Source: Sphingopyxis sp. OAS728 (GTDB lineage: Bacteria; Pseudomonadota; Alphaproteobacteria; Sphingomonadales; Sphingomonadaceae). Taken from it: a stretch of DNA of 64,000 nt. Location: positions 1,426,001 to 1,490,000 of the forward strand of contig NZ_JADBDT010000001.1 in assembly GCF_014873485.1 (NCBI RefSeq), given 5' to 3'. Both the position numbers and the translations under genes were made by a program. The notes under the pieces are model-generated. The model ran no database searches, was not told the DNA's origin, and saw only the letters and a list, made by a program, of their open reading frames with translations. This document shows, piece by piece, positions 1 through 64,000 of this stretch (positions within the stretch are counted from its first letter, which is position 1; each line of letters opens with the position of its first letter).

Positions 1-215
1 CACCGACGCAATGTAAGATGGCGCGTATGGGCCTAAGCTGGCTCGCAGACGATCTAGCAAAGGCTAGTGGCCTGACTAGGGTGACGATCGCTCGCTTCGA
101 ATCCGGTCACCCGATGGCGCCGGCGTCCATCAAGAAGATGCGCGAGGCGCTCGAAGCCGCTGGCGCCGGATTCACGCAGAAGCCCGGTCGAATCGGTGTC
201 ACGGTGCCGCTTTAG
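1..215 (+). CDS. XRE-type HTH regulator, 5' end outside window
   Basis: The reading frame is open from base 3 and runs in from the left edge. The residues before the first ATG (PTQCKM) match the usual PxQCRxAR start of small alphaproteobacterial helix-turn-helix proteins, so the ATG at 18 is probably internal. What follows (LADDLAKASGLTRVTIARFE) is a clear HTH with the family's TIARFE recognition segment. A short tail after a GAGF motif ends at TAG. It is a likely DNA-binding regulator of unknown target. The next gene starts on the base after its stop codon, which suggests cotranscription. Confidence 0.8.
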   Translation, partial: PTQCKMARMGLSWLADDLAKASGLTRVTIARFESGHPMAPASIKKMREALEAAGAGFTQKPGRIGVTVPL

Positions 216-662
216 ATGTCTAAACAGGCCGCTCCCGAAACGGAGTATCAGTTCCGGATTGAACGACATTATTCTCGTTATGTCTTCGGTGCGGGCTCCC
301 CATCTCAGCCCACCGCCCATGAAGAATTTTTGTTCCTCGAGTTTGTGGCGTCTTGCGTTACACCCGCCGCCCATGCCGGCGAAAGAACCGAATTTCTGCT
401 GATCGCCGACCGCGCCCGGGAAACAGAGATGCGCGAGCGCAAACCGGTAGGCGAGAAGGTCAAGGGCGTGGGAAGGTTAAAGATGCGCGGACAAGCGTCA
501 AACTATTCCGGACTTCTACCTTTCGATGGCGTCTTTCCCCTCATCTCCATGGTCGATGCAGGCGTGCTCCGCTTTGTGCGGCTGATCGGTCCCGCACTCT
601 ATAAAGGGGAAACCATCGTCACGAGTTTCGAGCTGTGCCGCGAGTTGGATCGAGCAACCTGA
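216..662 (+). CDS. Hypothetical protein, 148 aa
   Basis: The ATG follows directly after the stop of the HTH gene, so the two are probably translated from one message. The product is soluble with no signal peptide or membrane segment. It has a mixed hydrophobic centre (EEFLFLEFVASCV) and a C-terminal stretch with GVLRFVRLIGPALY. I do not recognise a family. Adjacency to an XRE protein is compatible with a regulator plus partner pair, but nothing in the sequence proves a toxin or antitoxin role. Confidence 0.55.
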   Translation: MSKQAAPETEYQFRIERHYSRYVFGAGSPSQPTAHEEFLFLEFVASCVTPAAHAGERTEFLLIADRARETEMRERKPVGEKVKGVGRLKMRGQASNYSGLLPFDGVFPLISMVDAGVLRFVRLIGPALYKGETIVTSFELCRELDRAT

Positions 663-969
663 CGCCCATCGAGCCAGCGCTCGACGCGCAAGGAAAGCCG
701 GTCGTATCCTATTATACGAACAGCGCCCGCTTCTCCATTCCCACGGACTAGCTATCGCCGGCGTCCGAAGCTGACGAAGCATAATGTCGCTATCCGGCTC
801 ACACTTCGATTATGACCCGCAATGGCCGGTTGCTGTCAGGCCGGTTTCGGGCGCGGATCTCAGAAAGCGGCCGTTCGCGTCAAAATGACTGCACATGACC
901 GGAAGCGACCGAAAGTGGACGTTGGCGCCGTAAGTTGTACGTCGCCGCAATTTGGGGCAGAGTTCGCTA
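663..969. other. Gap without a supported gene
   Basis: About 307 bases separate two plus-strand hypothetical genes. Open frames here are short and shifted against each other, and no RNA gene, repeat or terminator is visible. It may hold the promoter of the gene at 970. Confidence 0.4.
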
Positions 970-1458
970 ATGATCTCGCCGAGAATTACTGTCAGGCACA
1001 TAATTGGCGGGCTGGTATTGGTCGGCATGGCGCTTGCCCTTTGGTTCATCCTGCCGGTTGCAACGGATGATGAACGCTCGGTTTTGACGGAATTGGCCAG
1101 ATCCGCGCCCGTGACGACCTGTCTTGCCGTCAAGACCGTCGAGCCTTCAGGCCACCATCCAAGGTGGACCGATAAGGATGAAACTAATCCGAGAGCGCCG
1201 GAATTAGAGCGCGCACAATTGCAATCCAGCCATCGGGACGTATCCCTCATCCTCGACGCAGAATCCACGATCGACAACCTGCTCAGATTTGGTTGCCGAG
1301 ATAGGGCAAGCCTATCGACACCCAGCTTCTTCGGCAATCTGGCGTTTGCGCAAATAAAAAGCAGGCGAAAACGAGAGACGGTTGCCCTTGAAAAGATCGG
1401 TGGTCGTTGGGAGTACGTGGGACGCTATATCGAGCGTCTCGACATCATCACTTACTAA
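970..1458 (+). CDS. Membrane-anchored hypothetical protein
   Basis: The ATG at 970 gives 162 aa; a TTG at 952 is an alternative in-frame start. A GGGCAGAG stretch lies upstream. The N-terminus carries one hydrophobic segment (about residues 8-28, IIGGLVLVGMALALWFIL) preceded by basic residues, which predicts a single membrane anchor with the C-terminal domain outside the cytoplasm. The remainder is polar with two cysteines. The C-terminal GGRWEYVGRYIERL resembles the last strand of small periplasmic NTF2-like or DUF proteins, but I cannot assign a family. Confidence 0.5.
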   Translation: MISPRITVRHIIGGLVLVGMALALWFILPVATDDERSVLTELARSAPVTTCLAVKTVEPSGHHPRWTDKDETNPRAPELERAQLQSSHRDVSLILDAESTIDNLLRFGCRDRASLSTPSFFGNLAFAQIKSRRKRETVALEKIGGRWEYVGRYIERLDIITY

Positions 1459-1827
1459 CCTCACCTCAAGCGAACCGGTGCGTCCGCTTCTCACCCCATT
1501 TGCGTCGTCGGTCGCCGATCTCGATGCGATGGCAGGAAATGGCCGTTTGGAGACCGTCTGGTTCCGGCCTGACATATGGCAAAGAAGATGTTCGGATAAA
1601 GATTGATTTACACGCGGCGTTGCAACCGTCCAATCTCAACGGAAGTACAACATTGCCAAGAGGCCCGTGATATCAAAGCGTCGGATTGCGAGCTGATCGG
1701 GACGATCTTCGCAGATCGCCCCGATCCCCAACAAGCCGGCACGGAAAGCGCGTACAATCACTGCCCCAACCGAAACAATATTTACCGGTCGAGTGTCGCG
1801 TAACCATCTGGCGCCCCGTGCAGCGCC
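1459..1827. other. Gap without a supported gene
   Basis: About 370 bases between a plus-strand hypothetical gene and the minus-strand YjzC-like gene. Overlapping frames on both strands are short and of low-complexity composition. I see no repeat, tRNA or clear terminator. Confidence 0.4.
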
Positions 1828-2004
1828 TCAGCGGTGCCGGGTCGGATCGACCAAGCGGTAGCCCATTCCGGGCTTGGGCGTCGGCGGGAGCGGCTCGCCG
1901 CGCGTCACCGTGCGCTCGCTGCCGGTGTTGCCACCGCGCGGACCGATCTGCTCATATTGGCCGGACCGCGGTGCAGTCTGGCCGGGCTTAAACGTCTTGC
2001 TCAT
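1828..2004 (-). CDS. YjzC-like small protein
   Basis: A 58-residue protein starting MSKTFKPGQTAPRSGQYE, with a GPRGGNTGSERTVTRGEPLPP core and a C-terminal YRLVDPTRH. This is the pattern of the YjzC-like family of very small proteins of unknown function. I chose the ATG at 2004 rather than 2025 because TTTCCTCC lies just before it on the complementary side, giving a strong GGAGGAAAA ribosome site. It lies about 150 bp downstream of the E1/JAMM gene on the same strand and could be cotranscribed, although the family is widespread and not tied to ubiquitin-like systems. Confidence 0.75.
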   Translation of the reverse strand: MSKTFKPGQTAPRSGQYEQIGPRGGNTGSERTVTRGEPLPPTPKPGMGYRLVDPTRHR

Positions 2005-2157
2005 CTTTTCCTCCTTTCCAACCAATGACAGGCATCATCATCAGAGCTTTGAGAACCGCCGCCCCGCTAAGGCTTGCGGAATAAGTCCATCGCGAGCGAT
2101 AGATGCCGGCGCCATCCGCCATACCTTGGCCGAAAGCATCCGCACCGTCGGCAAGGA

Positions 2158-3612
2158 TCATGTGCGAGGATGACGACGGAACCATGCCCCGACCGCTTCT
2201 TTCCACCGTGCCAGCCATCCATGTTTCGGCGTCAGAGCGGTAACCGGCCGAGCCATAACGCCGGGCAGTCCAAGGGCGTCGCCACGACCGTAGCGACGAA
2301 CGCATTCCGAACATTCAGGCTCACGGTGCGGCACGACCTTCATTGTCTTGCGAGCGAGGAAGTGCGCATGCTCATATCGCCAATCACCGCTCGCCTCGCG
2401 AAGACCAAGAAAGTCGAACAGAAAGTCGTTGATGCCCTGCGCCGCCGCAACGGCATTCATCGTGATCACGCTCGGATTGGGCTCGTTCGTCCCATAGGCC
2501 TGGGCCTTGCGATCCTCGTCGGACTTCGCCTCCAGCGCCAGCGTGCCTGAAGGAATGAACCCGTTGCACCATAGGCAGCCTTCGCCAGGCCGAACCGAGC
2601 GGACCGCGCTCATTGCATCGCTGAGCGCGCCTGCCTCGTCCGTTGCGATCTTCGCCCCAAGCTGCACCATCGGAACGAAATACTGATGGGTGATCGCATT
2701 CACGAGCAGTCGCGCGCGCATTGAGTCCGCGCAGAGGAAGATATAGTCACAGCTCTTGAGCGCATCCGCTGCGTCGGCGTTGAGCACGTCAAAGGGGAAT
2801 TGCGTGACCTTAGCGGCGGGATTGGCGGTAAGAATCAAGCGCGCCGCGATCTCGGTCTTGAGGCGAGCTGCCTCAACGTCGGTAGCTGTTGCGCCGACGA
2901 CCCGCGAGAGGTTGGTGTCCTCGATCACGTCTGGATCGATCAACAGGAGTTCGCCAACACCGAGACGGCCTGCATATTCGGCGACCAATGAACCGACGCC
3001 GCCTAGCCCGACGATCGCAACCCGCGCTTCCGCGAGAAGATCCTGCCCGGCCTTGCCGAACATCCGGACTTGGCGGTCGTAGATGCCCCCACCGTCATCA
3101 ACCGTGCGCGGGCGTGCGGTTCGGCGCGCGATCGACTGGCCGATAATCCGATATTCGCCAAGCCTGGCGCGCGCGCCGTCGGGCAGCCAGATATCCCCCT
3201 CGACGGCGCGCCGGCCATAGACGAGGGCGCCGACCGGAACGCCTTTGCCGATGTCGCGCAGGGCGGGATAGCCGCGCTCGTGTGACTCTAGGTCGATCGT
3301 GCTGAAATCGACCCAATCGTCGCAGTCATGGTTATGGACGGCGAGATAAGCGAGCCGCTCGTCACGGCAGCCCGTGATGTGCTTGTGGATAAAGGTCGGT
3401 TTGAGCGCCCGGTAGCCATATTGGCCACGAACATAATCGATGCCGGGCTCGGCGAGCGCGATGTCGCGCACGAGAAGTCTCAGTCCGTTCCCCGCCTCGA
3501 CGATGCCCGCGCGTAGAACGGCGCCATGCTCGTCCCGGTCGCCCGGATAAAGATGGTTCATGAGCCTTGCATGGTCGGCGGCACTGATCCAGACGTCGCA
3601 CGTTCCGGTCAT
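2158..3612 (-). CDS. Fused JAMM peptidase-E1 (ThiF-like) enzyme of a ubiquitin-like system
   Basis: A 484-residue two-domain protein. Residues 1-150 form a JAB/JAMM metalloprotease-like domain with E28, H93-N-H95 and S104/D107, the residues expected to bind zinc and catalyse isopeptide cleavage. Residues 180-440 form an E1/ThiF adenylating domain: the nucleotide loop VGLGGVGS (201-208), LLLIDPDVIEDTNLSR, and two CxxC pairs (346/349 and 434/437) that match the structural zinc knuckle. Such fusions are known from bacterial multiubiquitin systems: the E1 part would activate the Ubl C-terminus and the JAMM part would process or release it. Its start overlaps the E2 stop by ATGA, so translation is coupled. 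I see no unambiguous catalytic E1 cysteine apart from the zinc pairs; C288 and C294 are candidates. Confidence 0.9.
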   Translation of the reverse strand: MTGTCDVWISAADHARLMNHLYPGDRDEHGAVLRAGIVEAGNGLRLLVRDIALAEPGIDYVRGQYGYRALKPTFIHKHITGCRDERLAYLAVHNHDCDDWVDFSTIDLESHERGYPALRDIGKGVPVGALVYGRRAVEGDIWLPDGARARLGEYRIIGQSIARRTARPRTVDDGGGIYDRQVRMFGKAGQDLLAEARVAIVGLGGVGSLVAEYAGRLGVGELLLIDPDVIEDTNLSRVVGATATDVEAARLKTEIAARLILTANPAAKVTQFPFDVLNADAADALKSCDYIFLCADSMRARLLVNAITHQYFVPMVQLGAKIATDEAGALSDAMSAVRSVRPGEGCLWCNGFIPSGTLALEAKSDEDRKAQAYGTNEPNPSVITMNAVAAAQGINDFLFDFLGLREASGDWRYEHAHFLARKTMKVVPHREPECSECVRRYGRGDALGLPGVMARPVTALTPKHGWLARWKEAVGAWFRRHPRT

Positions 3613-3995
3613 TGTACGGTCTCCAGAAAATGCAGGATCTTTAGGAATTTCGCGAGTGCGGTCTGGCGCGCGAGGTGCATCTGGTTGTTCATGCGCGACA
3701 CCTGCAGCGCCGGGCGGCCTTCGAATGTCATCCCGGCCGTGATCGGTACTTCGAACGCGCGACCGTCGGATCGTCGAACATCACCTCCGACGAATACGGG
3801 ATAGATGTCGGCATTCGGATATAGCGCGGTAATATGTCCCCCCATCCAAGTGAAGCGTGGGCAATAACGCTCACCGATGTCCAACGTTTCGATTATTACG
3901 CGCGCACCGCCCTGACCGTCCTCGACCACGGTGACGGCCGAGGACGGGAAAGCACGTTTGAGTTCTTCGATGGCTTCGAGGACATCCTGGTTCAC
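3609..3995 (-). CDS. E2-like protein (prokaryotic E2 family E type)
   Basis: A 128-residue protein between the Ubl gene (11 bp upstream) and the E1/JAMM gene (4 bp overlap). It has an E2/UBC-like layout: an N-terminal helix, strands to about residue 40, GERYCPRFTW and a YPNADIYPVFV strand, then a C-terminal helix. C45 is the only cysteine and so the only candidate for a Ubl thioester; H54, H107 and H122 are the nearby histidines. The combination with Multi_ubiq and JAMM-E1 genes is what supports the E2 call (Prok-E2_E, PF14462-like); sequence similarity to classical E2 enzymes is not visible by eye. Confidence 0.7.
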   Translation of the reverse strand: MNQDVLEAIEELKRAFPSSAVTVVEDGQGGARVIIETLDIGERYCPRFTWMGGHITALYPNADIYPVFVGGDVRRSDGRAFEVPITAGMTFEGRPALQVSRMNNQMHLARQTALAKFLKILHFLETVQ

Positions 3996-4006
3996 CGCGC
4001 CGCTCC

Positions 4007-4285
4007 TTAACTGTTGTCGTCAGGCGCGATCGCCGTGAAACTCATGTGATTATGCACCTTCACTTCCTCAGTGTCGGCGATCACCTTGCTCGTTCCGTTC
4101 GGCAGTTCGAGCTGCAGGACAAAATTGGGCTGGATATTGACGCCTTGTTCGATCGCCGCCGCCTTGATCTCGGCGCCGGTCATCTCGCGCTCGGTAACGA
4201 TGACCTCGTTACCGTTGACTTCGATCCGGATTTTTTTGGGCTTGGGATCCTTGTCTGGCTTTTCCGGTTTGTCGGGACTTGCCAT
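4007..4285 (-). CDS. Ubiquitin-like protein, single Multi_ubiq-type domain
   Basis: A 92-residue protein with a lysine/proline-rich N-terminal tail (residues 1-18) followed by one beta-grasp domain: IRIEVNGNEVIV, MTGAEIKAAA, FVLQLELPNG, EEVKVHNHMSFTAI. The TGAEIK motif is typical of the bacterial multiubiquitin (PF14452) family. It starts at 4285 with an AAAGGAG ribosome site. Only one domain copy is present, although family members often have several. The C-terminus ends in APDDNS with no Gly-Gly, so either the tail is trimmed by the JAMM domain or attachment differs from classical ubiquitin. It is the first gene of the Ubl-E2-E1/JAMM operon. Confidence 0.85.
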   Translation of the reverse strand: MASPDKPEKPDKDPKPKKIRIEVNGNEVIVTEREMTGAEIKAAAIEQGVNIQPNFVLQLELPNGTSKVIADTEEVKVHNHMSFTAIAPDDNS

Positions 4286-4308
4286 TGTCTTTCTCCTTTG
4301 GCATGTAG

Positions 4309-4322
4309 TTGCTGATAAGCAA
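4309..4322. promoter_or_regulatory. Dyad operator copy 1, TTGCT-N4-AGCAA
   Basis: A perfect 5-bp inverted repeat (TTGCTGATAAGCAA) placed 24-37 bp before the Ubl start codon. An identical dyad with a different spacer lies 42 bp away near the start of the XRE gene. The placement and symmetry suggest a binding site for the XRE protein; this is inference. Confidence 0.65.
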
Positions 4323-4350
4323 TTATATGGATTGCCATTCAGGAATGCAA

Positions 4351-4364
4351 TTGCTTTTTAGCAA
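4351..4364. promoter_or_regulatory. Dyad operator copy 2, TTGCT-N4-AGCAA
   Basis: Second copy (TTGCTTTTTAGCAA), 18-31 bp before the XRE start codon and overlapping a GCAATTGC palindrome at 4347-4354. The two dyads are 42 bp apart centre to centre, about four helical turns, so dimers bound to both would lie on the same DNA face. Confidence 0.65.
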
Positions 4365-4381
4365 TCACGAAAGATTTTTGC

Positions 4382-4753
4382 ATGAGCCGTGTCGCCGACT
4401 TTGATTTCTCTTCTTATTTCAAATCTCTAGCTGCAACGGTCACGAGCCGTAACACGAACTGGAAGTCGGTGAGCGAGGCGACCGGTGTGTCGCAGACGAC
4501 ACTTTCGCGCATGGGACGCGGACGCCAACCCGACGCGGAAAGCCTCGCGAAGCTTTCGGCATGGGCGGGTCTAAATCCTGTCGATTACGTTGGCGGAGAA
4601 AAGCGCCGGGCTGAACCGCTCGCTCTCATGGGCAAGCTGCTACGAGAGGACCCCAATCTCGACAGCGCGTCGGCCGATGCGCTCGAGGCAATAATAGAGA
4701 CGGCCTACAGCCGTTTTCGCCGCGATCCGGCGTCAGACAAACTGACCGATTGA
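4382..4753 (+). CDS. XRE-family regulator of the Ubl cassette
   Basis: A 123-residue protein. Residues 27-66 form an HTH (VSEATGVSQTTLSRMGRGRQPDAESLAKLS), followed by WAGLNPVDYV, a typical phage-repressor-like continuation, and a C-terminal helical tail with a VGGEKRRAEPLALMGKLLR segment. It is transcribed divergently from the Ubl gene across 96 bp that hold two identical dyads, so autoregulation together with control of the cassette is likely. The gene ends 3 bp before the stop of the convergent 63-residue gene. Confidence 0.85.
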   Translation: MSRVADFDFSSYFKSLAATVTSRNTNWKSVSEATGVSQTTLSRMGRGRQPDAESLAKLSAWAGLNPVDYVGGEKRRAEPLALMGKLLREDPNLDSASADALEAIIETAYSRFRRDPASDKLTD

Positions 4754-4755
4754 CG

Positions 4756-4947
4756 CTATTCGGGTTTCGGCCGGTTGGCTGCTGCGCCCGAAACGCGCAT
4801 CTGCGACGCGAGCTTGCTCCCCTCACGAATATCGTGCGTTATGCGCGGCATCGCCTTCTTGAGATTGTCACCATAAGACCGCGCCGTCGCAGCATCGGAC
4901 CGGCGTGTTTCTTTGCCGGCGAGATAGGATTTCAGTGCATCGTCCAT
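4756..4947 (-). CDS. Small hypothetical protein, 63 aa
   Basis: A charged, probably helical protein (DDALKSYLAGKETRRSDAAT ... LASQMRVSG) with no cysteine and no membrane segment. It lies 53 bp downstream of the cysteine peptidase gene on the same strand and converges on the XRE gene. An AGGGGCAGG stretch precedes the ATG. No family recognised; it may be a partner of the peptidase or regulator, which is speculation from position only. Confidence 0.5.
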   Translation of the reverse strand: MDDALKSYLAGKETRRSDAATARSYGDNLKKAMPRITHDIREGSKLASQMRVSGAAANRPKPE

Positions 4948-5000
4948 GGTGTGCCTGCCCCTGTTTCAATTTCCGGCGCGTGACAAGTCGCAATCGGACT

Positions 5001-6491
5001 TCATTTCCGAACCTGCCGTAGATTCAGCTCCATCCGTCCCAGCGGTGCTTCATGCGCGCGGTCGAGTTTCAAAGCGGTAAAATCAAGCTCGGGATTGTTG
5101 CGATCGAACATCAACGCCGTTTCATGGTCATGTGCAAGCCAAATCGGTACCGGATCGCGCGGGCTCGCGGTCGCGTCGAGAATGGCGCGCGCGGCGATAT
5201 GGCCGTTTTTCCACTGTTCGTCGGATGCATATTCAACGACCCAAACGAATTGCGCGGTATTGAGGCGCATCAGAATATTGAGCAGTTCCGTGCCGAGCTC
5301 GGAATGTCGCGACCGTGCGAAGTCGCGAAGCCGCGAGATAGTCGTCACAAAATAGCGGCGTAGCATCACACCCTCGGCAGGAAGGCCTTTCAGTTCTGCA
5401 GTCAGCAGCGGGTAGAGAACATCCTCGGTGTAGGTGTCGACCGTGATCGCCGGATAGAATATCTTTTCGGGTAGGGCGACGATGAAGGCGAAAAAATCCA
5501 TCGCGACATAGGGCGGCGCGGGACCGCCTGCCGCCGCACTTTCGACGGGATCAACCGGGATGCACCCATAGGGCAGCAAATTGTCGTCCACTGCGAGAAT
5601 CGACTCGATCTGCTCCCAGGCGTGCGAAATGAGATATGGGGGCGCCTTGGGCGGATTGGTCCACGAATAGCCGGCGGCGACGATCGCATGACCCTCGCCG
5701 TTGATGTCGAGGGCAATGAACAAGGGAAAGCCCGATTCCAGATAGGCAATCATCTGCGCGTAGAAGCGGTCGTCCTCGTCGCCCCTCTTGACGACGATCA
5801 GGGGATAGGTCTCGGCAGCCTGGAACACCCTTTCGGCTTCGCCGATGTCGAGACCGAGGCCGGGGGTAACTCCGCCTGGATCGAACTGCGACGCCATCAG
5901 CGTGATATCGTGAAGCAGCAGCTCGCGGTGTTGCGGGAAGCGTTCGCTGTAATGGCGCAGAATCGACCAGCAGGACACATGAGCACAGACGCTGATGTCG
6001 ATATGCTGCGCCATCGACGGAAAGCCCCAGACGGTCAGCGTGTAGCCGAGCAGATGGACCTTATGCTTAGCTTGGATGGCGGTGCCGCGCGCGCCGAGGC
6101 GGATGTCGGGAGACAGGATAGAACGACCTATGGTCGCGACAATCGTCGGTCGCAGGACGATGAATCCGTAATACTGCCCCTCGTTGACAGTCCCGGAGGG
6201 AGCGCTGAGATCGGTCGTCGCGGGATCGAAGCCAATACCTTCAGCGAAAAAATGAAGGCGGATGCAATCGTCGCGATAGTCCCGGCCCTTTTTGGCATAA
6301 TGCTTGTAGAAAGTGCTGCGATAATCCTTGTCGATATAGCCCTTCTCGACCAGCACCCCGCGCACCGCCGGCCTAATGCTCGCCTTAAGTTCGGCCACGA
6401 CCTCCGCCGGCGCAAATTCGCTGTCGATTAAGCCGGTTAGCGCGTCGAAGTCCGACGGCTGGCTGATGTCGACCCAATAATACTCGCTCAC
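5001..6491 (-). CDS. Papain/C39-like cysteine peptidase, 496 aa
   Basis: The central part carries the hallmarks of a papain-fold peptidase: Q162 followed by VCAHVSCW (C169 and C174-W175), then GEGHAIVAAGY with H268, and VDDNLLPYG with D303 as a possible third residue. This is the Q...C...H...D order of C39-like and papain-like enzymes; whether C169 or C174 is the nucleophile is not clear. The N-terminal 150 residues and the C-terminal 150 residues are not recognised. No signal peptide, so it is expected in the cytoplasm. Position next to a Ubl cassette makes a deubiquitinase-like role possible, but an independent effector function fits equally well. Confidence 0.7.
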   Translation of the reverse strand: MSEYYWVDISQPSDFDALTGLIDSEFAPAEVVAELKASIRPAVRGVLVEKGYIDKDYRSTFYKHYAKKGRDYRDDCIRLHFFAEGIGFDPATTDLSAPSGTVNEGQYYGFIVLRPTIVATIGRSILSPDIRLGARGTAIQAKHKVHLLGYTLTVWGFPSMAQHIDISVCAHVSCWSILRHYSERFPQHRELLLHDITLMASQFDPGGVTPGLGLDIGEAERVFQAAETYPLIVVKRGDEDDRFYAQMIAYLESGFPLFIALDINGEGHAIVAAGYSWTNPPKAPPYLISHAWEQIESILAVDDNLLPYGCIPVDPVESAAAGGPAPPYVAMDFFAFIVALPEKIFYPAITVDTYTEDVLYPLLTAELKGLPAEGVMLRRYFVTTISRLRDFARSRHSELGTELLNILMRLNTAQFVWVVEYASDEQWKNGHIAARAILDATASPRDPVPIWLAHDHETALMFDRNNPELDFTALKLDRAHEAPLGRMELNLRQVRK

Positions 6492-6710
6492 TCGATCCCG
6501 CCCCCCGCGATCTTCCGTGCGTGGCTATAAGTGCCGCCAATGAACGTGCATAGCAAAGTCTTTGTCGATTCCATCCTATATGGACCAATTTGGTATATGC
6601 TTTCTTGGCTGCTGATCGAGCAAATATAACAATAAGGGAAAATCTGCGTTTTGCGCATCCTGTTCAACAGGGGTGTCGTAGTTGACGACTGAGATGGAGG
6701 GATGGGACCC

Positions 6711-7904
6711 ATGGCAGGAAGAAATCGTGAAGGTGCTCTGTCAGCTTCAGAGAAGCCTATCGTAAAGGCTCTACTTGCCAAGGGGTGGCGCAACCAAGAC
6801 ATTCAGGCGCTTGTCAACGTGGGTCGCGAGGCGACAATCAACAGCGGTCGCATCACGGAGACGAAGAAAGACAACACCATTGTCGCGGCTAGCGACGAAG
6901 AAATTGAGTTCTTCCAGATCCGGAAAAACTCATACGACCAGAAGACCGGCCTTAATCTGTTTGATCACGAGCGACTGATCCGCGCGCGGGAGGCGATGAT
7001 CCTCGCGGTGCAGGTTTTCAACAGTCCAGCGATGCGGTTCAAAACAGAGGTTTTCGCTATGCTCGCGAACGTCGCGTGGACGTATTTGATGCACGAGCAT
7101 TATGAGCGAAAGGGTGTGAAGATCGTCGGCAAAGACGGACGCTCGCTTCTCCTAAGTCAGATTCTCGAGCGCCACGACTGCCCACTCTCGAAAGGCATTA
7201 GGGACAATCTCCGCGCATTGAAGATCCTGCGAGATGACGTCGAGCATAAGCTCCTTGGTCGAGGAGACTCTAAGTGGCTTGGCTTGTTCCAGGCGTGCTG
7301 CCTGAACTTCGACAAGGCGATGTGCGAGCTATTTGGTGCCCAACTCACATTATCGCATGATCTGGCATTTGCGCTTCAGTTTGCGAAGCTCAACTTCGAT
7401 CAAGCCACCACACTAAACCAGTACGAGATTCCTGAAGCGATCGATGCGATTGACGCCCGGTTGCGGGAGGGGATGACCGAATCTCAGATCGCCGATCTCG
7501 AATACCAATTTCGCGTCATCTATACTTTGGATGCAGTTACGAAGTCTCGTGCTCACTTCCAGTTTGTTCAACCGCACTCGACCGAGGGTAAAGATATCCG
7601 TAATGTGTTGGTTCAGCACAAGTTAGCAGATCATCTGTATCCCCATCGCCCCGGCGACGTAATTAAGAAAGTCGCAGAGATGACTGGCGTGGTGTTCACA
7701 CAGTACAATCATACCCAAGCATGGCGCAAATTCGAAGTTCGCCCGCGTACGGGGGCAGCTCAACCAGAGAATACCAACCGAGATTATTGCATCTACCACG
7801 CGGCTCACGGCGACTACACATTCTCCGATCAATGGGTGCAGAAGTTGGCGGAGGAATGTGGGGATGAGCAACGCCTCCAAGAATTGAAGGCGTTCAAGTT
7901 ATAG
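6711..7904 (+). CDS. DUF3644 domain protein
   Basis: A 397-residue protein starting at MAGRNREG (an ATG at 6702 is also possible). Residues 1-50 read as an HTH-like segment (KALLAKGWRNQDIQALVNVG). Residues 80-210 hold the DUF3644 pattern: AREAMILAVQVFNSPAMRFK, then EVFAMLANVAWTYLMHEHY. The C-terminal region includes WRKFEVRP and DYCIYHAAHGDYTFS. DUF3644 proteins are often found in mobile or defence-associated neighbourhoods; their biochemistry is not established. It is divergent from the peptidase gene with a 219-bp intergenic region. Lower GC and different codon use from the core-like genes further right suggest transfer. Confidence 0.8.
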   Translation: MAGRNREGALSASEKPIVKALLAKGWRNQDIQALVNVGREATINSGRITETKKDNTIVAASDEEIEFFQIRKNSYDQKTGLNLFDHERLIRAREAMILAVQVFNSPAMRFKTEVFAMLANVAWTYLMHEHYERKGVKIVGKDGRSLLLSQILERHDCPLSKGIRDNLRALKILRDDVEHKLLGRGDSKWLGLFQACCLNFDKAMCELFGAQLTLSHDLAFALQFAKLNFDQATTLNQYEIPEAIDAIDARLREGMTESQIADLEYQFRVIYTLDAVTKSRAHFQFVQPHSTEGKDIRNVLVQHKLADHLYPHRPGDVIKKVAEMTGVVFTQYNHTQAWRKFEVRPRTGAAQPENTNRDYCIYHAAHGDYTFSDQWVQKLAEECGDEQRLQELKAFKL

Positions 7905-8140
7905 TCAATCCGGAACGCCAGCACGAAACTTGTATTCGTGATCTGAGATCCGAACGTTAGTTTCTGGTAGCGGCGAATGCCGCCCAAAATGATCGCAACC
8001 CGGCGCGTCCCTGCCGTAATGTTCTGACACGCCTAAACGGCAGCTTTTAGGCAGCTGATGCATCGCCAGCTATGACTGGGACCAGGCGCAAACCGGAAGG
8101 TCCTCCTCTCGCGGCCTCGAGGCAAAAAGTTAGTCCGTCA

Positions 8141-8644
8141 TCATTGAGACGCCACTGCTGTGCGGCAGCGCGCAAGAGCACGCATCATATGATATTCAAC
8201 GCCCTGCTCGCCGATGCCAACCTCGTTTGCGATCTCCCGATATGTCTGGCTTCGCAGCCGATGCATCAGAAAGATGCGACGTGTCCGACGCGGCATTGCG
8301 AGAATTGTCCGTCGCAATGTTCGCCGCAAGTCGGCAGCCTCGATTGAATAGGTTTGTTCAGGGCAAACCGGAGCATCGCGTCCTTCATCGAGCGGGAATA
8401 GCCGGGCTTTGCGCGCTTTCCTACGCGATCTCTCGATCAGGAGGTTACGGGCGGCGCTGAACATATAGGCGCGAGGATTATCAAGTCGTTCGAAAACATC
8501 GGCGCACAGCATCCTTGCAAAAACTTCCTGCACAAGATCGGCCGCCGCGTCACAGCCTGCCCGCCGTCTGAAGAAATGGAATAAGCATCGGTTCTGCGAC
8601 CGGTAGAAGGCCTCAAAAGAGGCGGTGGAGCCCGGCGCCATCAT
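8141..8644 (-). CDS. ECF-type RNA polymerase sigma factor
   Basis: A 167-residue sigma-70 family protein with region 2 (FEAFYRSQNRCLFHFFRRR, DLVQEVFARML, NPRAYMFSAARNLLIERSRR) and region 4 (LAMPRRTRRIFLMHRL, TYREIANEVGIGEQGVEYHM). The spacing and EQGVEYHM recognition helix are typical of FecI-like ECF sigma factors. No FecR-type anti-sigma gene or TonB receptor is adjacent, so its signal and targets cannot be inferred. Its ATG overlaps the stop of the upstream nucleotidyltransferase-like gene (ATGA), so the two are translated together, which is an unusual partner for an ECF factor. Confidence 0.85.
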   Translation of the reverse strand: MMAPGSTASFEAFYRSQNRCLFHFFRRRAGCDAAADLVQEVFARMLCADVFERLDNPRAYMFSAARNLLIERSRRKARKARLFPLDEGRDAPVCPEQTYSIEAADLRRTLRRTILAMPRRTRRIFLMHRLRSQTYREIANEVGIGEQGVEYHMMRALARCRTAVASQ

Positions 8645-9084
8645 GGCTCCCGGTTTCCGCGCGAGGTCAGCCGCGCATCCCGTGAAGCGCGGTAGAGTGT
8701 GATCCCCGCCTCGATACGATCGAGAATGAAGGTGTCGCGCTCCGCCTTGGCGATACGGATGTCGGACTTCGGATAGATCTCGATATTTACGGCGCAGCGG
8801 TCGCCGAGCTCGCTACGGATGACATCCCGGGCACGTTCCCAGCATCGCTCGTCGGCAAACAGCGGATGATTGACGACGATCCAGAGTTCGTAATCGGAGA
8901 AGTCGATTGTACGCTTGTCTTCGTACCACGTTCGGCGCGCATATGGACCAATCAGGATGATCCGCTTGATGTGTCCAAGTTCGGGGGCCTGACTCCGGCT
9001 AGGGTCGAAGAAAGCGCGCAGGATGCGCGTGATCCGCTCGATCTCGCGTTGCTTGCGCCTGACCAAGTGGCCGACGCGCGCCAT
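8641..9084 (-). CDS. Degenerate nucleotidyltransferase (MNT-like) protein
   Basis: I use the ATG at 9084 (MARVGHLVRR), giving 147 aa. Its core, IKRIILIGPYARRTW ... DFSDYELWIVV, aligns with the nucleotidyltransferase pattern of the neighbouring gene (ILFGSHARGDW ... SDYDILIIV), but GS is GP and the second catalytic Asp is Glu. It therefore looks like a shortened paralogue that may have lost adenylyltransferase activity. It lacks the HEPN part. Function is open: an antitoxin-like remnant, or a regulator of the coupled sigma factor. Confidence 0.6.
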   Translation of the reverse strand: MARVGHLVRRKQREIERITRILRAFFDPSRSQAPELGHIKRIILIGPYARRTWYEDKRTIDFSDYELWIVVNHPLFADERCWERARDVIRSELGDRCAVNIEIYPKSDIRIAKAERDTFILDRIEAGITLYRASRDARLTSRGNREP

Positions 9085-9345
9085 CACGACTTCGCGCGCG
9101 TAAACGTCGTTCGGATGAGGGGTATGCAACTGCAGCTCGCACCGCGGCGGTCCGCGCAATCATGCGCAGATGTGCAAGCGGTGTCCGCTAGCGCCGACGA
9201 AGCGGCTCTCAGCAACCGTCCGACGCGCAGCCGGACCTACATGATGCCTGGCAGGATTATCCTCAGGATGGCCGCCAGTCTCTCCATCCCGTGACGACGA
9301 TCATGCCAGAATCGCCGGGTCCCTTCAAGTCGCAGGGCGGCGCGC

Positions 9346-10269
9346 CTATGTCGCGGCGGCGCCCTTTTCGAGTTCGGCGATTTTGTCGGTACATACCTGA
9401 TGGACAGCGTGCCCGAGTCCCTCAACTCGCGCGCCGAGCCAGATGAGTTCTTCTTCGCTGATTTTGTAATGTTTCGAATAGCGCGCCTTGGTGTAGGCTT
9501 CCTTCAACTTTTGGAACATGGCCCGCTCGCGTCGATTGCTCTCAGGCCAAATTCCAAAGAGACGGCGATCTAGCCCCTCCGCAAGCGAACGCAGAAACGC
9601 AATGTTGTGGTTGTAGGGTGTGTAGAAAGTGACTGTGAGTAGCAGGCAGTGGTAAAGCTGCTCCGTGGCCTGATGAAGCTGAAAGGCGGCGTTCTTGCAG
9701 AAGCCATCGTCTAACGCGTGCTTGTAGCTTCGAAAGAACGCAAGCGCGGTCGGCATGCCCTCCTCAAAGTAGTCCTTCGCCGCCACCAATGCCTGATCCG
9801 GTGTCTTAGGCTTCGGCGTAGCCAGTCCTCGCCCTTCAGTTTCGTAAATTGCTATCCCGTCCTTCACGACCTCCATGAAGAAAACACGCCCGTGCGATAG
9901 CCCCTCGTTCACCTCATGCAGGCTGTGTATGATGAAGTTCACTGGGGTCCGAAGCGTCCTCTCAATCGTGTACGCGCGGATCAATCGTTCCTCGGCCTTC
10001 GCCCAATAAGCGGCGCGATCGGTCAGCTCCTTCTGGCTGACGATGATGAGGATGTCATAATCGGATTTATACTGGTTCGCCGACAGCGGCGCATCGATCC
10101 AGTCTCCCCGTGCATGACTACCGAAGAGAATGATCTTGAGAATGCGCGCACCCTTGCGCGGCCCGGTCGCATTCTCGGTCGCCTGGCCGAACTCGTCGAA
10201 AATGATTTCGACGACGCGCTCAAGCTCGCGCTGCTTGGCCGCGGGAAGATGGTCGAGGTCGGTGCGCAT
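9346..10269 (-). CDS. MNT nucleotidyltransferase-HEPN fusion
   Basis: The ATG at 10269 (MRTDLDHLPAAKQRELER) is the family-typical start; an earlier in-frame start at 10374 would add unrelated residues. The N-terminal half is a nucleotidyltransferase with ILFGSHARGDW and KSDYDILIIV, giving the G-S and D-x-D signature. The C-terminal half is a HEPN domain (AAFQLHQATEQLYHCLLL, and an ARYSKHY motif in the R-x-H position). MNT and HEPN are best known as antitoxin and toxin; fused copies are common on plasmids and ICEs of sphingomonads. It is 105 bp downstream of the relaxase gene. Confidence 0.85.
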   Translation of the reverse strand: MRTDLDHLPAAKQRELERVVEIIFDEFGQATENATGPRKGARILKIILFGSHARGDWIDAPLSANQYKSDYDILIIVSQKELTDRAAYWAKAEERLIRAYTIERTLRTPVNFIIHSLHEVNEGLSHGRVFFMEVVKDGIAIYETEGRGLATPKPKTPDQALVAAKDYFEEGMPTALAFFRSYKHALDDGFCKNAAFQLHQATEQLYHCLLLTVTFYTPYNHNIAFLRSLAEGLDRRLFGIWPESNRRERAMFQKLKEAYTKARYSKHYKISEEELIWLGARVEGLGHAVHQVCTDKIAELEKGAAAT

Positions 10270-10374
10270 GGTAATGAATCTTCGGGAATATCGCGCAGTT
10301 TGGCAAGGGCTAACGACCGCGCGAATGCGATTGAATAACTTGGTGCGCGGCTGCGTTGGAAGGCCGGAGGTCAC

Positions 10375-12339
10375 TCACGATATCGACGGGCCGCTGCGCT
10401 GCCGCCCCATCGTCCAATTGATCCCGCCGTCACGCATGATGCCTGCAACGGGCTTGCCGATTTGCCGATCGAGTACCGGCCGCCACGGTACCAGCGTAAA
10501 ATCCCGTGATCGTTCGACCAACGCGTGCCGCCCGCTCGCCATCTCCACCGTTCGCACAAAACGACCCTCGATCCGCTCGCCAGACTTAGCCTCCTTGAAG
10601 GGCTTGCCAAGCTCCTCCGACAGCTGCCCGGCAACGCGCAGCAATTCACGGCGCTGGAGGGCCGCGAGCATACCGCGACGGTAAGTGACTTGCCCGCCCT
10701 GCTCTTCTGCTAACTGCTCGGCGATCAGCCACTGACGCCGCAACGCTTGCGCGGCTCTGACCTCGCGTCCGAACCCGGCATTGCGCAGCTGGGTTGGGGT
10801 CTCGGTCACGAGCTCGCGATCGATCCACGTTGCGGCATCGATCGCGGGTAATTTCTCGATCGGTTCAGCGGACAGGATTTCGACATCGACAGGGCGGCTT
10901 CGCAGCTGCCGCTTTTCGAACGCCTCGACCTTGGCGAGATGATCGGACGATATCGTCCATGTCCCGTCGGGCTCGCGCTCGACGCTACGCATCACCCTTC
11001 GCATTGCCTCGAGCCGGCGAACATGCGTCTCGGCGAACGCCTGCTGCGCCGCAGGGTCGTGGCGTAAATGGGCGTCGACCGAGTAGCGCCCGTCGTTCGC
11101 CGCAGCGACCTCGATGATGGTTCGGTCCACGCCGCGCACGCCCCCGCCGCGCGGTGCGATGCTGACGATCGCGCCTTCGGGGGTCGGTTCGGTCTTTTCG
11201 CCGACGCCGATGTCGACATAATGGGCGCGACCATCGACCCCATCGACGAGCAGATAATGGCGATCGTCATGCTCGTCGGCCAGTCCGCGCATGATCACGC
11301 GGCCAACGAGCCGCGTGCTCGCCCCAGCCGTGGGTTCAAAGATCAGGCGATCGGTGCTCGCGCGTTCGACCTTTCTCGCGCCGAGCTCGCGCTGCATCGT
11401 GCGGATAATATCGCCGCGCTCGCCCATGCGGCGGAGCGTATCGGCGAAGCGCGGTTCGAGACGCCAGCTGTCGCCGCCCAGATGCGTGGCGAGATCCATC
11501 CGTGCGAGCTTCTGCAATCGTCCCGTCCGCAAGGATTGCTGGAGCGGGTCGCGATCGCGCGCGGTGACGAGGCCGAGATCGTTCATGTCGCGAACCAGCC
11601 GGCGGTCAATCGCGGTCAGCCTCTCCTCGCCGACATCGGAGCGGAGGCGCGCATCAATTTCGAGGTCGGTTCGGGGCCCCAGGTCGAGTGTCGCGATCGC
11701 CATCGCGCGCTCGCGGGCGCCGTGCGAAATATACTCGCGCGCGATGACCAGATCGGCGCCGCGATCATTTTTGCCGCGGATCATCACATGGCTGTGCGGA
11801 TGACCGGTGTTGAAATGGTCGACGGCGACCCAGTCGAGCTTCGTGCCGAGGTCTTTCTCCATCTCGCTCATGAGCCGGCGGACGTAAGATTTGAGGTCGG
11901 CAAATTGATCGCCGTCCTCGGGCGCGACGATCATCCGGAACTGATGCCGATCCTGCGCGCAACGGGCGAGGAACGACTTGCCGTCGGCGACGTCGACATC
12001 GGCCGAATAAAGTTCGCCCGGCAACCCCTCGCGCGTCACGCCGTCGCGCTGGATATAGGAGAAATGCGCCTTGGCGGCGCCGAGCCCCTTGCCGGCGAGC
12101 GTGACGGGACGAAACTTCACGATGACCCGGCGAGACCGGAGCGCTGCATGCCTGCCCTGTCCGCGCAGCACCCGCGCGACGCTTGCGCCGCGACCGATCC
12201 GGCTGCCGTCGAACGGGCCGCGCCTGCCGCTTCTCTTGCCCGCACGCCGCGCCGCCTTGACCACGAGCCCGATGTAGCGGGCTTCCTTGCCGCGGCTGCG
12301 CATGCGCCCAAGCCGCGGGGTGAAATCATCATCGTCCAT
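10375..12339 (-). CDS. DUF3363 relaxase (VirD2-like)
   Basis: A 654-residue mobilisation nuclease. Residues 70-190 carry the relaxase fold with VIVKFRPVT, Y95-containing AHFSYIQRDG and the three-histidine metal motif HPHSH (H180, H182, H184) after DHFNTG. The C-terminal two thirds match DUF3363. The very basic N-terminal 70 residues (RSRGKEARYIG, RRAGKRSGRRG) are usual for this group. It should nick oriT and lead the DNA strand during conjugation. The coupling protein and type IV secretion genes are missing from the window, so the element is either incomplete here or mobilised in trans. Confidence 0.92.
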   Translation of the reverse strand: MDDDDFTPRLGRMRSRGKEARYIGLVVKAARRAGKRSGRRGPFDGSRIGRGASVARVLRGQGRHAALRSRRVIVKFRPVTLAGKGLGAAKAHFSYIQRDGVTREGLPGELYSADVDVADGKSFLARCAQDRHQFRMIVAPEDGDQFADLKSYVRRLMSEMEKDLGTKLDWVAVDHFNTGHPHSHVMIRGKNDRGADLVIAREYISHGARERAMAIATLDLGPRTDLEIDARLRSDVGEERLTAIDRRLVRDMNDLGLVTARDRDPLQQSLRTGRLQKLARMDLATHLGGDSWRLEPRFADTLRRMGERGDIIRTMQRELGARKVERASTDRLIFEPTAGASTRLVGRVIMRGLADEHDDRHYLLVDGVDGRAHYVDIGVGEKTEPTPEGAIVSIAPRGGGVRGVDRTIIEVAAANDGRYSVDAHLRHDPAAQQAFAETHVRRLEAMRRVMRSVEREPDGTWTISSDHLAKVEAFEKRQLRSRPVDVEILSAEPIEKLPAIDAATWIDRELVTETPTQLRNAGFGREVRAAQALRRQWLIAEQLAEEQGGQVTYRRGMLAALQRRELLRVAGQLSEELGKPFKEAKSGERIEGRFVRTVEMASGRHALVERSRDFTLVPWRPVLDRQIGKPVAGIMRDGGINWTMGRQRSGPSIS

Positions 12340-12697
12340 ATCGCGTCCTTCCAGTCGGAACGACGCTCCCCAGGGTTAGAATGGCAATTCCGCCGAATTT
12401 GACAAGGAGTCTCGCGTTTGCGGCGTGAAAGGCGCGGAAATCCACGTGATCCGCGCCGCGAGTCTCGCGGCGGAAACGCGTGTCTCGCGAAACCGGCCAA
12501 AAAAGGATGTGCAGACAGTGAGTTACAATATCGCGAGATATTGCTTCTATCTTGCTATCAGCGCGCACCCCTCGATCCGACGCTCCTCCTCCCTTCCCAG
12601 CCGCTCTCCCCGCCGCCCCCTTGCCACCCCAGACAGGCAGAGAAAGAGGAGCAGTGCCTCGACGGCACCGCTCCTTTTCAAGCGCGATCGGCGCCCC
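12340..12697. other. Possible oriT region upstream of the relaxase gene
   Basis: No supported gene. The stretch has three direct copies of GTCTCGCG (12409, 12462, 12482) and a 7-bp inverted repeat CAATATC-GCGA-GATATTG at 12526-12543 in a locally AT-rich patch. Clustered repeats beside a relaxase gene are what an origin of transfer looks like, but no nic consensus is recognised. Confidence 0.4.
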
Positions 12698-13057
12698 TCA
12701 AACTGTCGTTTCGAATGCCTCGTCGGCGGCTATCTCATCCTGAAAATGCCGCACGCCCAGCAGCGCATCGACCGATCCCAGTGCATCGACAAGCAGCACC
12801 GCGACATAGTGCCGCCCGTCCAATATTCCGCTCACCGCGACGCGATCGAGCGCATCTTCCTCGTCCCGGTCGAGGCGCTCATAGCTGCCGAGCCTGCGTT
12901 CGCGCCCCCTCGCTTCCCAGTAAAAATCGGCGCCCTCGGCCTCGATAAATTGCCGCGCCAGGCCTTCCGCCGCCACGCTTCCGAACTCGATTTCGAGTCC
13001 GGCAACGAGCCGTTCAAACACGCGGGTATCACCGATGCTGATCGAAGACTGAAACAT
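12698..13057 (-). CDS. Hypothetical acidic protein, 119 aa
   Basis: An acidic protein starting MFQSSISIGDTRVFERLVAG. GADFYWEARGRE and a DGRHYVAVLLVDALG stretch suggest a small mixed alpha/beta fold. No catalytic motif or membrane segment. It is upstream of the relaxase on the same strand, within the transfer module, and similar small acidic proteins are usual cargo of alphaproteobacterial transfer regions. The family is not recognised. A GAGAAGGATC stretch gives the ribosome site. Confidence 0.6.
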   Translation of the reverse strand: MFQSSISIGDTRVFERLVAGLEIEFGSVAAEGLARQFIEAEGADFYWEARGRERRLGSYERLDRDEEDALDRVAVSGILDGRHYVAVLLVDALGSVDALLGVRHFQDEIAADEAFETTV

Positions 13058-13401
13058 GATCCTTCTCCTTTGCGAAACGCCCTCCTCATCGAGGACGTTC
13101 CTTCAAAGACGGGCGGCGGCGCGGCTGTCAGGGCCGCGCGGAGCGCGCCGCGAAGCGGCGGTGGGGGAACCGATTTTCGCAGAAAATTGGGGGGACCGCC
13201 GGCCTTGCACAGCCGCGCCGCCGCCCGTCACACTTGGCCTTGCCGAGACGAGCCCCCACCCTCCCGGAGTCGCGCGGCGCCATCGGACTGGCGCTATTTT
13301 TTGGCGAAGGGTTTCGCACCTTTCGCCGCGATTATTCGCGAAATTCGAACAGCGAAAAGCCCCCGCACCGTCGCCGGTACGGGGGCGTTCGAGAGCCGCG
13401 A
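13058..13401. other. Leader/intergenic region with terminator
   Basis: About 344 bases. It contains GC-rich short hairpins before the 119-residue gene and, at the far end, the terminator of the DUF736 gene. No gene is supported. Confidence 0.5.
13355..13386 (-). terminator. Intrinsic terminator after the DUF736 gene
   Basis: On the minus strand a strong GC stem (GCCCCCG pairing with CGGGGGC, extended by ACCG/CGGT with one mismatch) is followed by TTTT. It starts 16 bp after the DUF736 stop codon. Confidence 0.8.
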
Positions 13402-13725
13402 TCAGTCGTTCGGATTCCAGATCAGCGCATAGCTGTCGTCGTCGTCCTGCCCGGCGGCGCGGCCGAGATTGCAGTAGAGCCGGCGCGGTCCGAACTCGGG
13501 GGCGGCAAGCGTCAGCGACACATATTGTTCGCCCGAGACCTGCCCGACACGGATCCAGCCTGCGCCGATCTCGACGCCGTCCGAATAGACCCGGTAGTCG
13601 GGCTGGGTCTCGCCCGCCTTGCTGCGGTTGGTACGAACCTCGATGCCCGCGCGGATCGTGAGCGTCTTGAGCTGCCCGACAAAACCCTTGTCGATGCTGC
13701 CGTTCACATAGCCGATGGCTGCCAT
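13402..13725 (-). CDS. DUF736 family protein
   Basis: A 107-residue protein starting MAAIGYVNGS, with GFVGQLKTLTI near the N-terminus and VEIGAGW plus LTLAAPEFGPRRLYCNLG later. This is the full-length pattern of DUF736, a small protein found almost only on plasmids and integrative elements of alphaproteobacteria; its function is unknown. GAGGAGACG lies just before the ATG. A structured leader shared with the ArdC-like gene lies upstream, and an intrinsic terminator follows. Confidence 0.9.
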   Translation of the reverse strand: MAAIGYVNGSIDKGFVGQLKTLTIRAGIEVRTNRSKAGETQPDYRVYSDGVEIGAGWIRVGQVSGEQYVSLTLAAPEFGPRRLYCNLGRAAGQDDDDSYALIWNPND

Positions 13726-13806
13726 TTTTCGTCTCCTCAAAACCGCCGCAGGGACCGTCCCCGCGGCATGGGCGGACCTGAGGACCGGTGCGATGGCGTC
13801 GCGCGA

Positions 13807-13835
13807 ACCCGTAAGGGCCGCAGCGAAGCGGAGGA
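13807..13835 (-). repeat. Shared leader repeat, copy 1
   Basis: Nearly the same 28-29 bases occur at 18460-18487, each 80-100 bp before a start codon on the minus strand. The copies differ by one substitution and one indel. Each holds two small stems, CCGC/GCGG and CCC/GGG, read on the minus strand. Confidence 0.7.
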
Positions 13836-14753
13836 CTTGAGGCGGGCCATTATTTGAGAGCGAAGCGGCCGCGAGGAGCGCGTGGCACACGCGCGGGGAA
13901 ATAATCGCCCGCCGATGGTTTCGCGCGGCGCCGCGCCGGTCCAGGTCCCTCGCCCGGCGCCGGGAGACGGGGCTTGCGGAGACCGAAGGAGGACGAAGGG
14001 CCAGCGATATCCGGACGGCAGCAGGGATCGACCAGGCTTGGCTCAACCGCAGTCGAAGCGCCGCCCCATCGTCCGGGGATCATGCTCAGGAAAGCGAATC
14101 CCGGCATGGCGAACGGCGCCATATCGCTGCCGATGCTTGGCGCGCGACCGGGCCGCGATAGCGGGGAACGCAAGGGCGACTGTCGCGCGATGACACACCT
14201 CGCGGGCTTCGCCACTTGTCGCTTTCTGGTATCGGCAAAGCGCGCTAGGACCGCGCACCAGCCGGCGTCGCGGGGCCGATTGCGACCCAGCCCCGCGAAG
14301 CCGGTTGGCGACGATGCATCATCGATGCGCATATCGTCGGGGCGGTGGGATGGGGAAAACCGCACCGCCCCATATTCGCGGGGATCGTTGCCGATGCGAA
14401 CCCCGTCCCGCCCAAGCCGTCATTCTGATATTCGTTCGACGAACAGGGGCGCTTTGGCGTTTTCAACCTATGCGAATCATCCGCGCGGCGGCAGGGCGTG
14501 CGCGACGACAACTTCTGCCGACCGGAGGCCGCAGCGACCCGCAGCCTCCAATCATCTGTGGGGGCGATGATGAAGATCATCGACTTGGCAGCGCGCGAGA
14601 CCTTCGCGCGCCGCCTTTTTTCTTCTCTTCTTCAGCGCGCCGAGGCCGCTTGCGGCCGAGGCGCGCGCCCGACAGAAATCCATCGCGCCGTCACGAGCCG
14701 CAGCGCGGCGAAGGACGGCGCGATGGCCGCGATCAGGTTGGTGAAACTGGCGG

Positions 14754-14781
14754 ATGAAAGGCGGGCGGCGAACCGCCCGCC
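14754..14781 (-). terminator. Intrinsic terminator after the ParB-like gene
   Basis: A perfect 9-bp stem (GGCGGGCGG / CCGCCCGCC) with a four-base loop at 14769-14772, followed on the minus strand by TTTCAT. It lies 6 bp after the stop codon of the ParB-like gene. Confidence 0.65.
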
Positions 14782-14787
14782 CCTGCC

Positions 14788-16614
14788 TTAGGCCGCAAGC
14801 GGCGGGGCCTCGGCTTCGGCCTCGGTGTCGCTTTGGACGTCCCCGTCGATATCCATATCCACGTCGGCGGGATGGCCCTCGGCTAATTCGGCATCGACCA
14901 TCGCTTCGAGATCGGCGCCCCAGCGTGCATGCGCGCGGACGCTGCCAACGCCGCCGCGCGCCGTATAGGCCGCAGGCGGGAACGCCATCCATCCGGGAAC
15001 CCACGCCGAGACCTGCGTGCGCCCGTTGGCGCCGTCCAGATGATCGGCGATGATCCCTTTCAGCGCCTTCGCCTTCTCCTTTCCGTTCGCTGTCGCGACA
15101 TCGGCGCCCGCCACCTCGCCGACGATGGCGAGCAGCACTTCGCGGTCGCGAAGCTGATCGAAGAAGGCCGCGTCGGCATGCCAATGCCTGCGCATATCGG
15201 TGCCGAGATGGACGCCGATCGCCTCGACCGCGAGGCTTCCCGCCTGCAAGGTTTCGCCCATCACGACCGCGACGACTTCCATCACCACCGGATCGGGAAG
15301 CTCGAGCAGACGCGCGAACACGCCCGCAAAGCCGGGCCGGTTGTAGCCCGAACCCGTCACTGTCGGCGCCTCGGGATCGAAACCGAGCACGCCAAGCACC
15401 GCGCGCCGCTGCGTATCGAAGACGGCCTCGGCGCTACAGGTTTCGACGCTCTCGGCGATGTCCTCCTTCGGCGCGCGCTGACTCTCGACATCGACGCGGT
15501 AATGGTCCGCGCCCGCGATGACATGCGCCACGAGCGCGCGAAGCGCGACCCCGCCGTGGCGCGCGAGGTCGGCGCGAACGGCGGCGTGGCGGTGGAGGTC
15601 GATATAAGTGTTCATCGCCGACGTGACCTCGGGCCGTGCCGCTTTGACGCGGTCGGCAGAACTGCCCGCGCTGGCGCCGCGCGCGGCTTCCTTCGCCGTC
15701 ACGAAGCCTTCGTGGAAGGTCACTTCGCCGCTGTCGCGCACCTCGACATAGACGCGCCCACCCTTGCGCTTCGAGGCATGGGCATAGTCCCACGAGCGGA
15801 ACCATTCGCCGCGCGCGAGTACCGCAACATCGCTCCAACCGGCCTCGATATAGCCAGCCTTGCGCGCTTCGATCTCGGCTATCTGCGCGGCCCAGAAGGC
15901 ATCGCTGTCGGCGAAGAAACGGTCCTCGCCGAAGAGGTCGGCGACGATGGCGGCGCCGCTCGCCTCGGCATCGAACAGCGCATGCTTCACCGCAATCGCG
16001 CTGCCGCCGAAGAGCCATGCTTTCAGCTGATGGCCGGTCGGACAATAGGCCTGCGCGTCGTCGCGCAGCGCCAGCCAAGCGGTCTGCTGGCTTTTCGAGG
16101 CAAGAGTCAGATGGCGCACGGTGGCGGCGTCGATCTCGCCGCCGCGATAGAGGGTGCGGATGCGCGGCAGCAGCGCGCCGAGCGCAAGGATGCGCTTCAC
16201 CGCCGAGACCTCAAAGCCGAAGACATCGGCGATGTCCTCGACGTTGCGGCCCGCCTTGACCAGCGCAATGAACGCCTCCCACTGGCTAACCTCGTCGGGC
16301 TTCACGCGCGCCAGATTTTCGAGCATCGACGCTTCGATGGCAGCGGCGTCGTCGGCATCGTCGAGGATAGCGCACGGCAGCGGCTTCACCTTAACGCCTT
16401 CGCGCGCAACGGCATTCATTGCCGTGAAGCGGCGCCGTCCGGCGACAATCTCGAAATGCCCTTCCGAACAGTTCGGGCGCACGAGCAATGGAACGAGAAC
16501 GCCGCGTGCGCGAATGCTCGGCAAGATATCCGCGACGTCGGGATCCTTTCCTTTGCCGCGCATATTCGTCTTGGCAATCGACAGCTTGTCGAGATCGATA
16601 AAATCGAGTTTCAT
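14788..16614 (-). CDS. ParB/Spo0J-like nuclease-domain protein of a mobile element
   Basis: A 608-residue protein with the ATG at 16614 (MKLDFIDLDKL) and AGGAGC before it. Residues 1-110 are a ParB N-terminal domain: NMRGKGKD, LVPLLVRP, EIVAGRRRFTA (the GxRR box). Next is the ParB HTH-like region, LENLARVKPDEVSQWEAF and DIADVFGFEVSAVKRIL. The long C-terminal part is specific to plasmid and ICE copies, which probably act in element maintenance or gene control rather than in chromosome partition. No ParA partner is next to it, which argues against a classical par locus. Confidence 0.88.
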   Translation of the reverse strand: MKLDFIDLDKLSIAKTNMRGKGKDPDVADILPSIRARGVLVPLLVRPNCSEGHFEIVAGRRRFTAMNAVAREGVKVKPLPCAILDDADDAAAIEASMLENLARVKPDEVSQWEAFIALVKAGRNVEDIADVFGFEVSAVKRILALGALLPRIRTLYRGGEIDAATVRHLTLASKSQQTAWLALRDDAQAYCPTGHQLKAWLFGGSAIAVKHALFDAEASGAAIVADLFGEDRFFADSDAFWAAQIAEIEARKAGYIEAGWSDVAVLARGEWFRSWDYAHASKRKGGRVYVEVRDSGEVTFHEGFVTAKEAARGASAGSSADRVKAARPEVTSAMNTYIDLHRHAAVRADLARHGGVALRALVAHVIAGADHYRVDVESQRAPKEDIAESVETCSAEAVFDTQRRAVLGVLGFDPEAPTVTGSGYNRPGFAGVFARLLELPDPVVMEVVAVVMGETLQAGSLAVEAIGVHLGTDMRRHWHADAAFFDQLRDREVLLAIVGEVAGADVATANGKEKAKALKGIIADHLDGANGRTQVSAWVPGWMAFPPAAYTARGGVGSVRAHARWGADLEAMVDAELAEGHPADVDMDIDGDVQSDTEAEAEAPPLAA

Positions 16615-16702
16615 GGCACATGCTCCTAGTGAGTGCCGGTCCCGTTGGGGGTGGAGTCTCGGCGGGATCGGCTTCGATTGACGGCGAAAACGCGCCGCCG
16701 CG

Positions 16703-17142
16703 TCAGCTGCCCTCGCCTCCCTCGCCCGGCTCGGGGCGACGGTCGGGTTCGGGCAGAAGCCGGTCGGATTTGCCGCGCCTGAGCGCCGCTTCGGCGCGCG
16801 CAATCGAGCCGAGCCGCTGCGCGGTCTCGGTCCAGACCGAGAGCGGCGCGAGCGGGTCGAAGTCCGCATCGCGCTCGATGGCAAGGCCGAAAGGCAGCCG
16901 CACCGTCTTGATTTCGCGCAGTGAAAAGCAGCCGAGTTCGGGGCATCCGAAGCCAAGGTCGGCGAGGCCGAACAGCGTGTCGCCGTCCTCGGCGAGTTCG
17001 GTCGCGATCCAAGTCGCCGCGCCCACCGGATTGATCAATTTAAGGACGGGCCATGGGTCGAAGCGCCCACCCTGCGCGGCGTGGATGCGGCCCGTCAAGC
17101 CGTTGGCGTGGAGCGCGAAGGCGAGGCTGTGGGGAAGCAGGC

Positions 17143-17146
<4 letters not shown>
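16703..17146 (-). CDS. DUF2958 family protein
   Basis: A 147-residue protein. The features KLINPVGAATWIATEL, DGDTLFGLADLGFGCPELG and FSLREIKTVRLPFGLAIERD are the DUF2958 pattern. The family is a regular member of plasmid and ICE transfer regions beside ArdC-like genes; its function is unknown. Its start overlaps the end of the ArdC-like gene by 4 bp, so the two are coupled, and the ParB-like gene follows 88 bp after its stop. Confidence 0.88.
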
Positions 17147-18360
<1,214 letters not shown>

Positions 18361-19081
18361 CGGTGCGGATCCTCCTGACCAAAAACCGCCGCGGCCGGCC
18401 CCGGACGGCGGGGCGGGCTGCAGATCAGGACAAAGGGGTCGCCCCAGAGGCGGGTCCGCACCCGAAGGGCCGGAGCGAAGCGGAGGAGCCGGAAGCATGA
18501 CGGCTTGCGGAGCCGCCGGGCGGCCCCATGGCCCTGCGCCGCCCGAACCGCCGTTCCGGTGCGCCGCCTCGCAAAGCGCGGCCGCGCGCCGCCGGCGCGC
18601 GGCGTCATCAGCATGTTCCCCAGCCACCTTGTCGCTTCGCCCGCTCGATCGGACATGACGGACGAAGAGGAACCGAAATGAAGCCGGTCGGCAGACGCTG
18701 GGGGTCGAACAAGGCGCGGCGCGCGCCCCTCCCAATGATCGACGGCACCGCGGCCCGTCAGGGCCGCTGCGCCGAGCAGAAGAAAACGGTGCCCTTGGCG
18801 AACCGCAGGCGGAGCGGCGTGCGCACGGATGCGACGGGTCGGCCATGGCGCCGCCAGGGCCGGAACAGCGCGGCAGCGCTGTTTACCCGGCGCGAGACGT
18901 GCGCCGCCGTTTCGCCAAGACCGCGAGCCCAAGAGCGCCTGCGCGGCCAAATGAACAAGCGCGCGACCTCTGGCGGCGGCCCCCGCCGCCAGTGTGCGCC
19001 CATTTCAGCCGCGCGCATCAACCGCGCGCAACGGATGGCGTCCCCGGCCGGTCGCCTGTAACCGTCCTTCTCCGCCGTCGC
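18361..19081. other. Leader and gap upstream of the ArdC-like gene
   Basis: About 720 bases. The first 130 form a GC-rich leader that shares a repeat with the DUF736 leader. The rest has only arginine/proline-rich overlapping frames; no gene or remnant is recognised. Confidence 0.5.
18460..18487 (-). repeat. Shared leader repeat, copy 2
   Basis: Counterpart of 13807-13835, located 100 bp before the ArdC-like start codon. Both leaders also share an AAAACCGCCGC stretch close to the ribosome site. Confidence 0.7.
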
Positions 19082-19705
19082 TCAGCGTTTTATGAAGAAG
19101 ATGTCGCCCTTGGCAGCCGGGATTTCGGGAGTCCGCGATTTCGGTTCGGCCGCGAAGAAGGTTGCCTGCGAAGACCCAAGCCGGGGCGCCGGCGGACCGG
19201 TTCTCGCGACCTTCCTGAGATAATCGCGCGTCTCCCTGGGGAGCGAGCGTCGGCCTTCCAGATAGGCCGCGTAACGCGCCGGGCCGGCATTATAGGCGCC
19301 GAAGAGGCCAGGATAACCGAAACGATCGTACATCAGGCGAAGATAGAGCGTCCCCGCAAGGATGTTGTCGCGCGGCGCGTGTGGATCTTGGCCGAGACCG
19401 AGGCGGCGACGCATCTCGGCCCATGTCGCCGGCATCAACTGCATCAATCCCATGGCGCCGGCATGACTTACGATCGGGCGACCATGCCATATCGTGCGTC
19501 CGCCGCTTTCCGCGATCAGCACGCGTTCGATCCATTGCGCCGGAACGCCAAATCGCCCCGAGGCTTCTTCTATATGCGAACGCCAAAGCTCGGTCGGGTT
19601 CATCGCTGCGGGCGCCGCGGCGGCGTGCGCGGGAGCTGTCACTGTCGTTGCTACCGCCGCTGCCGCGGCCGCCGCGATCAGTGCGGAGAGCCTCAGCGCG
19701 TCCAA
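19082..19705 (-). CDS. Lytic transglycosylase of the transfer module
   Basis: A 207-residue protein if started at the TTG at 19705, which overlaps the end of the S26 peptidase gene and directly precedes a signal peptide (ALRLSALIAAAAAAAVATTV ... AHA). A longer start at 19831 would place charged sequence before the signal. The mature part is a goose-lysozyme-like SLT domain: VLIAESGG with catalytic Glu, SHAGAMGLMQLMPATWAEM, LFGAYNAGPARY. It should open peptidoglycan for the conjugation machine in the periplasm. It is followed by a Pro-rich tail ending IFFIKR. Confidence 0.88.
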   Translation of the reverse strand: MDALRLSALIAAAAAAAVATTVTAPAHAAAAPAAMNPTELWRSHIEEASGRFGVPAQWIERVLIAESGGRTIWHGRPIVSHAGAMGLMQLMPATWAEMRRRLGLGQDPHAPRDNILAGTLYLRLMYDRFGYPGLFGAYNAGPARYAAYLEGRRSLPRETRDYLRKVARTGPPAPRLGSSQATFFAAEPKSRTPEIPAAKGDIFFIKR

Positions 19706-20256
19706 AGCAGATGGACCTTGCCGACGATGTCGCTCTCCGCGGTCGGACCGAAATAGCGCCCGTCGAAGGATGCAGCGCCGGGCATGAGCAGCAGATACTC
19801 GCCGCGGCCAAGGACGATGCAGCCAGACCAACGCGGCATCGGCCGCCCCGCGCCGTCGATATCGAGCCGCAGCGCGACCCTGAGGCCATTGACCGTGATA
19901 TCGGCACCGGCCGCACAGACGCGGTCACCGGCCCTGGCCGCAACGCGCTTGATCAGCGGGACGTTCGCGGGAATGTAGCGCCGCGTGCTGCCGAGGACAC
20001 GCCAGCTCGGCGGCAGCCGCGCTGCGACCAGGTCGCCTCGGGCGGGTGGCGCTGCGCTGCCCACCGCATAGAGACCGATCGCCGCGCTGGCGGAAACGTT
20101 CCAGATCAGCAACGGCCTGGGCGGCGTCAGCAAGGCTGCAGTCACCGCGGCGACGACGCCTGCGGCGGCGCCAGCCAGAAAGGCCTTTTGGTGACGGACG
20201 GCCGGCACGCGCAGCGCGCGCAGCCGGAACAGTCTCGCGAAGCGGCCATCACCCAT
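19693..20256 (-). CDS. traF: S26 signal peptidase, TraF type
   Basis: A 187-residue protein with an N-terminal membrane segment (AFLAGAAAGVVAAVTAALL), the catalytic serine in NVSASAAIGLY (S-x-x-x-G-L-Y form) and the catalytic lysine in VPLIKRVAARAGDRVC. This matches the conjugation-specific TraF branch of S26 peptidases, which process and cyclise pilin in RP4-type systems. It overlaps the HTH gene upstream and the transglycosylase gene downstream. No pilin gene lies in the window. Confidence 0.88.
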   Translation of the reverse strand: MGDGRFARLFRLRALRVPAVRHQKAFLAGAAAGVVAAVTAALLTPPRPLLIWNVSASAAIGLYAVGSAAPPARGDLVAARLPPSWRVLGSTRRYIPANVPLIKRVAARAGDRVCAAGADITVNGLRVALRLDIDGAGRPMPRWSGCIVLGRGEYLLLMPGAASFDGRYFGPTAESDIVGKVHLLWTR

Positions 20257-20446
20257 GCGGGCGCCCCTCGACGATCGTCGTCCGGGACCATGCGTCGAGG
20301 TCCTCGACGCAATAGACGATCAGACGGCCGTGCCTTCGGTACCGCGGGCCTTGTCCACTGGCACGCAGTCTCCTGAGCTTTCGCCACCCTATACAGAGAT
20401 AGGCCGCGGCCGCGTGAGTGTTCATGAACGGACGCACGTCAGCCAT
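20249..20446 (-). CDS. AlpA/excisionase-like HTH protein
   Basis: A 65-residue protein started at MADVRPFMNTHAAAAYL (ATG at 20446). THAAAAYLCIGWRKLRRLRASG followed by GPRYRRHGRLIVYCVEDLDAW is the winged HTH of MerR/excisionase-type proteins. It is the first gene of the minus-strand transfer block and overlaps the TraF gene by 8 bp. A role in excision control or local regulation is likely from position. Confidence 0.82.
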   Translation of the reverse strand: MADVRPFMNTHAAAAYLCIGWRKLRRLRASGQGPRYRRHGRLIVYCVEDLDAWSRTTIVEGRPHG

Positions 20447-20581
20447 GGAGGCAGACCCCGAGATCGGGCTTCCGTCGCGCGGTGCTGCAGCGATAAAGTT
20501 CAAAAGATTGTTCCACGGTCGACTCCCGGCTTGTTGAGCACCAAGTCGACCAGCAAATCGGAACGCCGGGCATCCCCAGTT

Positions 20582-21325
20582 CTAGGGAATGATGTCGTTG
20601 ACGCCGATCAGCCCGTGGCGCTGCGCGATCCGCGCGAGCTGCGTGCGACTGCGAACGGCATAGGTTTGGCGCAGATATTTCATGTGGGTGAGCACGGTCG
20701 AGAGCGCGATGCCCATGCGATGCGCGATCTCGGCGTCGCTATGGCCCAGAGCCGCGAGGCGGAGGCATTCCAGCCGGCGCGGACTGAGCGGCGGCGGCTC
20801 GTCGCCGACGGCGGAGGGATAGCCGTAGATGCGACGCACCTCCGCGAACGCTTCGTCGACGATCCATGCGGCGGCGCGGCAATGATCGCGCGGAGGAAGA
20901 TCGCATGCAGCGGTCGCCAGCGATCCGCTGCCCGGCGGCTCGCCGGGAACCCCGATCGGAACGGTGATACCCCGGCGCAGTCCGTGACGCGCGGCCTCGT
21001 CCAGGATCGGCCGATGCACGCGGCTTCGCCCGAGAATCGAACCGAGTTCGTTCCATGCGAAACATCGGTTCGTTCGCAGCGAGGCGAGGTGTACCGGATC
21101 GCGGCGATAATAATGGCGCGCGATAAAGATGTCGTGCCATTCGCCGTAATTGTCGAGGCAGAAATAGCAACGTTCCTGGCGCACGAACCACAGCATCTGA
21201 ACGAGCGCCACGCGGTCGAATCCCAGTTCGCGAACGGCGTCGACCGTACCGGTCAGGATATCCCGGTCGCGCCGTGCGGCGCGGACCGATTTGCGGTGCT
21301 GCTCGATCAGCCGCTCGAGCGGCAT
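20582..21325 (-). CDS. LuxR-family regulator with autoinducer-type sensor domain
   Basis: A 247-residue protein starting MPLERLIEQH. Residues 20-165 resemble the autoinducer-binding domain (FDRVALVQML, GEWHDIFIARHYYRRDPVHL, FAWNEL, HGLRRGITVPIGVPGE). The C-terminus is a LuxR HTH (LSPRRLECLRLAALGHSDAE, IAHRMGIALSTVLTHMKYLR). No luxI gene lies nearby, so it is a LuxR solo. It is divergent from the HTH membrane protein gene at 21631 across about 300 bp that hold two dyads. Confidence 0.85.
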   Translation of the reverse strand: MPLERLIEQHRKSVRAARRDRDILTGTVDAVRELGFDRVALVQMLWFVRQERCYFCLDNYGEWHDIFIARHYYRRDPVHLASLRTNRCFAWNELGSILGRSRVHRPILDEAARHGLRRGITVPIGVPGEPPGSGSLATAACDLPPRDHCRAAAWIVDEAFAEVRRIYGYPSAVGDEPPPLSPRRLECLRLAALGHSDAEIAHRMGIALSTVLTHMKYLRQTYAVRSRTQLARIAQRHGLIGVNDIIP

Positions 21326-21630
21326 GACGGGAATGCGTGGTCGTCGCACGCGTCATCGCCGAGGGGGGACCGCAACCGTTCGACGGAAACGGTGAATCCA
21401 GCTGGACGGACCCGCATTCGTCGTCGCTCACGTGCGATCCGCATCCAGCCGCTCCCGTGCAATGAATGCCGACAGGTCTCAATCAAATGAGCAATCTTCG
21501 CCATCCCAAGAAATGGGGTGCAATCGGCCGATTTTTCGGAAAATCCCCGCGAGGCGGATTTTCCGCTGAAGAGGCGGCGGCGCTCAGCTGCAGTCCTTGC
21601 CATGCCCGGCTTTTTGACAAGAGTGTCAAC
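21326..21630. promoter_or_regulatory. Divergent regulatory region with two dyads
   Basis: A 10-bp inverted repeat CGGAAAATCC/GGATTTTCCG with a 9-base loop at 21537-21565, and TTGACA-N4-TGTCAA at 21614-21629. Together they suggest control of one or both divergent regulator genes. Confidence 0.55.
21614..21629. promoter_or_regulatory. TTGACA-N4-TGTCAA dyad abutting a start codon
   Basis: A perfect 6-bp inverted repeat that ends one base before the ATG at 21631 and covers the ribosome-binding position. A protein bound here would block transcription or translation initiation of the HTH gene. TTGACA alone could also be a -35 box, but then the start codon would lie too close. Confidence 0.55.
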
Positions 21631-22134
21631 ATGGCCGAATCGCACACTATTCTATCTGACGACAGTGCGCGCGGGGCGCGTCTCACCGAAAAGCACCGTG
21701 CTTGTCTCGACCTGGTACTCGATCACAGGACGTCCAAACAGATTGCGCGGATCCTGAAGATTTCAAAGCCGACGGTCGACCAGCGCATTGCGGCAGCGCG
21801 GGTCATCTTGGGGGCGAGCGATCGCGGCGATGCCGCTTTGCGCTATGCCCGGCTCAAGGCGATATATGATCAAATCACATATGATCCGATGCATGTTCCC
21901 CAAGGCCGCAAGCTTGTGTCATCCGACTTTGCGGACGGTGATCCGGCCGGGACGACAGCGCCGGAAGAAGGCGCGTCGCTCCTCGCACAGTCGCCGTTCG
22001 GGGATTTTTGGAGGTCCGACCACCCTCCGATAACGCGAGGCACGATAACGGCTGTCCTTTTGGTCCTGACAGTCTTTCTCGTTCTCGCCGGCCTGATCAT
22101 CGGCGACGTTCTGACGCGGCTGATCTCGGACTGA
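21631..22134 (+). CDS. HTH protein with C-terminal membrane anchor
   Basis: A 167-residue protein starting MAESHTILSDD. Residues 16-62 form a LuxR-type HTH (LTEKHRACLDLVLDHRTSKQ, IARILKISKPTVDQRIAAAR). Near the C-terminus is one hydrophobic helix (ITAVLLVLTVFLVLAGLIIG). This HTH-plus-tail-anchor layout recurs in sphingomonads. The frame is open back to 21487, but that part is low quality and the ATG at 21631 matches the family start. The start codon abuts a perfect dyad. Confidence 0.75.
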   Translation: MAESHTILSDDSARGARLTEKHRACLDLVLDHRTSKQIARILKISKPTVDQRIAAARVILGASDRGDAALRYARLKAIYDQITYDPMHVPQGRKLVSSDFADGDPAGTTAPEEGASLLAQSPFGDFWRSDHPPITRGTITAVLLVLTVFLVLAGLIIGDVLTRLISD

Positions 22135-22196
22135 TCCCTCCCATCAACCGAAGCCAGTATCGGGGATCGCCTGCCGTTCCCCGCAAAGGAGAAGCT

Positions 22197-22529
22197 ATGT
22201 CCAGTTCGATCACAAACACAGCCGCCCGCCTCCAGCGCGACGTACCCGCCACCGAAGGCCGGATCGATGACGCGCTCGTCGCCGTATCCTCGCTGATAAC
22301 GACGATCGTGACCGCGCGGCGCGACATCGGCAGCATCCCCGCGGTGGCGGGGCAAGCAACGATCCACCGGCTCGCCAAGGCGCAACTCGCGCTTGTCGGC
22401 GTAAGCGGAGACGTGTTGCGGGTCCATGGCGAGCTCGCGCGCATCGGTACGGAAACGGCCGGCTACGATCTACACGAGTGTCCCGAGGTCGCCCCTTCGG
22501 CGGGCCTCCCGCTTCGGAGCGTCGCATAA
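22197..22529 (+). CDS. Hypothetical helical protein, 110 aa
   Basis: The ATG at 22197 follows AAAGGAG. The protein is mostly predicted helix (DDALVAVSSLITTIVTARRD, TIHRLAKAQLALVGVSGDVL) with no motif I recognise. It follows the HTH-membrane gene on the same strand by 62 bp and may share its message. Confidence 0.65.
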   Translation: MSSSITNTAARLQRDVPATEGRIDDALVAVSSLITTIVTARRDIGSIPAVAGQATIHRLAKAQLALVGVSGDVLRVHGELARIGTETAGYDLHECPEVAPSAGLPLRSVA

Positions 22530-22572
22530 AGCTATATTGACCCGGGAGCAGCCAGCGTGGAAAAAAGTCACG

Positions 22573-23046
22573 ATGCGAACCGCCTTGTTTCTGGCATTCT
22601 TGCTGGCTGCGCTTGGATATGCGGCGTGGCGGGGTGGCGGCCCCGAACGCGCTATGGCCGCAATCGCGCTTGGTCTGGTGGGCGGGGATTGGATCCTGCA
22701 CCACTACATCCCGCTCGAGTTTGCGACGCTCGACGTGGGACATCTGACGATCGACCTTTTTGGCGTATCCACTACGACCATGCTCGCGCTCTGTGCGCAT
22801 CGTTTCTGGCCGATGATCGCCGCCGCCCTGCACATCCTGCCGCTCCTAGCGCACACGACCCGGCTCCTCGACGTGTCCATGCATCCGGCGGCCTATCTCA
22901 CGATGCAGGTGGCAGCGTCGTGGCTGGTGCCGCCCCTGCTCATCCTCGCAACCTGGCGTCATCAGCGGCGCTTGCGGCAGAGGGGCAACGATCCGTCCTG
23001 GCACGTCTGGTGGCGTGCGTCGAACCCGACAAGGCCGAGATCGTAG
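22573..23046 (+). CDS. Small integral membrane protein
   Basis: A 157-residue protein with four hydrophobic segments: residues 3-20, 28-45, 62-90 and 104-125, with HHYIPLEFATLDVGHL between segments two and three and an Arg-rich tail (WRHQRRLRQRG). It resembles small phage-holin-like or unknown membrane proteins of sphingomonads, not a known transporter. The downstream RadC-like frame begins inside this gene, so translational coupling is likely. Confidence 0.6.
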   Translation: MRTALFLAFLLAALGYAAWRGGGPERAMAAIALGLVGGDWILHHYIPLEFATLDVGHLTIDLFGVSTTTMLALCAHRFWPMIAAALHILPLLAHTTRLLDVSMHPAAYLTMQVAASWLVPPLLILATWRHQRRLRQRGNDPSWHVWWRASNPTRPRS

Positions 23047-24008
23047 CGGCGCGGCTCATCGCCGAGTTTCGAAGTCTCGCCCGCCTGCTGTCGCAAAGTC
23101 CGGACGCAATCGCGCGGGTCGTGGGCCGGGACAGCCCGGTCGTCCCGTTGCTGCTGGTGTCGCGCGACGCCATGCGCGAGGCCATGCGCGGCGATCTGCA
23201 TGACAAGCGGATTAGCGCGTCGAGCCGCAAGCTGACCGATTATCTGAAGATTTCGATGGGCAGCCTGCCCGACGAGACGCTGCGCGTCCTGTTCCTCGAC
23301 GCGCGGCACAGATTGATCGCCGATGAGCAGATGCAGCGGGGAACGATCGATCAGGTCGTGCTCTATCCGCGGATCATCCTGCGCCGCGCGATCGAGCTCG
23401 ATGCGGAAGCGGTCATCCTTGTCCATAATCACCCTAGCGGCGATCCGACCCCGAGCTCGGCCGATCTCTGGGTCACCGAGCGGCTCGCCGCGATGGCGCG
23501 ATCGCTGGATATCACTGTCGTGGATCATATCGTGGTAACGGCGACGTCGCATCGAAACATCCTGCGGCAGAGCCGCTCATCCAGCCATAAAACCGCGCAA
23601 TCCTTCGGCTTGCGCGCCGAAAAAGCGAATTTGCCACGCGCAGACGACGCCGATGATGCACCCGGCGCAACTTTGCCGGGCGCACTTGCGAACGCGCGGA
23701 GATCGGTCCGGCGCCTCCTGCTGCGCCGGCAGTTGGTGGGTGCCGACAGGCTGTTCGGCGAGCCGGCGTGGGATATGCTCGTCGAGCTCTTCATCGCGCA
23801 TTGTGAAGTAGCGACGGTCCCGACAGGCGCACTTGGCATCGGCTCGGGTCTGTCGTCGAGCAGCGCGCAGCGCCTCGTCCAGCGGCTGGTCGATGCGCGG
23901 CTCGTCGTGCGCACGCCAGACCCCGACGACGCTCGACGCCATTTCGTCAGCCTCTCGCCGCAAATCGCGCACCGTCTTGCTGCCTATTTTGTCGCGCACG
24001 ACGAATGA
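22920..24008 (+). CDS. RadC (JAMM)-MarR-like wHTH fusion
   Basis: About 362 aa. I suggest the GTG at 22920, which has AGGTGG 7 bp before it; the frame stays open further upstream and GTG 23010 is an alternative, so the start is uncertain. Residues about 60-225 are a RadC domain ending in the JAMM-like motif HNHPSGDPTPSSAD. After a polar linker, the last 100 residues form a winged helix: FGEPAWDMLVELFIAH, SSAQRLVQRLVDARLVVR, DARRHFVSLSPQ, a MarR-type layout. RadC and MarR-like domains normally occur on separate proteins. The protein may link DNA-end or metalloprotease activity to DNA binding; its role is unknown. Confidence 0.8.
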   Translation: MAGAAPAHPRNLASSAALAAEGQRSVLARLVACVEPDKAEIVAARLIAEFRSLARLLSQSPDAIARVVGRDSPVVPLLLVSRDAMREAMRGDLHDKRISASSRKLTDYLKISMGSLPDETLRVLFLDARHRLIADEQMQRGTIDQVVLYPRIILRRAIELDAEAVILVHNHPSGDPTPSSADLWVTERLAAMARSLDITVVDHIVVTATSHRNILRQSRSSSHKTAQSFGLRAEKANLPRADDADDAPGATLPGALANARRSVRRLLLRRQLVGADRLFGEPAWDMLVELFIAHCEVATVPTGALGIGSGLSSSSAQRLVQRLVDARLVVRTPDPDDARRHFVSLSPQIAHRLAAYFVAHDE

Positions 24009-24309
24009 AGGTCGGCCAGCCACGCGGATAGAGGAGCTTTGTTAACCTGGGACCAAGCCTCTGAATTAGAACCAGTTTCGGGACTATTTCTGTACAGCTC
24101 CCCTTCCGCCTCCGGGCGGCATCTGTTACAATCGCAGCGCCGGTTGTCATCGAGCGAAACGGCAGCGGCAAGAGCCGGCCTTAAGATGACAGGACCAATC
24201 GCGCGATCGTTCAGCGAGGCCGGACCGGGAGAGAAACCCGGAAAAGCGCTATCTGGAGCGGCCGGCAGGCGAAGGGTCCGGACCCCGTCGGCGGCCGACT
24301 ATTTTTACC
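24009..24309. other. Intergenic region before the second LuxR gene
   Basis: About 300 bases with no gene. A CTGTACAG palindrome at 24093-24100 recalls the centre of lux-type boxes but has no matching flanks. Confidence 0.4.
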
Positions 24310-25056
24310 ATGCATAATCGACTGATACAGAAACTTGCGTCCGCTATCGCTTCGTCGGCTAGCGAGGACCAACTTTACAGCGCCTTGTCGAGCGCCGCCT
24401 CGCGGCTCGGCTTCGACCATTTCGCGCTGGCTTACGACCGGCGCGGCGCCAGCGGACCGGCTTCGCTGCTGATCCACGATTATCCGGACCCCTGGGCCAG
24501 ACTATATGTCAAACTCGATCTGGGCGGCATCGACCCGGTGCGGCGCGCGGGCGAGCGGTCGATGACCGGTTTCGGCTGGCGCGATCTCGACCAGTTTATT
24601 CCGCTGACCAAAGGCGACCGGAGGATGCTCGAGGTCGGCCGAGAGCATGGGGTCGGCGATGGCTTCACGGTGCCGCGGCATCTCCCCGGCGAGGCAAGCG
24701 GGGCCTGTTCGTTCGCCATTAGCCCGCAAAAACAGATGCCGGGCGACATGCTCCATGTCGCCGAGATCGTCGGGGCGGTCGCCTTGTCGACCGCCCGGGG
24801 TCTGATGGGAGCACCGAGACCCAAGGATCGCCCCAGGCTCAGCGAGCGGCAGCGCGAATGCGTGCTTTGGATCGCGCGCGGCAAGACCGCGGGCGAAACG
24901 GCAGCGATCCTCGGCATCAGCGAGGAAACCGTTATCCAGCATCTCAAGGTCGCGCGCGACCGTTACGACGTCCATTGCCGCCAGATGCTGATCCTTTGCG
25001 CGCTGTTCGATGGCCTCATCGGCTTTTCGGACATCTACGATTGGTGGCACGACTGA
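24310..25056 (+). CDS. LuxR-family regulator (solo)
   Basis: A 248-residue protein. Residues 15-160 form an autoinducer-binding-like domain (LGFDHFALAYDRRG, DYPDPWARLYVKLDLGGIDP, GFGWRDL, VGDGFTVPRHLPGE). The C-terminus is a LuxR HTH (LSERQRECVLWIARGKTAGE, AAILGISEETVIQHLKVARD) and ends WWHD. The W and D positions of signal binding are partly kept. No synthase gene is present, so it may sense a foreign or non-acylhomoserine-lactone signal. It is the second LuxR-type protein within 4 kb. Confidence 0.87.
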   Translation: MHNRLIQKLASAIASSASEDQLYSALSSAASRLGFDHFALAYDRRGASGPASLLIHDYPDPWARLYVKLDLGGIDPVRRAGERSMTGFGWRDLDQFIPLTKGDRRMLEVGREHGVGDGFTVPRHLPGEASGACSFAISPQKQMPGDMLHVAEIVGAVALSTARGLMGAPRPKDRPRLSERQRECVLWIARGKTAGETAAILGISEETVIQHLKVARDRYDVHCRQMLILCALFDGLIGFSDIYDWWHD

Positions 25057-25528
25057 CGCATAACCGGGGATGGCGGAGCGCAAACCATCCCCATTTCTTT
25101 ATAAACTGTTTATTATTGTACCGGCCGACGGCGGAAAAGGTGACCGGGCTGAGAAAACCTGCTTCCGGAGCATGTACTGGCGCCTTTAGCCCTAGGCCTG
25201 AACATTCGCGCCAGAACCCGGTCACGCATCTTTACTTCAAGATGCCGTCGCATTCTGATGTTGCAGGCTGGAAACTGCAACCGGAACTGGACCCAATAAC
25301 GGGTGCATCACGGAGTGGCGCCCGTCGGCGCACGACCGCTGCGACACTCGCTTGTTCAAAAATGAAGGATGATCGACGGGGCCACCCGCTCGAGAGGATG
25401 ATCGCTCAGGCACGGGTTCGGCTGACAGCATGCCGCGGGCTTGGACTGGCCGATTTCAACGTCGAGGCGGGCCGACTGTCTCGATGCAACGTCCTTTTCG
25501 CATGCACGACGCGGCGGGTACGACAAGG
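25057..25528. other. Gap without a supported gene
   Basis: About 470 bases between convergent genes (LuxR and hybrid kinase). Open frames are short or antisense to the kinase; no clear terminator or repeat is visible. Confidence 0.4.
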
Positions 25529-28198
25529 CTAGTCATCGACGCCTGCCATTGCATCCGCCACGGCTCGCTCGAGGTCGGTTTGGCTGAAAGGTTTGCCGAG
25601 CCGCACGACTGTCTGACCAACCTCGTGCGGCGTCTCGCCATAACCGGTAGCCAGCACGATCGGCAGATGCGGCCGCAGGGTACGGGCCGCCGCAATCAGG
25701 TCGCTCCCTGTCATTCCCGGCATAGCCTGATCGGTGACGAGCATCTCGATATCGTCGTGCGCGGCGAAAATCCTCAGCGCCTCCTCGCCCGATCCTGCCT
25801 CGAGCACGCGGTGACCCAAATCCTCGAGCAAGGCGCCCGTGTTCATCAGAATGATCGCATCATCATCGACAACCAAAATCTTTCGGGAGGTAGCGAGCGC
25901 CGGCTCGAGGCTCTCGACAGGCCCCTCCTCTCCCGCGCCCATCTCGCGTGCAGGGAGCCAAATATGGGCCTTGGTCCCCACGCCGAGCTTGCTCTCGATT
26001 TCAAGCGTTCCGCCCAGTTGCTGCGCAAAGCCGTGAACCATCGACAGGCCGAGGCCTGTGCCCTTGCCGACGCCTTTGGTCGTAAAGAAAGGTTCGATCG
26101 CCTTGGCGAGCGTTTCGGCATCCATGCCGCTTCCGCTGTCCGAGACGGTCATGCGAACATAGCGGCCGGCGGCGAGATCGGGCACCTGGTCCGCCGTGGC
26201 GGTCATGGCCTCGGCGCGGATCAGAATGTCGCCGCCGTCGGGCATCGCGTCGCGTGCATTGACGGCAAGATTGAGCAACGCCATCTCCAGCTGGTTGACG
26301 TCGGTGGATACGGCCGGGAGATCGCCGGGGAGGCGCGTGTCGATGCTATAGGCAGGTCCCAGCGCGCGCTCGAGCAACTCCTTCATACCGCGGACTAAGG
26401 CGGGAAGCATAACCTCTTCGGCTGCGAGCTCCTGTCTGCGAGCGAAGGCGAGCATTCGCTGCGTAAGCGAGGCGCCGCGGTCGGTCGCCTTCATGCTGTT
26501 ATCGAGGAGCTTGCGAATCTGTGGCTCGTCGGGGACCCGCTTCCTGAGAAGTTCGAGGCTGCTGCGGATAGCCATGAGCAGATTATTGAAGTCATGCGCG
26601 ACCCCGCCCGTCAACTGACCGATCGATTCCATTTTTTGAGACTGGAACAGTGCTTCGCGCGCCATTTCAAGCTCGTGCTGCGCTTCCTCGCGTTCGGTTA
26701 CGTCCCGCGTGATCTTTGCGAAGCCGATCAATCGTCCATCGTCGTCATGTATTGCGTCGATGACGACGCTCGCGCGAAATCGGCTCCCGTCTTTTCGTAC
26801 GCGCCAGCCTTCCGCATTGAACCGCCCTTCGCGCCGGGCAGTTTCCAAGGCCCGTTCAGGTTCACCAGCGGTCCGGTCCTCTTCCGGGTAAAAGGAGGAG
26901 AAGTGCCGGCCGATAATCTCGTCGGGGCTGTATCCCTTGATGCGCTCGGCGCCGGCATTCCAGCTGGTAACGTTGCCATGCTCGTCGAGCATATAGATTG
27001 CATAGTCCGTCACGCCCTGCACGAGCAGCCGAAACTGGGTCTGGCTTCGGTTGAGCGCCGCCGATCGCTCCTCGACCCGCTCTTCGAGCGTGTCGCTGAG
27101 TTCGCCGAGCCGGCTTGCGGCCACTGCCAGCGCCGCTTCGGTCTGGATTCGCTCGACGTGCGACCAACTGCGCTCGGCGACTTCGCGTGTCAGGGCGATC
27201 TCGCGCTCAGTCCAGATATGCGGTTGATCCCGATGCGCCGCCATCAAGGCGGTAAGCCGCCCCTCCTTCACGAGGGGAACCCAGATCAGGGCGCGTGCGC
27301 CCACTGCCGCAAAGGCAGCGGTCGCCGCGGGCGGCAGTTCGCTCAGACTGTCGTTGATCACCAGGCTTTCCCCCTTTCGGAGCCGCAGCGCCGCGAGCTC
27401 TCCGAAGGATTCGAGCGAATGGTGATCGGTCTGCCCCAGGCTGTCGGCGCCGGGCCAGGCCTGACGCAATGTGAACCCGCTGCCGTCGACGTCGAGATCG
27501 CCGTAAGCGCAGGACGAGAGGCCCAGCTCTTCGGACAACATGCCGGTCGTCACTTCCAGGACGTCTCGCGCATCCAGGCTGGTAGATGTCGCGCGGCCGA
27601 GCCGGTCGAGGAAACGGAGGCGGGCTTCGCTCTCTTCCAGAGCCTTCCCGGCCGCGACGAGTTTCGTTGTTTCGACCACGATCGCGAGGACGCCCGCAGG
27701 TCGGCCATCGTCACCGAAAACCGGAGAGTAATCAAGGTTGAGCCATACGTCTTCAAACTGCCCGGTGCGGTTCAGCTTGAGATGATGATCCTGAAAGGCC
27801 AGCGAGCCGCCCCCGAGACCCACCTTCATCACATGATCGTTGAAGTCCGCCACTTCGGGCCAGGCTTCGCGTACCGGACGTCCGAGAATGTCGGGATGAT
27901 TGTCGGCCGCGAATTTGGCGTAGCCGTCGTTATAGATCATTGTTCCGGCCTCGCCCCAGAGCATCACCAGCGGTGCCGGCGAATGCACGACGAATGCGAC
28001 GGCGTTCCGGAGGCTCATGGACCAGCCGGCTATGGGACCAAGCGGCGTCGCGCTCCAGTCCCGGCGCGCGATGAGCCGGCCCAGCTCCCCACCGCTTTCC
28101 AGAAAGGTCAAACGTTCCAAACCACTATCCTGAATATTTTTCCCTCTCCTCTCGATGCCAACAAAGCGTGAAGACGACAGTTCCACAGCTCGGCGCAA
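25529..28198 (-). CDS. Hybrid sensor histidine kinase/response regulator
   Basis: An 889-residue soluble sensor. In order: PAS (residues 65-175, [18 protein letters not shown]), GAF (190-345), PAS (385-495, [20 protein letters not shown]), histidine kinase with H-box [12 protein letters not shown]-box [13 protein letters not shown]-boxes SDSGSGMD and [14 protein letters not shown], and a C-terminal receiver ([23 protein letters not shown] with phospho-Asp, and a lysine in VVRLGKPFS). The absence of membrane segments predicts an intracellular signal such as redox or a small molecule. It has no separate output regulator next to it. The far upstream start gives an odd basic N-terminus, so an internal start is possible. 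Confidence 0.92.
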
Positions 28199-28284
28199 AG
28201 TAACATTTACGTGATGCCATCTCCCCCTCCCCGCGATGCTGCGTGACGCCGGGACGCCGTCCCGCCCGGCTTCACGGGCGTTAT

Positions 28285-28308
28285 CCGGACCGCCTCGCAG
28301 CGGTCCGG
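28285..28308. terminator. Hairpin between hemerythrin and kinase genes
   Basis: A perfect 9-bp stem (CCGGACCGC / GCGGTCCGG) with a 6-base loop downstream of the hemerythrin gene. There is no T-run on either side, so it may act as a weak or Rho-assisted terminator only. Confidence 0.35.
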
Positions 28309-28342
28309 CGTCAGCGCTATGGTTCCCGAAAGAGATGCTTCG

Positions 28343-28843
28343 TCAAGCGCGTAGCGTGGCAAGAACGGCGGGCGGAAGGCCCACACCCTCCGCCTGAGCT
28401 TTCAGTTCTTCTTTTCTGGAAAGCATCGCCTCCCCAAGGGATTCGAGGTCGACGTCGGCGGCGCGGGCCTGCTGGAACATATTGTCCTGCTGCTTTTCCT
28501 CTTCCTTCACATGATGCTTGATCTCCTCGGACAGCACCGTGACCTTGGCTTCGAAAAATTCGTCGTCGGGCCCGGAGGCTTCGATGTCGTTGATCAGCAC
28601 CTTCGCACCATCATGCTCGACCCAGGCTTCCTTCAGCAGGTCGTCGTCGATCTTGCCTTTGAGGGCGGGATAGAAGACCTCTTCCTCGATCTGCGCATGA
28701 ATCTTGAGTTCGGTGCAGATTTGCTTTGCGATCTTCGCCTTTCGGTCGGAGCCGCTCGCCTTTTCGAAATCATCGAACAGACCTTCGACGGTCCGGTGAT
28801 CGGCGGCCAGGATGTGCGTCGCGTCCAGATCGGTCTTTTCCAT
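28343..28843 (-). CDS. Hemerythrin HHE-domain protein
   Basis: A 166-residue protein from MEKTDLDATHIL (GGAGAG before the ATG). The iron-binding pattern is present: ADHRTVEGLFDDFE, ELKIHAQIEEEVFYPAL, VEHDGAKVLINDIE, EEIKHHVKEEEKQQ, giving the H...HxxxE...H...HxxxE order of bacterial hemerythrins. It probably binds oxygen or nitric oxide or buffers iron. Its neighbours, a soluble PAS/GAF sensor and an iron permease family gene, suit an oxygen or redox response. Confidence 0.9.
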   Translation of the reverse strand: MEKTDLDATHILAADHRTVEGLFDDFEKASGSDRKAKIAKQICTELKIHAQIEEEVFYPALKGKIDDDLLKEAWVEHDGAKVLINDIEASGPDDEFFEAKVTVLSEEIKHHVKEEEKQQDNMFQQARAADVDLESLGEAMLSRKEELKAQAEGVGLPPAVLATLRA

Positions 28844-29182
28844 TGCAGTCTCTCCATTTGCCCCGCAGTCGAAGAGCAAACGGCGCAATCAGCGCGAAGT
28901 TGCCGATCACATGTGGCGCCCGATCTTTTAGCAAGCGGCGCTTAATTCCGTCGCGGTCCGCAGCCGCTGCGGCCGATCCGCAATGCAATGCCGCGGCAGC
29001 GCTCTCCGGCGCGCCGATCAAAGCCGAGTGATGCTTGTTCGAGCCCCTGGCGCTTGAGCCCTCAGCCCGACAGCGCCGAGCCGCGCCGTGCTCCCGCTCG
29101 GACCTATGGCAGCCGATAGTCTCGACAAATTGGCAGCATTTGATTCAATGGGCCCATCCATGGCGTCATACAGGAGAGAGTG

Positions 29183-29593
29183 GTGGACGAATTTTTTACC
29201 CGCGTCGCGTCCGGAAGCGCCCGGATCATGGGTCAGCCCCTCGCTTTTATCATTTCCACTCTGCTGATCCTGATCTGGGCGGCGAGTGGGCCGCTGCTCA
29301 AATATTCGGACACGTGGCAGCTCATTGTGAATACGGCGACGACTGTGCTTACTTTCCTCGCGGTCTTCCTGATTCAAAACAGCCAGAACCGCGATGGCGC
29401 CGCGATGCAGGCCAAGCTCGACGAAATTCTGCGCGCGCTCGACAAAGCGCGCGTTGAGTTCGTCGGCATCGAGCATCTCACCGACTATCAGATCGAGCGC
29501 ATTCGCGAGGCACTCGAAAAGGACATCGCCGATGGAACCGGGAAAGACGGGACGACGGGGGCGACGGTCGAGCAACTGCTGAAGCGCTATTAG
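29183..29593 (+). CDS. Low-affinity iron permease family protein
   Basis: 136 residues from the GTG at 29183, which sits 6 bp after AGGAG; a GTG three bases earlier is too close to it. Two membrane segments (LAFIISTLLILIWAASGPLL and IVNTATTVLTFLAVFLI) frame the family motif SDTWQLIVNTATT and are followed by IQNSQNRDGAAMQAKLDE. This is the PF04120 family named after yeast Fet4; bacterial members are much shorter and iron transport has not been shown for them. The C-terminal 60 residues are helical and charged. Confidence 0.88.
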   Translation: MDEFFTRVASGSARIMGQPLAFIISTLLILIWAASGPLLKYSDTWQLIVNTATTVLTFLAVFLIQNSQNRDGAAMQAKLDEILRALDKARVEFVGIEHLTDYQIERIREALEKDIADGTGKDGTTGATVEQLLKRY

Positions 29594-29865
29594 GCTTCCG
29601 GGCGCACCTTGGCACTTAGGGAGATCGGCAGGTGTCCGGGCGGCATGATCCGCCCGCTCCCGAACGGACGAGCGCTCGGGCTCACTCGCGAATGATCGGC
29701 GAGACCGCGGGCGAAGAATGCGGCCTTCCCGCGCCGAACAGCGCGAAGAAGCGCCACGCCGGACGTCTATGAATGGCGCGCGCCGGGCGCGGGTCAAGGC
29801 GGCGGCGACGCAGGAACCATCATCGCCGTGAGGCGTCCTTGGTGATGGACTGAACGGAGGATAGC

Positions 29866-30117
29866 ATGGCGGATGAAATTCATACGACCCGCGAAGCCGA
29901 CGGGACCACGCACACGACGACCGTCGTCGACCGCGAGCCCCGACGCGGGACGGGCATGACGCTGATCGTCATCGTGGCGCTTGTCGTCGCGGCCTTTCTC
30001 GCGTTCCAGTTTCTGGGGAACGAGAAGGCCGAAACGGGAGCGGTTACGAAGGCGGCCGAACAGGTGGGCGATGCCGCGAAAAATGTCGGAGATGCCGCAC
30101 AGGACGCCGTCAAATAG
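29866..30117 (+). CDS. Small single-pass membrane protein, 83 aa
   Basis: Thr-rich soluble N-terminus (HTTREADGTTHTTTVVDREP), one membrane helix at residues 31-51 and a C-terminal amphipathic repeat (VGDAAKNVGDAAQDAVK) of the YtxH/apolipoprotein-like kind. GGAGG precedes the ATG. No family recognised. Such proteins are common in sphingomonads near stress genes. Confidence 0.7.
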   Translation: MADEIHTTREADGTTHTTTVVDREPRRGTGMTLIVIVALVVAAFLAFQFLGNEKAETGAVTKAAEQVGDAAKNVGDAAQDAVK

Positions 30118-30385
30118 TCGCCTTGAGCCGGAGCTACGCCGTTTGCTATCCGTGCCCGACATCCACGGGCCACCACCGTCCGGCGACGGATGGAGCTTTC
30201 TCGTGGAGATATGCCGAGAAAAGAAAACGGTTGCCCCGTCGGCGGGGGCCTTTGCTCCCTCGACGGTGAATCGGGGTCGATACGCCGGCGCGTGTTCAAG
30301 CAGTAGGCACCGTGTATTCCTAACCGGTCTGCCAAGCCACGGGGTCTACCGCGAGGCCGGGTTTTCGAGGCAGATGCTGGAAAAT

Positions 30386-31036
30386 ATGATGGGCAGGACA
30401 CGAAAATTCGATCTGACCGAAGCGCTCGACCGCGCGACGCGCGAGTTTTGGGATAAAGGCTATGCCGGAACCAGACTCGACGATCTGACGGCAGCGATGG
30501 GGATTGCCCGCCCAAGCCTCTATCGGGCGTTCGGCAACAAGGAGCAATTGTTCGCGCTTGTCGTCGAGCATTTCGAAACCATCTATCTCGACTTCGTCGC
30601 CGATGCCCTCGCCACGCATCCGGTCCAGCTTGTCGTCCAACGTCTTCTCGAGGGGGCGGTGCGCGCGTGCGCCGGATCGTCGACGCCGCCCGGATCCTTG
30701 CTCACCCACGCGGCGCCGGCGAGTTCGCCCGAAGATGAAGCGATCCGCCGGCTGCTGTCCCAGCGCATCGACATCTATCAGGATAAATTGGCGACGCGGT
30801 TCGCGCGAGCAAGCGATGTCGGGGAACTCCCTGCCGATTGCGACTGCCGCGCTTTGGCGGCATTCGTAATTACGCACTGCTGCGGCATGGCGCTGCGCGC
30901 GAAGTCCGGCGCATCGTCCGAAATCCTTTCCGCCGAAATCGCGTTTGTCATGCGGGCCATCCCTGCTCTGCCGGCCAGAGCAGCCCGTACCCCTCGTGCC
31001 AGCGGACTATTCGGCGATGGTTGTGAGCAGCGATAA
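30386..31036 (+). CDS. TetR/AcrR-family regulator
   Basis: About 216 residues starting at MMGRTRKFDLTEALDRA; ATGs at 30374, 30386 and 30389 are in frame. The N-terminal HTH is clear (FWDKGYAGTRLDDLTAAMGI, ARPSLYRAFGNKEQLFALVV). The C-terminal ligand domain has RDIYQDK-type helices and ends in a basic, proline-rich tail. The neighbouring genes are small hypotheticals, so the target is unknown. Confidence 0.88.
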   Translation: MMGRTRKFDLTEALDRATREFWDKGYAGTRLDDLTAAMGIARPSLYRAFGNKEQLFALVVEHFETIYLDFVADALATHPVQLVVQRLLEGAVRACAGSSTPPGSLLTHAAPASSPEDEAIRRLLSQRIDIYQDKLATRFARASDVGELPADCDCRALAAFVITHCCGMALRAKSGASSEILSAEIAFVMRAIPALPARAARTPRASGLFGDGCEQR

Positions 31037-31248
31037 GTCGCCAATTTTTTTGGATATGTCCTTTCCACTCTGCGTCGCAAAGTTCGAGAAGATTTCCCCC
31101 GGTCGTTCGCGGCCGGACGCATCAAAGATTTCGCACAACCGCGCAGGAGCGGGCGCTTTCCAGCGTCCCGGCGCAATGGATCGAGCGGACCTTGATGTGC
31201 GGACAGGTCCTTGGACGCCATCACGGCCATCGCTGACAGGGTTGGAAA

Positions 31249-31377
31249 ATGACGGCATGGATTGATTACCTGATCGCGAGCGACGACCCAATCGACAAGG
31301 CTCTGGTCGATGAGCACCGCGTCCGCTCGTGGGCATACGCCCAGACAATGCAGTGGATTGTCGGGAGCGAGGGGTGA
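31249..31377 (+). CDS. Short ORF, 42 aa, coupled to the next gene
   Basis: MTAWIDYLIASDDPIDKALV is the start of a 42-residue acidic peptide ending VGSEG. It is not a long frame, but its TGA overlaps the GTG of the following small gene (GTGA), a typical coupling arrangement, and codon choice is normal for the genome. No family recognised. Confidence 0.45.
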   Translation: MTAWIDYLIASDDPIDKALVDEHRVRSWAYAQTMQWIVGSEG

Positions 31378-31577
31378 CCCCGGATGCGTTCGACGTGCTT
31401 CACCAGGCGAATGAACTGGTGAATGAGTTGCAGGCGCGCATTCGCGCGCGCGGCGTCGAGTTGAAGGAGGCGGGCACCCACCCGGCCTCTCGCGAACAGG
31501 TGGCGGCCTGGAACGCAAGCTGGGTGCCCCTGGTGTCGAACTTGCCCGGCGACGAGGATCCAAGGCATTGGGCCTGA
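31374..31577 (+). CDS. Small hypothetical protein, 67 aa
   Basis: I start it at the GTG at 31374, which has GGGAGCGAGGG before it and overlaps the stop of the 42-residue ORF. The helix-rich sequence (AFDVLHQANELVNELQARIR) followed by NASWVPLVSNLPGDEDP looks like a real small protein. No family recognised; an ATG at 31329 would lengthen it. Confidence 0.55.
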   Translation: MTPDAFDVLHQANELVNELQARIRARGVELKEAGTHPASREQVAAWNASWVPLVSNLPGDEDPRHWA

Positions 31578-31773
31578 ACCGACCGGCCGGGAAGTTGTCG
31601 AGACCAGACCTTTCAATCGCTTGCCGCTTGTCGCCTAGCGCATCGATGCCGGTCTCAAGCCCGGCGCAGTTAATTTAAGAATCCATCGCGATCCTCGAGG
31701 ACCGCACGGGCGCCGCGATATACTCACCGCGAATGCGGGCGATAGCGCGCCCGTATCCCAGGGACCGGACAAT

Positions 31774-31804
31774 GAAAAAGGGGCGCCGTCATCCGGCGCC
31801 CCTT
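31774..31804 (-). terminator. Intrinsic terminator after the lipoprotein gene
   Basis: An 11-bp perfect stem (AAGGGGCGCCG / CGGCGCCCCTT) with a TCATC loop, followed on the minus strand by a T-run within CTTTTTCATT. It lies 26 bp after the lipoprotein stop codon. Confidence 0.85.
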
Positions 31805-31829
31805 ACCCTGCCCTTTAGGGGAGGCAGGC

Positions 31830-32105
31830 TTATTTCTTCTGCGTGTCGCCCACGCCGGATTCCGAAGGCGCGATCTCGCCGTTGTCGTCCATGGCGTTGG
31901 CCTTCTCTTCGCCCTGCTCTTCGACGACGTCCGCCTTCTGTTCCATGGCTTCCTTCGCCGGACCAGCGGGCATGGCATCGGCCTGATCGTCGATCACGTC
32001 GGCCTTGGCCTCGGCCTGATCCTCAACCTTGTCGGCAGCGGGGCTCTGGCACGCGGCCAGGGCGAGGACCGAAGCGGCGGCGAGGCTGGTGAAAATCTTC
32101 TTCAT
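31830..32105 (-). CDS. Small lipoprotein with acidic helical tail
   Basis: A 91-residue protein with a signal peptide and lipobox (VLALAAC, cysteine 19). The mature part is a charged, alanine-rich, probably coiled-coil stretch (VEDQAEAKADVIDDQADAMP), recalling small Lpp- or colicin-lysis-like lipoproteins, with no enzymatic motif. It would be anchored in the inner or outer membrane. It has its own intrinsic terminator, so it is a single-gene unit. Confidence 0.8.
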   Translation of the reverse strand: MKKIFTSLAAASVLALAACQSPAADKVEDQAEAKADVIDDQADAMPAGPAKEAMEQKADVVEEQGEEKANAMDDNGEIAPSESGVGDTQKK

Positions 32106-32440
32106 GATGGGACTCCCTGCGTTGACTATGCCGCTAACGCCGAATGAGCGAAACGGTTGCACGCACTGCGGGGAGCCGGATCGGTTGATGGCGCCCGGGA
32201 TACTCGTCGCTATGCGCGTTTCTGGCGTCCGGTCTAAGGCGCCGGGGCGGAGCCCACCGTGGATTCCGATAGCATATTTTGGCGCACGCCAAACGCGTCG
32301 ACGGTGACCGCCGGCTCTTGCGGCTGGCGCCGGAGCGGAACCGATTGTCCGGTGCGCCCAGCCGCCGGGATGGTTTCCCCTCTTGGTTCGCTGCAAAATC
32401 CGGCCCGTCCCAAAATGACCCGCGCCTCTCGTCATCCCGA

Positions 32441-32468
32441 TTGACGCTGCTGCCACTGCGGATATGAT
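32441..32468 (+). promoter_or_regulatory. Sigma-70-like promoter
   Basis: TTGACG (32441-32446), 16-base spacer, TATGAT (32463-32468). Both hexamers are one base from consensus. It points to the terminator 64 bases further on, with no coding gene between. Confidence 0.55.
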
Positions 32469-32474
32469 TGCTGC

Positions 32475-32561
32475 AACTTTGGCCATTCTACCCGACCGAG
32501 AGAGGCCAAGGGGGCTGCATGAAAATGCCGGAAGGCCGCGTTCCACTGGCGCGGCCTTTTT
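32475..32561 (+). ncRNA. Candidate small RNA, about 87 nt
   Basis: Bounded by a good promoter upstream and an intrinsic terminator downstream (9-bp stem AAGGCCGCG/CGCGGCCTT at 32532-32558 followed by TTT). It holds no convincing protein frame, although ATGAAAATG occurs before the stem. No known RNA family recognised. Confidence 0.45.
32532..32561 (+). terminator. Intrinsic terminator, plus strand
   Basis: A perfect 9-bp stem with a 9-base loop and five consecutive T at the end. The convergent minus-strand NTF2-like gene ends 170 bp away and would not use it, since its side lacks a T-run directly after the stem. Confidence 0.75.
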
Positions 32562-32731
32562 GCTGTCCAATTCGCTCGAAGTCGAGCTGATGGTAGATGG
32601 ACAGCTTAGGCATGGATGCGCAGAGCCAGCCTGATCTGAACGCCCCCCCGCGCCCGTCGGGGGCGCCGGTATGGGGCGCCCCTAATTCCCATGCCGAACC
32701 GACGCCACCGCTGCTCGGGGTGACAGGCAAG

Positions 32732-33109
32732 TTAGCGCGTTGCCGGCAGCGGCGAACAATGCGCGAGGACAAGGCGCCAGCGGCCGTGGCGCTCGTGCCA
32801 GACCCGCGAATAAGCAAAGCGGCCGAAGAAGCTTTCGCCGTCGTAGAAGCCCGCAAGATCGACCGTCACACAAACGGTTGCGCAATCGCCCCAGCGGTGA
32901 ATGTCCGGAGAGCCGACGATGTCGATCGTCTCAAGCTCGAGCAGTCCCGATTTATGGGCGGCGAGATCGTTGGCCTTGGACAAGCGATTGCCGGACTGAT
33001 CAGTGAAACAGAGTTCGTCGTCGAGCAACGCGTCGAGTGTTGCGACATCGCTCGCCAGCATGGCCATACGGAGCGCTGCCTCCGCCTCGGCGATCCTTTC
33101 ATCCTGCAT
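32732..33109 (-). CDS. NTF2-like (DUF4440-type) protein
   Basis: A 125-residue protein. The NTF2-like pattern is evident: an N-terminal helix (AEAEAALRMAMLASDVATLD), LLDDELCFTDQSGNRLSKAN, then strands ending RVWHERHGRWRLVLAHCS. These small cone-shaped domains bind or turn over small molecules or act as dimer modules; substrate unknown. No signal peptide. Confidence 0.85.
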   Translation of the reverse strand: MQDERIAEAEAALRMAMLASDVATLDALLDDELCFTDQSGNRLSKANDLAAHKSGLLELETIDIVGSPDIHRWGDCATVCVTVDLAGFYDGESFFGRFAYSRVWHERHGRWRLVLAHCSPLPATR

Positions 33110-33129
33110 GGTCGCTCCCGGAAATGCTC

Positions 33130-33636
33130 TTAGCGAAAAGGTGAATCCTCTCGGCCGAGCAACTCCACAATATCATCATGTGAAAAAGCCTGTCCGTTTT
33201 CGAGGACAAGGCTGTAGCGCTCACGCTCGGGCGAGGTTGCCGCCGCGAACCGCCCAAGTATCTCGCGCAACGGCTGCGGCTCCGCCCGCTCCTCCGCAAG
33301 CGGAGGAAGTTCGGCTCCATCACTCTGGTCGTGAGCGATCGTCAGAGTTCCGCGCTGCTCCCAAATATCCGGATTACCGGCCGTCTCAAGCTCCTCCCCC
33401 GGCAGCCCCTCTGCCGCGCGGCCCGCGCGCGTGTCACGTTCCTCGCCGACGCGGGTCCCGATCTCGGGGTCGTAATTGTCCGAATTACTGCTACCGCTTT
33501 CCGGATCCCGCTTGCGTTCTCTATCGAGCGTGTCGCTCGGGCGGCGTGCGGCGCCTTCCGGCTGGTTCTCGGTCGAGATATTGGGGTTCTTCGTCACTTC
33601 GGTCGGAACCTCGCGGACCTTTCGAAACTCGCTCAC
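33130..33636 (-). CDS. Disordered hydrophilic protein, 168 aa
   Basis: It starts with the GTG at 33636, which overlaps the stop of the upstream gene (GTGA). The product is strongly hydrophilic and probably disordered (RRPSDTLDRERKRDPESGSS, DNYDPEIGTRVGEERDTRAG). A short, possibly folded end (YSLVLENGQAFSHDDIVELL) follows. No family recognised; stress-type hydrophilins have this composition. Confidence 0.6.
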   Translation of the reverse strand: MSEFRKVREVPTEVTKNPNISTENQPEGAARRPSDTLDRERKRDPESGSSNSDNYDPEIGTRVGEERDTRAGRAAEGLPGEELETAGNPDIWEQRGTLTIAHDQSDGAELPPLAEERAEPQPLREILGRFAAATSPERERYSLVLENGQAFSHDDIVELLGREDSPFR

Positions 33637-33824
33637 TTGTCGCCTCCCTCGCCGGACGCACCACCCGTATCTTCCCGCTTCGCCAGATCGTCCTCGGTGG
33701 GGCGTCCGCCGGCGCGGCCGCTGCCGAGCGAGGCGTCGTGGCGATCCTTCCCGCCCTCCTTCCGCCGTATCTGTTCTCCCGGGCCATTTTGCATCCCGTC
33801 GTCGCGCTTGTTCTGATCGCTCAT
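33633..33824 (-). CDS. Small disordered protein, 63 aa
   Basis: Starts MSDQNKRDDGMQNGPGEQIR and is Gly/Asp/Lys-rich throughout, ending GGASGEGGDK. It resembles small general-stress proteins with KGG-like composition, but no repeat unit is clear. It is translationally coupled to the 168-residue gene downstream. Confidence 0.6.
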   Translation of the reverse strand: MSDQNKRDDGMQNGPGEQIRRKEGGKDRHDASLGSGRAGGRPTEDDLAKREDTGGASGEGGDK

Positions 33825-34197
33825 CTTGCATCTCCAATCTTCGCCGTGAAAGAGAGACGCTTCGCTATGGGCGGGGTTGCGCCCCAAGGGCGCAATGCCT
33901 GAAACGTTCGCGACATCGATCCTGATTTTGTCGCAATCGACATGGCGCGTCCCATGGGCGGGGACTAACGATGAAGACAAGGAGCGCAATCCACGCCGCT
34001 CCGGACAGCGAGAAAGCGATGCGCGTCGTCGACCGGCTCCGCCGTCCTCGCACCATAGACTGAGGCGGCACTTCGCGGCGTCACCAACCAGCCGGCGCAG
34101 GGGTTGGACGACACGAGAATTTCGCGACGGCGGTGCATCCGCTCGCGAAACTATCTCATCGCCACCTCGTTAGACATTTCAGCCGCAAGGCGCGGGG
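33825..34197. other. Gap without a supported gene
   Basis: About 370 bases on the upstream side of the disordered-protein pair and downstream of the 89-residue gene. Only short overlapping frames; nothing recognised. Confidence 0.4.
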
Positions 34198-34467
34198 CTA
34201 ATCAGCAATCGTCTCGTCCTCGATCGCGGCGTGGATCATCCGGTCCCAGACCTCCGCGTCGCCGACCGCCAGCATCGCCGCGCTCGGTTCGCGCATCGTG
34301 CGCAACACCGAAAGCGCGGCATCGCTATAGTCGCCCCAAAGCGCGTCGACCGCTTCACCGGCCGAGGCCATGTCGCCCTCGGCATTGCGGCTCAGCGCAT
34401 GGCCGGCGAGCACACGAGCGACCCGCTCGACCGGCGACGTGACCGCGCGATCCAGATCGCCCTGCAT
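34198..34467 (-). CDS. Small helical hypothetical protein, 89 aa
   Basis: Helix-rich (RVARVLAGHALSRNAEGDMA, VWDRMIHAAIEDE) and acidic. Its ATG shares one base with the stop of the DUF3606 gene (TAATG), so it is the second gene of that unit. No known motif. Confidence 0.65.
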   Translation of the reverse strand: MQGDLDRAVTSPVERVARVLAGHALSRNAEGDMASAGEAVDALWGDYSDAALSVLRTMREPSAAMLAVGDAEVWDRMIHAAIEDETIAD

Positions 34468-34646
34468 TACCGGCCCTTCAGATAGTCACGGACTTTGTCC
34501 GCCGAATTGCCCACCGCATCGACCGCTGCGCGCAACTCCTCCTCGGTGACGCCGAGCGCCTTGGTCCAGTCGCGCACTTCATAGTCTTCGCTAAGGCTGA
34601 TCCGGTCGCGGTCCGCGCCGCCCACCTTGCTCTTGTCGTCTGCCAT
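34467..34646 (-). CDS. DUF3606 family protein
   Basis: A 59-residue protein: RDRISLSEDYEVRDWTKALG followed by VTEEELRAAVDAVGNSADKV. The YEVRDWTKxLGVTxEEL pattern is diagnostic for DUF3606, a small family of unknown function. Divergent from the LigD gene with 107 bp between them. Confidence 0.88.
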   Translation of the reverse strand: MADDKSKVGGADRDRISLSEDYEVRDWTKALGVTEEELRAAVDAVGNSADKVRDYLKGR

Positions 34647-34753
34647 GTCCGATCTCCGCCTGCCATAGTCCTCGTCCGCCAACGCGCGTACGTTGCGCGG
34701 GTTGCAATGGCTCTCGACGTGGAACGAAAAGCGCGCCCATCGGTCTTGAGTCC

Positions 34754-36649
34754 ATGGCCGAAGTCCAACGTCCCGCCCGCGCAAAAGGCGCTGTACCGAA
34801 GGCCCGAACGGCCAGCGCAACACCAACCCAGCCCGGTAGCAAGCCCCCGCCCTTCCGGCCGGTACAGCTCGCCACGCTCGTCGATAGCGTACCGGCCGGG
34901 AACGGCTGGCTGCACGAAATGAAATATGACGGTTACCGGCTGCTGATCGCCGTGGGCAGCGGAGAGGCGCGCGCCTATACGCGTTCGGGGCTCGACTGGT
35001 CGGAGAAGTTCGGACCGCTGCTCGATGCGGCGGCGAAGCTCAAGGTCGGCTCGGCGCTGATCGACGGTGAGGCGGTGGTGCTCGATGCCGATGGCCGCTC
35101 GAATTTCCAGTCGCTGCAGAATGCCATCAAATCCTCGCCCGACGCGATTGATTATTTTGCCTTCGATCTGCTCGAACTCGACGGCGAGGATCTTGCCCAG
35201 CGGCCGCTCGTCGAGCGCAAGGCGAAGCTTGCAAAGATGCTGCCCAAGGCCGGCAAGCGCATCCGCTTCTCGGACCATATTGCGGGCGGCGGCGAAAAAT
35301 TGCTGCAAAGCTTCTGCAAGGCCGGGCTCGAAGGCGTGATTTCGAAAAAGGCCGATGCGCGCTATGTCGGATCGCGGGCGGGAAGCTGGCTCAAGACGAA
35401 ATGCATCAAGCGCCAGGAGTTCGTGGTCGTCGGCTGGACGCCCTCGGACAAGTCGCGCAGCTTTCGCTCGCTGATGCTGGGCATCCATGAGAAGGGCGAA
35501 CTGCGCTACGCCGGCAAGGTCGGCACGGGGTTCGACACCGCCGAGCTTTTTCGCCTCCAGGAGCTCATGAAGCCGCTTGAGCGCAAGGAACCGACGGTCC
35601 CGGCGCCGCGCGCCGAGACGCGCGGCGCGCACTGGATCGAACCGAAGCTCGTCGCCGAAATCGCCTACACCGAGATGACGCGCGAGGGTACGCTCCGCCA
35701 TCCCAGCTATCTCGGGCTTCGCGAGGACAAGAAGGCCGAAGCGGTGGTGCTCGAGACGGAAGCCGATCTTGCAGAAGCCGATACCGCCTCGCCTGTGACG
35801 ATCAGCAACCGCGACCGGGTCATCTTCCCCGAGGCCAACCTGACCAAGGGCGCACTCGCCGACTATTATGCCGCGATCGCGCCGATCATGTTGCCCTGGG
35901 CGGGTTCGCGCCCGATCAGCCTCGTGCGCTGTCCGCAGGGGCGCGCGAAGAAATGCTTCTTCCAGAAGCATGACGCCGGCGCATTCGGTGACGCCGTCAA
36001 GCAGGTCGCGATCGTCGAGAAAGACGGCGAGGAAGAGCCATATCTCTACATGGATACCCCTGTGGGACTTTTGACCTGCGTTCAGATGGGGACGATCGAG
36101 TTCCACGGCTGGGGCGCACGGATCGAGGATATCGAGAAGGCAGACCGGCTCGTTTTCGACCTCGATCCCGACGAAGGTCTCGATTTCGAGGCGGTGCGCC
36201 ACGCCGCCTTCCATTTCCGCGACATTCTCAAATCGATCGGGCTCGAGACCTTCCCGATGCTCACCGGCGGCAAGGGGGTCCATGTAATCGCGCCGCTGAC
36301 GCCTCGGGCCGAATGGCCCGAGGTCAAGGATTTCGCGCACCGGCTCGCGCAGGCGGTCGCGCAAAGCGATCCCGACAATTTCACCGCGGCGCTGCCGAAG
36401 GCACAGCGTAAGGGCCGCATCTTCGTCGACTATCTGCGCAATCAGCGCGGCGCGACAGCAGTGATGCCCTATTCGGCGCGCGCGCGCGAAGGCGCCCCGG
36501 TCGCGGCGCCGATCAGCTGGAGGGAAATGGAGACGATCGACAAACCTTCGCACTTCCATATCACCGACGCCAAGGAGCTCATCAAGCGTGCGTCACTGAA
36601 AGCGCTGCAGGGCTGGGGCCGCGCGGCGCAGGCGCTTCCAGACCTGTGA
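34754..36649 (+). CDS. ligD: ATP-dependent DNA ligase D without phosphoesterase domain
   Basis: A 631-residue protein. Residues 35-330 are the ligase (adenylated lysine K57 in EMKYDGYR, DGEAVVLD, EGVISKK, KTKC). Residues 340-631 are the primase-polymerase domain (VIFPEANLTKG, ISLVRCPQG, FFQKHDAG, DRLVFDLDPDEGL, HVIAPL). Most alphaproteobacterial LigD proteins add an N-terminal 3'-phosphoesterase domain and reach about 830 residues; here there is only a 30-residue Ala/Pro-rich lead. It works with Ku in non-homologous end joining. It overlaps the next gene by GTGA. Confidence 0.95.
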   Translation: MAEVQRPARAKGAVPKARTASATPTQPGSKPPPFRPVQLATLVDSVPAGNGWLHEMKYDGYRLLIAVGSGEARAYTRSGLDWSEKFGPLLDAAAKLKVGSALIDGEAVVLDADGRSNFQSLQNAIKSSPDAIDYFAFDLLELDGEDLAQRPLVERKAKLAKMLPKAGKRIRFSDHIAGGGEKLLQSFCKAGLEGVISKKADARYVGSRAGSWLKTKCIKRQEFVVVGWTPSDKSRSFRSLMLGIHEKGELRYAGKVGTGFDTAELFRLQELMKPLERKEPTVPAPRAETRGAHWIEPKLVAEIAYTEMTREGTLRHPSYLGLREDKKAEAVVLETEADLAEADTASPVTISNRDRVIFPEANLTKGALADYYAAIAPIMLPWAGSRPISLVRCPQGRAKKCFFQKHDAGAFGDAVKQVAIVEKDGEEEPYLYMDTPVGLLTCVQMGTIEFHGWGARIEDIEKADRLVFDLDPDEGLDFEAVRHAAFHFRDILKSIGLETFPMLTGGKGVHVIAPLTPRAEWPEVKDFAHRLAQAVAQSDPDNFTAALPKAQRKGRIFVDYLRNQRGATAVMPYSARAREGAPVAAPISWREMETIDKPSHFHITDAKELIKRASLKALQGWGRAAQALPDL

Positions 36650-37475
36650 AGATCGCGACCTACAATGTGAACGGGATCAACGGGCGCTTGCCCGTTCTCC
36701 TGAGGTGGCTCGAGCTCGCCGAACCGGACATCGTCTGTCTCCAGGAGCTGAAGGTGCCGCAGGAGAAATTTCCCGAGAAGGCGATCCGCGACGCGGGCTA
36801 TGATGTCATCTGGCACGGCCAGAGCCGCTGGAACGGCGTCGCGCTCCTGAGCCGCCTCGGCGAGATCCAGGAGACGCGTCGCGGGCTGCCCGGCGATCCG
36901 CATGACGAACAGAGCCGCTATATCGAGGCGGCGGTCGGCGGCGTGCTGATCGCGGGTTTCTACCTGCCCAACGGCAATCCCTGGCCGGGTCCCAAATTCG
37001 ATTACAAGCTCAAATGGATGGAGCGGCTGCACGCGCATCTCGCGACGCTTTACGATATCGAAGCACCGGTCGTCGCCTGCGGCGACTATAATGTGATCCC
37101 GACCGAGCAGGACGCCTACAAGCCCGAGAAGTGGAAAAAGGACGCGCTCTTTCACCCGAAGCGCGCGAAGCGTATCAAAGCCTGCTCGGCCAGGGCTGGA
37201 CCGACGCCGTTCGCCATCTTCACCCCGATGAGCGCATTTACTGCTACTGGGCCTATTGGCGCCAGTCCTTCGAGCGCAATGCCGGCATCCGCATTGACCA
37301 TCTACTGCTCAACAAGGCGGCGGCGAAGCGGCTCTTCTCCCACCCGCGCGGGCGCGTATCGACCCCTGCAGTCTTGACGAGCGATCACGCGCCGGCGTGG
37401 ATCGAACTCGGCGAAGCGCGGCGCGCGCGTGCCGGCAAGGCAACGACACGAACGGGCGATGCGTCGAGAAATTAG
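36646..37475 (+). pseudogene. xth: Exonuclease III-like gene with a one-base frameshift
   Basis: The N-terminal two thirds are a standard ExoIII (KIATYNVNGINGRLP, CLQELK, WNGVALLSR, CGDYNVIPTE). After DALFHP the frame changes: the expected continuation (AREAYQSLLGQGWTDAVRHL, then RIDHLLLN and SDHAPAW) lies in the -1 frame. Adding one C to the CCC run at 37155-37157 restores a continuous 276-codon gene. Either the enzyme is lost or the assembly has a homopolymer error. It sits between ligD and ku, where it could supply the end-cleaning activity missing from the short LigD. Confidence 0.9.
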
Positions 37476-37647
37476 GCAGGTGCGGTACTTTACGCTGCAT
37501 CGACGCCCGCCTGCCCGTTTCGATCGACGTCAACCGGTTCGCGGTCGCGGCGCGCCTCTGTTGGGTGAACGTCGGCCATCGCATGCGTCTCCGGGGAACG
37601 TTAGACCTCATCGCGAATTGAAGGAGTCACATTCAAGGAAGACGATC

Positions 37648-38529
37648 ATGGCTGCACGACCCTATTGGAAAGGCCAGATCCGCTTGGCGCTGGTTTCGAT
37701 CCCGGTGGAAATCTACTCTGCAACCAAGAGCGGCGCCTCGATCGCCTTCAACCAGATCCATGAACCCTCGGGCAAACGGATCAAATATGAAAAGGTCGTC
37801 CCCGGCATCGGGCCCGTCGATGTCGACGAGATCGTCAAGGGCTTCGAATATGCCAAGGGCGAATATGTCCTGCTCGACGAGGAGGAGATCGAAGGGGTCA
37901 AGCTCGAGAGCAAGAAGACGCTCGAGCTCACCCAGTTCGTCGAGGCGCAGGACATCGACGAGATCTATTTCGAAAAGCCCTATTATGTGGTGCCCGCCGA
38001 CGATCTGGCGGAGGAAGCCTTCATTGTCCTTCGCGAAGCACTTCGCCGCAGCAATAAGGTCGGGCTTGGCCAACTCGCGATGCGCGGGCGCGAATATGTC
38101 GTGAGCGTCAAGGCGTGCGGTCGCGGCCTCGTGATGGAAACGCTGCGCTACGCCGACGAGGTCAACAAGGCGGCGAGCTATTTCCGCGACATCGGTGAAG
38201 GCGATCCCGACGAGGAGTTGCTCGACCTTGCGACGACGCTGATCGACAAAAAGACCGGCAAGTTCGATGCGACCGATTTTCACGACCGTTATGTCGAGGC
38301 GCTGCGCGAACTGATCGACCGCAAGAAAAAAGGCAAGACCCTCAACATCGAAAGCGCAGACGGCGAAAAGGAGGCACGCGGCTCCAACGTCGTGGACTTG
38401 ATGGCGGCGCTCAAAAAATCGATCGGCGGCGGAGACGGCGGCAAGGCCAAGCCTGCCGCGAAAAAATCGTCGGCCAAGGCTTCCGCCAAGAAGGCGCCGG
38501 CCAAATCGCCGGCGCGCAAGCGCGCCTGA
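37648..38529 (+). CDS. ku: Ku DNA-end-binding protein
   Basis: A 293-residue bacterial Ku: AARPYWKGQIRLALVSIPVE at the start, SGKRIKYEKVVPG, YVLLDEEEIEGVKLES, LRYADEVNKA and the DATDFHDRYVEALRELID core. The last 45 residues form a Lys/Ala/Pro-rich tail (KPAAKKSSAKASAKKAPAK) like histone H1, which may bind DNA next to the ring. AAGGAAGA precedes the ATG. It closes the ligD-xth-ku cluster. Confidence 0.95.
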   Translation: MAARPYWKGQIRLALVSIPVEIYSATKSGASIAFNQIHEPSGKRIKYEKVVPGIGPVDVDEIVKGFEYAKGEYVLLDEEEIEGVKLESKKTLELTQFVEAQDIDEIYFEKPYYVVPADDLAEEAFIVLREALRRSNKVGLGQLAMRGREYVVSVKACGRGLVMETLRYADEVNKAASYFRDIGEGDPDEELLDLATTLIDKKTGKFDATDFHDRYVEALRELIDRKKKGKTLNIESADGEKEARGSNVVDLMAALKKSIGGGDGGKAKPAAKKSSAKASAKKAPAKSPARKRA

Positions 38530-38561
38530 GCGCGCGCGCGATGCCCGACATGCCGAGTCGG

Positions 38562-38819
38562 TCAGGCCTTAGGGCCGAACCTCCGCCGTTCGGGATCGCG
38601 CCGGAATCGATAACGATCCTTGATCCGTTCGTTGAAGAAGCTGCCCGCCGAAGCTGCGCGGCGGAATGCCTCGAACAGCGCCGCGGGCACCCCCTCATAG
38701 ACATATTTGCCCGTGTCCCGGAACGATATGCACAGCGTGCGGGCCTCGTCGTCGTAAAGGATCCGGTCGATGATCGAGCTTTGTGGAAAGCGATGCGCAT
38801 GCATGGCTGCATAGCGCAT
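38562..38819 (-). CDS. KTSC-domain protein
   Basis: 85 residues from the ATG at 38819; a start at 38804 is equally good. FPQSSIIDRILYDDEARTLC, DTGKYVYEGVPAALFEAF and GSFFNERIKDRYRFRR follow the KTSC pattern (PF13619), a beta-rich, possibly RNA-binding domain. Divergent from the GNAT gene with 50 bp between. Confidence 0.82.
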   Translation of the reverse strand: MRYAAMHAHRFPQSSIIDRILYDDEARTLCISFRDTGKYVYEGVPAALFEAFRRAASAGSFFNERIKDRYRFRRDPERRRFGPKA

Positions 38820-38869
38820 GGACCGGCGCGATGTTCCCCGCCTGCAACCCGCCTGGCGATCTCGCGGCG

Positions 38870-39766
38870 ATGACGGAAGAGACCGGGCCCGACGAGCTCC
38901 GCGCAATGGCCGAGCATCGCGGGATGAAGCTCGTCCGCTCGCGCAAGCGGACGCCTGGCGTCGGCGATTATGGCAAATACGGCCTGACTGACACGTTCGG
39001 AAAACCGCTGCTCGGGATCGGCAAGGCTGGCCTCACCGCGACGGCTGAGGAGATCGAGGAATATTTGCGGGGCGGCGCGCTCAGCAGCTGGAAGCTTTCG
39101 GCCGAGACGACTCCCGATGCCAAGCCGCTCAAGAAAACAATAGCCGTTGCCGATCGCTCCGAAGAAGAAGGTCCGATCAGTCGGGGAAAAGCGTCTCCAA
39201 ATCCTGCCCGTGTCGAGGCGCCTAAAGCGCCGGCTCGCAAAGAACCGCTCCGGGATCACCGACCCGCCCGTGCGAAACCGGCGCTGCGCATCGTCCCGAA
39301 CGAGCCTCTCCCGCCCCAGAAAAGCCTCGTCGTGCGTCCGGCGAAGGCCGACGACGCCGCTCGGGTTGCGAAGCTGATGAATCAATTGGCCGGGCCGAAC
39401 GCCGACAAGGCCTTTGTTACCGCGAATATGGAGTTGCTGCGCAATTCCAGGGGGCAGTTGCTGGTCGCCGAGCGCGACGCGGTGATCGGATGCTGCGCCT
39501 GGGCGGTCGTGCCGACGATCCAGCGCGGCCCGATCGGCCGGATTACGCTCCTGCTTGTCAACAAGCCCGAGCGGCGCAGCGGAGTCGGGACCGCCTTGCT
39601 GTCGGCTGCCGAAGGCGCGATCGCCGAGGCAGAATGCCGTGAGATCGAGGCGATGAGCGACATCATGGTCAACAATGCCCATAATTTCTTCCGGTCGCTG
39701 AAATTCGAGCAGAAGAGCTACCGGTTCGTTCGAATTATCGAAGGCGAGAGCCGCGATGGTGCATAA
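38870..39766 (+). CDS. GNAT acetyltransferase with an N-terminal extension
   Basis: 298 residues from the ATG at 38870. The first 75 ([29 protein letters not shown]) look like a small DNA- or RNA-binding module often found alone in sphingomonads. A disordered Pro/Lys linker follows. The last 155 form a GNAT domain ([40 protein letters not shown] with the acetyl-CoA loop, [20 protein letters not shown]). Substrate unknown. Confidence 0.82.
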
Positions 39767-39831
39767 ACCCGATGATCATCTTCAGCCGTCGTCATCCGTG
39801 CCTCCACACGGCAACAGGATACCGTCGCCGC

Positions 39832-40068
39832 TCATGGCCGGGTTGCGCGCTCCCTGGTGCCGCGGTCGAGCGAGCGCAGTGCCGCCAGCACTTCGTCGAC
39901 GGGAACCGCGCGCCGCGCACCGGGCGGCTTCCTGAGCGAGGGCTTGTCGCGGACCGCAGCGCGGTCGGACGCCCAGGACGCGAGGAGCGCGCGTTTGACC
40001 TCGGGCTCGAGGCTCGGGTGACGCGCAACGTCGAACGGATGCAGAAAACGGGAAAATGGCTCGGACAT
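39832..40068 (-). CDS. Small hypothetical protein, 78 aa
   Basis: Starts [20 protein letters not shown] after a GGAGG-type site. The [20 protein letters not shown] segment and the [13 protein letters not shown] end recur in short alphaproteobacterial hypotheticals; no named family. No membrane segment. Confidence 0.6.
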
Positions 40069-40284
40069 GATCGTGCCTCCTTCCTTGTCGCCATTCCTTT
40101 TCACCAGGCGCGGCGTGCCTGCCGCGCCCATGAAATTTTGGAAATGAATCGAGCCGCGTCAAGAGGTGAAATCGCCACCAAGCCGCTGAAATGCGGCGCG
40201 CTGGCAGTCATCGCCTGCGAGCGCAAAAAATTTTGCGGGCCCCTCTTGAAGCGAAAAAATCCGCTTCCCAGCTCTTCGGCGCCG

Positions 40285-40422
40285 CGCGTCCCGGACAAGG
40301 TCGTGCGCACCGCGCTGCAGGATGCGGCGTCGGTCGCCTCGCTGCTGATCACGACCGAGGCGCTTGTCGCCGAGCTGCCCAAGGAAGAGAAGCCCGCACC
40401 GATGCCGGCGATGGACTTCTGA
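40285..40422 (+). pseudogene. groEL: 3' remnant of a groEL gene
   Basis: 46 codons ending in TGA encode [20 protein letters not shown], then [20 protein letters not shown] and DF. This is the conserved C-terminus of the 60-kDa chaperonin. The upstream sequence in the same frame has no chaperonin similarity, and no groES is nearby, so this is a truncated leftover, probably of a deleted or rearranged second groEL copy. Confidence 0.88.
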
Positions 40423-40752
40423 CGAGAATGGGCGGCGGGGCTACCTCCGCCCAATCCGACCGATGATGCGGGCCAGCGATGTCCTGCTATGGCAGTCAAA
40501 GCGTTCGCGGCTGTGCGGCAGAGTTGCAACTGCGATATGGCGAAGGAGCCGAACATCATGTCGTGCGGCAGATAAAATGGGCGCGAACGCGGCAAGGACA
40601 ATGAAATAGCCTATTGGGAATCAGTGCATAACGACCTCGCGAAAATATCGCTGAGAGGAGGCGGCGGCCGATTCAGGACGCGGCCGAAATGACGCCTAAC
40701 TTGCCGACATTGGATTGGAACCCCGTAGGAAGCCCTGCGTTCTTACAAAACC

Positions 40753-40815
40753 CCGCCGCTCCTTGCGGCGGGCTCCTTGGAACCCTCAAACTGCCCCGCT
40801 CCGGCGGGGCGATTT
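40753..40815 (+). terminator. Tandem hairpins, possible terminator
   Basis: Stem 1: CCCGCCGC/GCGGCGGG at 40753-40773. Stem 2: GCCCCGC/GCGGGGC at 40794-40811, followed by GATTTT. Together they resemble an attenuator or terminator before the hypothetical gene at 40827. Confidence 0.5.
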
Positions 40816-40826
40816 TGTGGTGATGC

Positions 40827-41096
40827 ATGACTGATATCGACGCAGAGCTTCTTTCTCATCTCCCACTGGGAGAGATAGAGAGGATCGTGTTCTATAAGCG
40901 TGACGAAGTTACGGCAGACCTGCTCTGCTGCGACGTAAAGGTCGCCGGAAAAACTTGGATGTTTCACGAAATGTTGCCCGGATGGAACTTGCTGCTCGGC
41001 CACTTGGGCAGCCTTCCCGGGTTCCGGTCCGAAGCGCTCGGGGCGATTGCTCATCCGCCTTTTGAAAAGTCGGAAGCTGTCGCATTTCAGCGATAG
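40827..41096 (+). CDS. Hypothetical protein, 89 aa
   Basis: Starts MTDIDAELLSHLPLGEIERI and continues VFYKRDEVTADLLCCDVKVA and WMFHEMLPGWNLLLGHLGSL. The sequence has the look of a folded small protein with two adjacent cysteines. No family recognised. A GC hairpin 16 bp before the ATG may regulate it. Confidence 0.65.
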   Translation: MTDIDAELLSHLPLGEIERIVFYKRDEVTADLLCCDVKVAGKTWMFHEMLPGWNLLLGHLGSLPGFRSEALGAIAHPPFEKSEAVAFQR

Positions 41097-41428
41097 CATG
41101 GTGGCTCGCCTGGAAACGACAGGCCTAGCTCTGCTTCTGTTTTTTTTCGGCGTTGTCGAAGTGATCTGGCAAGCGTGCCTGCACGCATTTGACTGGCGGA
41201 AACAGGTCACGTTTCGGAGTAATACGCGCAAGCGACCGAGCGTGCCGATCAGTCCGGCGTGGCCGCCATCGACCGAAATTAGTCCGACGTCTACCAGCAC
41301 ATCGGTAATGCCGACGCTGGCTGGAGCGATTCACTTCCGCGCTTACGTCGCGCAGCCATCACGCGCCCACTGCGTTACCTATCTCGCTGCCTTTGCCTTG
41401 GGCTAACCCACATAATGGAATATCGTTT
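41097..41428. other. Gap with an uncertain frame
   Basis: About 330 bases. A plus-strand frame from 41098 starts with a plausible hydrophobic helix (GLALLLFFFGVVEVIW) but ends in a Ser/Thr/Pro-rich stretch; I do not call it. Nothing else is visible. Confidence 0.4.
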
Positions 41429-41674
41429 ATGCTGCAATTTCTTGGACGCCTTCTTACCAGCGAGCCACCGAAGGTCCGTTATCTGAACAAAGCAGAAGCC
41501 GACACGATATGGCGGGACGGCCGTCTTCTTGCTGTCGATCCACAAGGCGCAACCTTCGAAACCGTGGTAAGCGGCGTACCCGTTGCAGAATGCCTACCCT
41601 GGGGCTCGATCGGCGCCGTCTGCGTGCCGCTGAAATCGGATGCAACGAACGCCGCGGCAGAAGCTCGCACATGA
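41429..41674 (+). CDS. Small hypothetical protein coupled to GH13
   Basis: 81 residues from MLQFLGRLLTSEPPKV. A compact domain with KAEADTIWRDGRLLAVDPQG and VAECLPWGSIGAVCVPL. Its TGA overlaps the ATG of the glycoside hydrolase gene (ATGA), which supports it as real and cotranslated. No family recognised. Confidence 0.65.
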   Translation: MLQFLGRLLTSEPPKVRYLNKAEADTIWRDGRLLAVDPQGATFETVVSGVPVAECLPWGSIGAVCVPLKSDATNAAAEART

Positions 41675-43302
41675 CGTTTTCAGAAAGTCTCCGCGCAAGC
41701 GCCGGGCGCGACAGCCGGACCGCTCGGCCGTGGTGGGAGGCAGGCGTCGTCTACCAAATCTATCCGCGCTCGTTCCAGGATAGCGATGGCGACGGGGTCG
41801 GTGACCTTGAGGGTATTCGCCGACGTCTGGGTTATGTGGCTTCGCTAGGGGTGGATGCGATGTGGCTGTCGCCGATCTTCCCTTCGCCGATGGCTGATTT
41901 CGGCTATGACGTCGCGGACTATTGCGACGTCGATGCGCTGTTCGGGAATCTTGACGACTTTGACGCACTGCTCACCGACGTGCATGCGCACGGTCTCAAG
42001 CTCCTTCTCGACTTCGTGCCGAACCATAGTTCGACCGAGCATCCCTGGTTCACCGAAAGCCGTGCGTCGCGGGACAGCCCGAAGCGCGCCTGGTACTTCT
42101 GGCGCGACGGCGCTCCCGATGGCGGTCCACCGAACAACTGGACAAGCGACATGGGCGGCCCGGCATGGGAATATGATCCGGCAACCGGTCAATATTATCT
42201 CCACACCTTCCTAAAGGAACAAGCCGACCTCAACTGGCGCAACCCCGAGGTGCGCGCCGCGATGACCGACGTGCTGCGCTTCTGGTTCGATCGCGGGGTC
42301 GACGGGTTTCGCATCGACGTGCTCTGGCATTGCATCAAGGCCGAGGATCTGAGGGACAATCCGCTGAACCCGGCCTACACGCCAGAACAGGGCGAAAAAT
42401 TCCGCGTGCTCCAGCAGCATTCGGCGAACCAGCCCGAGATCCACGAGATCGCGCACGCGTTTCGTGCGCTCGCCGACAGCTATGGCGAGCGCCTCCTCGT
42501 CGGCGAGATCTGCCTGCCGGTCGATCAGCTCATGACCTATTATGGGAGCGCCGAGACACCGGGCGTCCACTTGCCCTTCAACTTCCAGCTCTTCGAAGCG
42601 CCGTGGGATGCGGCGCTCATCGCGCATATCATCGATACCTATGAGGGTGCGCTGCCCGAGGGCGGCTGGCCGAACTGGGTGCTCGGCAGCCACGATGCGC
42701 CGCGTATCGCAGGCCGCCTGGGCGAGGCGCAGGCGCGCGTTGCGGCGATGCTGCTCCTGACACTTCGCGGAACGCCCACGCTCTATCAGGGCGACGAACT
42801 GGGGATTGGCCGGGTGCCGATCCCGCCCGATCGCATCCGCGACCCCCAGGATTTGCGCCAGCCGGGCCTTGGCCTCGGGCGCGATGGCGCGCGCACGCCG
42901 ATGGCGTGGGACGACAGTGTGAACGCCGGCTTCAGCGATGCGGAGCCGTGGCTGCCGCTGCATCCCGACTGGCCCGTCCGCAACGTTGCCGTGCAGGAAG
43001 CCGACCCGGCTTCGATGCTCACCCTCTATCGCCGCTTGCTCGAACTTCGCCGCCATCACGATGCGCTCGGCATTGGCGCCTTCGAGCTTCATCCCTCGAG
43101 TCCCGACGTCCTGCAATATGGACGAAGCGAGGGCGACGAGTATTTCGTCGTCGCACTCAATTTCGGCCCGGTGCCGCACGAGCTATCGCTCCCACCCGGC
43201 AGCGGGGCCGCTAGCCTCATCCTGTCAACGCACGGCCGCACGTCATTCGACGGCACGCTTCAACCCGACGAGGGCGTCATCTTTCAGCTCAAGGCCAATT
43301 GA
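41671..43302 (+). CDS. GH13 alpha-glucosidase/alpha-amylase family enzyme
   Basis: A 543-residue TIM-barrel enzyme. GH13 regions in order: DFVPNHSS, GFRIDVLWH (nucleophile Asp), GEICLP (acid/base Glu) and LGSHDAPR (transition-state Asp). VVYQIYPRSFQDSDGDGVGD at the start is the oligo-1,6-glucosidase/alpha-glucosidase signature, and GTPTLYQGDELG is also present. It likely hydrolyses or transfers alpha-glucosyl groups of oligosaccharides in the cytoplasm (no signal peptide). It sits between a small coupled gene and a GT4 glycosyltransferase, which suggests a glucoside synthesis or turnover unit. Confidence 0.93.
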   Translation: MTFSESLRASAGRDSRTARPWWEAGVVYQIYPRSFQDSDGDGVGDLEGIRRRLGYVASLGVDAMWLSPIFPSPMADFGYDVADYCDVDALFGNLDDFDALLTDVHAHGLKLLLDFVPNHSSTEHPWFTESRASRDSPKRAWYFWRDGAPDGGPPNNWTSDMGGPAWEYDPATGQYYLHTFLKEQADLNWRNPEVRAAMTDVLRFWFDRGVDGFRIDVLWHCIKAEDLRDNPLNPAYTPEQGEKFRVLQQHSANQPEIHEIAHAFRALADSYGERLLVGEICLPVDQLMTYYGSAETPGVHLPFNFQLFEAPWDAALIAHIIDTYEGALPEGGWPNWVLGSHDAPRIAGRLGEAQARVAAMLLLTLRGTPTLYQGDELGIGRVPIPPDRIRDPQDLRQPGLGLGRDGARTPMAWDDSVNAGFSDAEPWLPLHPDWPVRNVAVQEADPASMLTLYRRLLELRRHHDALGIGAFELHPSSPDVLQYGRSEGDEYFVVALNFGPVPHELSLPPGSGAASLILSTHGRTSFDGTLQPDEGVIFQLKAN

Positions 43303-44345
43303 TGCGCATCGCGATGGTCGCTCCGATCGCCTGGCGCACCCCGCCGCGCCACTATGGGCCATGGGAGCTCGTCACCAGTCTGCTTACTGAAGCGCTCGTC
43401 GCGAAGGGCATCGATGTCACGCTCTTCGCGACCCTCGACAGCATCACGTCGGCGACGCTCGCCGGCGTCGTCCCCGCACCCTATTCCGACGATCCCGCGA
43501 TCGATGCGAAAGTCTGGGAGCATCGGCATCTCGCGCATATCTTCGAACGCGCCGACGAATTCGATATCATTCACAACCAGGCCGATTTTCCCGCCCACGC
43601 CTTTTCGGCGCTGGTCGCCACGCCGATGGTGACTACGATCCATGGCTTCTCCTCCGAGCGGATTCTGCCGATGTACAAGCCGTATGAGGACCGCGTTCAT
43701 TATGTCGCGATCAGCGCCGCCGACCGCCATCCCGACCTGCGCTACGCCGCGACGATCCATCATGGCATCGTGCCCGGAGATTTTCCGCTCGACCCCGTCA
43801 GCAGCGACGATCTGCTCTTCTTCGGGCGCATCCATCCCGACAAGGGCACCGCGGAGGCGATCGAGGTCGCGCGGCGCACGGGACGCCGGCTGCATATCTA
43901 CGGCATCGTCCAGGACCAGGCATATTATGAGCGCGAGGTTCTGCCGCATGTCGACGGCAAAGCCATCATTTTCCACGGCCCGGTCGGCGGCGAGGCACGC
44001 GTCGCGGCACTCGGCAAAGCCTATGCTCTCCTTCACATCATCAATTTCGACGAGCCCTTCGGTCTCTCGGTTATCGAAGCGATGGCGTGCGGCACGCCGG
44101 TGATTGCGCAGCGACGCGGATCGATGCCCGAACTGATCGAGAATGGCGTCAACGGCTACCTTGTCGACGGCGTCGAAACAGCGGTAGCCGCGGTCGGCAA
44201 GATCGATGCGGTCGACCGTCGCCAAGTCTCCGAAAGCGTCGCGCGGCGCTTTTCTGTCGGCCGTATGGCGGACGAATATATAGCGCTGTATGAGCATATT
44301 CTGACCGGGCGGGGAAGAAAGTGGGGCGCCGGAAGATGTCTGTAG
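43302..44345 (+). CDS. GT4 family glycosyltransferase
   Basis: A 347-residue protein with a GT-B fold: N-terminal MRIAMVAPIAWRTPPRHYGP, then DIIHNQADFPAH and LFFGRIHPDKGTAEAI, and the donor-binding motif FDEPFGLSVIEAMACGTPVI with the E-x7-E pattern. Its ATG shares a base with the GH13 stop codon. The acceptor is unknown; coupling to a GH13 suggests a sugar-conjugate pathway. Confidence 0.9.
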   Translation: MRIAMVAPIAWRTPPRHYGPWELVTSLLTEALVAKGIDVTLFATLDSITSATLAGVVPAPYSDDPAIDAKVWEHRHLAHIFERADEFDIIHNQADFPAHAFSALVATPMVTTIHGFSSERILPMYKPYEDRVHYVAISAADRHPDLRYAATIHHGIVPGDFPLDPVSSDDLLFFGRIHPDKGTAEAIEVARRTGRRLHIYGIVQDQAYYEREVLPHVDGKAIIFHGPVGGEARVAALGKAYALLHIINFDEPFGLSVIEAMACGTPVIAQRRGSMPELIENGVNGYLVDGVETAVAAVGKIDAVDRRQVSESVARRFSVGRMADEYIALYEHILTGRGRKWGAGRCL

Positions 44346-44741
44346 CCGAGCGGGCTCTATGAGGCGTCGATCGCTGGCGCGGTTTTTAGCCCCACAGCTG
44401 CGTCACACTTTCTGTTTATCTGAGATTACGGGTCATGCCGGCCTGAGACTTTCCGCTACTCGATAAGGATCATTAATGGCGGCCTCAATCGCTAGTTGGT
44501 CCGATCGCAGGAGCGGATAAGCTGGATGCGGACGATCATAGCTATGAAACCTCGGGAAGGCGTCCCTCACTGTCGACGACGCGCGTGCGCTCCTCCCACC
44601 GACAGACTGCTCGGAAGCCATCCACGCGCGGGGAGGAACGCATAAGAGCGGCGGCCTCGCCTCCCCTTCGCTTTGGAGGCAGCCAACCCGCCAGTCATTG
44701 GTTCTGAGGTCATCACAAACTGCGCTTGGAAGGAAGCATCG
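44346..44741. other. Gap without a supported gene
   Basis: About 396 bases between the GT4 gene and the small membrane protein gene. The minus strand reads DRPHPAYPLLRSDQLAIEAA near 44460-44560, which could be decayed coding sequence, but I cannot identify it. Confidence 0.4.
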
Positions 44742-44921
44742 ATGGAATGGGGCATTATGACGATCGTGGGACCAATCTTGCTGGTTCTGGTACTCGCTTG
44801 GGCGATGCTCAACAATCGCCGTTCCGCCGCCGAAAAGCGGCGGACTGAAGAAGCGACAAAAATGCGCCGTGCAGAAGAGGATGCTGCCGAACAGGCGCGT
44901 GATCCCAACGATGTCGACTAA
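44742..44921 (+). CDS. Small membrane protein, 59 aa
   Basis: MEWGIMTIVGPILLVLVLAW forms one N-terminal membrane helix, followed by a charged helix (NNRRSAAEKRRTEEATKMRR) that should be cytoplasmic. GGAAGG precedes the ATG. This layout is seen in many short unnamed alphaproteobacterial proteins. Confidence 0.7.
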   Translation: MEWGIMTIVGPILLVLVLAWAMLNNRRSAAEKRRTEEATKMRRAEEDAAEQARDPNDVD

Positions 44922-44984
44922 CATGAGTCGCTATTCCTGAAGGTGCCGCCACCAGCCTAATCACGCGAGCAGGCGAAAATCGCG

Positions 44985-45220
44985 CGCACGACTTCCGATG
45001 GAATTGGATCTCGCGATTGCCACGCTGGCCGTGAAGGCGCGCCGACCCTTGCTGGCGCGGCGACCACCGGACCTTGTCCAGACCCGAGCCAAGATCAACA
45101 ACTCGGCGCCATCTTCCGTAATCAGCTCCCAAAATCGGCTCGGCTGTCCATGCCGTGTTCGACAAGGCGCCATATTTGACGGCGTTAACCACCAGCTTGT
45201 GAAGGCGGCGGGAGACCAGC
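44985..45220 (-). pseudogene. Remnant of an HWE-type histidine kinase
   Basis: One minus-strand frame reads RRLHKLVVNAVKYGALSNTA, the N-box of HWE kinases (usual form LHELATNAxKYGALS). A second frame a little further on reads FWELITEDGAELLILARVW and then TRSGG, the typical next strand and GGP loop. The two parts are in different frames and the rest of the kinase is gone, so it is a frameshifted fragment. Confidence 0.7.
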
Positions 45221-45244
45221 CCATCGCTGCCGCGAGCGCCAGCG

Positions 45245-45823
45245 TCAGCTCTTGGGATCAAGCTTTGCAAGGTCGGCGCGGTGCGCCTCGACGACGGGAA
45301 CGATCTCACTAGCCGCCTTCTTCAGGCTGCCTGTGTCGCCGCTCGTGGCATAGCCCTGATGCAGCGCCAGCGCTGCATCGTGCGCGGTCTTCTGGTGGGC
45401 AAGATAGACGGCATCGACGCCGGCAACGTCGGCGGCCTTGATTTCATCGAGCATCTTCTGCTGCGCGGCGTCGAGCTTTGGAATGGGCACTTCCAACCTC
45501 GCCTCCGCTGCGGCGGCCTTCACTTTCGCGGTCGATTTCGTGTGATGGTCGATCATCATCTCGGCGAACCGCTTCACGTCGGCGTTGGCCGATTTGGCAA
45601 GCAGCGCTTTCGACGATTCGATCTCCCAAAGATCGCCGGCACCGGCCTTGCCGATATAGGTGGCGGCATCGACCACGGCGGCGGCGGGCGGCGCCGCGGG
45701 CGGGCTCCCGGCCTCGGGCACTGTCGCATCAGCGACGTCGGCCGTTTCCGCCGGGGCGGGGGTCTCGGCAGCGCCGCATCCGGCGAGCAGAAGGGCGAGC
45801 GTCAGAATATAGGGGCTTTTCAT
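45245..45823 (-). CDS. DUF4142 lipoprotein
   Basis: A 192-residue protein with lipobox LLLAGC (cysteine 16), a Pro/Ala-rich linker, and a DUF4142 ferritin-like helical domain (ATYIGKAGAGDLWEIESSKA, FAEMMIDHHTKSTAKVKAAA, YLAHQKTAHDAALALHQGYA). The family is periplasmic or membrane-bound and stress-linked; metal binding is possible from the His-rich MIDHHTK and HQKTAHD. Confidence 0.88.
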   Translation of the reverse strand: MKSPYILTLALLLAGCGAAETPAPAETADVADATVPEAGSPPAAPPAAAVVDAATYIGKAGAGDLWEIESSKALLAKSANADVKRFAEMMIDHHTKSTAKVKAAAAEARLEVPIPKLDAAQQKMLDEIKAADVAGVDAVYLAHQKTAHDAALALHQGYATSGDTGSLKKAASEIVPVVEAHRADLAKLDPKS

Positions 45824-45895
45824 AATTCCTCCATCGCAGGCAATAGATCGAACTGATCGCGCAACGTCGGCCGCGGACCGAAGTTCCGTTTGCCG

Positions 45896-46714
45896 CTAAG
45901 CATGACCGGCCGCGGGATAGGCCCATGCCGACCAAGGGGAAGGCTGGAATGGCGCCCATTCGCTCTCGTCCTGCGCAAGCCGGTCGGCCACTGCGTAGAT
46001 CACGCTCGGGTTGACCCCGAGGCCGCAGTGGCTGCCATAAACTTCGATATTCTCGCGCCGCGCCGCGGGCGTCTCGCAGCAAACCTGCCAGGCGCAGACC
46101 CCGTCTGTCCGACTGTAAATTGCAGAGGATGGCACGGTCGACGGCGTCGCGAGCTCGGCCAATATCGCACGATTGAGGCGGTCGTCGCGGCGCGTCCCGC
46201 TCGCAAGCTCGAAGAGTTTTGCGGCATTGGTCGCCTCGCCATCGTCCCGAAAAGGCGAGCCGAGGGTAATGACCTGCCGGATGTTGGCCGGCATGCGCCG
46301 GGCGATGAGGCGCGCAAAGATGCCGCCAAGACTCCAGCCGACAAGGCTGATCTTTCTCCCGGTCTCGTTGAAGATCGCTTCAACCTCGGCCATGAGACGC
46401 TCACCGCTTGCTCCGATCGCGCGCGGCCCCCGATTGCGCCCGAGCCTCCACGGCCGCGCATCATAGCCAAGCTTTGTCAGGACCGACCGCAGAGCTGCGG
46501 TCGACCGGTCGCTCGCGAGTAGCCCCGGCAGGACGAGGACCGGATGGCCGTCGCCGCGCGCGGCCGCGTGGACAAGGCCGCCATAGCTGGCGGCGAGGAG
46601 CCCGAATTCGGCAGCCGCGCGCGGGAGTTCGGCGGCGGCGAGCCAGGCGGATGGCGCCTTGGCAGCGCCGGCACTCGCGGTGCGAGTTGATTGTGAGACG
46701 GTCATTGCCGACAA
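45896..46714 (-). CDS. Alpha/beta-hydrolase (esterase/lipase-like)
   Basis: A 272-residue protein with HPVLVLPGLLASDRSTAALR, the nucleophile elbow LVGWSLGGIFARLIA, QVITLGSPF and a late histidine in GSHCGLGVNPSVIY. The overall plan matches PGAP1/lipase-like hydrolases of sphingomonads. Substrate unknown. A perfect FNR-type site lies 31 bp before the start codon. Confidence 0.85.
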   Translation of the reverse strand: MSAMTVSQSTRTASAGAAKAPSAWLAAAELPRAAAEFGLLAASYGGLVHAAARGDGHPVLVLPGLLASDRSTAALRSVLTKLGYDARPWRLGRNRGPRAIGASGERLMAEVEAIFNETGRKISLVGWSLGGIFARLIARRMPANIRQVITLGSPFRDDGEATNAAKLFELASGTRRDDRLNRAILAELATPSTVPSSAIYSRTDGVCAWQVCCETPAARRENIEVYGSHCGLGVNPSVIYAVADRLAQDESEWAPFQPSPWSAWAYPAAGHA

Positions 46715-46744
46715 AGCCCCGGACCACGGTCTTCGTTGCGGAAG

Positions 46745-46758
46745 TTGATCGAGATCAA
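46745..46758. promoter_or_regulatory. FNR-type box TTGAT-N4-ATCAA
   Basis: TTGATCGAGATCAA, a perfect match to the FNR/FixK consensus, 31 bp upstream of the hydrolase start and about 200 bp upstream of the DUF1989 gene. Confidence 0.8.
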
Positions 46759-46954
46759 GCCGATTTGCGTCTCGCGTCGGACAAGATGATGCGCGTTAGG
46801 CAGCCGCGACAAGCCGGATTTTGGTGCCCCGACGCTCCAACAGGCGGCGGCATTCGAACAAGCGTCGTTCAGCGTGGCAGCTTGCGCTTTTTCCGCGGAG
46901 CCATTTCGCTTCGCCATCGTTTGCAGGGAATCATTTGCTCGAAGAGGAGAAATT

Positions 46955-47590
46955 GTGACGGCGACCGACTCGAATTGCGCGACGTGGGTGCCCGTAGCGC
47001 CCGCCCATGCCGCCCCGACGACGATCCCGCCGCGATCGGGCGTTGCCTTTCAGCTTGCGAAGGGCGACATTCTTAAGGTGACCGATCCCGAAGGCGGGCA
47101 GGTCAGCGACATGCTCGCTTTTCTCGCACGCGATACGCGCGAATGCCTCTCGAACGGCCGCACGCTCGACTATGAGGAAACGATCCGTCTCACGGCGGGC
47201 CACCGGCTCTGGTCGAACCGTTCGAACCCCATGCTCGAGATCATTGAGGACAGCGTCGGTGTGCACGATTTTCTTCTCACGCCCTGTAGCGAGGCGACCT
47301 TCCGCCAGTTCTACGCCGACAAGCCCGTTCACCGCGGCTGCTTCGGAAATCTCGCGGAAGCGCTCGCCCCCTATGGCGTCGAACCCGATGCGATTCCGGT
47401 TGCCTTCAACATCTTCATGAACGTGCCGGTCGATCCGGAGGGAAGGCTTCGCGTGCTGCCGCCGATGACGCGACCAGGCGATTTTATCCGGTTGCGCGCG
47501 CTTGACGATCTCGTGATCGGGCTGACCGCCTGCTCCGCCTATGACAGTTGCGGCGGAAGCTTCAAGCCGATCGACTACGCCATCGAATGA
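46955..47590 (+). CDS. DUF1989 (urea carboxylase-associated) protein
   Basis: 211 residues from the GTG at 46955, which has AGAGGAGA before it. The DUF1989 pattern is present: IPPRSGVAFQLAKGDILKVT, GGQVSDMLAFLARDTRECLS, HDFLLTPCSEATF, VAFNIFMNVPVDPEGRL and YDSCGGSFKPIDY. Family members occur next to urea carboxylase and guanidine genes, but no urea gene is here. Probably a metal- or amine-related catabolic helper. Confidence 0.85.
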   Translation: MTATDSNCATWVPVAPAHAAPTTIPPRSGVAFQLAKGDILKVTDPEGGQVSDMLAFLARDTRECLSNGRTLDYEETIRLTAGHRLWSNRSNPMLEIIEDSVGVHDFLLTPCSEATFRQFYADKPVHRGCFGNLAEALAPYGVEPDAIPVAFNIFMNVPVDPEGRLRVLPPMTRPGDFIRLRALDDLVIGLTACSAYDSCGGSFKPIDYAIE

Positions 47591-47599
47591 CATCCTCGA

Positions 47600-48568
47600 T
47601 CATGTCTCATGCTGCGCGGCCAATATGTGCCCATCGCGCTCGCGCAGCCAGTTGTGGAGCCGTGTCGCCGCCATCGCGCCCTGTCCCATAGCCGTACTGA
47701 TCTGGTCCAGGCCTTCGAGCAGATCCCCTGCGGCGTACAGGCCTGGAAGCAGACCGTCGGAGAAGGCGGCAAAGGGCAGGCAGCGCTGCGTGTCCAGGAT
47801 CGCGCCGAGCCTTTCCGCGAGATCGCTGCGCGGTGTCGATCCAAAGGCCGGGTAAAGAATATCGAAGCGACGAGGCGCGTCTTCGCCCTCGAGCGACACG
47901 ATGATCGAGTCCGGCCCGGCCTCGAGGCGGTCCACCCGTGCCTCTACGACGTCCACGCCGCTCGCCGAAAGTTCATCTCGCGCCGCGTCGGTCAGCGTCG
48001 CCTGCCACTTCGGGATCAGCGTCACATGGCGAGAAAACTGGCGAAGGAACATGGCTTCGGCGGCGCCGTGCAGATCCGAGCCCAGCACCGCGATGCGCTC
48101 GCCCCGATGTTCGAAACCGTCGCAGATCGGGCAGTAGCGCAGGACCCCGTCGGCCACGGCCTGCATGTGGTCGCCTGCGTCGAGCGTCGCGAGATGGGTC
48201 TCGACGCCCGTCGCGAGGATAACCCCGCGCGCCTCGAGCCGCCCGCCGCTCGAAAGCGCGGCGACAAACAGATCGTCCCCGCGCCGAACGATGTCCGTCA
48301 CGCGCGCCTCTTCGATTGTGGCGCCATAGCGCCGCGCGTGTTCGGTCATCCGTTCGATCAGGTCGATGCCTTTGACGCCTTCCGGAAAGCCCGGCACGTT
48401 ACGCGTCAACGGAATCCACAGGGCGCGCGAGCGGCCGTCATGGACAATGCGGATCCGCCGCCGGTACCGTCCAAGATACATGGCAGCCGTGAGCCCGGCC
48501 GGGCCGGCGCCGACGACCAGCACATCGAGCGGTGCCGCCCCTCCTGATTCCCGCTGCCCCGGCGTCAA
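47600..48568 (-). CDS. Thioredoxin reductase-like flavoprotein
   Basis: 322 residues from the TTG at 48568, whose codon overlaps the TGA of the upstream gene (TTGA); a start at 48703 would lie deep in that gene. FAD-binding VLVVGAGPAGLTAAMYLGR, CPIC active-site-type pair in RYCPICDGFEH (thioredoxin reductases usually have CAxC), second nucleotide loop IAVLGSDLHGAAEA, and C-terminal GLYAAGDLLEGLDQISTAMG. The CPIC variant and missing thioredoxin suggest a non-canonical reductase. Last gene of the five-gene Crp/Fnr operon. Confidence 0.88.
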   Translation of the reverse strand: MTPGQRESGGAAPLDVLVVGAGPAGLTAAMYLGRYRRRIRIVHDGRSRALWIPLTRNVPGFPEGVKGIDLIERMTEHARRYGATIEEARVTDIVRRGDDLFVAALSSGGRLEARGVILATGVETHLATLDAGDHMQAVADGVLRYCPICDGFEHRGERIAVLGSDLHGAAEAMFLRQFSRHVTLIPKWQATLTDAARDELSASGVDVVEARVDRLEAGPDSIIVSLEGEDAPRRFDILYPAFGSTPRSDLAERLGAILDTQRCLPFAAFSDGLLPGLYAAGDLLEGLDQISTAMGQGAMAATRLHNWLRERDGHILAAQHET

Positions 48569-49221
48569 GCGCCCGTCTCGGAATGCGGCGCGGCGACCGC
48601 TTTCGATTCCGGAGATTCGCGCTGGCGCAGGAATATCGAGAGCAGGACGAGAATCGCGGTCGAGAGAAATTCGCTCTGCCAGTTCTGGAAGCTTTCGAAC
48701 CACAGCTGCGGATCGCCGAGATAGGCGATCGTCGATTGCACCGCCTCGCCATGCTCGCGCGCTTCGTTCGCCGCCGCAGCGGCGCTCTGCGTCCAGTGGA
48801 CCACGAACGAGAGCAGGAAGAGCAGGAAGAGCGCGATGCCCAGCGAGCGCGCGTACAGCGCGCGCGCCAGGCGCCCTTTGCGAAGCACCGCCGGCGCCCC
48901 GGGTTGCAGGGCCTGCGCCTCGAGGTTCTGGTCGCGCGGGGGATCGTCGGGGTCCTTCGATTCGGCGGAGCCCTTCTGGATCAGCATCGCGGTCAGGACG
49001 ACATAGGCCGACATCTGAAGGAACTCGCTTTCCCAGTTTTCAAAGACCGACGACAGGAACTCCGGACTGAAGCTATAGGCGCCGAGCGTCATTGCGGGCT
49101 CGCCATGTCGCACCGCGTCTTCGACCGCGACATGCCAGCCCGTCAGCCACTGCCCGGCGATGCTTCCCGCGAAAAGCAGAAGCAGCACGATGGTGAGGCC
49201 ATTGTCTTTAAGCCGTTGCAT
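48565..49221 (-). CDS. DUF6766-like membrane protein
   Basis: 218 residues from MQRLKDNGLTIVLLLLFAGS. Two similar halves, each with membrane helices: residues 8-27, SSVFENWESEFLQMSAYVVL, then GIALFLLFLLSFVVHWTQ and FQNWQSEFLSTAILVLLSI. The repeated NW(E/Q)SEFL motif is the hallmark of this DUF6766-type family of unknown function. It overlaps both neighbours. Confidence 0.82.
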   Translation of the reverse strand: MQRLKDNGLTIVLLLLFAGSIAGQWLTGWHVAVEDAVRHGEPAMTLGAYSFSPEFLSSVFENWESEFLQMSAYVVLTAMLIQKGSAESKDPDDPPRDQNLEAQALQPGAPAVLRKGRLARALYARSLGIALFLLFLLSFVVHWTQSAAAAANEAREHGEAVQSTIAYLGDPQLWFESFQNWQSEFLSTAILVLLSIFLRQRESPESKAVAAPHSETGA

Positions 49222-49876
49222 TATCGGTCTCCCGCTGGCGGCCGGCGTCATGTCGATGGCCATTGTCTGATTGCATCTTCTGCGACAGGGCGACGGTCGC
49301 AGGCCATCGGCCCTGCTCCAATGGCGCGCGCCGTTCGAACGCGGCGCGGCTCTCAAGCAGGATCAGCCCGTCCGAGTGACAGTCGAGATGCGCTATCGCG
49401 ACGGACCGCAATTGCTCTTCGACACCCGCAATTCCGCCCGACGCCACGACGACATAATTCACGCGCCCCGAAGCGCATTCGATCATCGCTTCAACTGCGC
49501 GGCCGACCGCCTCGCCGCGATCGTCGCTGACGGGCATCCCGGCGATTCCGGTGGCCGGAAACAGCGAAGGCCCGCCTGCCCTGCTGCTTCGCCGCGCGGC
49601 CGCCTCGGCGCCGTCCTCATAGACACGCTGGCGGCCGAGCCAGCGCCAGATGCCGACGAGATTAACGAAGGTCAGGAAGATGTTGGTCGCGAGAAGATTG
49701 GTCTGGCCGGATGAAATGCCGACGACCGACCAAGCAACCGAGCCGACGGCGAAAACGACAAAGCCCCAGCCGGTTATCCGCGCCCCGAGATTGGCCGCCG
49801 TCATCATCGCCGCGACCATCGTCGCGACCGGTGCGATCCAACCGGCGGCATCAGCCAGCATCGCTGATCTCGTCAC
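49208..49876 (-). CDS. Membrane protein with PRC-barrel-like domain
   Basis: 222 residues. Two to three N-terminal membrane segments (GWIAPVATMVAAMMTAANLG, GWGFVVFAVGSVAWSVVGI, NIFLTFVNLVGIW) and then a PRC-barrel-like domain (MPVSDDRGEAVGRAVEAMIE, GRVNYVVVASGGIAGVEEQL). PRC barrels serve in electron transport, RNA processing and stress proteins. It overlaps the downstream gene by 14 bp and the upstream one by 26 bp. Confidence 0.75.
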   Translation of the reverse strand: MTRSAMLADAAGWIAPVATMVAAMMTAANLGARITGWGFVVFAVGSVAWSVVGISSGQTNLLATNIFLTFVNLVGIWRWLGRQRVYEDGAEAAARRSSRAGGPSLFPATGIAGMPVSDDRGEAVGRAVEAMIECASGRVNYVVVASGGIAGVEEQLRSVAIAHLDCHSDGLILLESRAAFERRAPLEQGRWPATVALSQKMQSDNGHRHDAGRQRETDNATA

Positions 49877-50081
49877 CGTCCGTCGGCGTGCCGGTCTTGC
49901 CCGCGGCGCGCTGCTTCAGTGCCTCGGCCGCCGCATCGACGAGACTGCGCCCTGTCTCGGCGGCCGCCTCGGCCGTCAGCGAGATTGCCACACCATTGGG
50001 ACCATCAAGAAGCACGATGCCCTCTTCAGCGGTCGCGATGCCGGGTCGGATGTGCGGATCGGGCGGGTAGCGGCTTGTCAT
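49851..50081 (-). CDS. Small hypothetical protein, 76 aa
   Basis: MTSRYPPDPHIRPGIATAEE start, then GIVLLDGPNGVAISLTAEAA. A short beta-hairpin plus helix plan, no motif. Its ATG overlaps the stop of the Crp/Fnr gene (ATGA), so it is directly coupled to the regulator. Confidence 0.7.
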   Translation of the reverse strand: MTSRYPPDPHIRPGIATAEEGIVLLDGPNGVAISLTAEAAAETGRSLVDAAAEALKQRAAGKTGTPTDGDEISDAG

Positions 50082-50830
50082 CGTCGTAACCTTTTCGTGG
50101 TGGGGAGAATATTTTCACTATCCTCGATATAGAGGGAGGCCGGGTCGAACTCGCCCCGTGTCGCAAGGGCGGATGGGTCGAGAATTTCGACGAGCGACGA
50201 CCGGAAGATGCACAGCCGCTCTTCCCGCAACTGTCGGATGACGCGGTTTACATGGACCGTCGTAAGGCCGCAGATTTCGCCGATGTCGGACTGGGTCAGC
50301 GCGAGCGCGAAGCGCCGCCCGTCGCTAAGACCGGCGGCGAAAAGGCGGGCGCTGGTCTCGCAGAGAAAGTGGGCGATGCGGCCCAGCGCATCGAGCCGCC
50401 CGAGGCGGAACAGCCACGCGCGATGAATCGCAGCATCGAGGAGGGTCGCATACCACAGCTTTCGCGTGAGGCCCGGCATGTCCTCGGCAATGGCCTCGAG
50501 CTGCGCATGCGGGACGATAGCCACCGTCGCATGCGTGAGAGACGCGACGTCGTGATCGAGACTGTGAAGCGGGAAGCCATGCAGGTCGAGGAAGTCGCCG
50601 GGCAAGTGGATCGCAACCAGTTGCCGGAGGCCGCGACTGTCGTCGAGGTAGCGCGACATGATCCCGTCGACAAGCAGCGTGCTGTGCGCCAGCGTTTCTC
50701 CCGTGCGGGCGATCGTTTTGCGCGCTGCGATGCTCCGAACCTCGCTGATGGCCGCCTCGAGCCGTTCGCGCTCGGCGGTGCTGAGCTCGGCTCCGCGCCG
50801 TTGCCTCAGGAAGCGGTCGGTAAACATCAA
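50078..50830 (-). CDS. Crp/Fnr-family regulator
   Basis: A 250-residue protein. The cyclic-nucleotide-like sensor fold includes LLVDGIMSRYLDDSRGLRQL and HLPGDFLDLHGF. The winged HTH is LALTQSDIGEICGLTTVHVN followed by RVIRQLREERLC. No N-terminal cysteine cluster like that of FNR is present, so it is not a classical iron-sulphur FNR; it fits FixK/DNR-like proteins. It is first in a five-gene operon with overlapping ends. Four TTGAT-N4-ATCAA-like boxes in this region are its likely targets. Confidence 0.9.
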   Translation of the reverse strand: MMFTDRFLRQRRGAELSTAERERLEAAISEVRSIAARKTIARTGETLAHSTLLVDGIMSRYLDDSRGLRQLVAIHLPGDFLDLHGFPLHSLDHDVASLTHATVAIVPHAQLEAIAEDMPGLTRKLWYATLLDAAIHRAWLFRLGRLDALGRIAHFLCETSARLFAAGLSDGRRFALALTQSDIGEICGLTTVHVNRVIRQLREERLCIFRSSLVEILDPSALATRGEFDPASLYIEDSENILPTTKRLRR

Positions 50831-50930
50831 GCGGCTATCCTCACCGGTCGAAGGCGCGGCCGAAGCGACCGCGGCGAGCGATCAACGGGCAAACCTGGGC
50901 AAGCGTTGCATGCGGAAAACGGCGATCGAA

Positions 50931-50944
50931 TTGATGCAGATTAA
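50931..50944. promoter_or_regulatory. FNR-type box, one mismatch
   Basis: TTGATGCAGATTAA between the divergent Crp/Fnr and katE genes: 101 bp from the regulator start and 110 bp from the catalase start. One base differs from TTGAT-N4-ATCAA. Confidence 0.65.
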
Positions 50945-51053
50945 CTTCGCAATTTGTTCGGCAACTTCACGCGCGTTGATTTGTTGACCTGTTGCTCCCG
51001 CCGCGGCGCAACGGTTCCAACGAGCGAAGGCTCCCAACCAGCTGGTGTGACAA

Positions 51054-53312
51054 ATGGCCCGAACAGAAACTTCGAAACCGACCGCAAAATCGTCCAATGC
51101 GAAGGCGTCCTCCGCGCCCGCAGCCGGGCCGACCCGATCGCCTGCCGACATCGCGGGCGCCGACGTCGCCGGCGAGACGCCGAAAAAGGCACCGGCGATC
51201 CCCGCAGATGCCCCGATCAGCAACAGCTTCAGCGAACTGCAAGGCGGCGGCGGCGAAACGCGCCAGACCACCGAGAGTGGCGCCCCGGCGCTCACCACCC
51301 AGCAGGGTGCGCCGGTCGCCGACGATCAGAACAGCCTGAAGCAGGGCGCGCGCGGCCCGACGCTGCTCGAGGACTTCCACTTCCGCGAGAAGATCTTCCA
51401 CTTCGATCATGAGCGCATCCCCGAACGTGTCGTCCACGCGCGCGGCTATGGCGCGCACGGCTATTTCGAACTGACCGACAGTCTCGCCGAATATAGCCGC
51501 GCCGATATCTTCCAGCGCGTCGGCGAGCGCACCCCCGCCTTCGTGCGTTTCTCGACCGTCGCGGGATCGAAGGGCAGCTTCGATCTCGCGCGCGACGTGC
51601 GCGGTTTCGCGGTCAAGCTCTACACACAGGAAGGCAATTGGGATCTCGTCGGGAACAATATCCCCGTTTTCTTCATCCAGGATGCGATCAAATTCCCCGA
51701 CCTGGTCCACGCCGTAAAGCCCGAGCCCGACCGTGCCTTCCCGCAGGCGCAGTCGGCGCATGACAATTTCTGGGATTTTGTCAGCCTGATGCCCGAGAGC
51801 TTCCACATGATCATGTGGATCATGTCCGACCGGGCGATCCCGCGCTCGTTCCGGACGATGGAAGGCTTCGGCGTTCACAGCTTCCGGCTCATCAATGCCG
51901 AAGGCAAGGCGGTGTTCGTCAAATTCCACTGGAAGCCCAAGCAGGGGCTGCAATCGGTCGTGTGGAACGAGGCGGTCAAGATCAATGGCGCCGATCCCGA
52001 TTTCCATCGCCGCGACCTGTGGGATGCGATCAACGGCGGCGACTTCCCCGAGTGGGAGCTCGGCGTCCAGCTGTTCGACGATGATTTCGCCGACAGCTTC
52101 GATTTCGACATACTCGACGCGACAAAGATCATTCCGGAGGAGCTTGTCCCCATCCGGGTGATCGGAAGGCTTGTTCTCGACCGCGTTGTCGACAATTTCT
52201 TTGCCGAGACCGAGCAGGTCGCCTTCTGCACGCAGAATGTCCCGCCGGGCATCGACTTCTCGAACGATCCGCTGCTCCAGGGCCGCAACTTCTCCTATCT
52301 CGACACCCAGATCAAACGCCTCGGCGGGCCCAATTTTACCCATATCCCGATCAATGCGCCGAAGTGCCCGATGGCGCATTTCCAGCAGGACGGGCATATG
52401 GCGATGCGCAACCCGAAAGGCCGCGCGAATTACGAGCCGAACAGCTGGGGGCCGACGCAAGGCGGTCCGCGCGAGGATCCGGTGCGCGGTTTCCAGAGCT
52501 TTGCCGACGAGCTCGAGGGGCCGAAACAGCGCGTGCGCTCCGAAAGCTTCGCCGATCATTATAGCCAGGCGCGGCAATTTTTCATCAGTCAGACGCCGAT
52601 CGAACAGAAACATATCGGCGATGCGCTGGTGTTCGAGCTCTCGAAGGTAGAACGTCCCGACATCCGCGCACGCACCGTCTCGCATCTGCGCAACATCGAT
52701 GCCGGCCTCGCCGCGACCGTCGCCGACGGCCTCGGCATCGCGCTCCCCGATGCCGCACCCGCAGCGCGCCAGCCGATCACCGACCTGCCGCCTTCGGACC
52801 CGCTCAGCATTCTCAAGAACGGACCCGACAGCTTCAAGGGCCGCAAGCTCGGCATCTTGATGAGCGATGGCGCCAACCCGACGATCTTCAAGGCCCTGGT
52901 AAAGGCGCTCGACGCCGAAGGCGCGGTCTATGAGGTCGTCGCGCCCAAGATCGGCGGCGTGACGCTCGCCGACGGAACCAAGGTCGCGGCAAGACACAAG
53001 ATCGACGGCGGCCCGTCGGTCCTCTTCGATGCCGTCGCGATCCTCGTCTCGGAAGAAGGCGCCGCCGAGCTCGCGGCCGACGCGACCGCGAAGGATTTCG
53101 CAAGCGACGCCTTCGCGCATTGCAAGTTTATCGGCATGACCGCCGAGGCCGAGGCCATCTTCGCGGCCGCCGGGCTTGCCGATGACCTCGACGAAGCCTG
53201 TATCCCGCTCGCCAAGGCGGGCGACGCTGCGCCCTTCGTCGAGGCGTGCCGGGCGCTGCGCCACTGGCCGCGCGAACTCGTGGTGGATCTCGACGCCAAG
53301 ACCAAGGTCTAG
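51054..53312 (+). CDS. katE: Catalase HPII (large-subunit, clade 2)
   Basis: A 752-residue enzyme. The catalytic histidine is H128 in [12 protein letters not shown], at the same number as in E. coli [17 protein letters not shown] and [14 protein letters not shown] are typical of the barrel, and [16 protein letters not shown] (heme Tyr) follows. Residues from about 590 form the C-terminal DJ-1/flavodoxin-like domain ([12 protein letters not shown]). It removes hydrogen peroxide in the cytoplasm. A long disordered N-terminal tail precedes the core. It is followed by an intrinsic terminator. Confidence 0.96.
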
Positions 53313-53321
53313 CGCCACCGG

Positions 53322-53355
53322 AAGCCGCCGCGCGCATTGGCGCGGGCGGCTTTCG
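53322..53355 (+). terminator. Intrinsic terminator after katE
   Basis: A 12-bp stem with one bulged G (AAGCCGCC...GGCGGCTT) and loop GCATTG, followed by TTTC, 10 bp after the stop codon. Confidence 0.7.
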
Positions 53356-53365
53356 GACAATCGAC

Positions 53366-53379
53366 ATAATCCAGATCAA
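53366..53379. promoter_or_regulatory. FNR-type half-site box before the cyanophycin operon
   Basis: ATAATCCAGATCAA: the right half ATCAA and the N4 spacing match the FNR consensus, the left half has two mismatches. It is 58 bp before the methyltransferase start. Confidence 0.5.
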
Positions 53380-53436
53380 TCGCGGCAACCGCGCCAGGAT
53401 CATCGCGTTTCGGGAAGGGAGAGTGAAGGAATCCCG

Positions 53437-54423
53437 ATGACCCGTTTGAGCAGTTTGTTCGCCGCCGAATCCGAAGCCGAAAGCCCGGCTGTTCCAGCGG
53501 ATCGACGCGAGCGCCTCCTCGATATTCTCGGCTATCTGGACGGTGTCGGCTATGATTTCATCGCCCCGACGCCCTCGACGCACGCACGCGTGGTCGCCCG
53601 CGCTGAGCGCAGGATGGCCCGTAATCTCGTCGACGCCCTCGGCTGGAGCCTGCCGGTGCCCCGCGGGACACTCGATCCGATGCTCGAGCGGATTCTAGGC
53701 GAAGCGGGACTGTTCGCCGCGTCGGGCGAAAGCGGTCTTCATCCGAGCCTCCGCGTCTCGCGCGTCGAAGGCGCATTGTTCTGGCATTCGGCCTATCCTA
53801 CCGACGCGGCGGACTCGGTTTTCCTCGGTCCGGACAGTTGCCGCTTCGCGCAGTTCATCGCCGGGCATATGCCGGCCGACGTTGCGACGATCCTCGACTA
53901 TGGCGCGGGCGCCGGCGTCGGCGGCATCATCGCCGCGCAGCGCGCGCCGGGCGCGTTGCTGACGATCGCCGACGTCAATCCCAAGGCGCTTTTCCTGGCT
54001 TCGATCAATGCAGAGCATGCGGCAGTGCGTCATGAGCTGCTGCACGTATCGAGCCCCACCGAGGTGCCGGGTTCCTACGACCTCATCGTGACGCACCCGC
54101 CTTTCATGATCGACACCGCGCACCGTGCTTATCGCGATGGCGGCGGCCTTCACGGAGGCCAGCTCTCGCTTGACTGGTCGCTGGCGGGCGCGGACCTACT
54201 CGCGCCGGGCGGCCGGTTCGTGATGCACACCGGCGCCGCGATCGTCGGCGGCACCGACGTGCTTCACGCAGCGCTTGCCGAGCGTCTCGACCGAACGCGA
54301 TTTTCCTTCAGCTACCGCGAACTTGACCCCGACATTTTCGGCGATGAACTCGACAAGCCGGCTTATGCCGATGTCGAGCGCATCGCAGCGGTCGGCGTCG
54401 TCATCGACCGGGTCGGCGCATGA
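53437..54423 (+). CDS. Class I SAM-dependent methyltransferase
   Basis: A 328-residue protein. SAM-binding motif I is ILDYGAGAGVGGIIAAQ, and the catalytic-type motif is LIVTHPPFM, close to the NPPY form of nitrogen or nucleic-acid methyltransferases. The N-terminal 130 residues form a helical domain. It starts a four-gene operon with CphA (ATGA overlap), isoaspartyl peptidase and CphB. A methyltransferase is not a known part of cyanophycin metabolism, so its substrate may be a cyanophycin-related molecule or an unrelated one. Confidence 0.88.
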   Translation: MTRLSSLFAAESEAESPAVPADRRERLLDILGYLDGVGYDFIAPTPSTHARVVARAERRMARNLVDALGWSLPVPRGTLDPMLERILGEAGLFAASGESGLHPSLRVSRVEGALFWHSAYPTDAADSVFLGPDSCRFAQFIAGHMPADVATILDYGAGAGVGGIIAAQRAPGALLTIADVNPKALFLASINAEHAAVRHELLHVSSPTEVPGSYDLIVTHPPFMIDTAHRAYRDGGGLHGGQLSLDWSLAGADLLAPGGRFVMHTGAAIVGGTDVLHAALAERLDRTRFSFSYRELDPDIFGDELDKPAYADVERIAAVGVVIDRVGA

Positions 54424-57158
54424 GCGAGGCAGCACCGATGCACGTCATCGAACGCAGCGTCTACCGCGGTCCCCATGTCTACAGCGCCCGCCCGATGATC
54501 CGCGTGCGCCTCGATCTCGGCGCCCTCGAGACGCGTCCGACCGACCGGCTCCCCGGCTTTGCCGAAAGGCTCGTCGAGCGGCTTCCGGGCCTCGCTGCGC
54601 ATGGATGCAGCTATGGCGAGCCCGGCGGCCTTGTCCGCCGGATGAAGGACGGGACATGGCTCGGTCATGTCATCGAGCATGTGGCGATCGAACTCCAGTC
54701 GCGCGCGGGCGCGCAGGTGACGCGCGGCAAAACCCGGGCGGTCAAGCGGCAGCCCGGCGTCTACGACATATTATTCTGCTATGCCGATGCCGAAAGCGGT
54801 CTCGCCGCCGCCCGCGCGGCAATCGAAATCGTCGCCGATCTGCTGCCCCCCGGATTGCAGGCTGTCGAGGGGCTCGACAGGCTTGCGTCGTCACTCGACC
54901 TGCGCCCCGATGACATCGGCGCGATCACCGAGGCCCTTCGCAGGCTCGCGATCGCGAACGGCCTCGGCCCAAGCACCGCCGCGCTCGTCGCCGAAGCCCG
55001 CCGCCGTCGCATCCCGGTCCTGAGGCTCGATAAGGCGAGCCTGGTCCAGTTCGGCACGGGGAGCCGTCAGCGCCGCATCCGCGCGAGCGTGACCGGCGCC
55101 ACATCGCTCATCGGCGCGGAGCTCGCCGCGAACAAACAGAAAGCCAGATTGCTGCTCGAGAGCATCGGCGTCCCCGTGCCGCGCGGCGGTGTCGTCGGCT
55201 CCGCCGCGGACGCCCGTGCGGCGGCGTCGAAGCTCGGATGGCCGGTCGTCGTCAAACCGCTCGACGGGAACCAGGGCCGGGGGGTCAGCACGGGCGTTGC
55301 CGACGAACGGCAGCTGGACGAGGCCTATGCCCGCGCCGCCGCCACCGGCCGCCGCGTGATCGTCGAAAAGCAGCTGCCGGGAACCGATCACCGCATTCTG
55401 GTTGTCGCCGGCACCGTCGTCGCGGTCGCGGAGCGCGTTCCAGCAAGCGTCGCCGGCGACGGCACGCATTCGGTCGCCGATCTCATCGCAGCGGTGAACG
55501 CCGATCCACGCCGCGGCGCCGGACATGAGGCGGTTCTCACCCGCATCCGGGTCGATGCAGCTCTCGAGGATTTTCTCGCGCGCGGCGGACGCGATCTTGC
55601 GACCGTCCCGGCACCGGGAGAACGCGTGGCGCTGCGCGGCACCGCCAATCTTTCGACAGGCGGAACGGCGATCGATCGCACCGACGACATTCATCCGGAC
55701 AATGCCGCAATCGCGGTGCAGGCCGCGGCGATCGTCGGGCTGGACGTCGCAGGCATCGACATGATGGCCCCCGACATTTCACGCAGCATCCGCGAGACAG
55801 GTGGCGGGATCGTCGAGGTCAACGCGGCGCCGGGGCTGCGGATGCATATCGCGCCGTCCGAAGGCAGCCCGCGCGACGTCGCAAAACCGATCGTCGCCTC
55901 GCTTCTCCCCAAGGGGTCGAACAGCCGGATACCCATTTTTGCCGTCACTGGCACAAATGGCAAGACGACGACGGTCCGGATGGTTGCGCGCATTCTCGGC
56001 GAGGCGGGCTACCGGGTGGGCTTCACGTCGACGACCGGGGTCTATGTCGAGGGAAGACGCCAGGCTGCGGGTGACGCCAGCGGGCCCAAAAGCGCGCGCA
56101 TGATATTGCGCAACCCGATGGTCGATGCCGCAGTGCTCGAGACCGCGCGTGGCGGGCTGCTGCGCGAGGGGCTCGGGTTCGACGTCTGCGATGTCGGCGC
56201 GGTGCTCAACATCAGCGAAGATCATCTCGGCAACCGCGGCGTCGAAACGGTCGAGGACCTTGCGCGGGTAAAATCGGTAGTGGTCCAGAGCGTCAAGCGC
56301 CGCGGCGCCAGCGTGCTGAACGCCGACGATCCGCTCACCGTGCGAATGGCGCGCCGTGCGCGCGGCCGCATCGTGTGGTTCGCCGCGTCCGCGGGCGCGG
56401 CGGAGCGGCCTCCGCTCGCTGGCCACCTCGCCGCGGGCGGCATGGCGGTCACCCATGAGAACGAAACGGTCATGCTCTACCGCGACGGCGAACGCCACGC
56501 GATCGTCGGTACGGGCGCCCTCCCTTCGGCGCTGGGCGGCGCCGCGGAATTCAATATCTGGAACGCGCTCGCGGCGACTGCGATCGCGGCGGCCTACGAC
56601 ATTCCACTCTCCGCAATCAGCGCGGGGCTCGTGTCCTTTCAACCCAGCTTCGAAGATTCGCCGGGGCGCCTCAACATCGTCGACGCGCACGGCGTCCGCA
56701 TCCTCGTCGACTATGCCCATAATCCGGCTGCGCTCGATGCACTCGCGGCGCTGTTGCCCAAGCTGCGCGATCCCAATGGCCGCATTCTCGGAGTGATCGG
56801 TCTTCCCGGCGACCGGCGCGACAGCGATCTCCTAAACGTCGGCGCGCAGGCGGCCGCGATGTTCGACGAGATCATGTTTCGCGAAGGGCCCGACGGACGA
56901 GGACGCCCGCGCGGCGCGGTCAATGCGCTGATGGCCGAAGGCGCCCTTGCCGCGGGCAAAGCGCCTTCGGCCATCCACCTGCTCGTCGACGAAGAGGCGG
57001 CGACAGATCTCTGCCTGGCGCGCGCCGAGCCGGGAGATATGATCGTCCTCACGCCGACCGACGTCGACGGCATCTGGGCACGCGTTCAGGCCTTCGCGAA
57101 CAGCCCGGCGCCGCTGCGGCGACCGCCGTCACAGTCGCCGGCTGCCGCCCTTGGCTGA
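54420..57158 (+). CDS. cphA: Cyanophycin synthetase
   Basis: A 912-residue enzyme. N-terminal domain (residues 1-165), ATP-grasp domain (about 220-490; VPVPRGGVVGSAADARAAAS, WPVVVKPLDGNQGRGVS, IVEVNAAPGLRMHI) that adds Asp, and Mur-ligase-like domain (about 505-890; P-loop TGTNGKTTTVRMV, SEDHLGNRG, VDYAHNPAALDALAALLP) that adds Arg. It polymerises aspartate and arginine into the nitrogen store cyanophycin. It follows the methyltransferase by ATGA overlap. Confidence 0.96.
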   Translation: MSEAAPMHVIERSVYRGPHVYSARPMIRVRLDLGALETRPTDRLPGFAERLVERLPGLAAHGCSYGEPGGLVRRMKDGTWLGHVIEHVAIELQSRAGAQVTRGKTRAVKRQPGVYDILFCYADAESGLAAARAAIEIVADLLPPGLQAVEGLDRLASSLDLRPDDIGAITEALRRLAIANGLGPSTAALVAEARRRRIPVLRLDKASLVQFGTGSRQRRIRASVTGATSLIGAELAANKQKARLLLESIGVPVPRGGVVGSAADARAAASKLGWPVVVKPLDGNQGRGVSTGVADERQLDEAYARAAATGRRVIVEKQLPGTDHRILVVAGTVVAVAERVPASVAGDGTHSVADLIAAVNADPRRGAGHEAVLTRIRVDAALEDFLARGGRDLATVPAPGERVALRGTANLSTGGTAIDRTDDIHPDNAAIAVQAAAIVGLDVAGIDMMAPDISRSIRETGGGIVEVNAAPGLRMHIAPSEGSPRDVAKPIVASLLPKGSNSRIPIFAVTGTNGKTTTVRMVARILGEAGYRVGFTSTTGVYVEGRRQAAGDASGPKSARMILRNPMVDAAVLETARGGLLREGLGFDVCDVGAVLNISEDHLGNRGVETVEDLARVKSVVVQSVKRRGASVLNADDPLTVRMARRARGRIVWFAASAGAAERPPLAGHLAAGGMAVTHENETVMLYRDGERHAIVGTGALPSALGGAAEFNIWNALAATAIAAAYDIPLSAISAGLVSFQPSFEDSPGRLNIVDAHGVRILVDYAHNPAALDALAALLPKLRDPNGRILGVIGLPGDRRDSDLLNVGAQAAAMFDEIMFREGPDGRGRPRGAVNALMAEGALAAGKAPSAIHLLVDEEAATDLCLARAEPGDMIVLTPTDVDGIWARVQAFANSPAPLRRPPSQSPAAALG

Positions 57159-58029
57159 CCGCCCCTGGTCGATCGTCGTTCACGGCGGCGCGCGGTCGAT
57201 TCCGCCCGAGAAGGCGGAAGCGCATCGCGCGGGCTGCCGCCGCGCTGCGGACGCGGGCGCGGCGGTCCTGCAGGCTGGGGCCACCGCGGTCGTCGCGGCG
57301 CGGATCGCGGTCTGCGTCCTCGAGGACGATCCGACGTTCAACGCCGGCCGGGGCTCGGTCCCTAACCTTGCCGGCGAAATCGAGATGGACGCCGCGATCA
57401 TGGACGGAGCCTCGCTCGGCGTCGGAGCCGTCGCGGCCGTTCGCCACATCTACAACCCGATCGAGGCGGCCGCGGCAATGCTCGCCGCCGAACCGATCCT
57501 TCTCGTCGGGCCGGGCGCCGAGGATTTCGCGCGCAGCCGCGGCGTGCCCTGCGCCGGGCTCCCGCTCGCGCCCGCCCCCTCCCCCGGCGGCGGCCACGAC
57601 ACCGTCGGCTGCGTTGCCTTTGATCAGGCCGGCCATGTTGCGGCTGCGACCTCGACCGGCGGTCTCGCCGGCACACTCCCCGGCCGCGTCGGGGACGCCC
57701 CGCTTCCCGGCTGCGGCTTCTACGCCGACGACGCGGTGGGCGGCGTATCGCTCTCGGGCGATGGCGAGGCGATCGCCCGCGCGCTGCTCGGCGCGCGCGT
57801 CATGCGCGCGATGGAAGAAGGGCATGCGGGCACGGCCGTGAACGCGATACGTGCCCCGATGCAACGGCTTGCCGCCGAAGCCGGCGTGATCGCGATCGAT
57901 GCTGCGGGACGGATCGGCATGGCGCACAACAGCGATCATTTCGCGGTCGCGTTCGCCGACCGGAACCGTGCCGCCGCGATTGCCGTCCTGCATGAGACCG
58001 AATGGAGAAAGGAAATGAATCATGACTGA
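57151..58029 (+). CDS. iaaA: Isoaspartyl peptidase/L-asparaginase (type T2)
   Basis: A 292-residue Ntn hydrolase, starting at TTG 57151 inside the end of cphA. VVHGGARSIPPE, NAGRGSVPNLAGEIEMDAAI, and the autocleavage site GGGHDTVGCVA with T151 as new N-terminal nucleophile of the beta subunit. It should hydrolyse the beta-Asp-Arg dipeptide released by cyanophycinase. Overlaps cphB by 8 bp. Confidence 0.95.
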   Translation: MADRPWSIVVHGGARSIPPEKAEAHRAGCRRAADAGAAVLQAGATAVVAARIAVCVLEDDPTFNAGRGSVPNLAGEIEMDAAIMDGASLGVGAVAAVRHIYNPIEAAAAMLAAEPILLVGPGAEDFARSRGVPCAGLPLAPAPSPGGGHDTVGCVAFDQAGHVAAATSTGGLAGTLPGRVGDAPLPGCGFYADDAVGGVSLSGDGEAIARALLGARVMRAMEEGHAGTAVNAIRAPMQRLAAEAGVIAIDAAGRIGMAHNSDHFAVAFADRNRAAAIAVLHETEWRKEMNHD

Positions 58030-58855
58030 CCGCACCGGGGCCCTCATCGCGATCGGCGGACATGAGGACAAGGACGGCGACCGGGTCATTCTCCGCGCGG
58101 TCGCCGAGCGACTTCAAGGCGGCAAGCTCGTCATCGCCACCGTCGCAAGCCACGAGCCCGAGGGCTATTTCGAGGCCTATCGCCAGGCATTCAGCGGAAT
58201 CGGCGTGACGGACCTTGTTGAGCTGTATCTCGACGAGCGCGAGGACACGCTCGACCCCACACGCCAGCAACTTATCGCTTCGGCCGCAGGAATATTCTTC
58301 ACCGGCGGCGATCAGCTGCGCATCGTGAGCCAGATGGGCGAGACGCCGCTCGAGGAGCTCGTGCGCGACCTGCACGCACGCGGCGGCGTGGTGGCGGGCA
58401 CATCGGCCGGCGCGTCGGCGCAAAGCGAGACGATGCTCGTACGCGGCAACGGCGCCGAATCCTATCGCATCGGCGACCTCCACCTGGCGCCGGGCCTCGG
58501 GCTGCTGTCCGACGTCATCATCGATCAGCATTTCGCCGAGCGGGGACGCATCGGGCGGCTGCTCGGCGCGATCGCGCACAATCCCCGGCTCCTCGGCATC
58601 GGCATCGACGAGGACAGCGCGATCATCGTCGAGGGACGCTGCTTCAATGTCATCGGCTCGGGGGCGGTAACCATCGTCGATGCCGGAGCGGTCACCCATT
58701 CGAATATCGCGGAAGCCGCACCCGACCGCACGCTTTCGCTGCACCATGTGGTGCTGCACGCGCTCAGTGCCGGCGACCGATTCGATCTCGATGCCCGGCA
58801 GCCGCTGCCCGGGCCCGTCGATCCTGGCAAGGCCGAGGACAAGGCGCTAAGCTAG
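58022..58855 (+). CDS. cphB: Cyanophycinase
   Basis: A 277-residue serine peptidase of the S51 family: TGALIAIGGHEDKDGDRVIL, FFTGGDQLRI and VVAGTSAGASAQSE with catalytic S128, and DQHFAERGRIGRLLGAIA. It cuts cyanophycin to beta-Asp-Arg. Last gene of the operon; its end overlaps the convergent YqcI-family gene by 4 bp. Confidence 0.95.
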   Translation: MTDRTGALIAIGGHEDKDGDRVILRAVAERLQGGKLVIATVASHEPEGYFEAYRQAFSGIGVTDLVELYLDEREDTLDPTRQQLIASAAGIFFTGGDQLRIVSQMGETPLEELVRDLHARGGVVAGTSAGASAQSETMLVRGNGAESYRIGDLHLAPGLGLLSDVIIDQHFAERGRIGRLLGAIAHNPRLLGIGIDEDSAIIVEGRCFNVIGSGAVTIVDAGAVTHSNIAEAAPDRTLSLHHVVLHALSAGDRFDLDARQPLPGPVDPGKAEDKALS

Positions 58856-59571
58856 CGGGCTCGCCCCGTGATCCTGTCGCCACGGCGCAGACCCGTCTCG
58901 CGGCCCGCGAAGGGGCATGTCCATTCTTCGCCCACAGCGCGTCCCGAATATTGCCGTGCTTCGGAGATGGTACCATGGACCGCAAGCATCGGGTTCGGTT
59001 CGCCTGCGAGCGCGACATCGCGCGCGATGATAGCCGCGCGCATCTTGTCGTAGAGGCCGCGACTCCGCAGCTGCTCGAACTGGTCATGGAGGTTGAACAC
59101 GAGCGCGGGTCTCTCGAAACGCCGCGCGGGGCGGCTGGCTCGCGGATGCAGGCCGACGACGAAAAAGGCCTCGCCGCCGAAACTCAGCGAAAAGTGCGGA
59201 TCGTCGGGATCGTTGCTGACGCGGGGGTCGGGCTCCTGGCCGTGCCAGTCGTCCTTGTGCGAGAGCGATGCGAGCCGCTCCCACAGGCACGCTTCGAACC
59301 CCGCTTCGTCGAGCCCGCTGTCTTTTTCGAAAAGGACGACCAGCGAGTGAAAGAGCGAAGGTTCGCGCGAATAGGACCAGGCGAGGTCGAGGAGATTGGG
59401 ATAGATACGCAGGTCGTCCCACGCCGACCGGAGGTCGCGGCCGACGACGAACCGGATCTGGTTTCGGGCTAACGCGGACTTTGCCCCGACGCACGGGAAG
59501 TTGGTATCGCGAATGAACTCCGCGAAGCGGCGGGCAAGCGGATGGGTCTGGTCGTCGGTCGGGGAAAGCAT
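58852..59571 (-). CDS. YqcI/YcgG-family (GntA-like heme oxygenase) protein
   Basis: A 239-residue protein: FIRDTNFPCVGAKSALARNQ, then DLRIYPNLLDLAWSY, LASLSHKDDWHGQEPDPRVS, HFSLSFGGEAFFVVGLHPRA, NLHDQFEQLR and GEEWTCPF. This is the YqcI/YcgG pattern; a member (GntA) hydroxylates the guanidine side chain in guanitoxin synthesis. Being next to cyanophycin genes, which release arginine, makes an arginine-like substrate attractive, but this is inference. A perfect FNR box lies 39 bp before the start. Confidence 0.88.
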   Translation of the reverse strand: MLSPTDDQTHPLARRFAEFIRDTNFPCVGAKSALARNQIRFVVGRDLRSAWDDLRIYPNLLDLAWSYSREPSLFHSLVVLFEKDSGLDEAGFEACLWERLASLSHKDDWHGQEPDPRVSNDPDDPHFSLSFGGEAFFVVGLHPRASRPARRFERPALVFNLHDQFEQLRSRGLYDKMRAAIIARDVALAGEPNPMLAVHGTISEARQYSGRAVGEEWTCPFAGRETGLRRGDRITGRAR

Positions 59572-59609
59572 GGATTAAAAACGGGGGACCGCGGCGCAAG
59601 TTGCATCGA

Positions 59610-59623
59610 TTGATCCAGATCAA
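59610..59623. promoter_or_regulatory. FNR-type box TTGAT-N4-ATCAA
   Basis: TTGATCCAGATCAA, a perfect match, 39 bp upstream of the YqcI-family gene. The same CCAG spacer occurs in the box before the cyanophycin operon. Confidence 0.8.
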
Positions 59624-59781
59624 CGCGAATCAGCACGCGGTCTTTTTTGTCCTGTGAACCACTTGACCGGCACTAGTTCGTGTCGGTCGCACGACAGCCA
59701 AGGCGATGTCTTGCCGGCCCTGGCAAGGTCCGAATACGGCAGCCGCGGCCGGATGGGTCCCGGAAACACGACGGTACCGGT

Positions 59782-62700
59782 TCAGAAAGACAGCGCTTCC
59801 AGAAGCGCCTGCACACGAGCCGCGCCGTCCGCGCCAAAATCGCCCTGCAGAACCCAGCGCCCCGCTCTCTTGCGAAGCCCGTGAGCGGCCGGGTCGCCCG
59901 CGAAGTCTCCTCGCGGCGTCAACGCGATCCCGGCCTTGCCCGCGTCGATCCGCGCAATGCGCGCGGCGCGGGCCATCGCGCGCCATCGAACGTGCAGAAG
60001 GAGTTGCTCGGCCGGCGGCGGCAGCGGGCCGAAGCGGTCGGCGAGTTCTTCCTCGAACGCGTCGATCTCGGGTTCGGATGCGAGGCGTGCGAGCCGCATA
60101 TAGAGTGGCAATCGGACATTCACGTCAGGCACCCATTCGTGCGGAATCATTCCGGCTCCGCCCACATTCAGCTCCGGCGTCCAGTCGTCGTCCGCGTCGC
60201 CGCGGGCGCGCTCGAGCGCTTGCCCCAGAAGATGCTGGTACAAATGGGCGCCAATCAATTTGACGTGGCCGGCCTGCGTGTCGCCGAGTAGATCGCCGCC
60301 GCCGCGCGCGTCAAGATCGCTGGCACTGATCTCGAAGCCCGCGCCGAGCTGATCGAGCGCAGCCAGGGTCCGCAGCCGTTTCCATGTCGATTCGGCGATC
60401 TTCGCGCCCTCGTCGGTCAGCAGCACCATCTGGCCGCGCCGTGCACCGCGCCCGACGCGGCCGCGAAGCTGGTGCAGCTGCGCGAGCCCGAACCGGTCGG
60501 CGCGCCACACCACCATGGTGTTGGCCCGCGGGATATCGAGCCCGGCCTCGATGATATTTGTGGCAAGCAGGATATCGCCCTTGCCATCGGCGAAATCGAC
60601 CATGATGGCGTCGGCCTCCTTCGCCGGCAGCTTGCCATGGACCTCGACGATCGCGAGTTCGGGCACCGCCCGGCGAAGTTTGTCGGCAAGCGCGCCCATA
60701 TCTTCGATCCTCGGCACGACGACGAAGCTCTGGCCGCGCCGTCCATGCTCGCGCATCAGTAGCGTCCTGATCCGCGTGGCATCGAAACTGTCGAGGCTGG
60801 TGCGCACTGGCCGGCGGCGGGCGGGGGCCGTGGCAATGAGCGAAACCTGGCGGAGGCCGGTCAGCGCCATTTGCAGCGTGCGCGGAATCGGCGTTGCGCT
60901 CATCGAGAGCTGGTGCACCGAAGCATCCCGGCGAAGCCGCGCCTTGTCGGCGGCGCCGAATTTCTGCTCCTCGTCGATGATCACCAGTCCAAGGCGCCGG
61001 TAGACGACCGACTTGCCCATGACGGCGCCCGTGCCGATGACGATGTCGATGCTTCCGTCGGCGAGGCCCGCCTTGACCGCGCTCTTCTCGGCCGCGCTCG
61101 ACAGCCGAGAGAGACCCGCTACCGTGACGCCGATCGAAGCGAATCTTTTGGCGAACAAGGCAAGATGCTGCCGGACGAGGACGGTCGTCGGTGCCGCGAC
61201 GATGACCTGATAGCCGGCGATCGCCGCCATCGCCGCCGCGCGTAGCGCGACTTCGGTCTTCCCAAAGCCGACGTCGCCAATCACGAGACGATCCATCGGC
61301 TTGCCGCTTGTAAGATCCTGGCGAACAGCGGCAAAGCTTCGCTCCTGGTCGGCGGTTTCGTTGAAGGCGAAGCCGCCGACAAATCGTTCATAGCGCGCTG
61401 GGTCGGGGTCGAGCACGGGGGCCTTGATGCGCTCGCGCTCGGCCGCGAGCGTCGTGAGGCCTGCCGCAACGTCCTCGACCGCGGCGCTGATCGCGGCGCG
61501 GCGTTTCGGCCAACCGCTTCCGTCGAGCTTGTCGAGCGCGACCGCGTCGGCGTCGGCCCCGTAACGCCAGATACGCCCGGCGTCGGCTACCGCGACAAGA
61601 CGCCTGGCGCCCCCGGAGAAGCCCAGCGCAATCATCTCGCCGCCGGACTCGCCCGGGGCCAGTTCAAGCCCTTCGATACGCGCGACGCCATGATCCTCGT
61701 GGATCACAAGGTCGCCGACGCGGACGTCCGAATGCTCCAAAGACAGGGCGTCGGGCCGGATTGCATCGCCCGGGTCGAGAATCGCGCGGCTGCCGAGCAG
61801 GTCCGCGGCCGCTACCACGAGGAGTTTCGGGCCAATGAAGCCGCGATCAGCGGGCACGACCAGTGAGCCGATGCTACCCTTTGGCAGCGCGAGCGCCGCG
61901 CCGAAGTCGGCGACCGGCTCGACAGCGATGCCGAGCCGCTTTGCAAGCCGCGGCCGCAAGAAGCGCAGATCGCGTTCCGAGCCGATAAGCAGCATGGCCC
62001 TGTCTTCGAGCAACGGCGCCGCGAACCGGGCAAAGGCGGAAAGCGGCGAACGCGACTCGGCGAACCGCGGCAACACGCCATGACCAATCGCATCCGCACT
62101 TCGGTCGCGCCAGGCGGCCAGACCTGCCTTCCAGCCGGCATCGTCGATCGCGTCCAGAGCGCCGCCTCGCCGCGCCGCGGCGTCACGAGCCAGCGCAATG
62201 TACCGACGGCGCCGCCCGTCGGCCTTGGGCGTCAGCATGAGGAACCCGGGACGCAGATGCGCGAGGATCGAGGTCGCGGTATCGAGCGGGGGCTCGCTTG
62301 CCCGGCCTATGGCGATGCAGGGGACATCCTCGACCATCAACTGGGTGTCCGCGCGAAAGCTGCGGATTGCTGCGATATGACCGTCGGCGAGTTCGATACG
62401 GAATGGAAGCCCGGCATCGGCCGGGAAAAGGTCGACGACATGGCCGCGGATGGCGACCTCCCCTGGCTCGTCGACGCGTTCGTCGCTGACATAACCGAGG
62501 GCTTCGACCATCTCAGCGAAGGCCACCGTGTCAAGCGCGTCGCCAACCTTCAGCGTCGGCGGCGCGGTTTCGAACGCGTCCGGCGGCGAATAAGGCTGCG
62601 CGGCCGCCTCGCCGCTCAGGATGCAGCAGGTGTGGCGCCCCTTTTCCTCGGCGGCGCCACGTAGCGCGCGAAGCGCGGCGACGCGTTGCCCGATGTTGGC

Positions 62701-63210
62701 AGGCGACGCCGGAGCGTCCTCGCCGGGCAGGGCGTCGCTCGAAGGGATGAAAATGACGCTCGCCGCAGTGCCGAGTGCCTCGACGGCGCGCGCGAGCGCT
62801 TCAGCCTGCCGGTCATCGTCGGCGAGGAACAGGACATTGCCTTGTTCGAGATATGCATGGATCTGGCAGGCGGTCGATGCGACATTATCATCACCAAGCC
62901 CGAGCGCGGCGTAGCCCAGCGGCGCTGAAGATTTCGGCGCGCGCGCGCCGCCGCTCGCGTCTCCGGCCGTCGTCGCGGCCGGCGCCTCCGATATGTCGTT
63001 CGCCCGCGGCGATCCCCTGTCGAATTGTTGCGCCGCCATCTCCCCAAAGCGCCCGGTGCGCGAACATGTTCCTGCACGTGAGACATTTTCCGAACAGCCG
63101 CGCGTCAGGCGGGGCGCCGCGCCCGCGCCGACGGACGGTCGTGGCGCTTCGAACGACGATAAAGATTGGGCGGCGACCGCCCGCGCGTCGATCGGGCTCG
63201 ACATATGCAA
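59782..63210 (-). CDS. mfd: Transcription-repair coupling factor-like helicase
   Basis: 1142 residues. N-terminal UvrB-like part (DDNVASTACQIHAYLEQGNV), CarD-like RNA-polymerase-binding domain (VGDLVIHEDHGVARIEGLEL), translocase motifs VIGDVGFGKTEVALRAA (Walker A), DEEQKFG (motif II), MSATPIPRTLQ, LQLHQLRGRVGRG, and a TRCF C-terminal domain. It should displace stalled RNA polymerase. The sequence before residue 58 (MAAQQFDRG) is not family-like, so the start may be downstream. Many sphingomonads have a second, more typical Mfd; whether this is the main copy cannot be told from the window. Confidence 0.9.
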   Translation of the reverse strand: MHMSSPIDARAVAAQSLSSFEAPRPSVGAGAAPRLTRGCSENVSRAGTCSRTGRFGEMAAQQFDRGSPRANDISEAPAATTAGDASGGARAPKSSAPLGYAALGLGDDNVASTACQIHAYLEQGNVLFLADDDRQAEALARAVEALGTAASVIFIPSSDALPGEDAPASPANIGQRVAALRALRGAAEEKGRHTCCILSGEAAAQPYSPPDAFETAPPTLKVGDALDTVAFAEMVEALGYVSDERVDEPGEVAIRGHVVDLFPADAGLPFRIELADGHIAAIRSFRADTQLMVEDVPCIAIGRASEPPLDTATSILAHLRPGFLMLTPKADGRRRRYIALARDAAARRGGALDAIDDAGWKAGLAAWRDRSADAIGHGVLPRFAESRSPLSAFARFAAPLLEDRAMLLIGSERDLRFLRPRLAKRLGIAVEPVADFGAALALPKGSIGSLVVPADRGFIGPKLLVVAAADLLGSRAILDPGDAIRPDALSLEHSDVRVGDLVIHEDHGVARIEGLELAPGESGGEMIALGFSGGARRLVAVADAGRIWRYGADADAVALDKLDGSGWPKRRAAISAAVEDVAAGLTTLAAERERIKAPVLDPDPARYERFVGGFAFNETADQERSFAAVRQDLTSGKPMDRLVIGDVGFGKTEVALRAAAMAAIAGYQVIVAAPTTVLVRQHLALFAKRFASIGVTVAGLSRLSSAAEKSAVKAGLADGSIDIVIGTGAVMGKSVVYRRLGLVIIDEEQKFGAADKARLRRDASVHQLSMSATPIPRTLQMALTGLRQVSLIATAPARRRPVRTSLDSFDATRIRTLLMREHGRRGQSFVVVPRIEDMGALADKLRRAVPELAIVEVHGKLPAKEADAIMVDFADGKGDILLATNIIEAGLDIPRANTMVVWRADRFGLAQLHQLRGRVGRGARRGQMVLLTDEGAKIAESTWKRLRTLAALDQLGAGFEISASDLDARGGGDLLGDTQAGHVKLIGAHLYQHLLGQALERARGDADDDWTPELNVGGAGMIPHEWVPDVNVRLPLYMRLARLASEPEIDAFEEELADRFGPLPPPAEQLLLHVRWRAMARAARIARIDAGKAGIALTPRGDFAGDPAAHGLRKRAGRWVLQGDFGADGAARVQALLEALSF

Positions 63211-63405
63211 CCCGGGCTCCGCGTCGCGACTTTAACTATCCTGTGCGTTAGTTCGAGAGCTGCTTCGTTCCTCGGCGAGTGATCTGATCTTTTTGCACGC
63301 GCCATCTTGAGACGCGGCGCGAATCGAAATCGTCTGACGCTCCGGGCGGAACGCGAAGGCGGCGCGCGCGTGCTTGCGGGAGGACATCAACCGACGCGAG
63401 GCGAT

Positions 63406-63924
63406 ATGGAACAAGGACCAAGAGATACTCTTCCCCTGGCGAGCCGGCTGCTGCTCGGCGCGATTGCGGGAGTGGCCGCAACCGTCGCGATGACCGCCGC
63501 CATGAGCCGGATGCACAAGCGCCTGCCTCCGGCCGAGCAATATCCGCTGCCGCCCCGCGAAATAATCGAACGGACACTTCCGCGTCTTGAAAAAGACGAC
63601 GCGATCCAGGACGCCGCAACCGCCGCGCACCATCTCTACGGCGCTGCGGCGGGGGCGCTCATAGCAGCGTCCGCCCCCGAGATTGGTGTGAAACGCGGCG
63701 CACTCGCGGGGGTGGGTATATGGGCCGCCAGCTACTTTGGCTGGGTACCCGCGGCCCGGATCCTCGAACCCGCGCATCGTCATCCGCCGCGGCGGAACGC
63801 CTTGATGATTGCGGCACACCTCGTCTGGGGCGCGGTGACCGCGCTGGCGATCCGCGAACTGGCGGATGCGCGCGCGACCGCCCTGCGAGCCGGCCCGCTC
63901 GACGACGCCGCGCCGAAAAATTGA
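63406..63924 (+). CDS. Membrane protein of the DUF1440/YagU kind
   Basis: 172 residues from MEQGPRDTLPLASRL. Membrane segments: LLLGAIAGVAATVAMTAAMS, AAHHLYGAAAGALIAASAP, ALAGVGIWAASYFGWVPAAR and LMIAAHLVWGAVTALAIREL. Loop motif PPREIIERTLPRLEKDDAIQ. Resembles the YagU/DUF1440-type inner membrane proteins. It is divergent from the Mfd-like gene. Confidence 0.7.
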   Translation: MEQGPRDTLPLASRLLLGAIAGVAATVAMTAAMSRMHKRLPPAEQYPLPPREIIERTLPRLEKDDAIQDAATAAHHLYGAAAGALIAASAPEIGVKRGALAGVGIWAASYFGWVPAARILEPAHRHPPRRNALMIAAHLVWGAVTALAIRELADARATALRAGPLDDAAPKN

Positions 63925-63934
63925 AAGGAGAAAC

Positions 63935-64000
63935 ATGATGAACAGCCTCGACGAACGAAGCCGCTCCTGCTGGATGAGCGAGACGGAGATCGCACATGAC
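63935..64000 (+). CDS. Start of a gene cut by the window end
   Basis: AAAGGAG is followed by ATGATG and 22 codons (MNSLDERSRSCWMSETEIAH). Too short to identify. It is 10 bp after the membrane protein gene and probably in the same operon. Confidence 0.6.
   Translation, partial: MMNSLDERSRSCWMSETEIAHD

Follow-up and report, generated by a model that had tools for sequence, protein, structure and literature searches.

A single-domain Ubl, E2-fold and JAMM-E1 operon with a divergent XRE regulator in Sphingopyxis sp. OAS728, and a candidate serine-based chemistry for its branch

Genes and sites of the locus

The window analysed here is a stretch of 64,000 nucleotides from Sphingopyxis sp. OAS728 (contig NZ_JADBDT010000001.1, positions 1,426,001 to 1,490,000), and it carries a genuine Ubl/E2-fold/JAMM-E1 cassette, organised as a single operon beside a divergent XRE regulator (Table 1). 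The first-pass annotation of this sequence had proposed a compact cassette with its own regulator, and re-reading of the gene coordinates gave the same arrangement: an 11-bp gap separates the Ubl and E2 genes, the E2 and E1 genes overlap by 4 bp (ATGA), and the XRE gene is divergent. The cassette is also present in other genomes, and the 92- and 128-residue proteins, far from coming from unrelated families, belong to the Ubl and E2-fold families, respectively. The conserved Ubl tail, the C39-like peptidase candidate and the two operator-like palindromes had been missed in that annotation.

Table 1. Genes, codons and candidate sites of the cassette and its surroundings, by window position.
Feature	Position	Strand	Evidence
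JAMM-E1 fusion, BubCD-like, 484 aa	2158..3612	-	PF00899 121.5 bits; Citrobacter BubCD E 7.9e-30 over residues 13-406
E2-fold protein, BubB-like, 128 aa, GTG start	3609..3995	-	predicted fold is that of an E2
Codon of E2 Ser100 (QxSRxN), predicted acyl carrier	3696..3698	-	Ser invariant; aligns with the WSRH Ser of the other branch
Single-domain Ubl, Multi_ubiq, BubA-like, 92 aa	4007..4285	-	PF14452 46.2 bits; 518 relatives at E<=1e-3, 120 listed
Codons of the Ubl C-terminal DDNS	4010..4021	-	tail conserved among listed relatives
Palindrome TTGCTGATAAGCAA, candidate operator	4309..4322	.	pattern TTGCTN4AGCAA
Palindrome TTGCTTTTTAGCAA, candidate operator	4351..4364	.	pattern TTGCTN4AGCAA
XRE/HTH_3 regulator, 123 aa, divergent	4382..4753	+	PF01381 23.4 bits, cut-off 23
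C39/papain-like cysteine peptidase candidate, 496 aa	5001..6491	-	motif Q162, C169, H268, D302, D303; relatives beside Ubl operons

The JAMM-E1 fusion carries the JAMM residues H93, H95, S104 and D107, a ThiF domain at residues 178-435 and two CxxC pairs, C346/C349 and C434/C437. Note that our homologue counts rest on 120 matches listed of 3158 for the E1, of 239 for the E2 (one identical to the window's) and of 518 for the Ubl. The JAMM residues and the four cysteines, rightly annotated before as two CxxC pairs, are invariant in 120/120 of the listed E1 matches; the same four cysteines are absent in the Citrobacter koseri relative L005. The Prok-JAB model reported no match for the window JAMM-E1 and scored 18.7 bits, under its cut-off of 25, in the relative L002. 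C288 was rejected as a catalytic cysteine of the E1: it is present in 117/120 of the listed homologues, but L012 in the window's branch lacks it, as do L005 and L009 in the other one. Scanning of viral contigs for the JAMM-E1 gave four loci, of which two fall outside the window's branch in the tree and two were left unplaced, and phages gave only short E1-like matches covering at most 37% of the query.

The Ubl, whose PF14452 score is to be read against a cut-off of 24.5 bits, has one domain only and no terminal Gly-Gly, as had been noted. When compared with the PDB, profile A1 gave no match and profile A2 gave six weak matches at E<=1, the best being to a multi-ubiquitin protein (3e-4). Among the 120 matches listed of 518, the last four residues are DDNS in 117/120, DDHS in 2/120 and another sequence in 1/120. 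Since the conserved DDNS already sits at the last residue, no maturation of the Ubl is expected. Over the branch as a whole the tail does vary, reading EEHA in L004 and HEDS in L014 and L108; branch tails were compared in 13/14 loci, no Ubl having been detected in L089 by the Ubl model used.

Relatives of the XRE regulator adjoin related cassettes in L002, L003, L006, L007, L080, L092 and L102, and one is also found near the distant E1 of L088. The gap between the regulator and the Ubl gene is 96 bp long and holds both palindromes. The 4.92-Mb genome has 4 sites with their pattern, of which 2 are those in this gap, and 1 site with the reversed-pattern control. Own-genome copies aside, the exact pattern was found once in the other loci compared, in L105, and visual comparison of eight related stretches showed no common motif.

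Kinship with Bub and other Ubl operons

The operon is of a known kind, namely type 6e of Iyer 2006 (PMC1779556), so the earlier remark that targets and roles of such cassettes are largely undescribed is only partly true. In that paper, type 6e has one to three Ubl repeats and an RWD/E2-like gene between the Ubl and the JAB-E1; correspondingly, the Multi_ubiq Ubl, the E2-fold gene between Ubl and E1, and the JAB fused at the E1 N-terminus are all present in the window. The same paper reported that glycine-less families lack a conserved Ubl C-terminus, and that type 6e operons encode a zinc-finger-like protein, which we read as DUF6527. The window differs on both points, having a conserved Ubl tail and no DUF6527 gene. 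In an E1 tree of 33 distinct loci, it is well supported that the window cassette belongs to a separate branch without a detected DUF6527 gene: this gene was found in 0/14 branch loci, and the window's own genome gave no match.

Among solved structures, Citrobacter BubCD and BubB come closest. The cassette shares with Bub (Citrobacter BubA/BubB/BubCD) the Multi_ubiq Ubl, the E2-fold BubB, the JAMM-E1 BubCD, the invariant E2-loop Ser and the gene order, and the window E2 shows both the BubB-type fold and the Ser-Arg loop. In the Citrobacter koseri plasmid L005, however, a DUF6527 gene follows BubCD and the Ubl and E2 are fused, whereas no DUF6527 gene was found at the window cassette and its Ubl and E2 are separate genes. 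Moreover, the window Ubl ends in DDNS, while the BubA chain 9ea8_B aligns through Gly as its last residue. Because the DUF6527 gene was not found, we file the cassette as a Bub relative and not as a strict Bub.

The antiphage system Bil also combines Ubl, E2, JAB and E1, and in L122 and L124 a C39-like gene stands beside a complete BilABCD operon; in contrast to the window, JAB and E1 are separate in Bil and the Ubl ends in Gly in both of these operons. As with the HTH and M78 peptidase genes of the regulators CapH and CapP, the window has an HTH gene divergent from the operon, and many related cassettes carry HTH and M78; unlike them, the window cassette has no adjoining M78 gene and has the C39-like gene instead. 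Searching the window's first 12 kb with a model made from six annotated M78 genes gave no match.

The C39-like peptidase candidate

Seen from the cassette, the C39-like gene stands beyond the XRE regulator. Its Gln, Cys, His and Asp follow in this order and are kept in 36/38 (Gln), 37/38 (Cys), 38/38 (His) and 38/38 (Asp303) of the aligned rows, a few of which repeat one locus and one of which is a fragment without the Gln and Cys part. At E<=10, neither the window protein nor any of three close relatives matched a Pfam C39 model, and at E<=1 the same held for 6/7 other family members; in the relative L129, Peptidase_C39_2 (PF13529) reached 24.7 bits (cut-off 24). The predicted model has a pLDDT of 58, and a fold search with it returned no useful PDB match.

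Relatives with 49-52% identity lie beside the cassettes L002 and L003, and one with 23% identity in L007; in the window's branch the gene adjoins 4/14 cassettes. With the window excluded, 7/29 inspected loci from the C39 query adjoin a Ubl operon. Four kinds of operon are represented: the window's branch; complete Bil; a multi-Ubl operon in which JAB and E1 are separate; and, in L129, a multi-Ubl operon that combines an annotated DUF6527 gene with a distant E1. Moreover, in several cases the C39-like gene and the E1 gene overlap end to end. These observations argue against the peptidase being an unrelated defence-island neighbour outside the Ubl pathway, an explanation to which we give somewhat less than an even chance. 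In its support, the phylum search of the wider C39 family (18 of the 29 non-window places inspected) found an E1-like gene in 0/18 regions with three E1 models, although in about half of these regions the contig stops short at one side. The strongest match in that search, L160, adjoins an apparent type I restriction operon, named from gene size and order alone, and L121, L128, L130 and L178 also had no E1-like gene.

As an obligate Ubl partner the family was rejected, 22/29 inspected loci not being beside a detected Ubl operon. Within the 14 branch loci C39 and M78 never occur together (4 with C39, 6 with M78, 4 with neither; M78-model matches inside two helicase-sized ORFs, in L014 and L108, were discounted). 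That C39 replaces M78 is kept as a lead only, since L122 and L129 carry both. In viral contigs, nothing was found with the C39 protein as single query and one locus with the C39 alignment as query. Regarding a C39-type gene beside such operons, or the Bub mechanism, we recognised nothing beyond PMC13373217 and PMC1779556, judging mostly from titles and the start of abstracts, so prior publication is possible; PMC13373217 cites a mechanism paper on Bub relatives, Ye et al. 2026.

The E2-fold serine and a proposed mechanism

The window E2 scored 11.9 bits with Prok-E2_E, under the cut-off of 25, and two E2 relatives of the same branch gave no match; E2s of related operons score from 40.5 to 163.3 bits (a weak E2 match of L114 was left out). 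Its predicted structure has BubB as best match, with TSG101 UEV domains, which are inactive E2 relatives, among the next best. The conserved catalytic cysteine of a canonical E1-E2 cascade is absent here, and PMC1779556 called the type 6e E2 an inactive RWD-like fold, the cysteine being absent. In line with this prediction, the missing conserved cysteine and the UEV matches, the protein may act as an RWD-like adaptor with no catalytic role, binding either Ubl or target, a target nucleophile then attacking the E1 adenylate directly or the Ubl being otherwise used. We consider this rather unlikely: an adaptor would not need a Ser that is invariant in both branches at approximately the position where E2s hold their cysteine. 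Ser100 is present in 120/120 E2 rows (the matches listed of 239, the window's own protein included), and the residues flanking it, Gln98 and Asn103, do not vary either in the E2 alignment of the window's branch. Note that in L004, of the same branch, the Arg of the Ser100-Arg101 loop is lost, and that residues 104-108, directly after it, are the only stretch of the E2 model with pLDDT <50.

A classical thioester cascade through C45, correctly annotated as the sole cysteine of the window E2 and suggested there as a conserved nucleophile, is very improbable and as a conserved mechanism is already refuted by the conservation test which that annotation had itself set, because Cys stands at that position in 5/120 listed homologues only (the window's own included), 44/120 have no cysteine at all, and in the model C45 precedes strand 48-55 and comes 55 residues before the Ser100 loop. 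An E2 position alternating between Cys and Ser was likewise rejected: the separate-JAB multi-Ubl operon aligns Ser again and relatives have Thr in place of the nearby Cys, so no Cys/Ser swap is usable as evidence.

Ser100 is the predicted carrier in a reading of the sequence that we judge slightly better than an even bet. The Ubl would be synthesised with a working end that is exposed from the start, and the E1 domain, in which the Rossmann and adenylation residues are kept, would adenylate the terminal Ser92 carboxylate. With no conserved E1 cysteine taking part, the Ubl would then move to E2 Ser100 and be held there as an oxyester, as the place of this Ser suggests, and go on from the E2 to a putative target protein. 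An oxyester has reportedly been put forward for Bub in one paper. The fused JAMM domain, whose motif is intact, would remove the Ubl from the target; the XRE protein may repress the operon through the paired palindromes; and the C39-like peptidase would be accessory, either a second deconjugase or a trigger that removes the repressor. Against this reading stand the inactive-E2 call of PMC1779556, the low-pLDDT loop, the deviations in L004, L014 and L108, and the presence of C39 at only 4/14 cassettes. More doubtful, and less likely than not, is the proposal that the branch uses a ready-made acidic DDNS end, with its Ser conjugated and the E2 Ser as carrier, and that a hitherto unrecognised C39-type peptidase common to Bil and other Ubl operons acts as second deconjugase or as a derepression trigger replacing CapP.

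Most characterised ubiquitin-like tags have a terminal glycine and are transferred as thioesters. If true, a large family whose Ubl ends in a conserved Ser and whose E2 uses Ser would be a clean test of how far this chemistry may differ, and its fixed remnant would give a handle for finding the targets by mass spectrometry. Finally, a peptidase gene common to several types of Ubl operon, including Bil, would, if true, point to a shared regulatory or reversal step.

The operon and its branch

The cassette belongs to a kind of operon known since 2006 (PMC1779556), and its Bub relatives already have solved structures. The first-pass annotation had described a tight Ubl, E2 and E1 operon (11-bp gap between the Ubl and E2 genes, ATGA overlap of the E2 and E1 genes) with a divergent XRE gene, and the coordinates agree. 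Its assignment of the Ubl to Multi_ubiq was borne out by the profile match; the E1 matched ThiF, and the middle protein fell below the Prok-E2_E cut-off. As it had also noted, the E1 lacks an obvious catalytic cysteine. The JAMM and adenylation residues are conserved, and no catalytic cysteine is. A search of the genome (single 4.92-Mb contig) found one Multi_ubiq gene.

Features in and around the cassette (window coordinates)
Feature	Position	Strand	Evidence or remark
YjzC-like small protein	1828-2025		29.1 bits, cut-off 25; directly downstream of E1 gene
JAMM-E1, 484 aa	3612-2158	-	ThiF 121.5 bits
E2-fold protein, 128 aa, GTG start	3995-3609	-	Prok-E2_E 11.9 bits, cut-off 25
Ubl, 92 aa	4285-4007	-	Multi_ubiq 46.2 bits, cut-off 24.5
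XRE regulator, 123 aa	4382-4753	+	opposite to operon
C39-like peptidase candidate, 496 aa	5001-6491	-	conserved residues, relatives
DUF3644 protein	6702-7904		divergent from C39-like gene; PADLOC candidate defence family PDC-S19 (1e-51)
Nucleotidyltransferase-HEPN fusion	9346-10374		
DUF3363 relaxase-like, ParB-N and ArdC antirestriction proteins	10375-18846		integrated mobile element signs
Lytic transglycosylase	19082-19831		mobility sign; after relaxase/ParB-N/ArdC stretch

In a tree of 33 distinct E1s, a 100/100 branch separates the window and 13 others from the rest. No DUF6527 gene was found in any of these 14 stretches, each covering 0.9 to 9 kb past the E1 on either side (longer on one side in the window), nor in the window's own 4.92-Mb genome. 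The DUF6527 label requires 3 changes on this tree, whereas shuffled labels averaged about 11 (0/500 shuffles as low). DUF6527 was also not detected at L087, L088 and L114, which fall outside the branch. Hosts of this window branch comprise Alphaproteobacteria, a Spirochaetaceae MAG, Mycolicibacterium, Nostoc and Deinococcus, and six members are plasmid-borne. Spread within the genus is patchy: E1 matches at 1e-20 occurred in 13 of 99 relatives searched, own genome counted. One of the other twelve (genome G744, 47% identity) belongs to the branch, and the remaining matches, where inspected, lie in DUF6527-type operons or the separate-JAB operon. Multi_ubiq was present in 12/385 sampled genomes of the class and 15/398 of the phylum, the window's genome being in both.

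A glycine-less Ubl tail and a serine in the E2

Among the 120 Ubl matches listed, of 518, the final residues are DDNS in 117 and DDHS in 2, and just one extends beyond DDNS. In an alignment of 28 Ubls the tail is better conserved than the rest (D89, D90 and S92 invariant, N91 93%; residues 20-82 average 71%), and it stays constant while length varies, from 92 aa (L012) to 239 aa (L006). The 14 window-branch loci gave DDNS in 10, HEDS in 2 (L014, L108) and EEHA in L004, no Ubl being detected at L089. Separate Ubls at DUF6527 loci end in TEG (L011, L090, L091) or FGL (L105), fused Ubl-E2 proteins such as that of L005 carry VENG at the junction, and the last residue of the solved BubA chain (9ea8_B) aligns to the Gly of this VENG. 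Thus, unlike BubA, which ends at Gly, the window-branch Ubl has Ser where Gly would be. Since DDNS already occupies the very end, processing of the Ubl should not be needed. A further multi-Ubl group is also Ser-ended (DKS, VQS or IQS; L079, L084, L095, L097, L099, L100, L129), most of the loci showing a weak DUF6527 match and a distant E1. The conserved Gly-less tail and the DUF6527-less branch are new against the few papers compared, but may already be known.

C45, the single E2 cysteine that the first-pass annotation expected to be invariant, is not conserved: among the 120 E2 matches listed, which include the window's own protein, only 5 have Cys at position 45, the commonest residues there being Glu (28), Val (26) and Arg (22), and 44 have no cysteine at all. 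Ser100, Arg101 and Asn103 are kept in 120/120 of them, and the equivalent of Ser100 occurs in all 29 E2s read from fetched loci. Ser-Arg is present in 13/14 window-branch E2s (Ser-Leu in L004), and WSRH in 13/13 of the other type, 12 of them with a DUF6527 gene; none was found beside the thirteenth, L117, a short viral stretch. FSWH replaces these motifs in L105 and L107. When the profiles of the two types were aligned with each other, their Ser-Arg pairs coincided (probability 95.6, E 1e-8). In the predicted model Ser100 lies immediately after the last strand, ahead of the C-terminal helix (residues 104-108, just past it, have pLDDT <50), probably close to the cysteine site of E2s. We infer that Ser100 is a serine nucleophile and the E2 an oxyester carrier, as the Bub mechanism paper reportedly also favours. 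This is contrary to the interpretation of Iyer et al., for whom the absence of the cysteine meant an inactive E2 (PMC1779556).

The C39-like peptidase candidate

Beyond the XRE gene lies a protein for which the Pfam search gave no match of note, PADLOC models matched neither it nor five relatives, and fold prediction was of poor quality. In L002 and L003, the cassettes nearest to this one, relatives 49-52% identical lie directly past the XRE gene; L007 has one that is 23% identical, its gene overlapping the E1 gene at the latter's end. With few exceptions the 38 aligned rows keep Gln162, Cys169, His268 and Asp302/303, a signature of papain/C39-like cysteine peptidases, and the L129 relative exceeds the Pfam cut-off for Peptidase_C39_2. 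Another relative, sharing about 50% identity with the window's protein, is encoded on a viral contig (L178, 1438-2904) that gave no match to E1, E2 or Ubl.

Counting only loci found by queries with the window's C39-like protein, window excluded, 7/29 inspected adjoin a Ubl operon, some of the seven being near-copies from one genus. One query set gave 4/4 (two Bil operons, in one of which the peptidase gene is split, and two multi-Ubl operons whose JAB and E1 are separate), a second 1/2 (L122, Bil), plasmid records 2/4 (L007 and L129, the latter a P. aeruginosa multi-Ubl operon that has a distant E1 and a gene annotated as DUF6527), the phylum search 0/18 (the regions fetched, out of 29 places matched; a contig end truncates about half of them on one side) and a viral contig 0/1. 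The L122 and L124 operons are Bil, all four proteins being named by PADLOC (BilA 7e-39 and 3e-29, BilB 2e-44 and 2e-43, BilC 7e-61 and 9e-61, BilD 3e-118 and 7e-113, respectively). The peptidase gene of L124 overlaps bilD end to end by four bases; that of L122 is separated from bilA by about 1.7 kb, in which HTH and M78 genes lie.

Several neighbourhoods showed further features. The C39-like gene of L125 (7869-11084) is in two pieces, its adjoining operon having gene ends as in the L124 Bil operon. The multi-Ubl operon of L123 (9594-12191), L126 and L127 has JAB and E1 as separate genes and encodes an E2-like protein of 109 aa; its Ubl ends in GGSS in L123 and L127. Near the L123 operon, a protein (16147-17076) starts very similarly to the window's nucleotidyltransferase-HEPN fusion. 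On a Hymenobacter plasmid (L128, 4592-8449) the C39-like gene adjoins a caspase-family gene.

Regulation and proposed mechanism

Between the XRE and Ubl genes is a 96-bp gap with two palindromes, TTGCTgataAGCAA (position 4309) and TTGCTttttAGCAA (position 4351), of a form with just 4 sites genome-wide (1 for the reversed control pattern). XRE relatives adjoin seven other cassettes (L002, L003, L006, L007, L080, L092, L102). According to PMC13373217, CapW or CapH+CapP is present in 219/544 Bub operons and CapK+CapS in 59, these regulators respond to DNA damage, and phage protection by Bub operons has not been demonstrated.

In the mechanism that we propose, XRE would repress the operon; the E1 would adenylate the Ubl at Ser92, the Ubl would be carried as an oxyester on E2 Ser100 and conjugated to targets, and the JAMM domain would remove it. 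The C39-like peptidase could be a deconjugase, or a repressor-removing protease in place of M78/CapP. A lead for the latter is that C39 and M78 never occur together in the window branch (4 C39, 6 M78, 4 neither), but L122 and L129 have both. The C39-like gene is an accessory common to four kinds of Ubl operon, from a family not limited to them, and is new in this setting as far as the limited literature compared goes.
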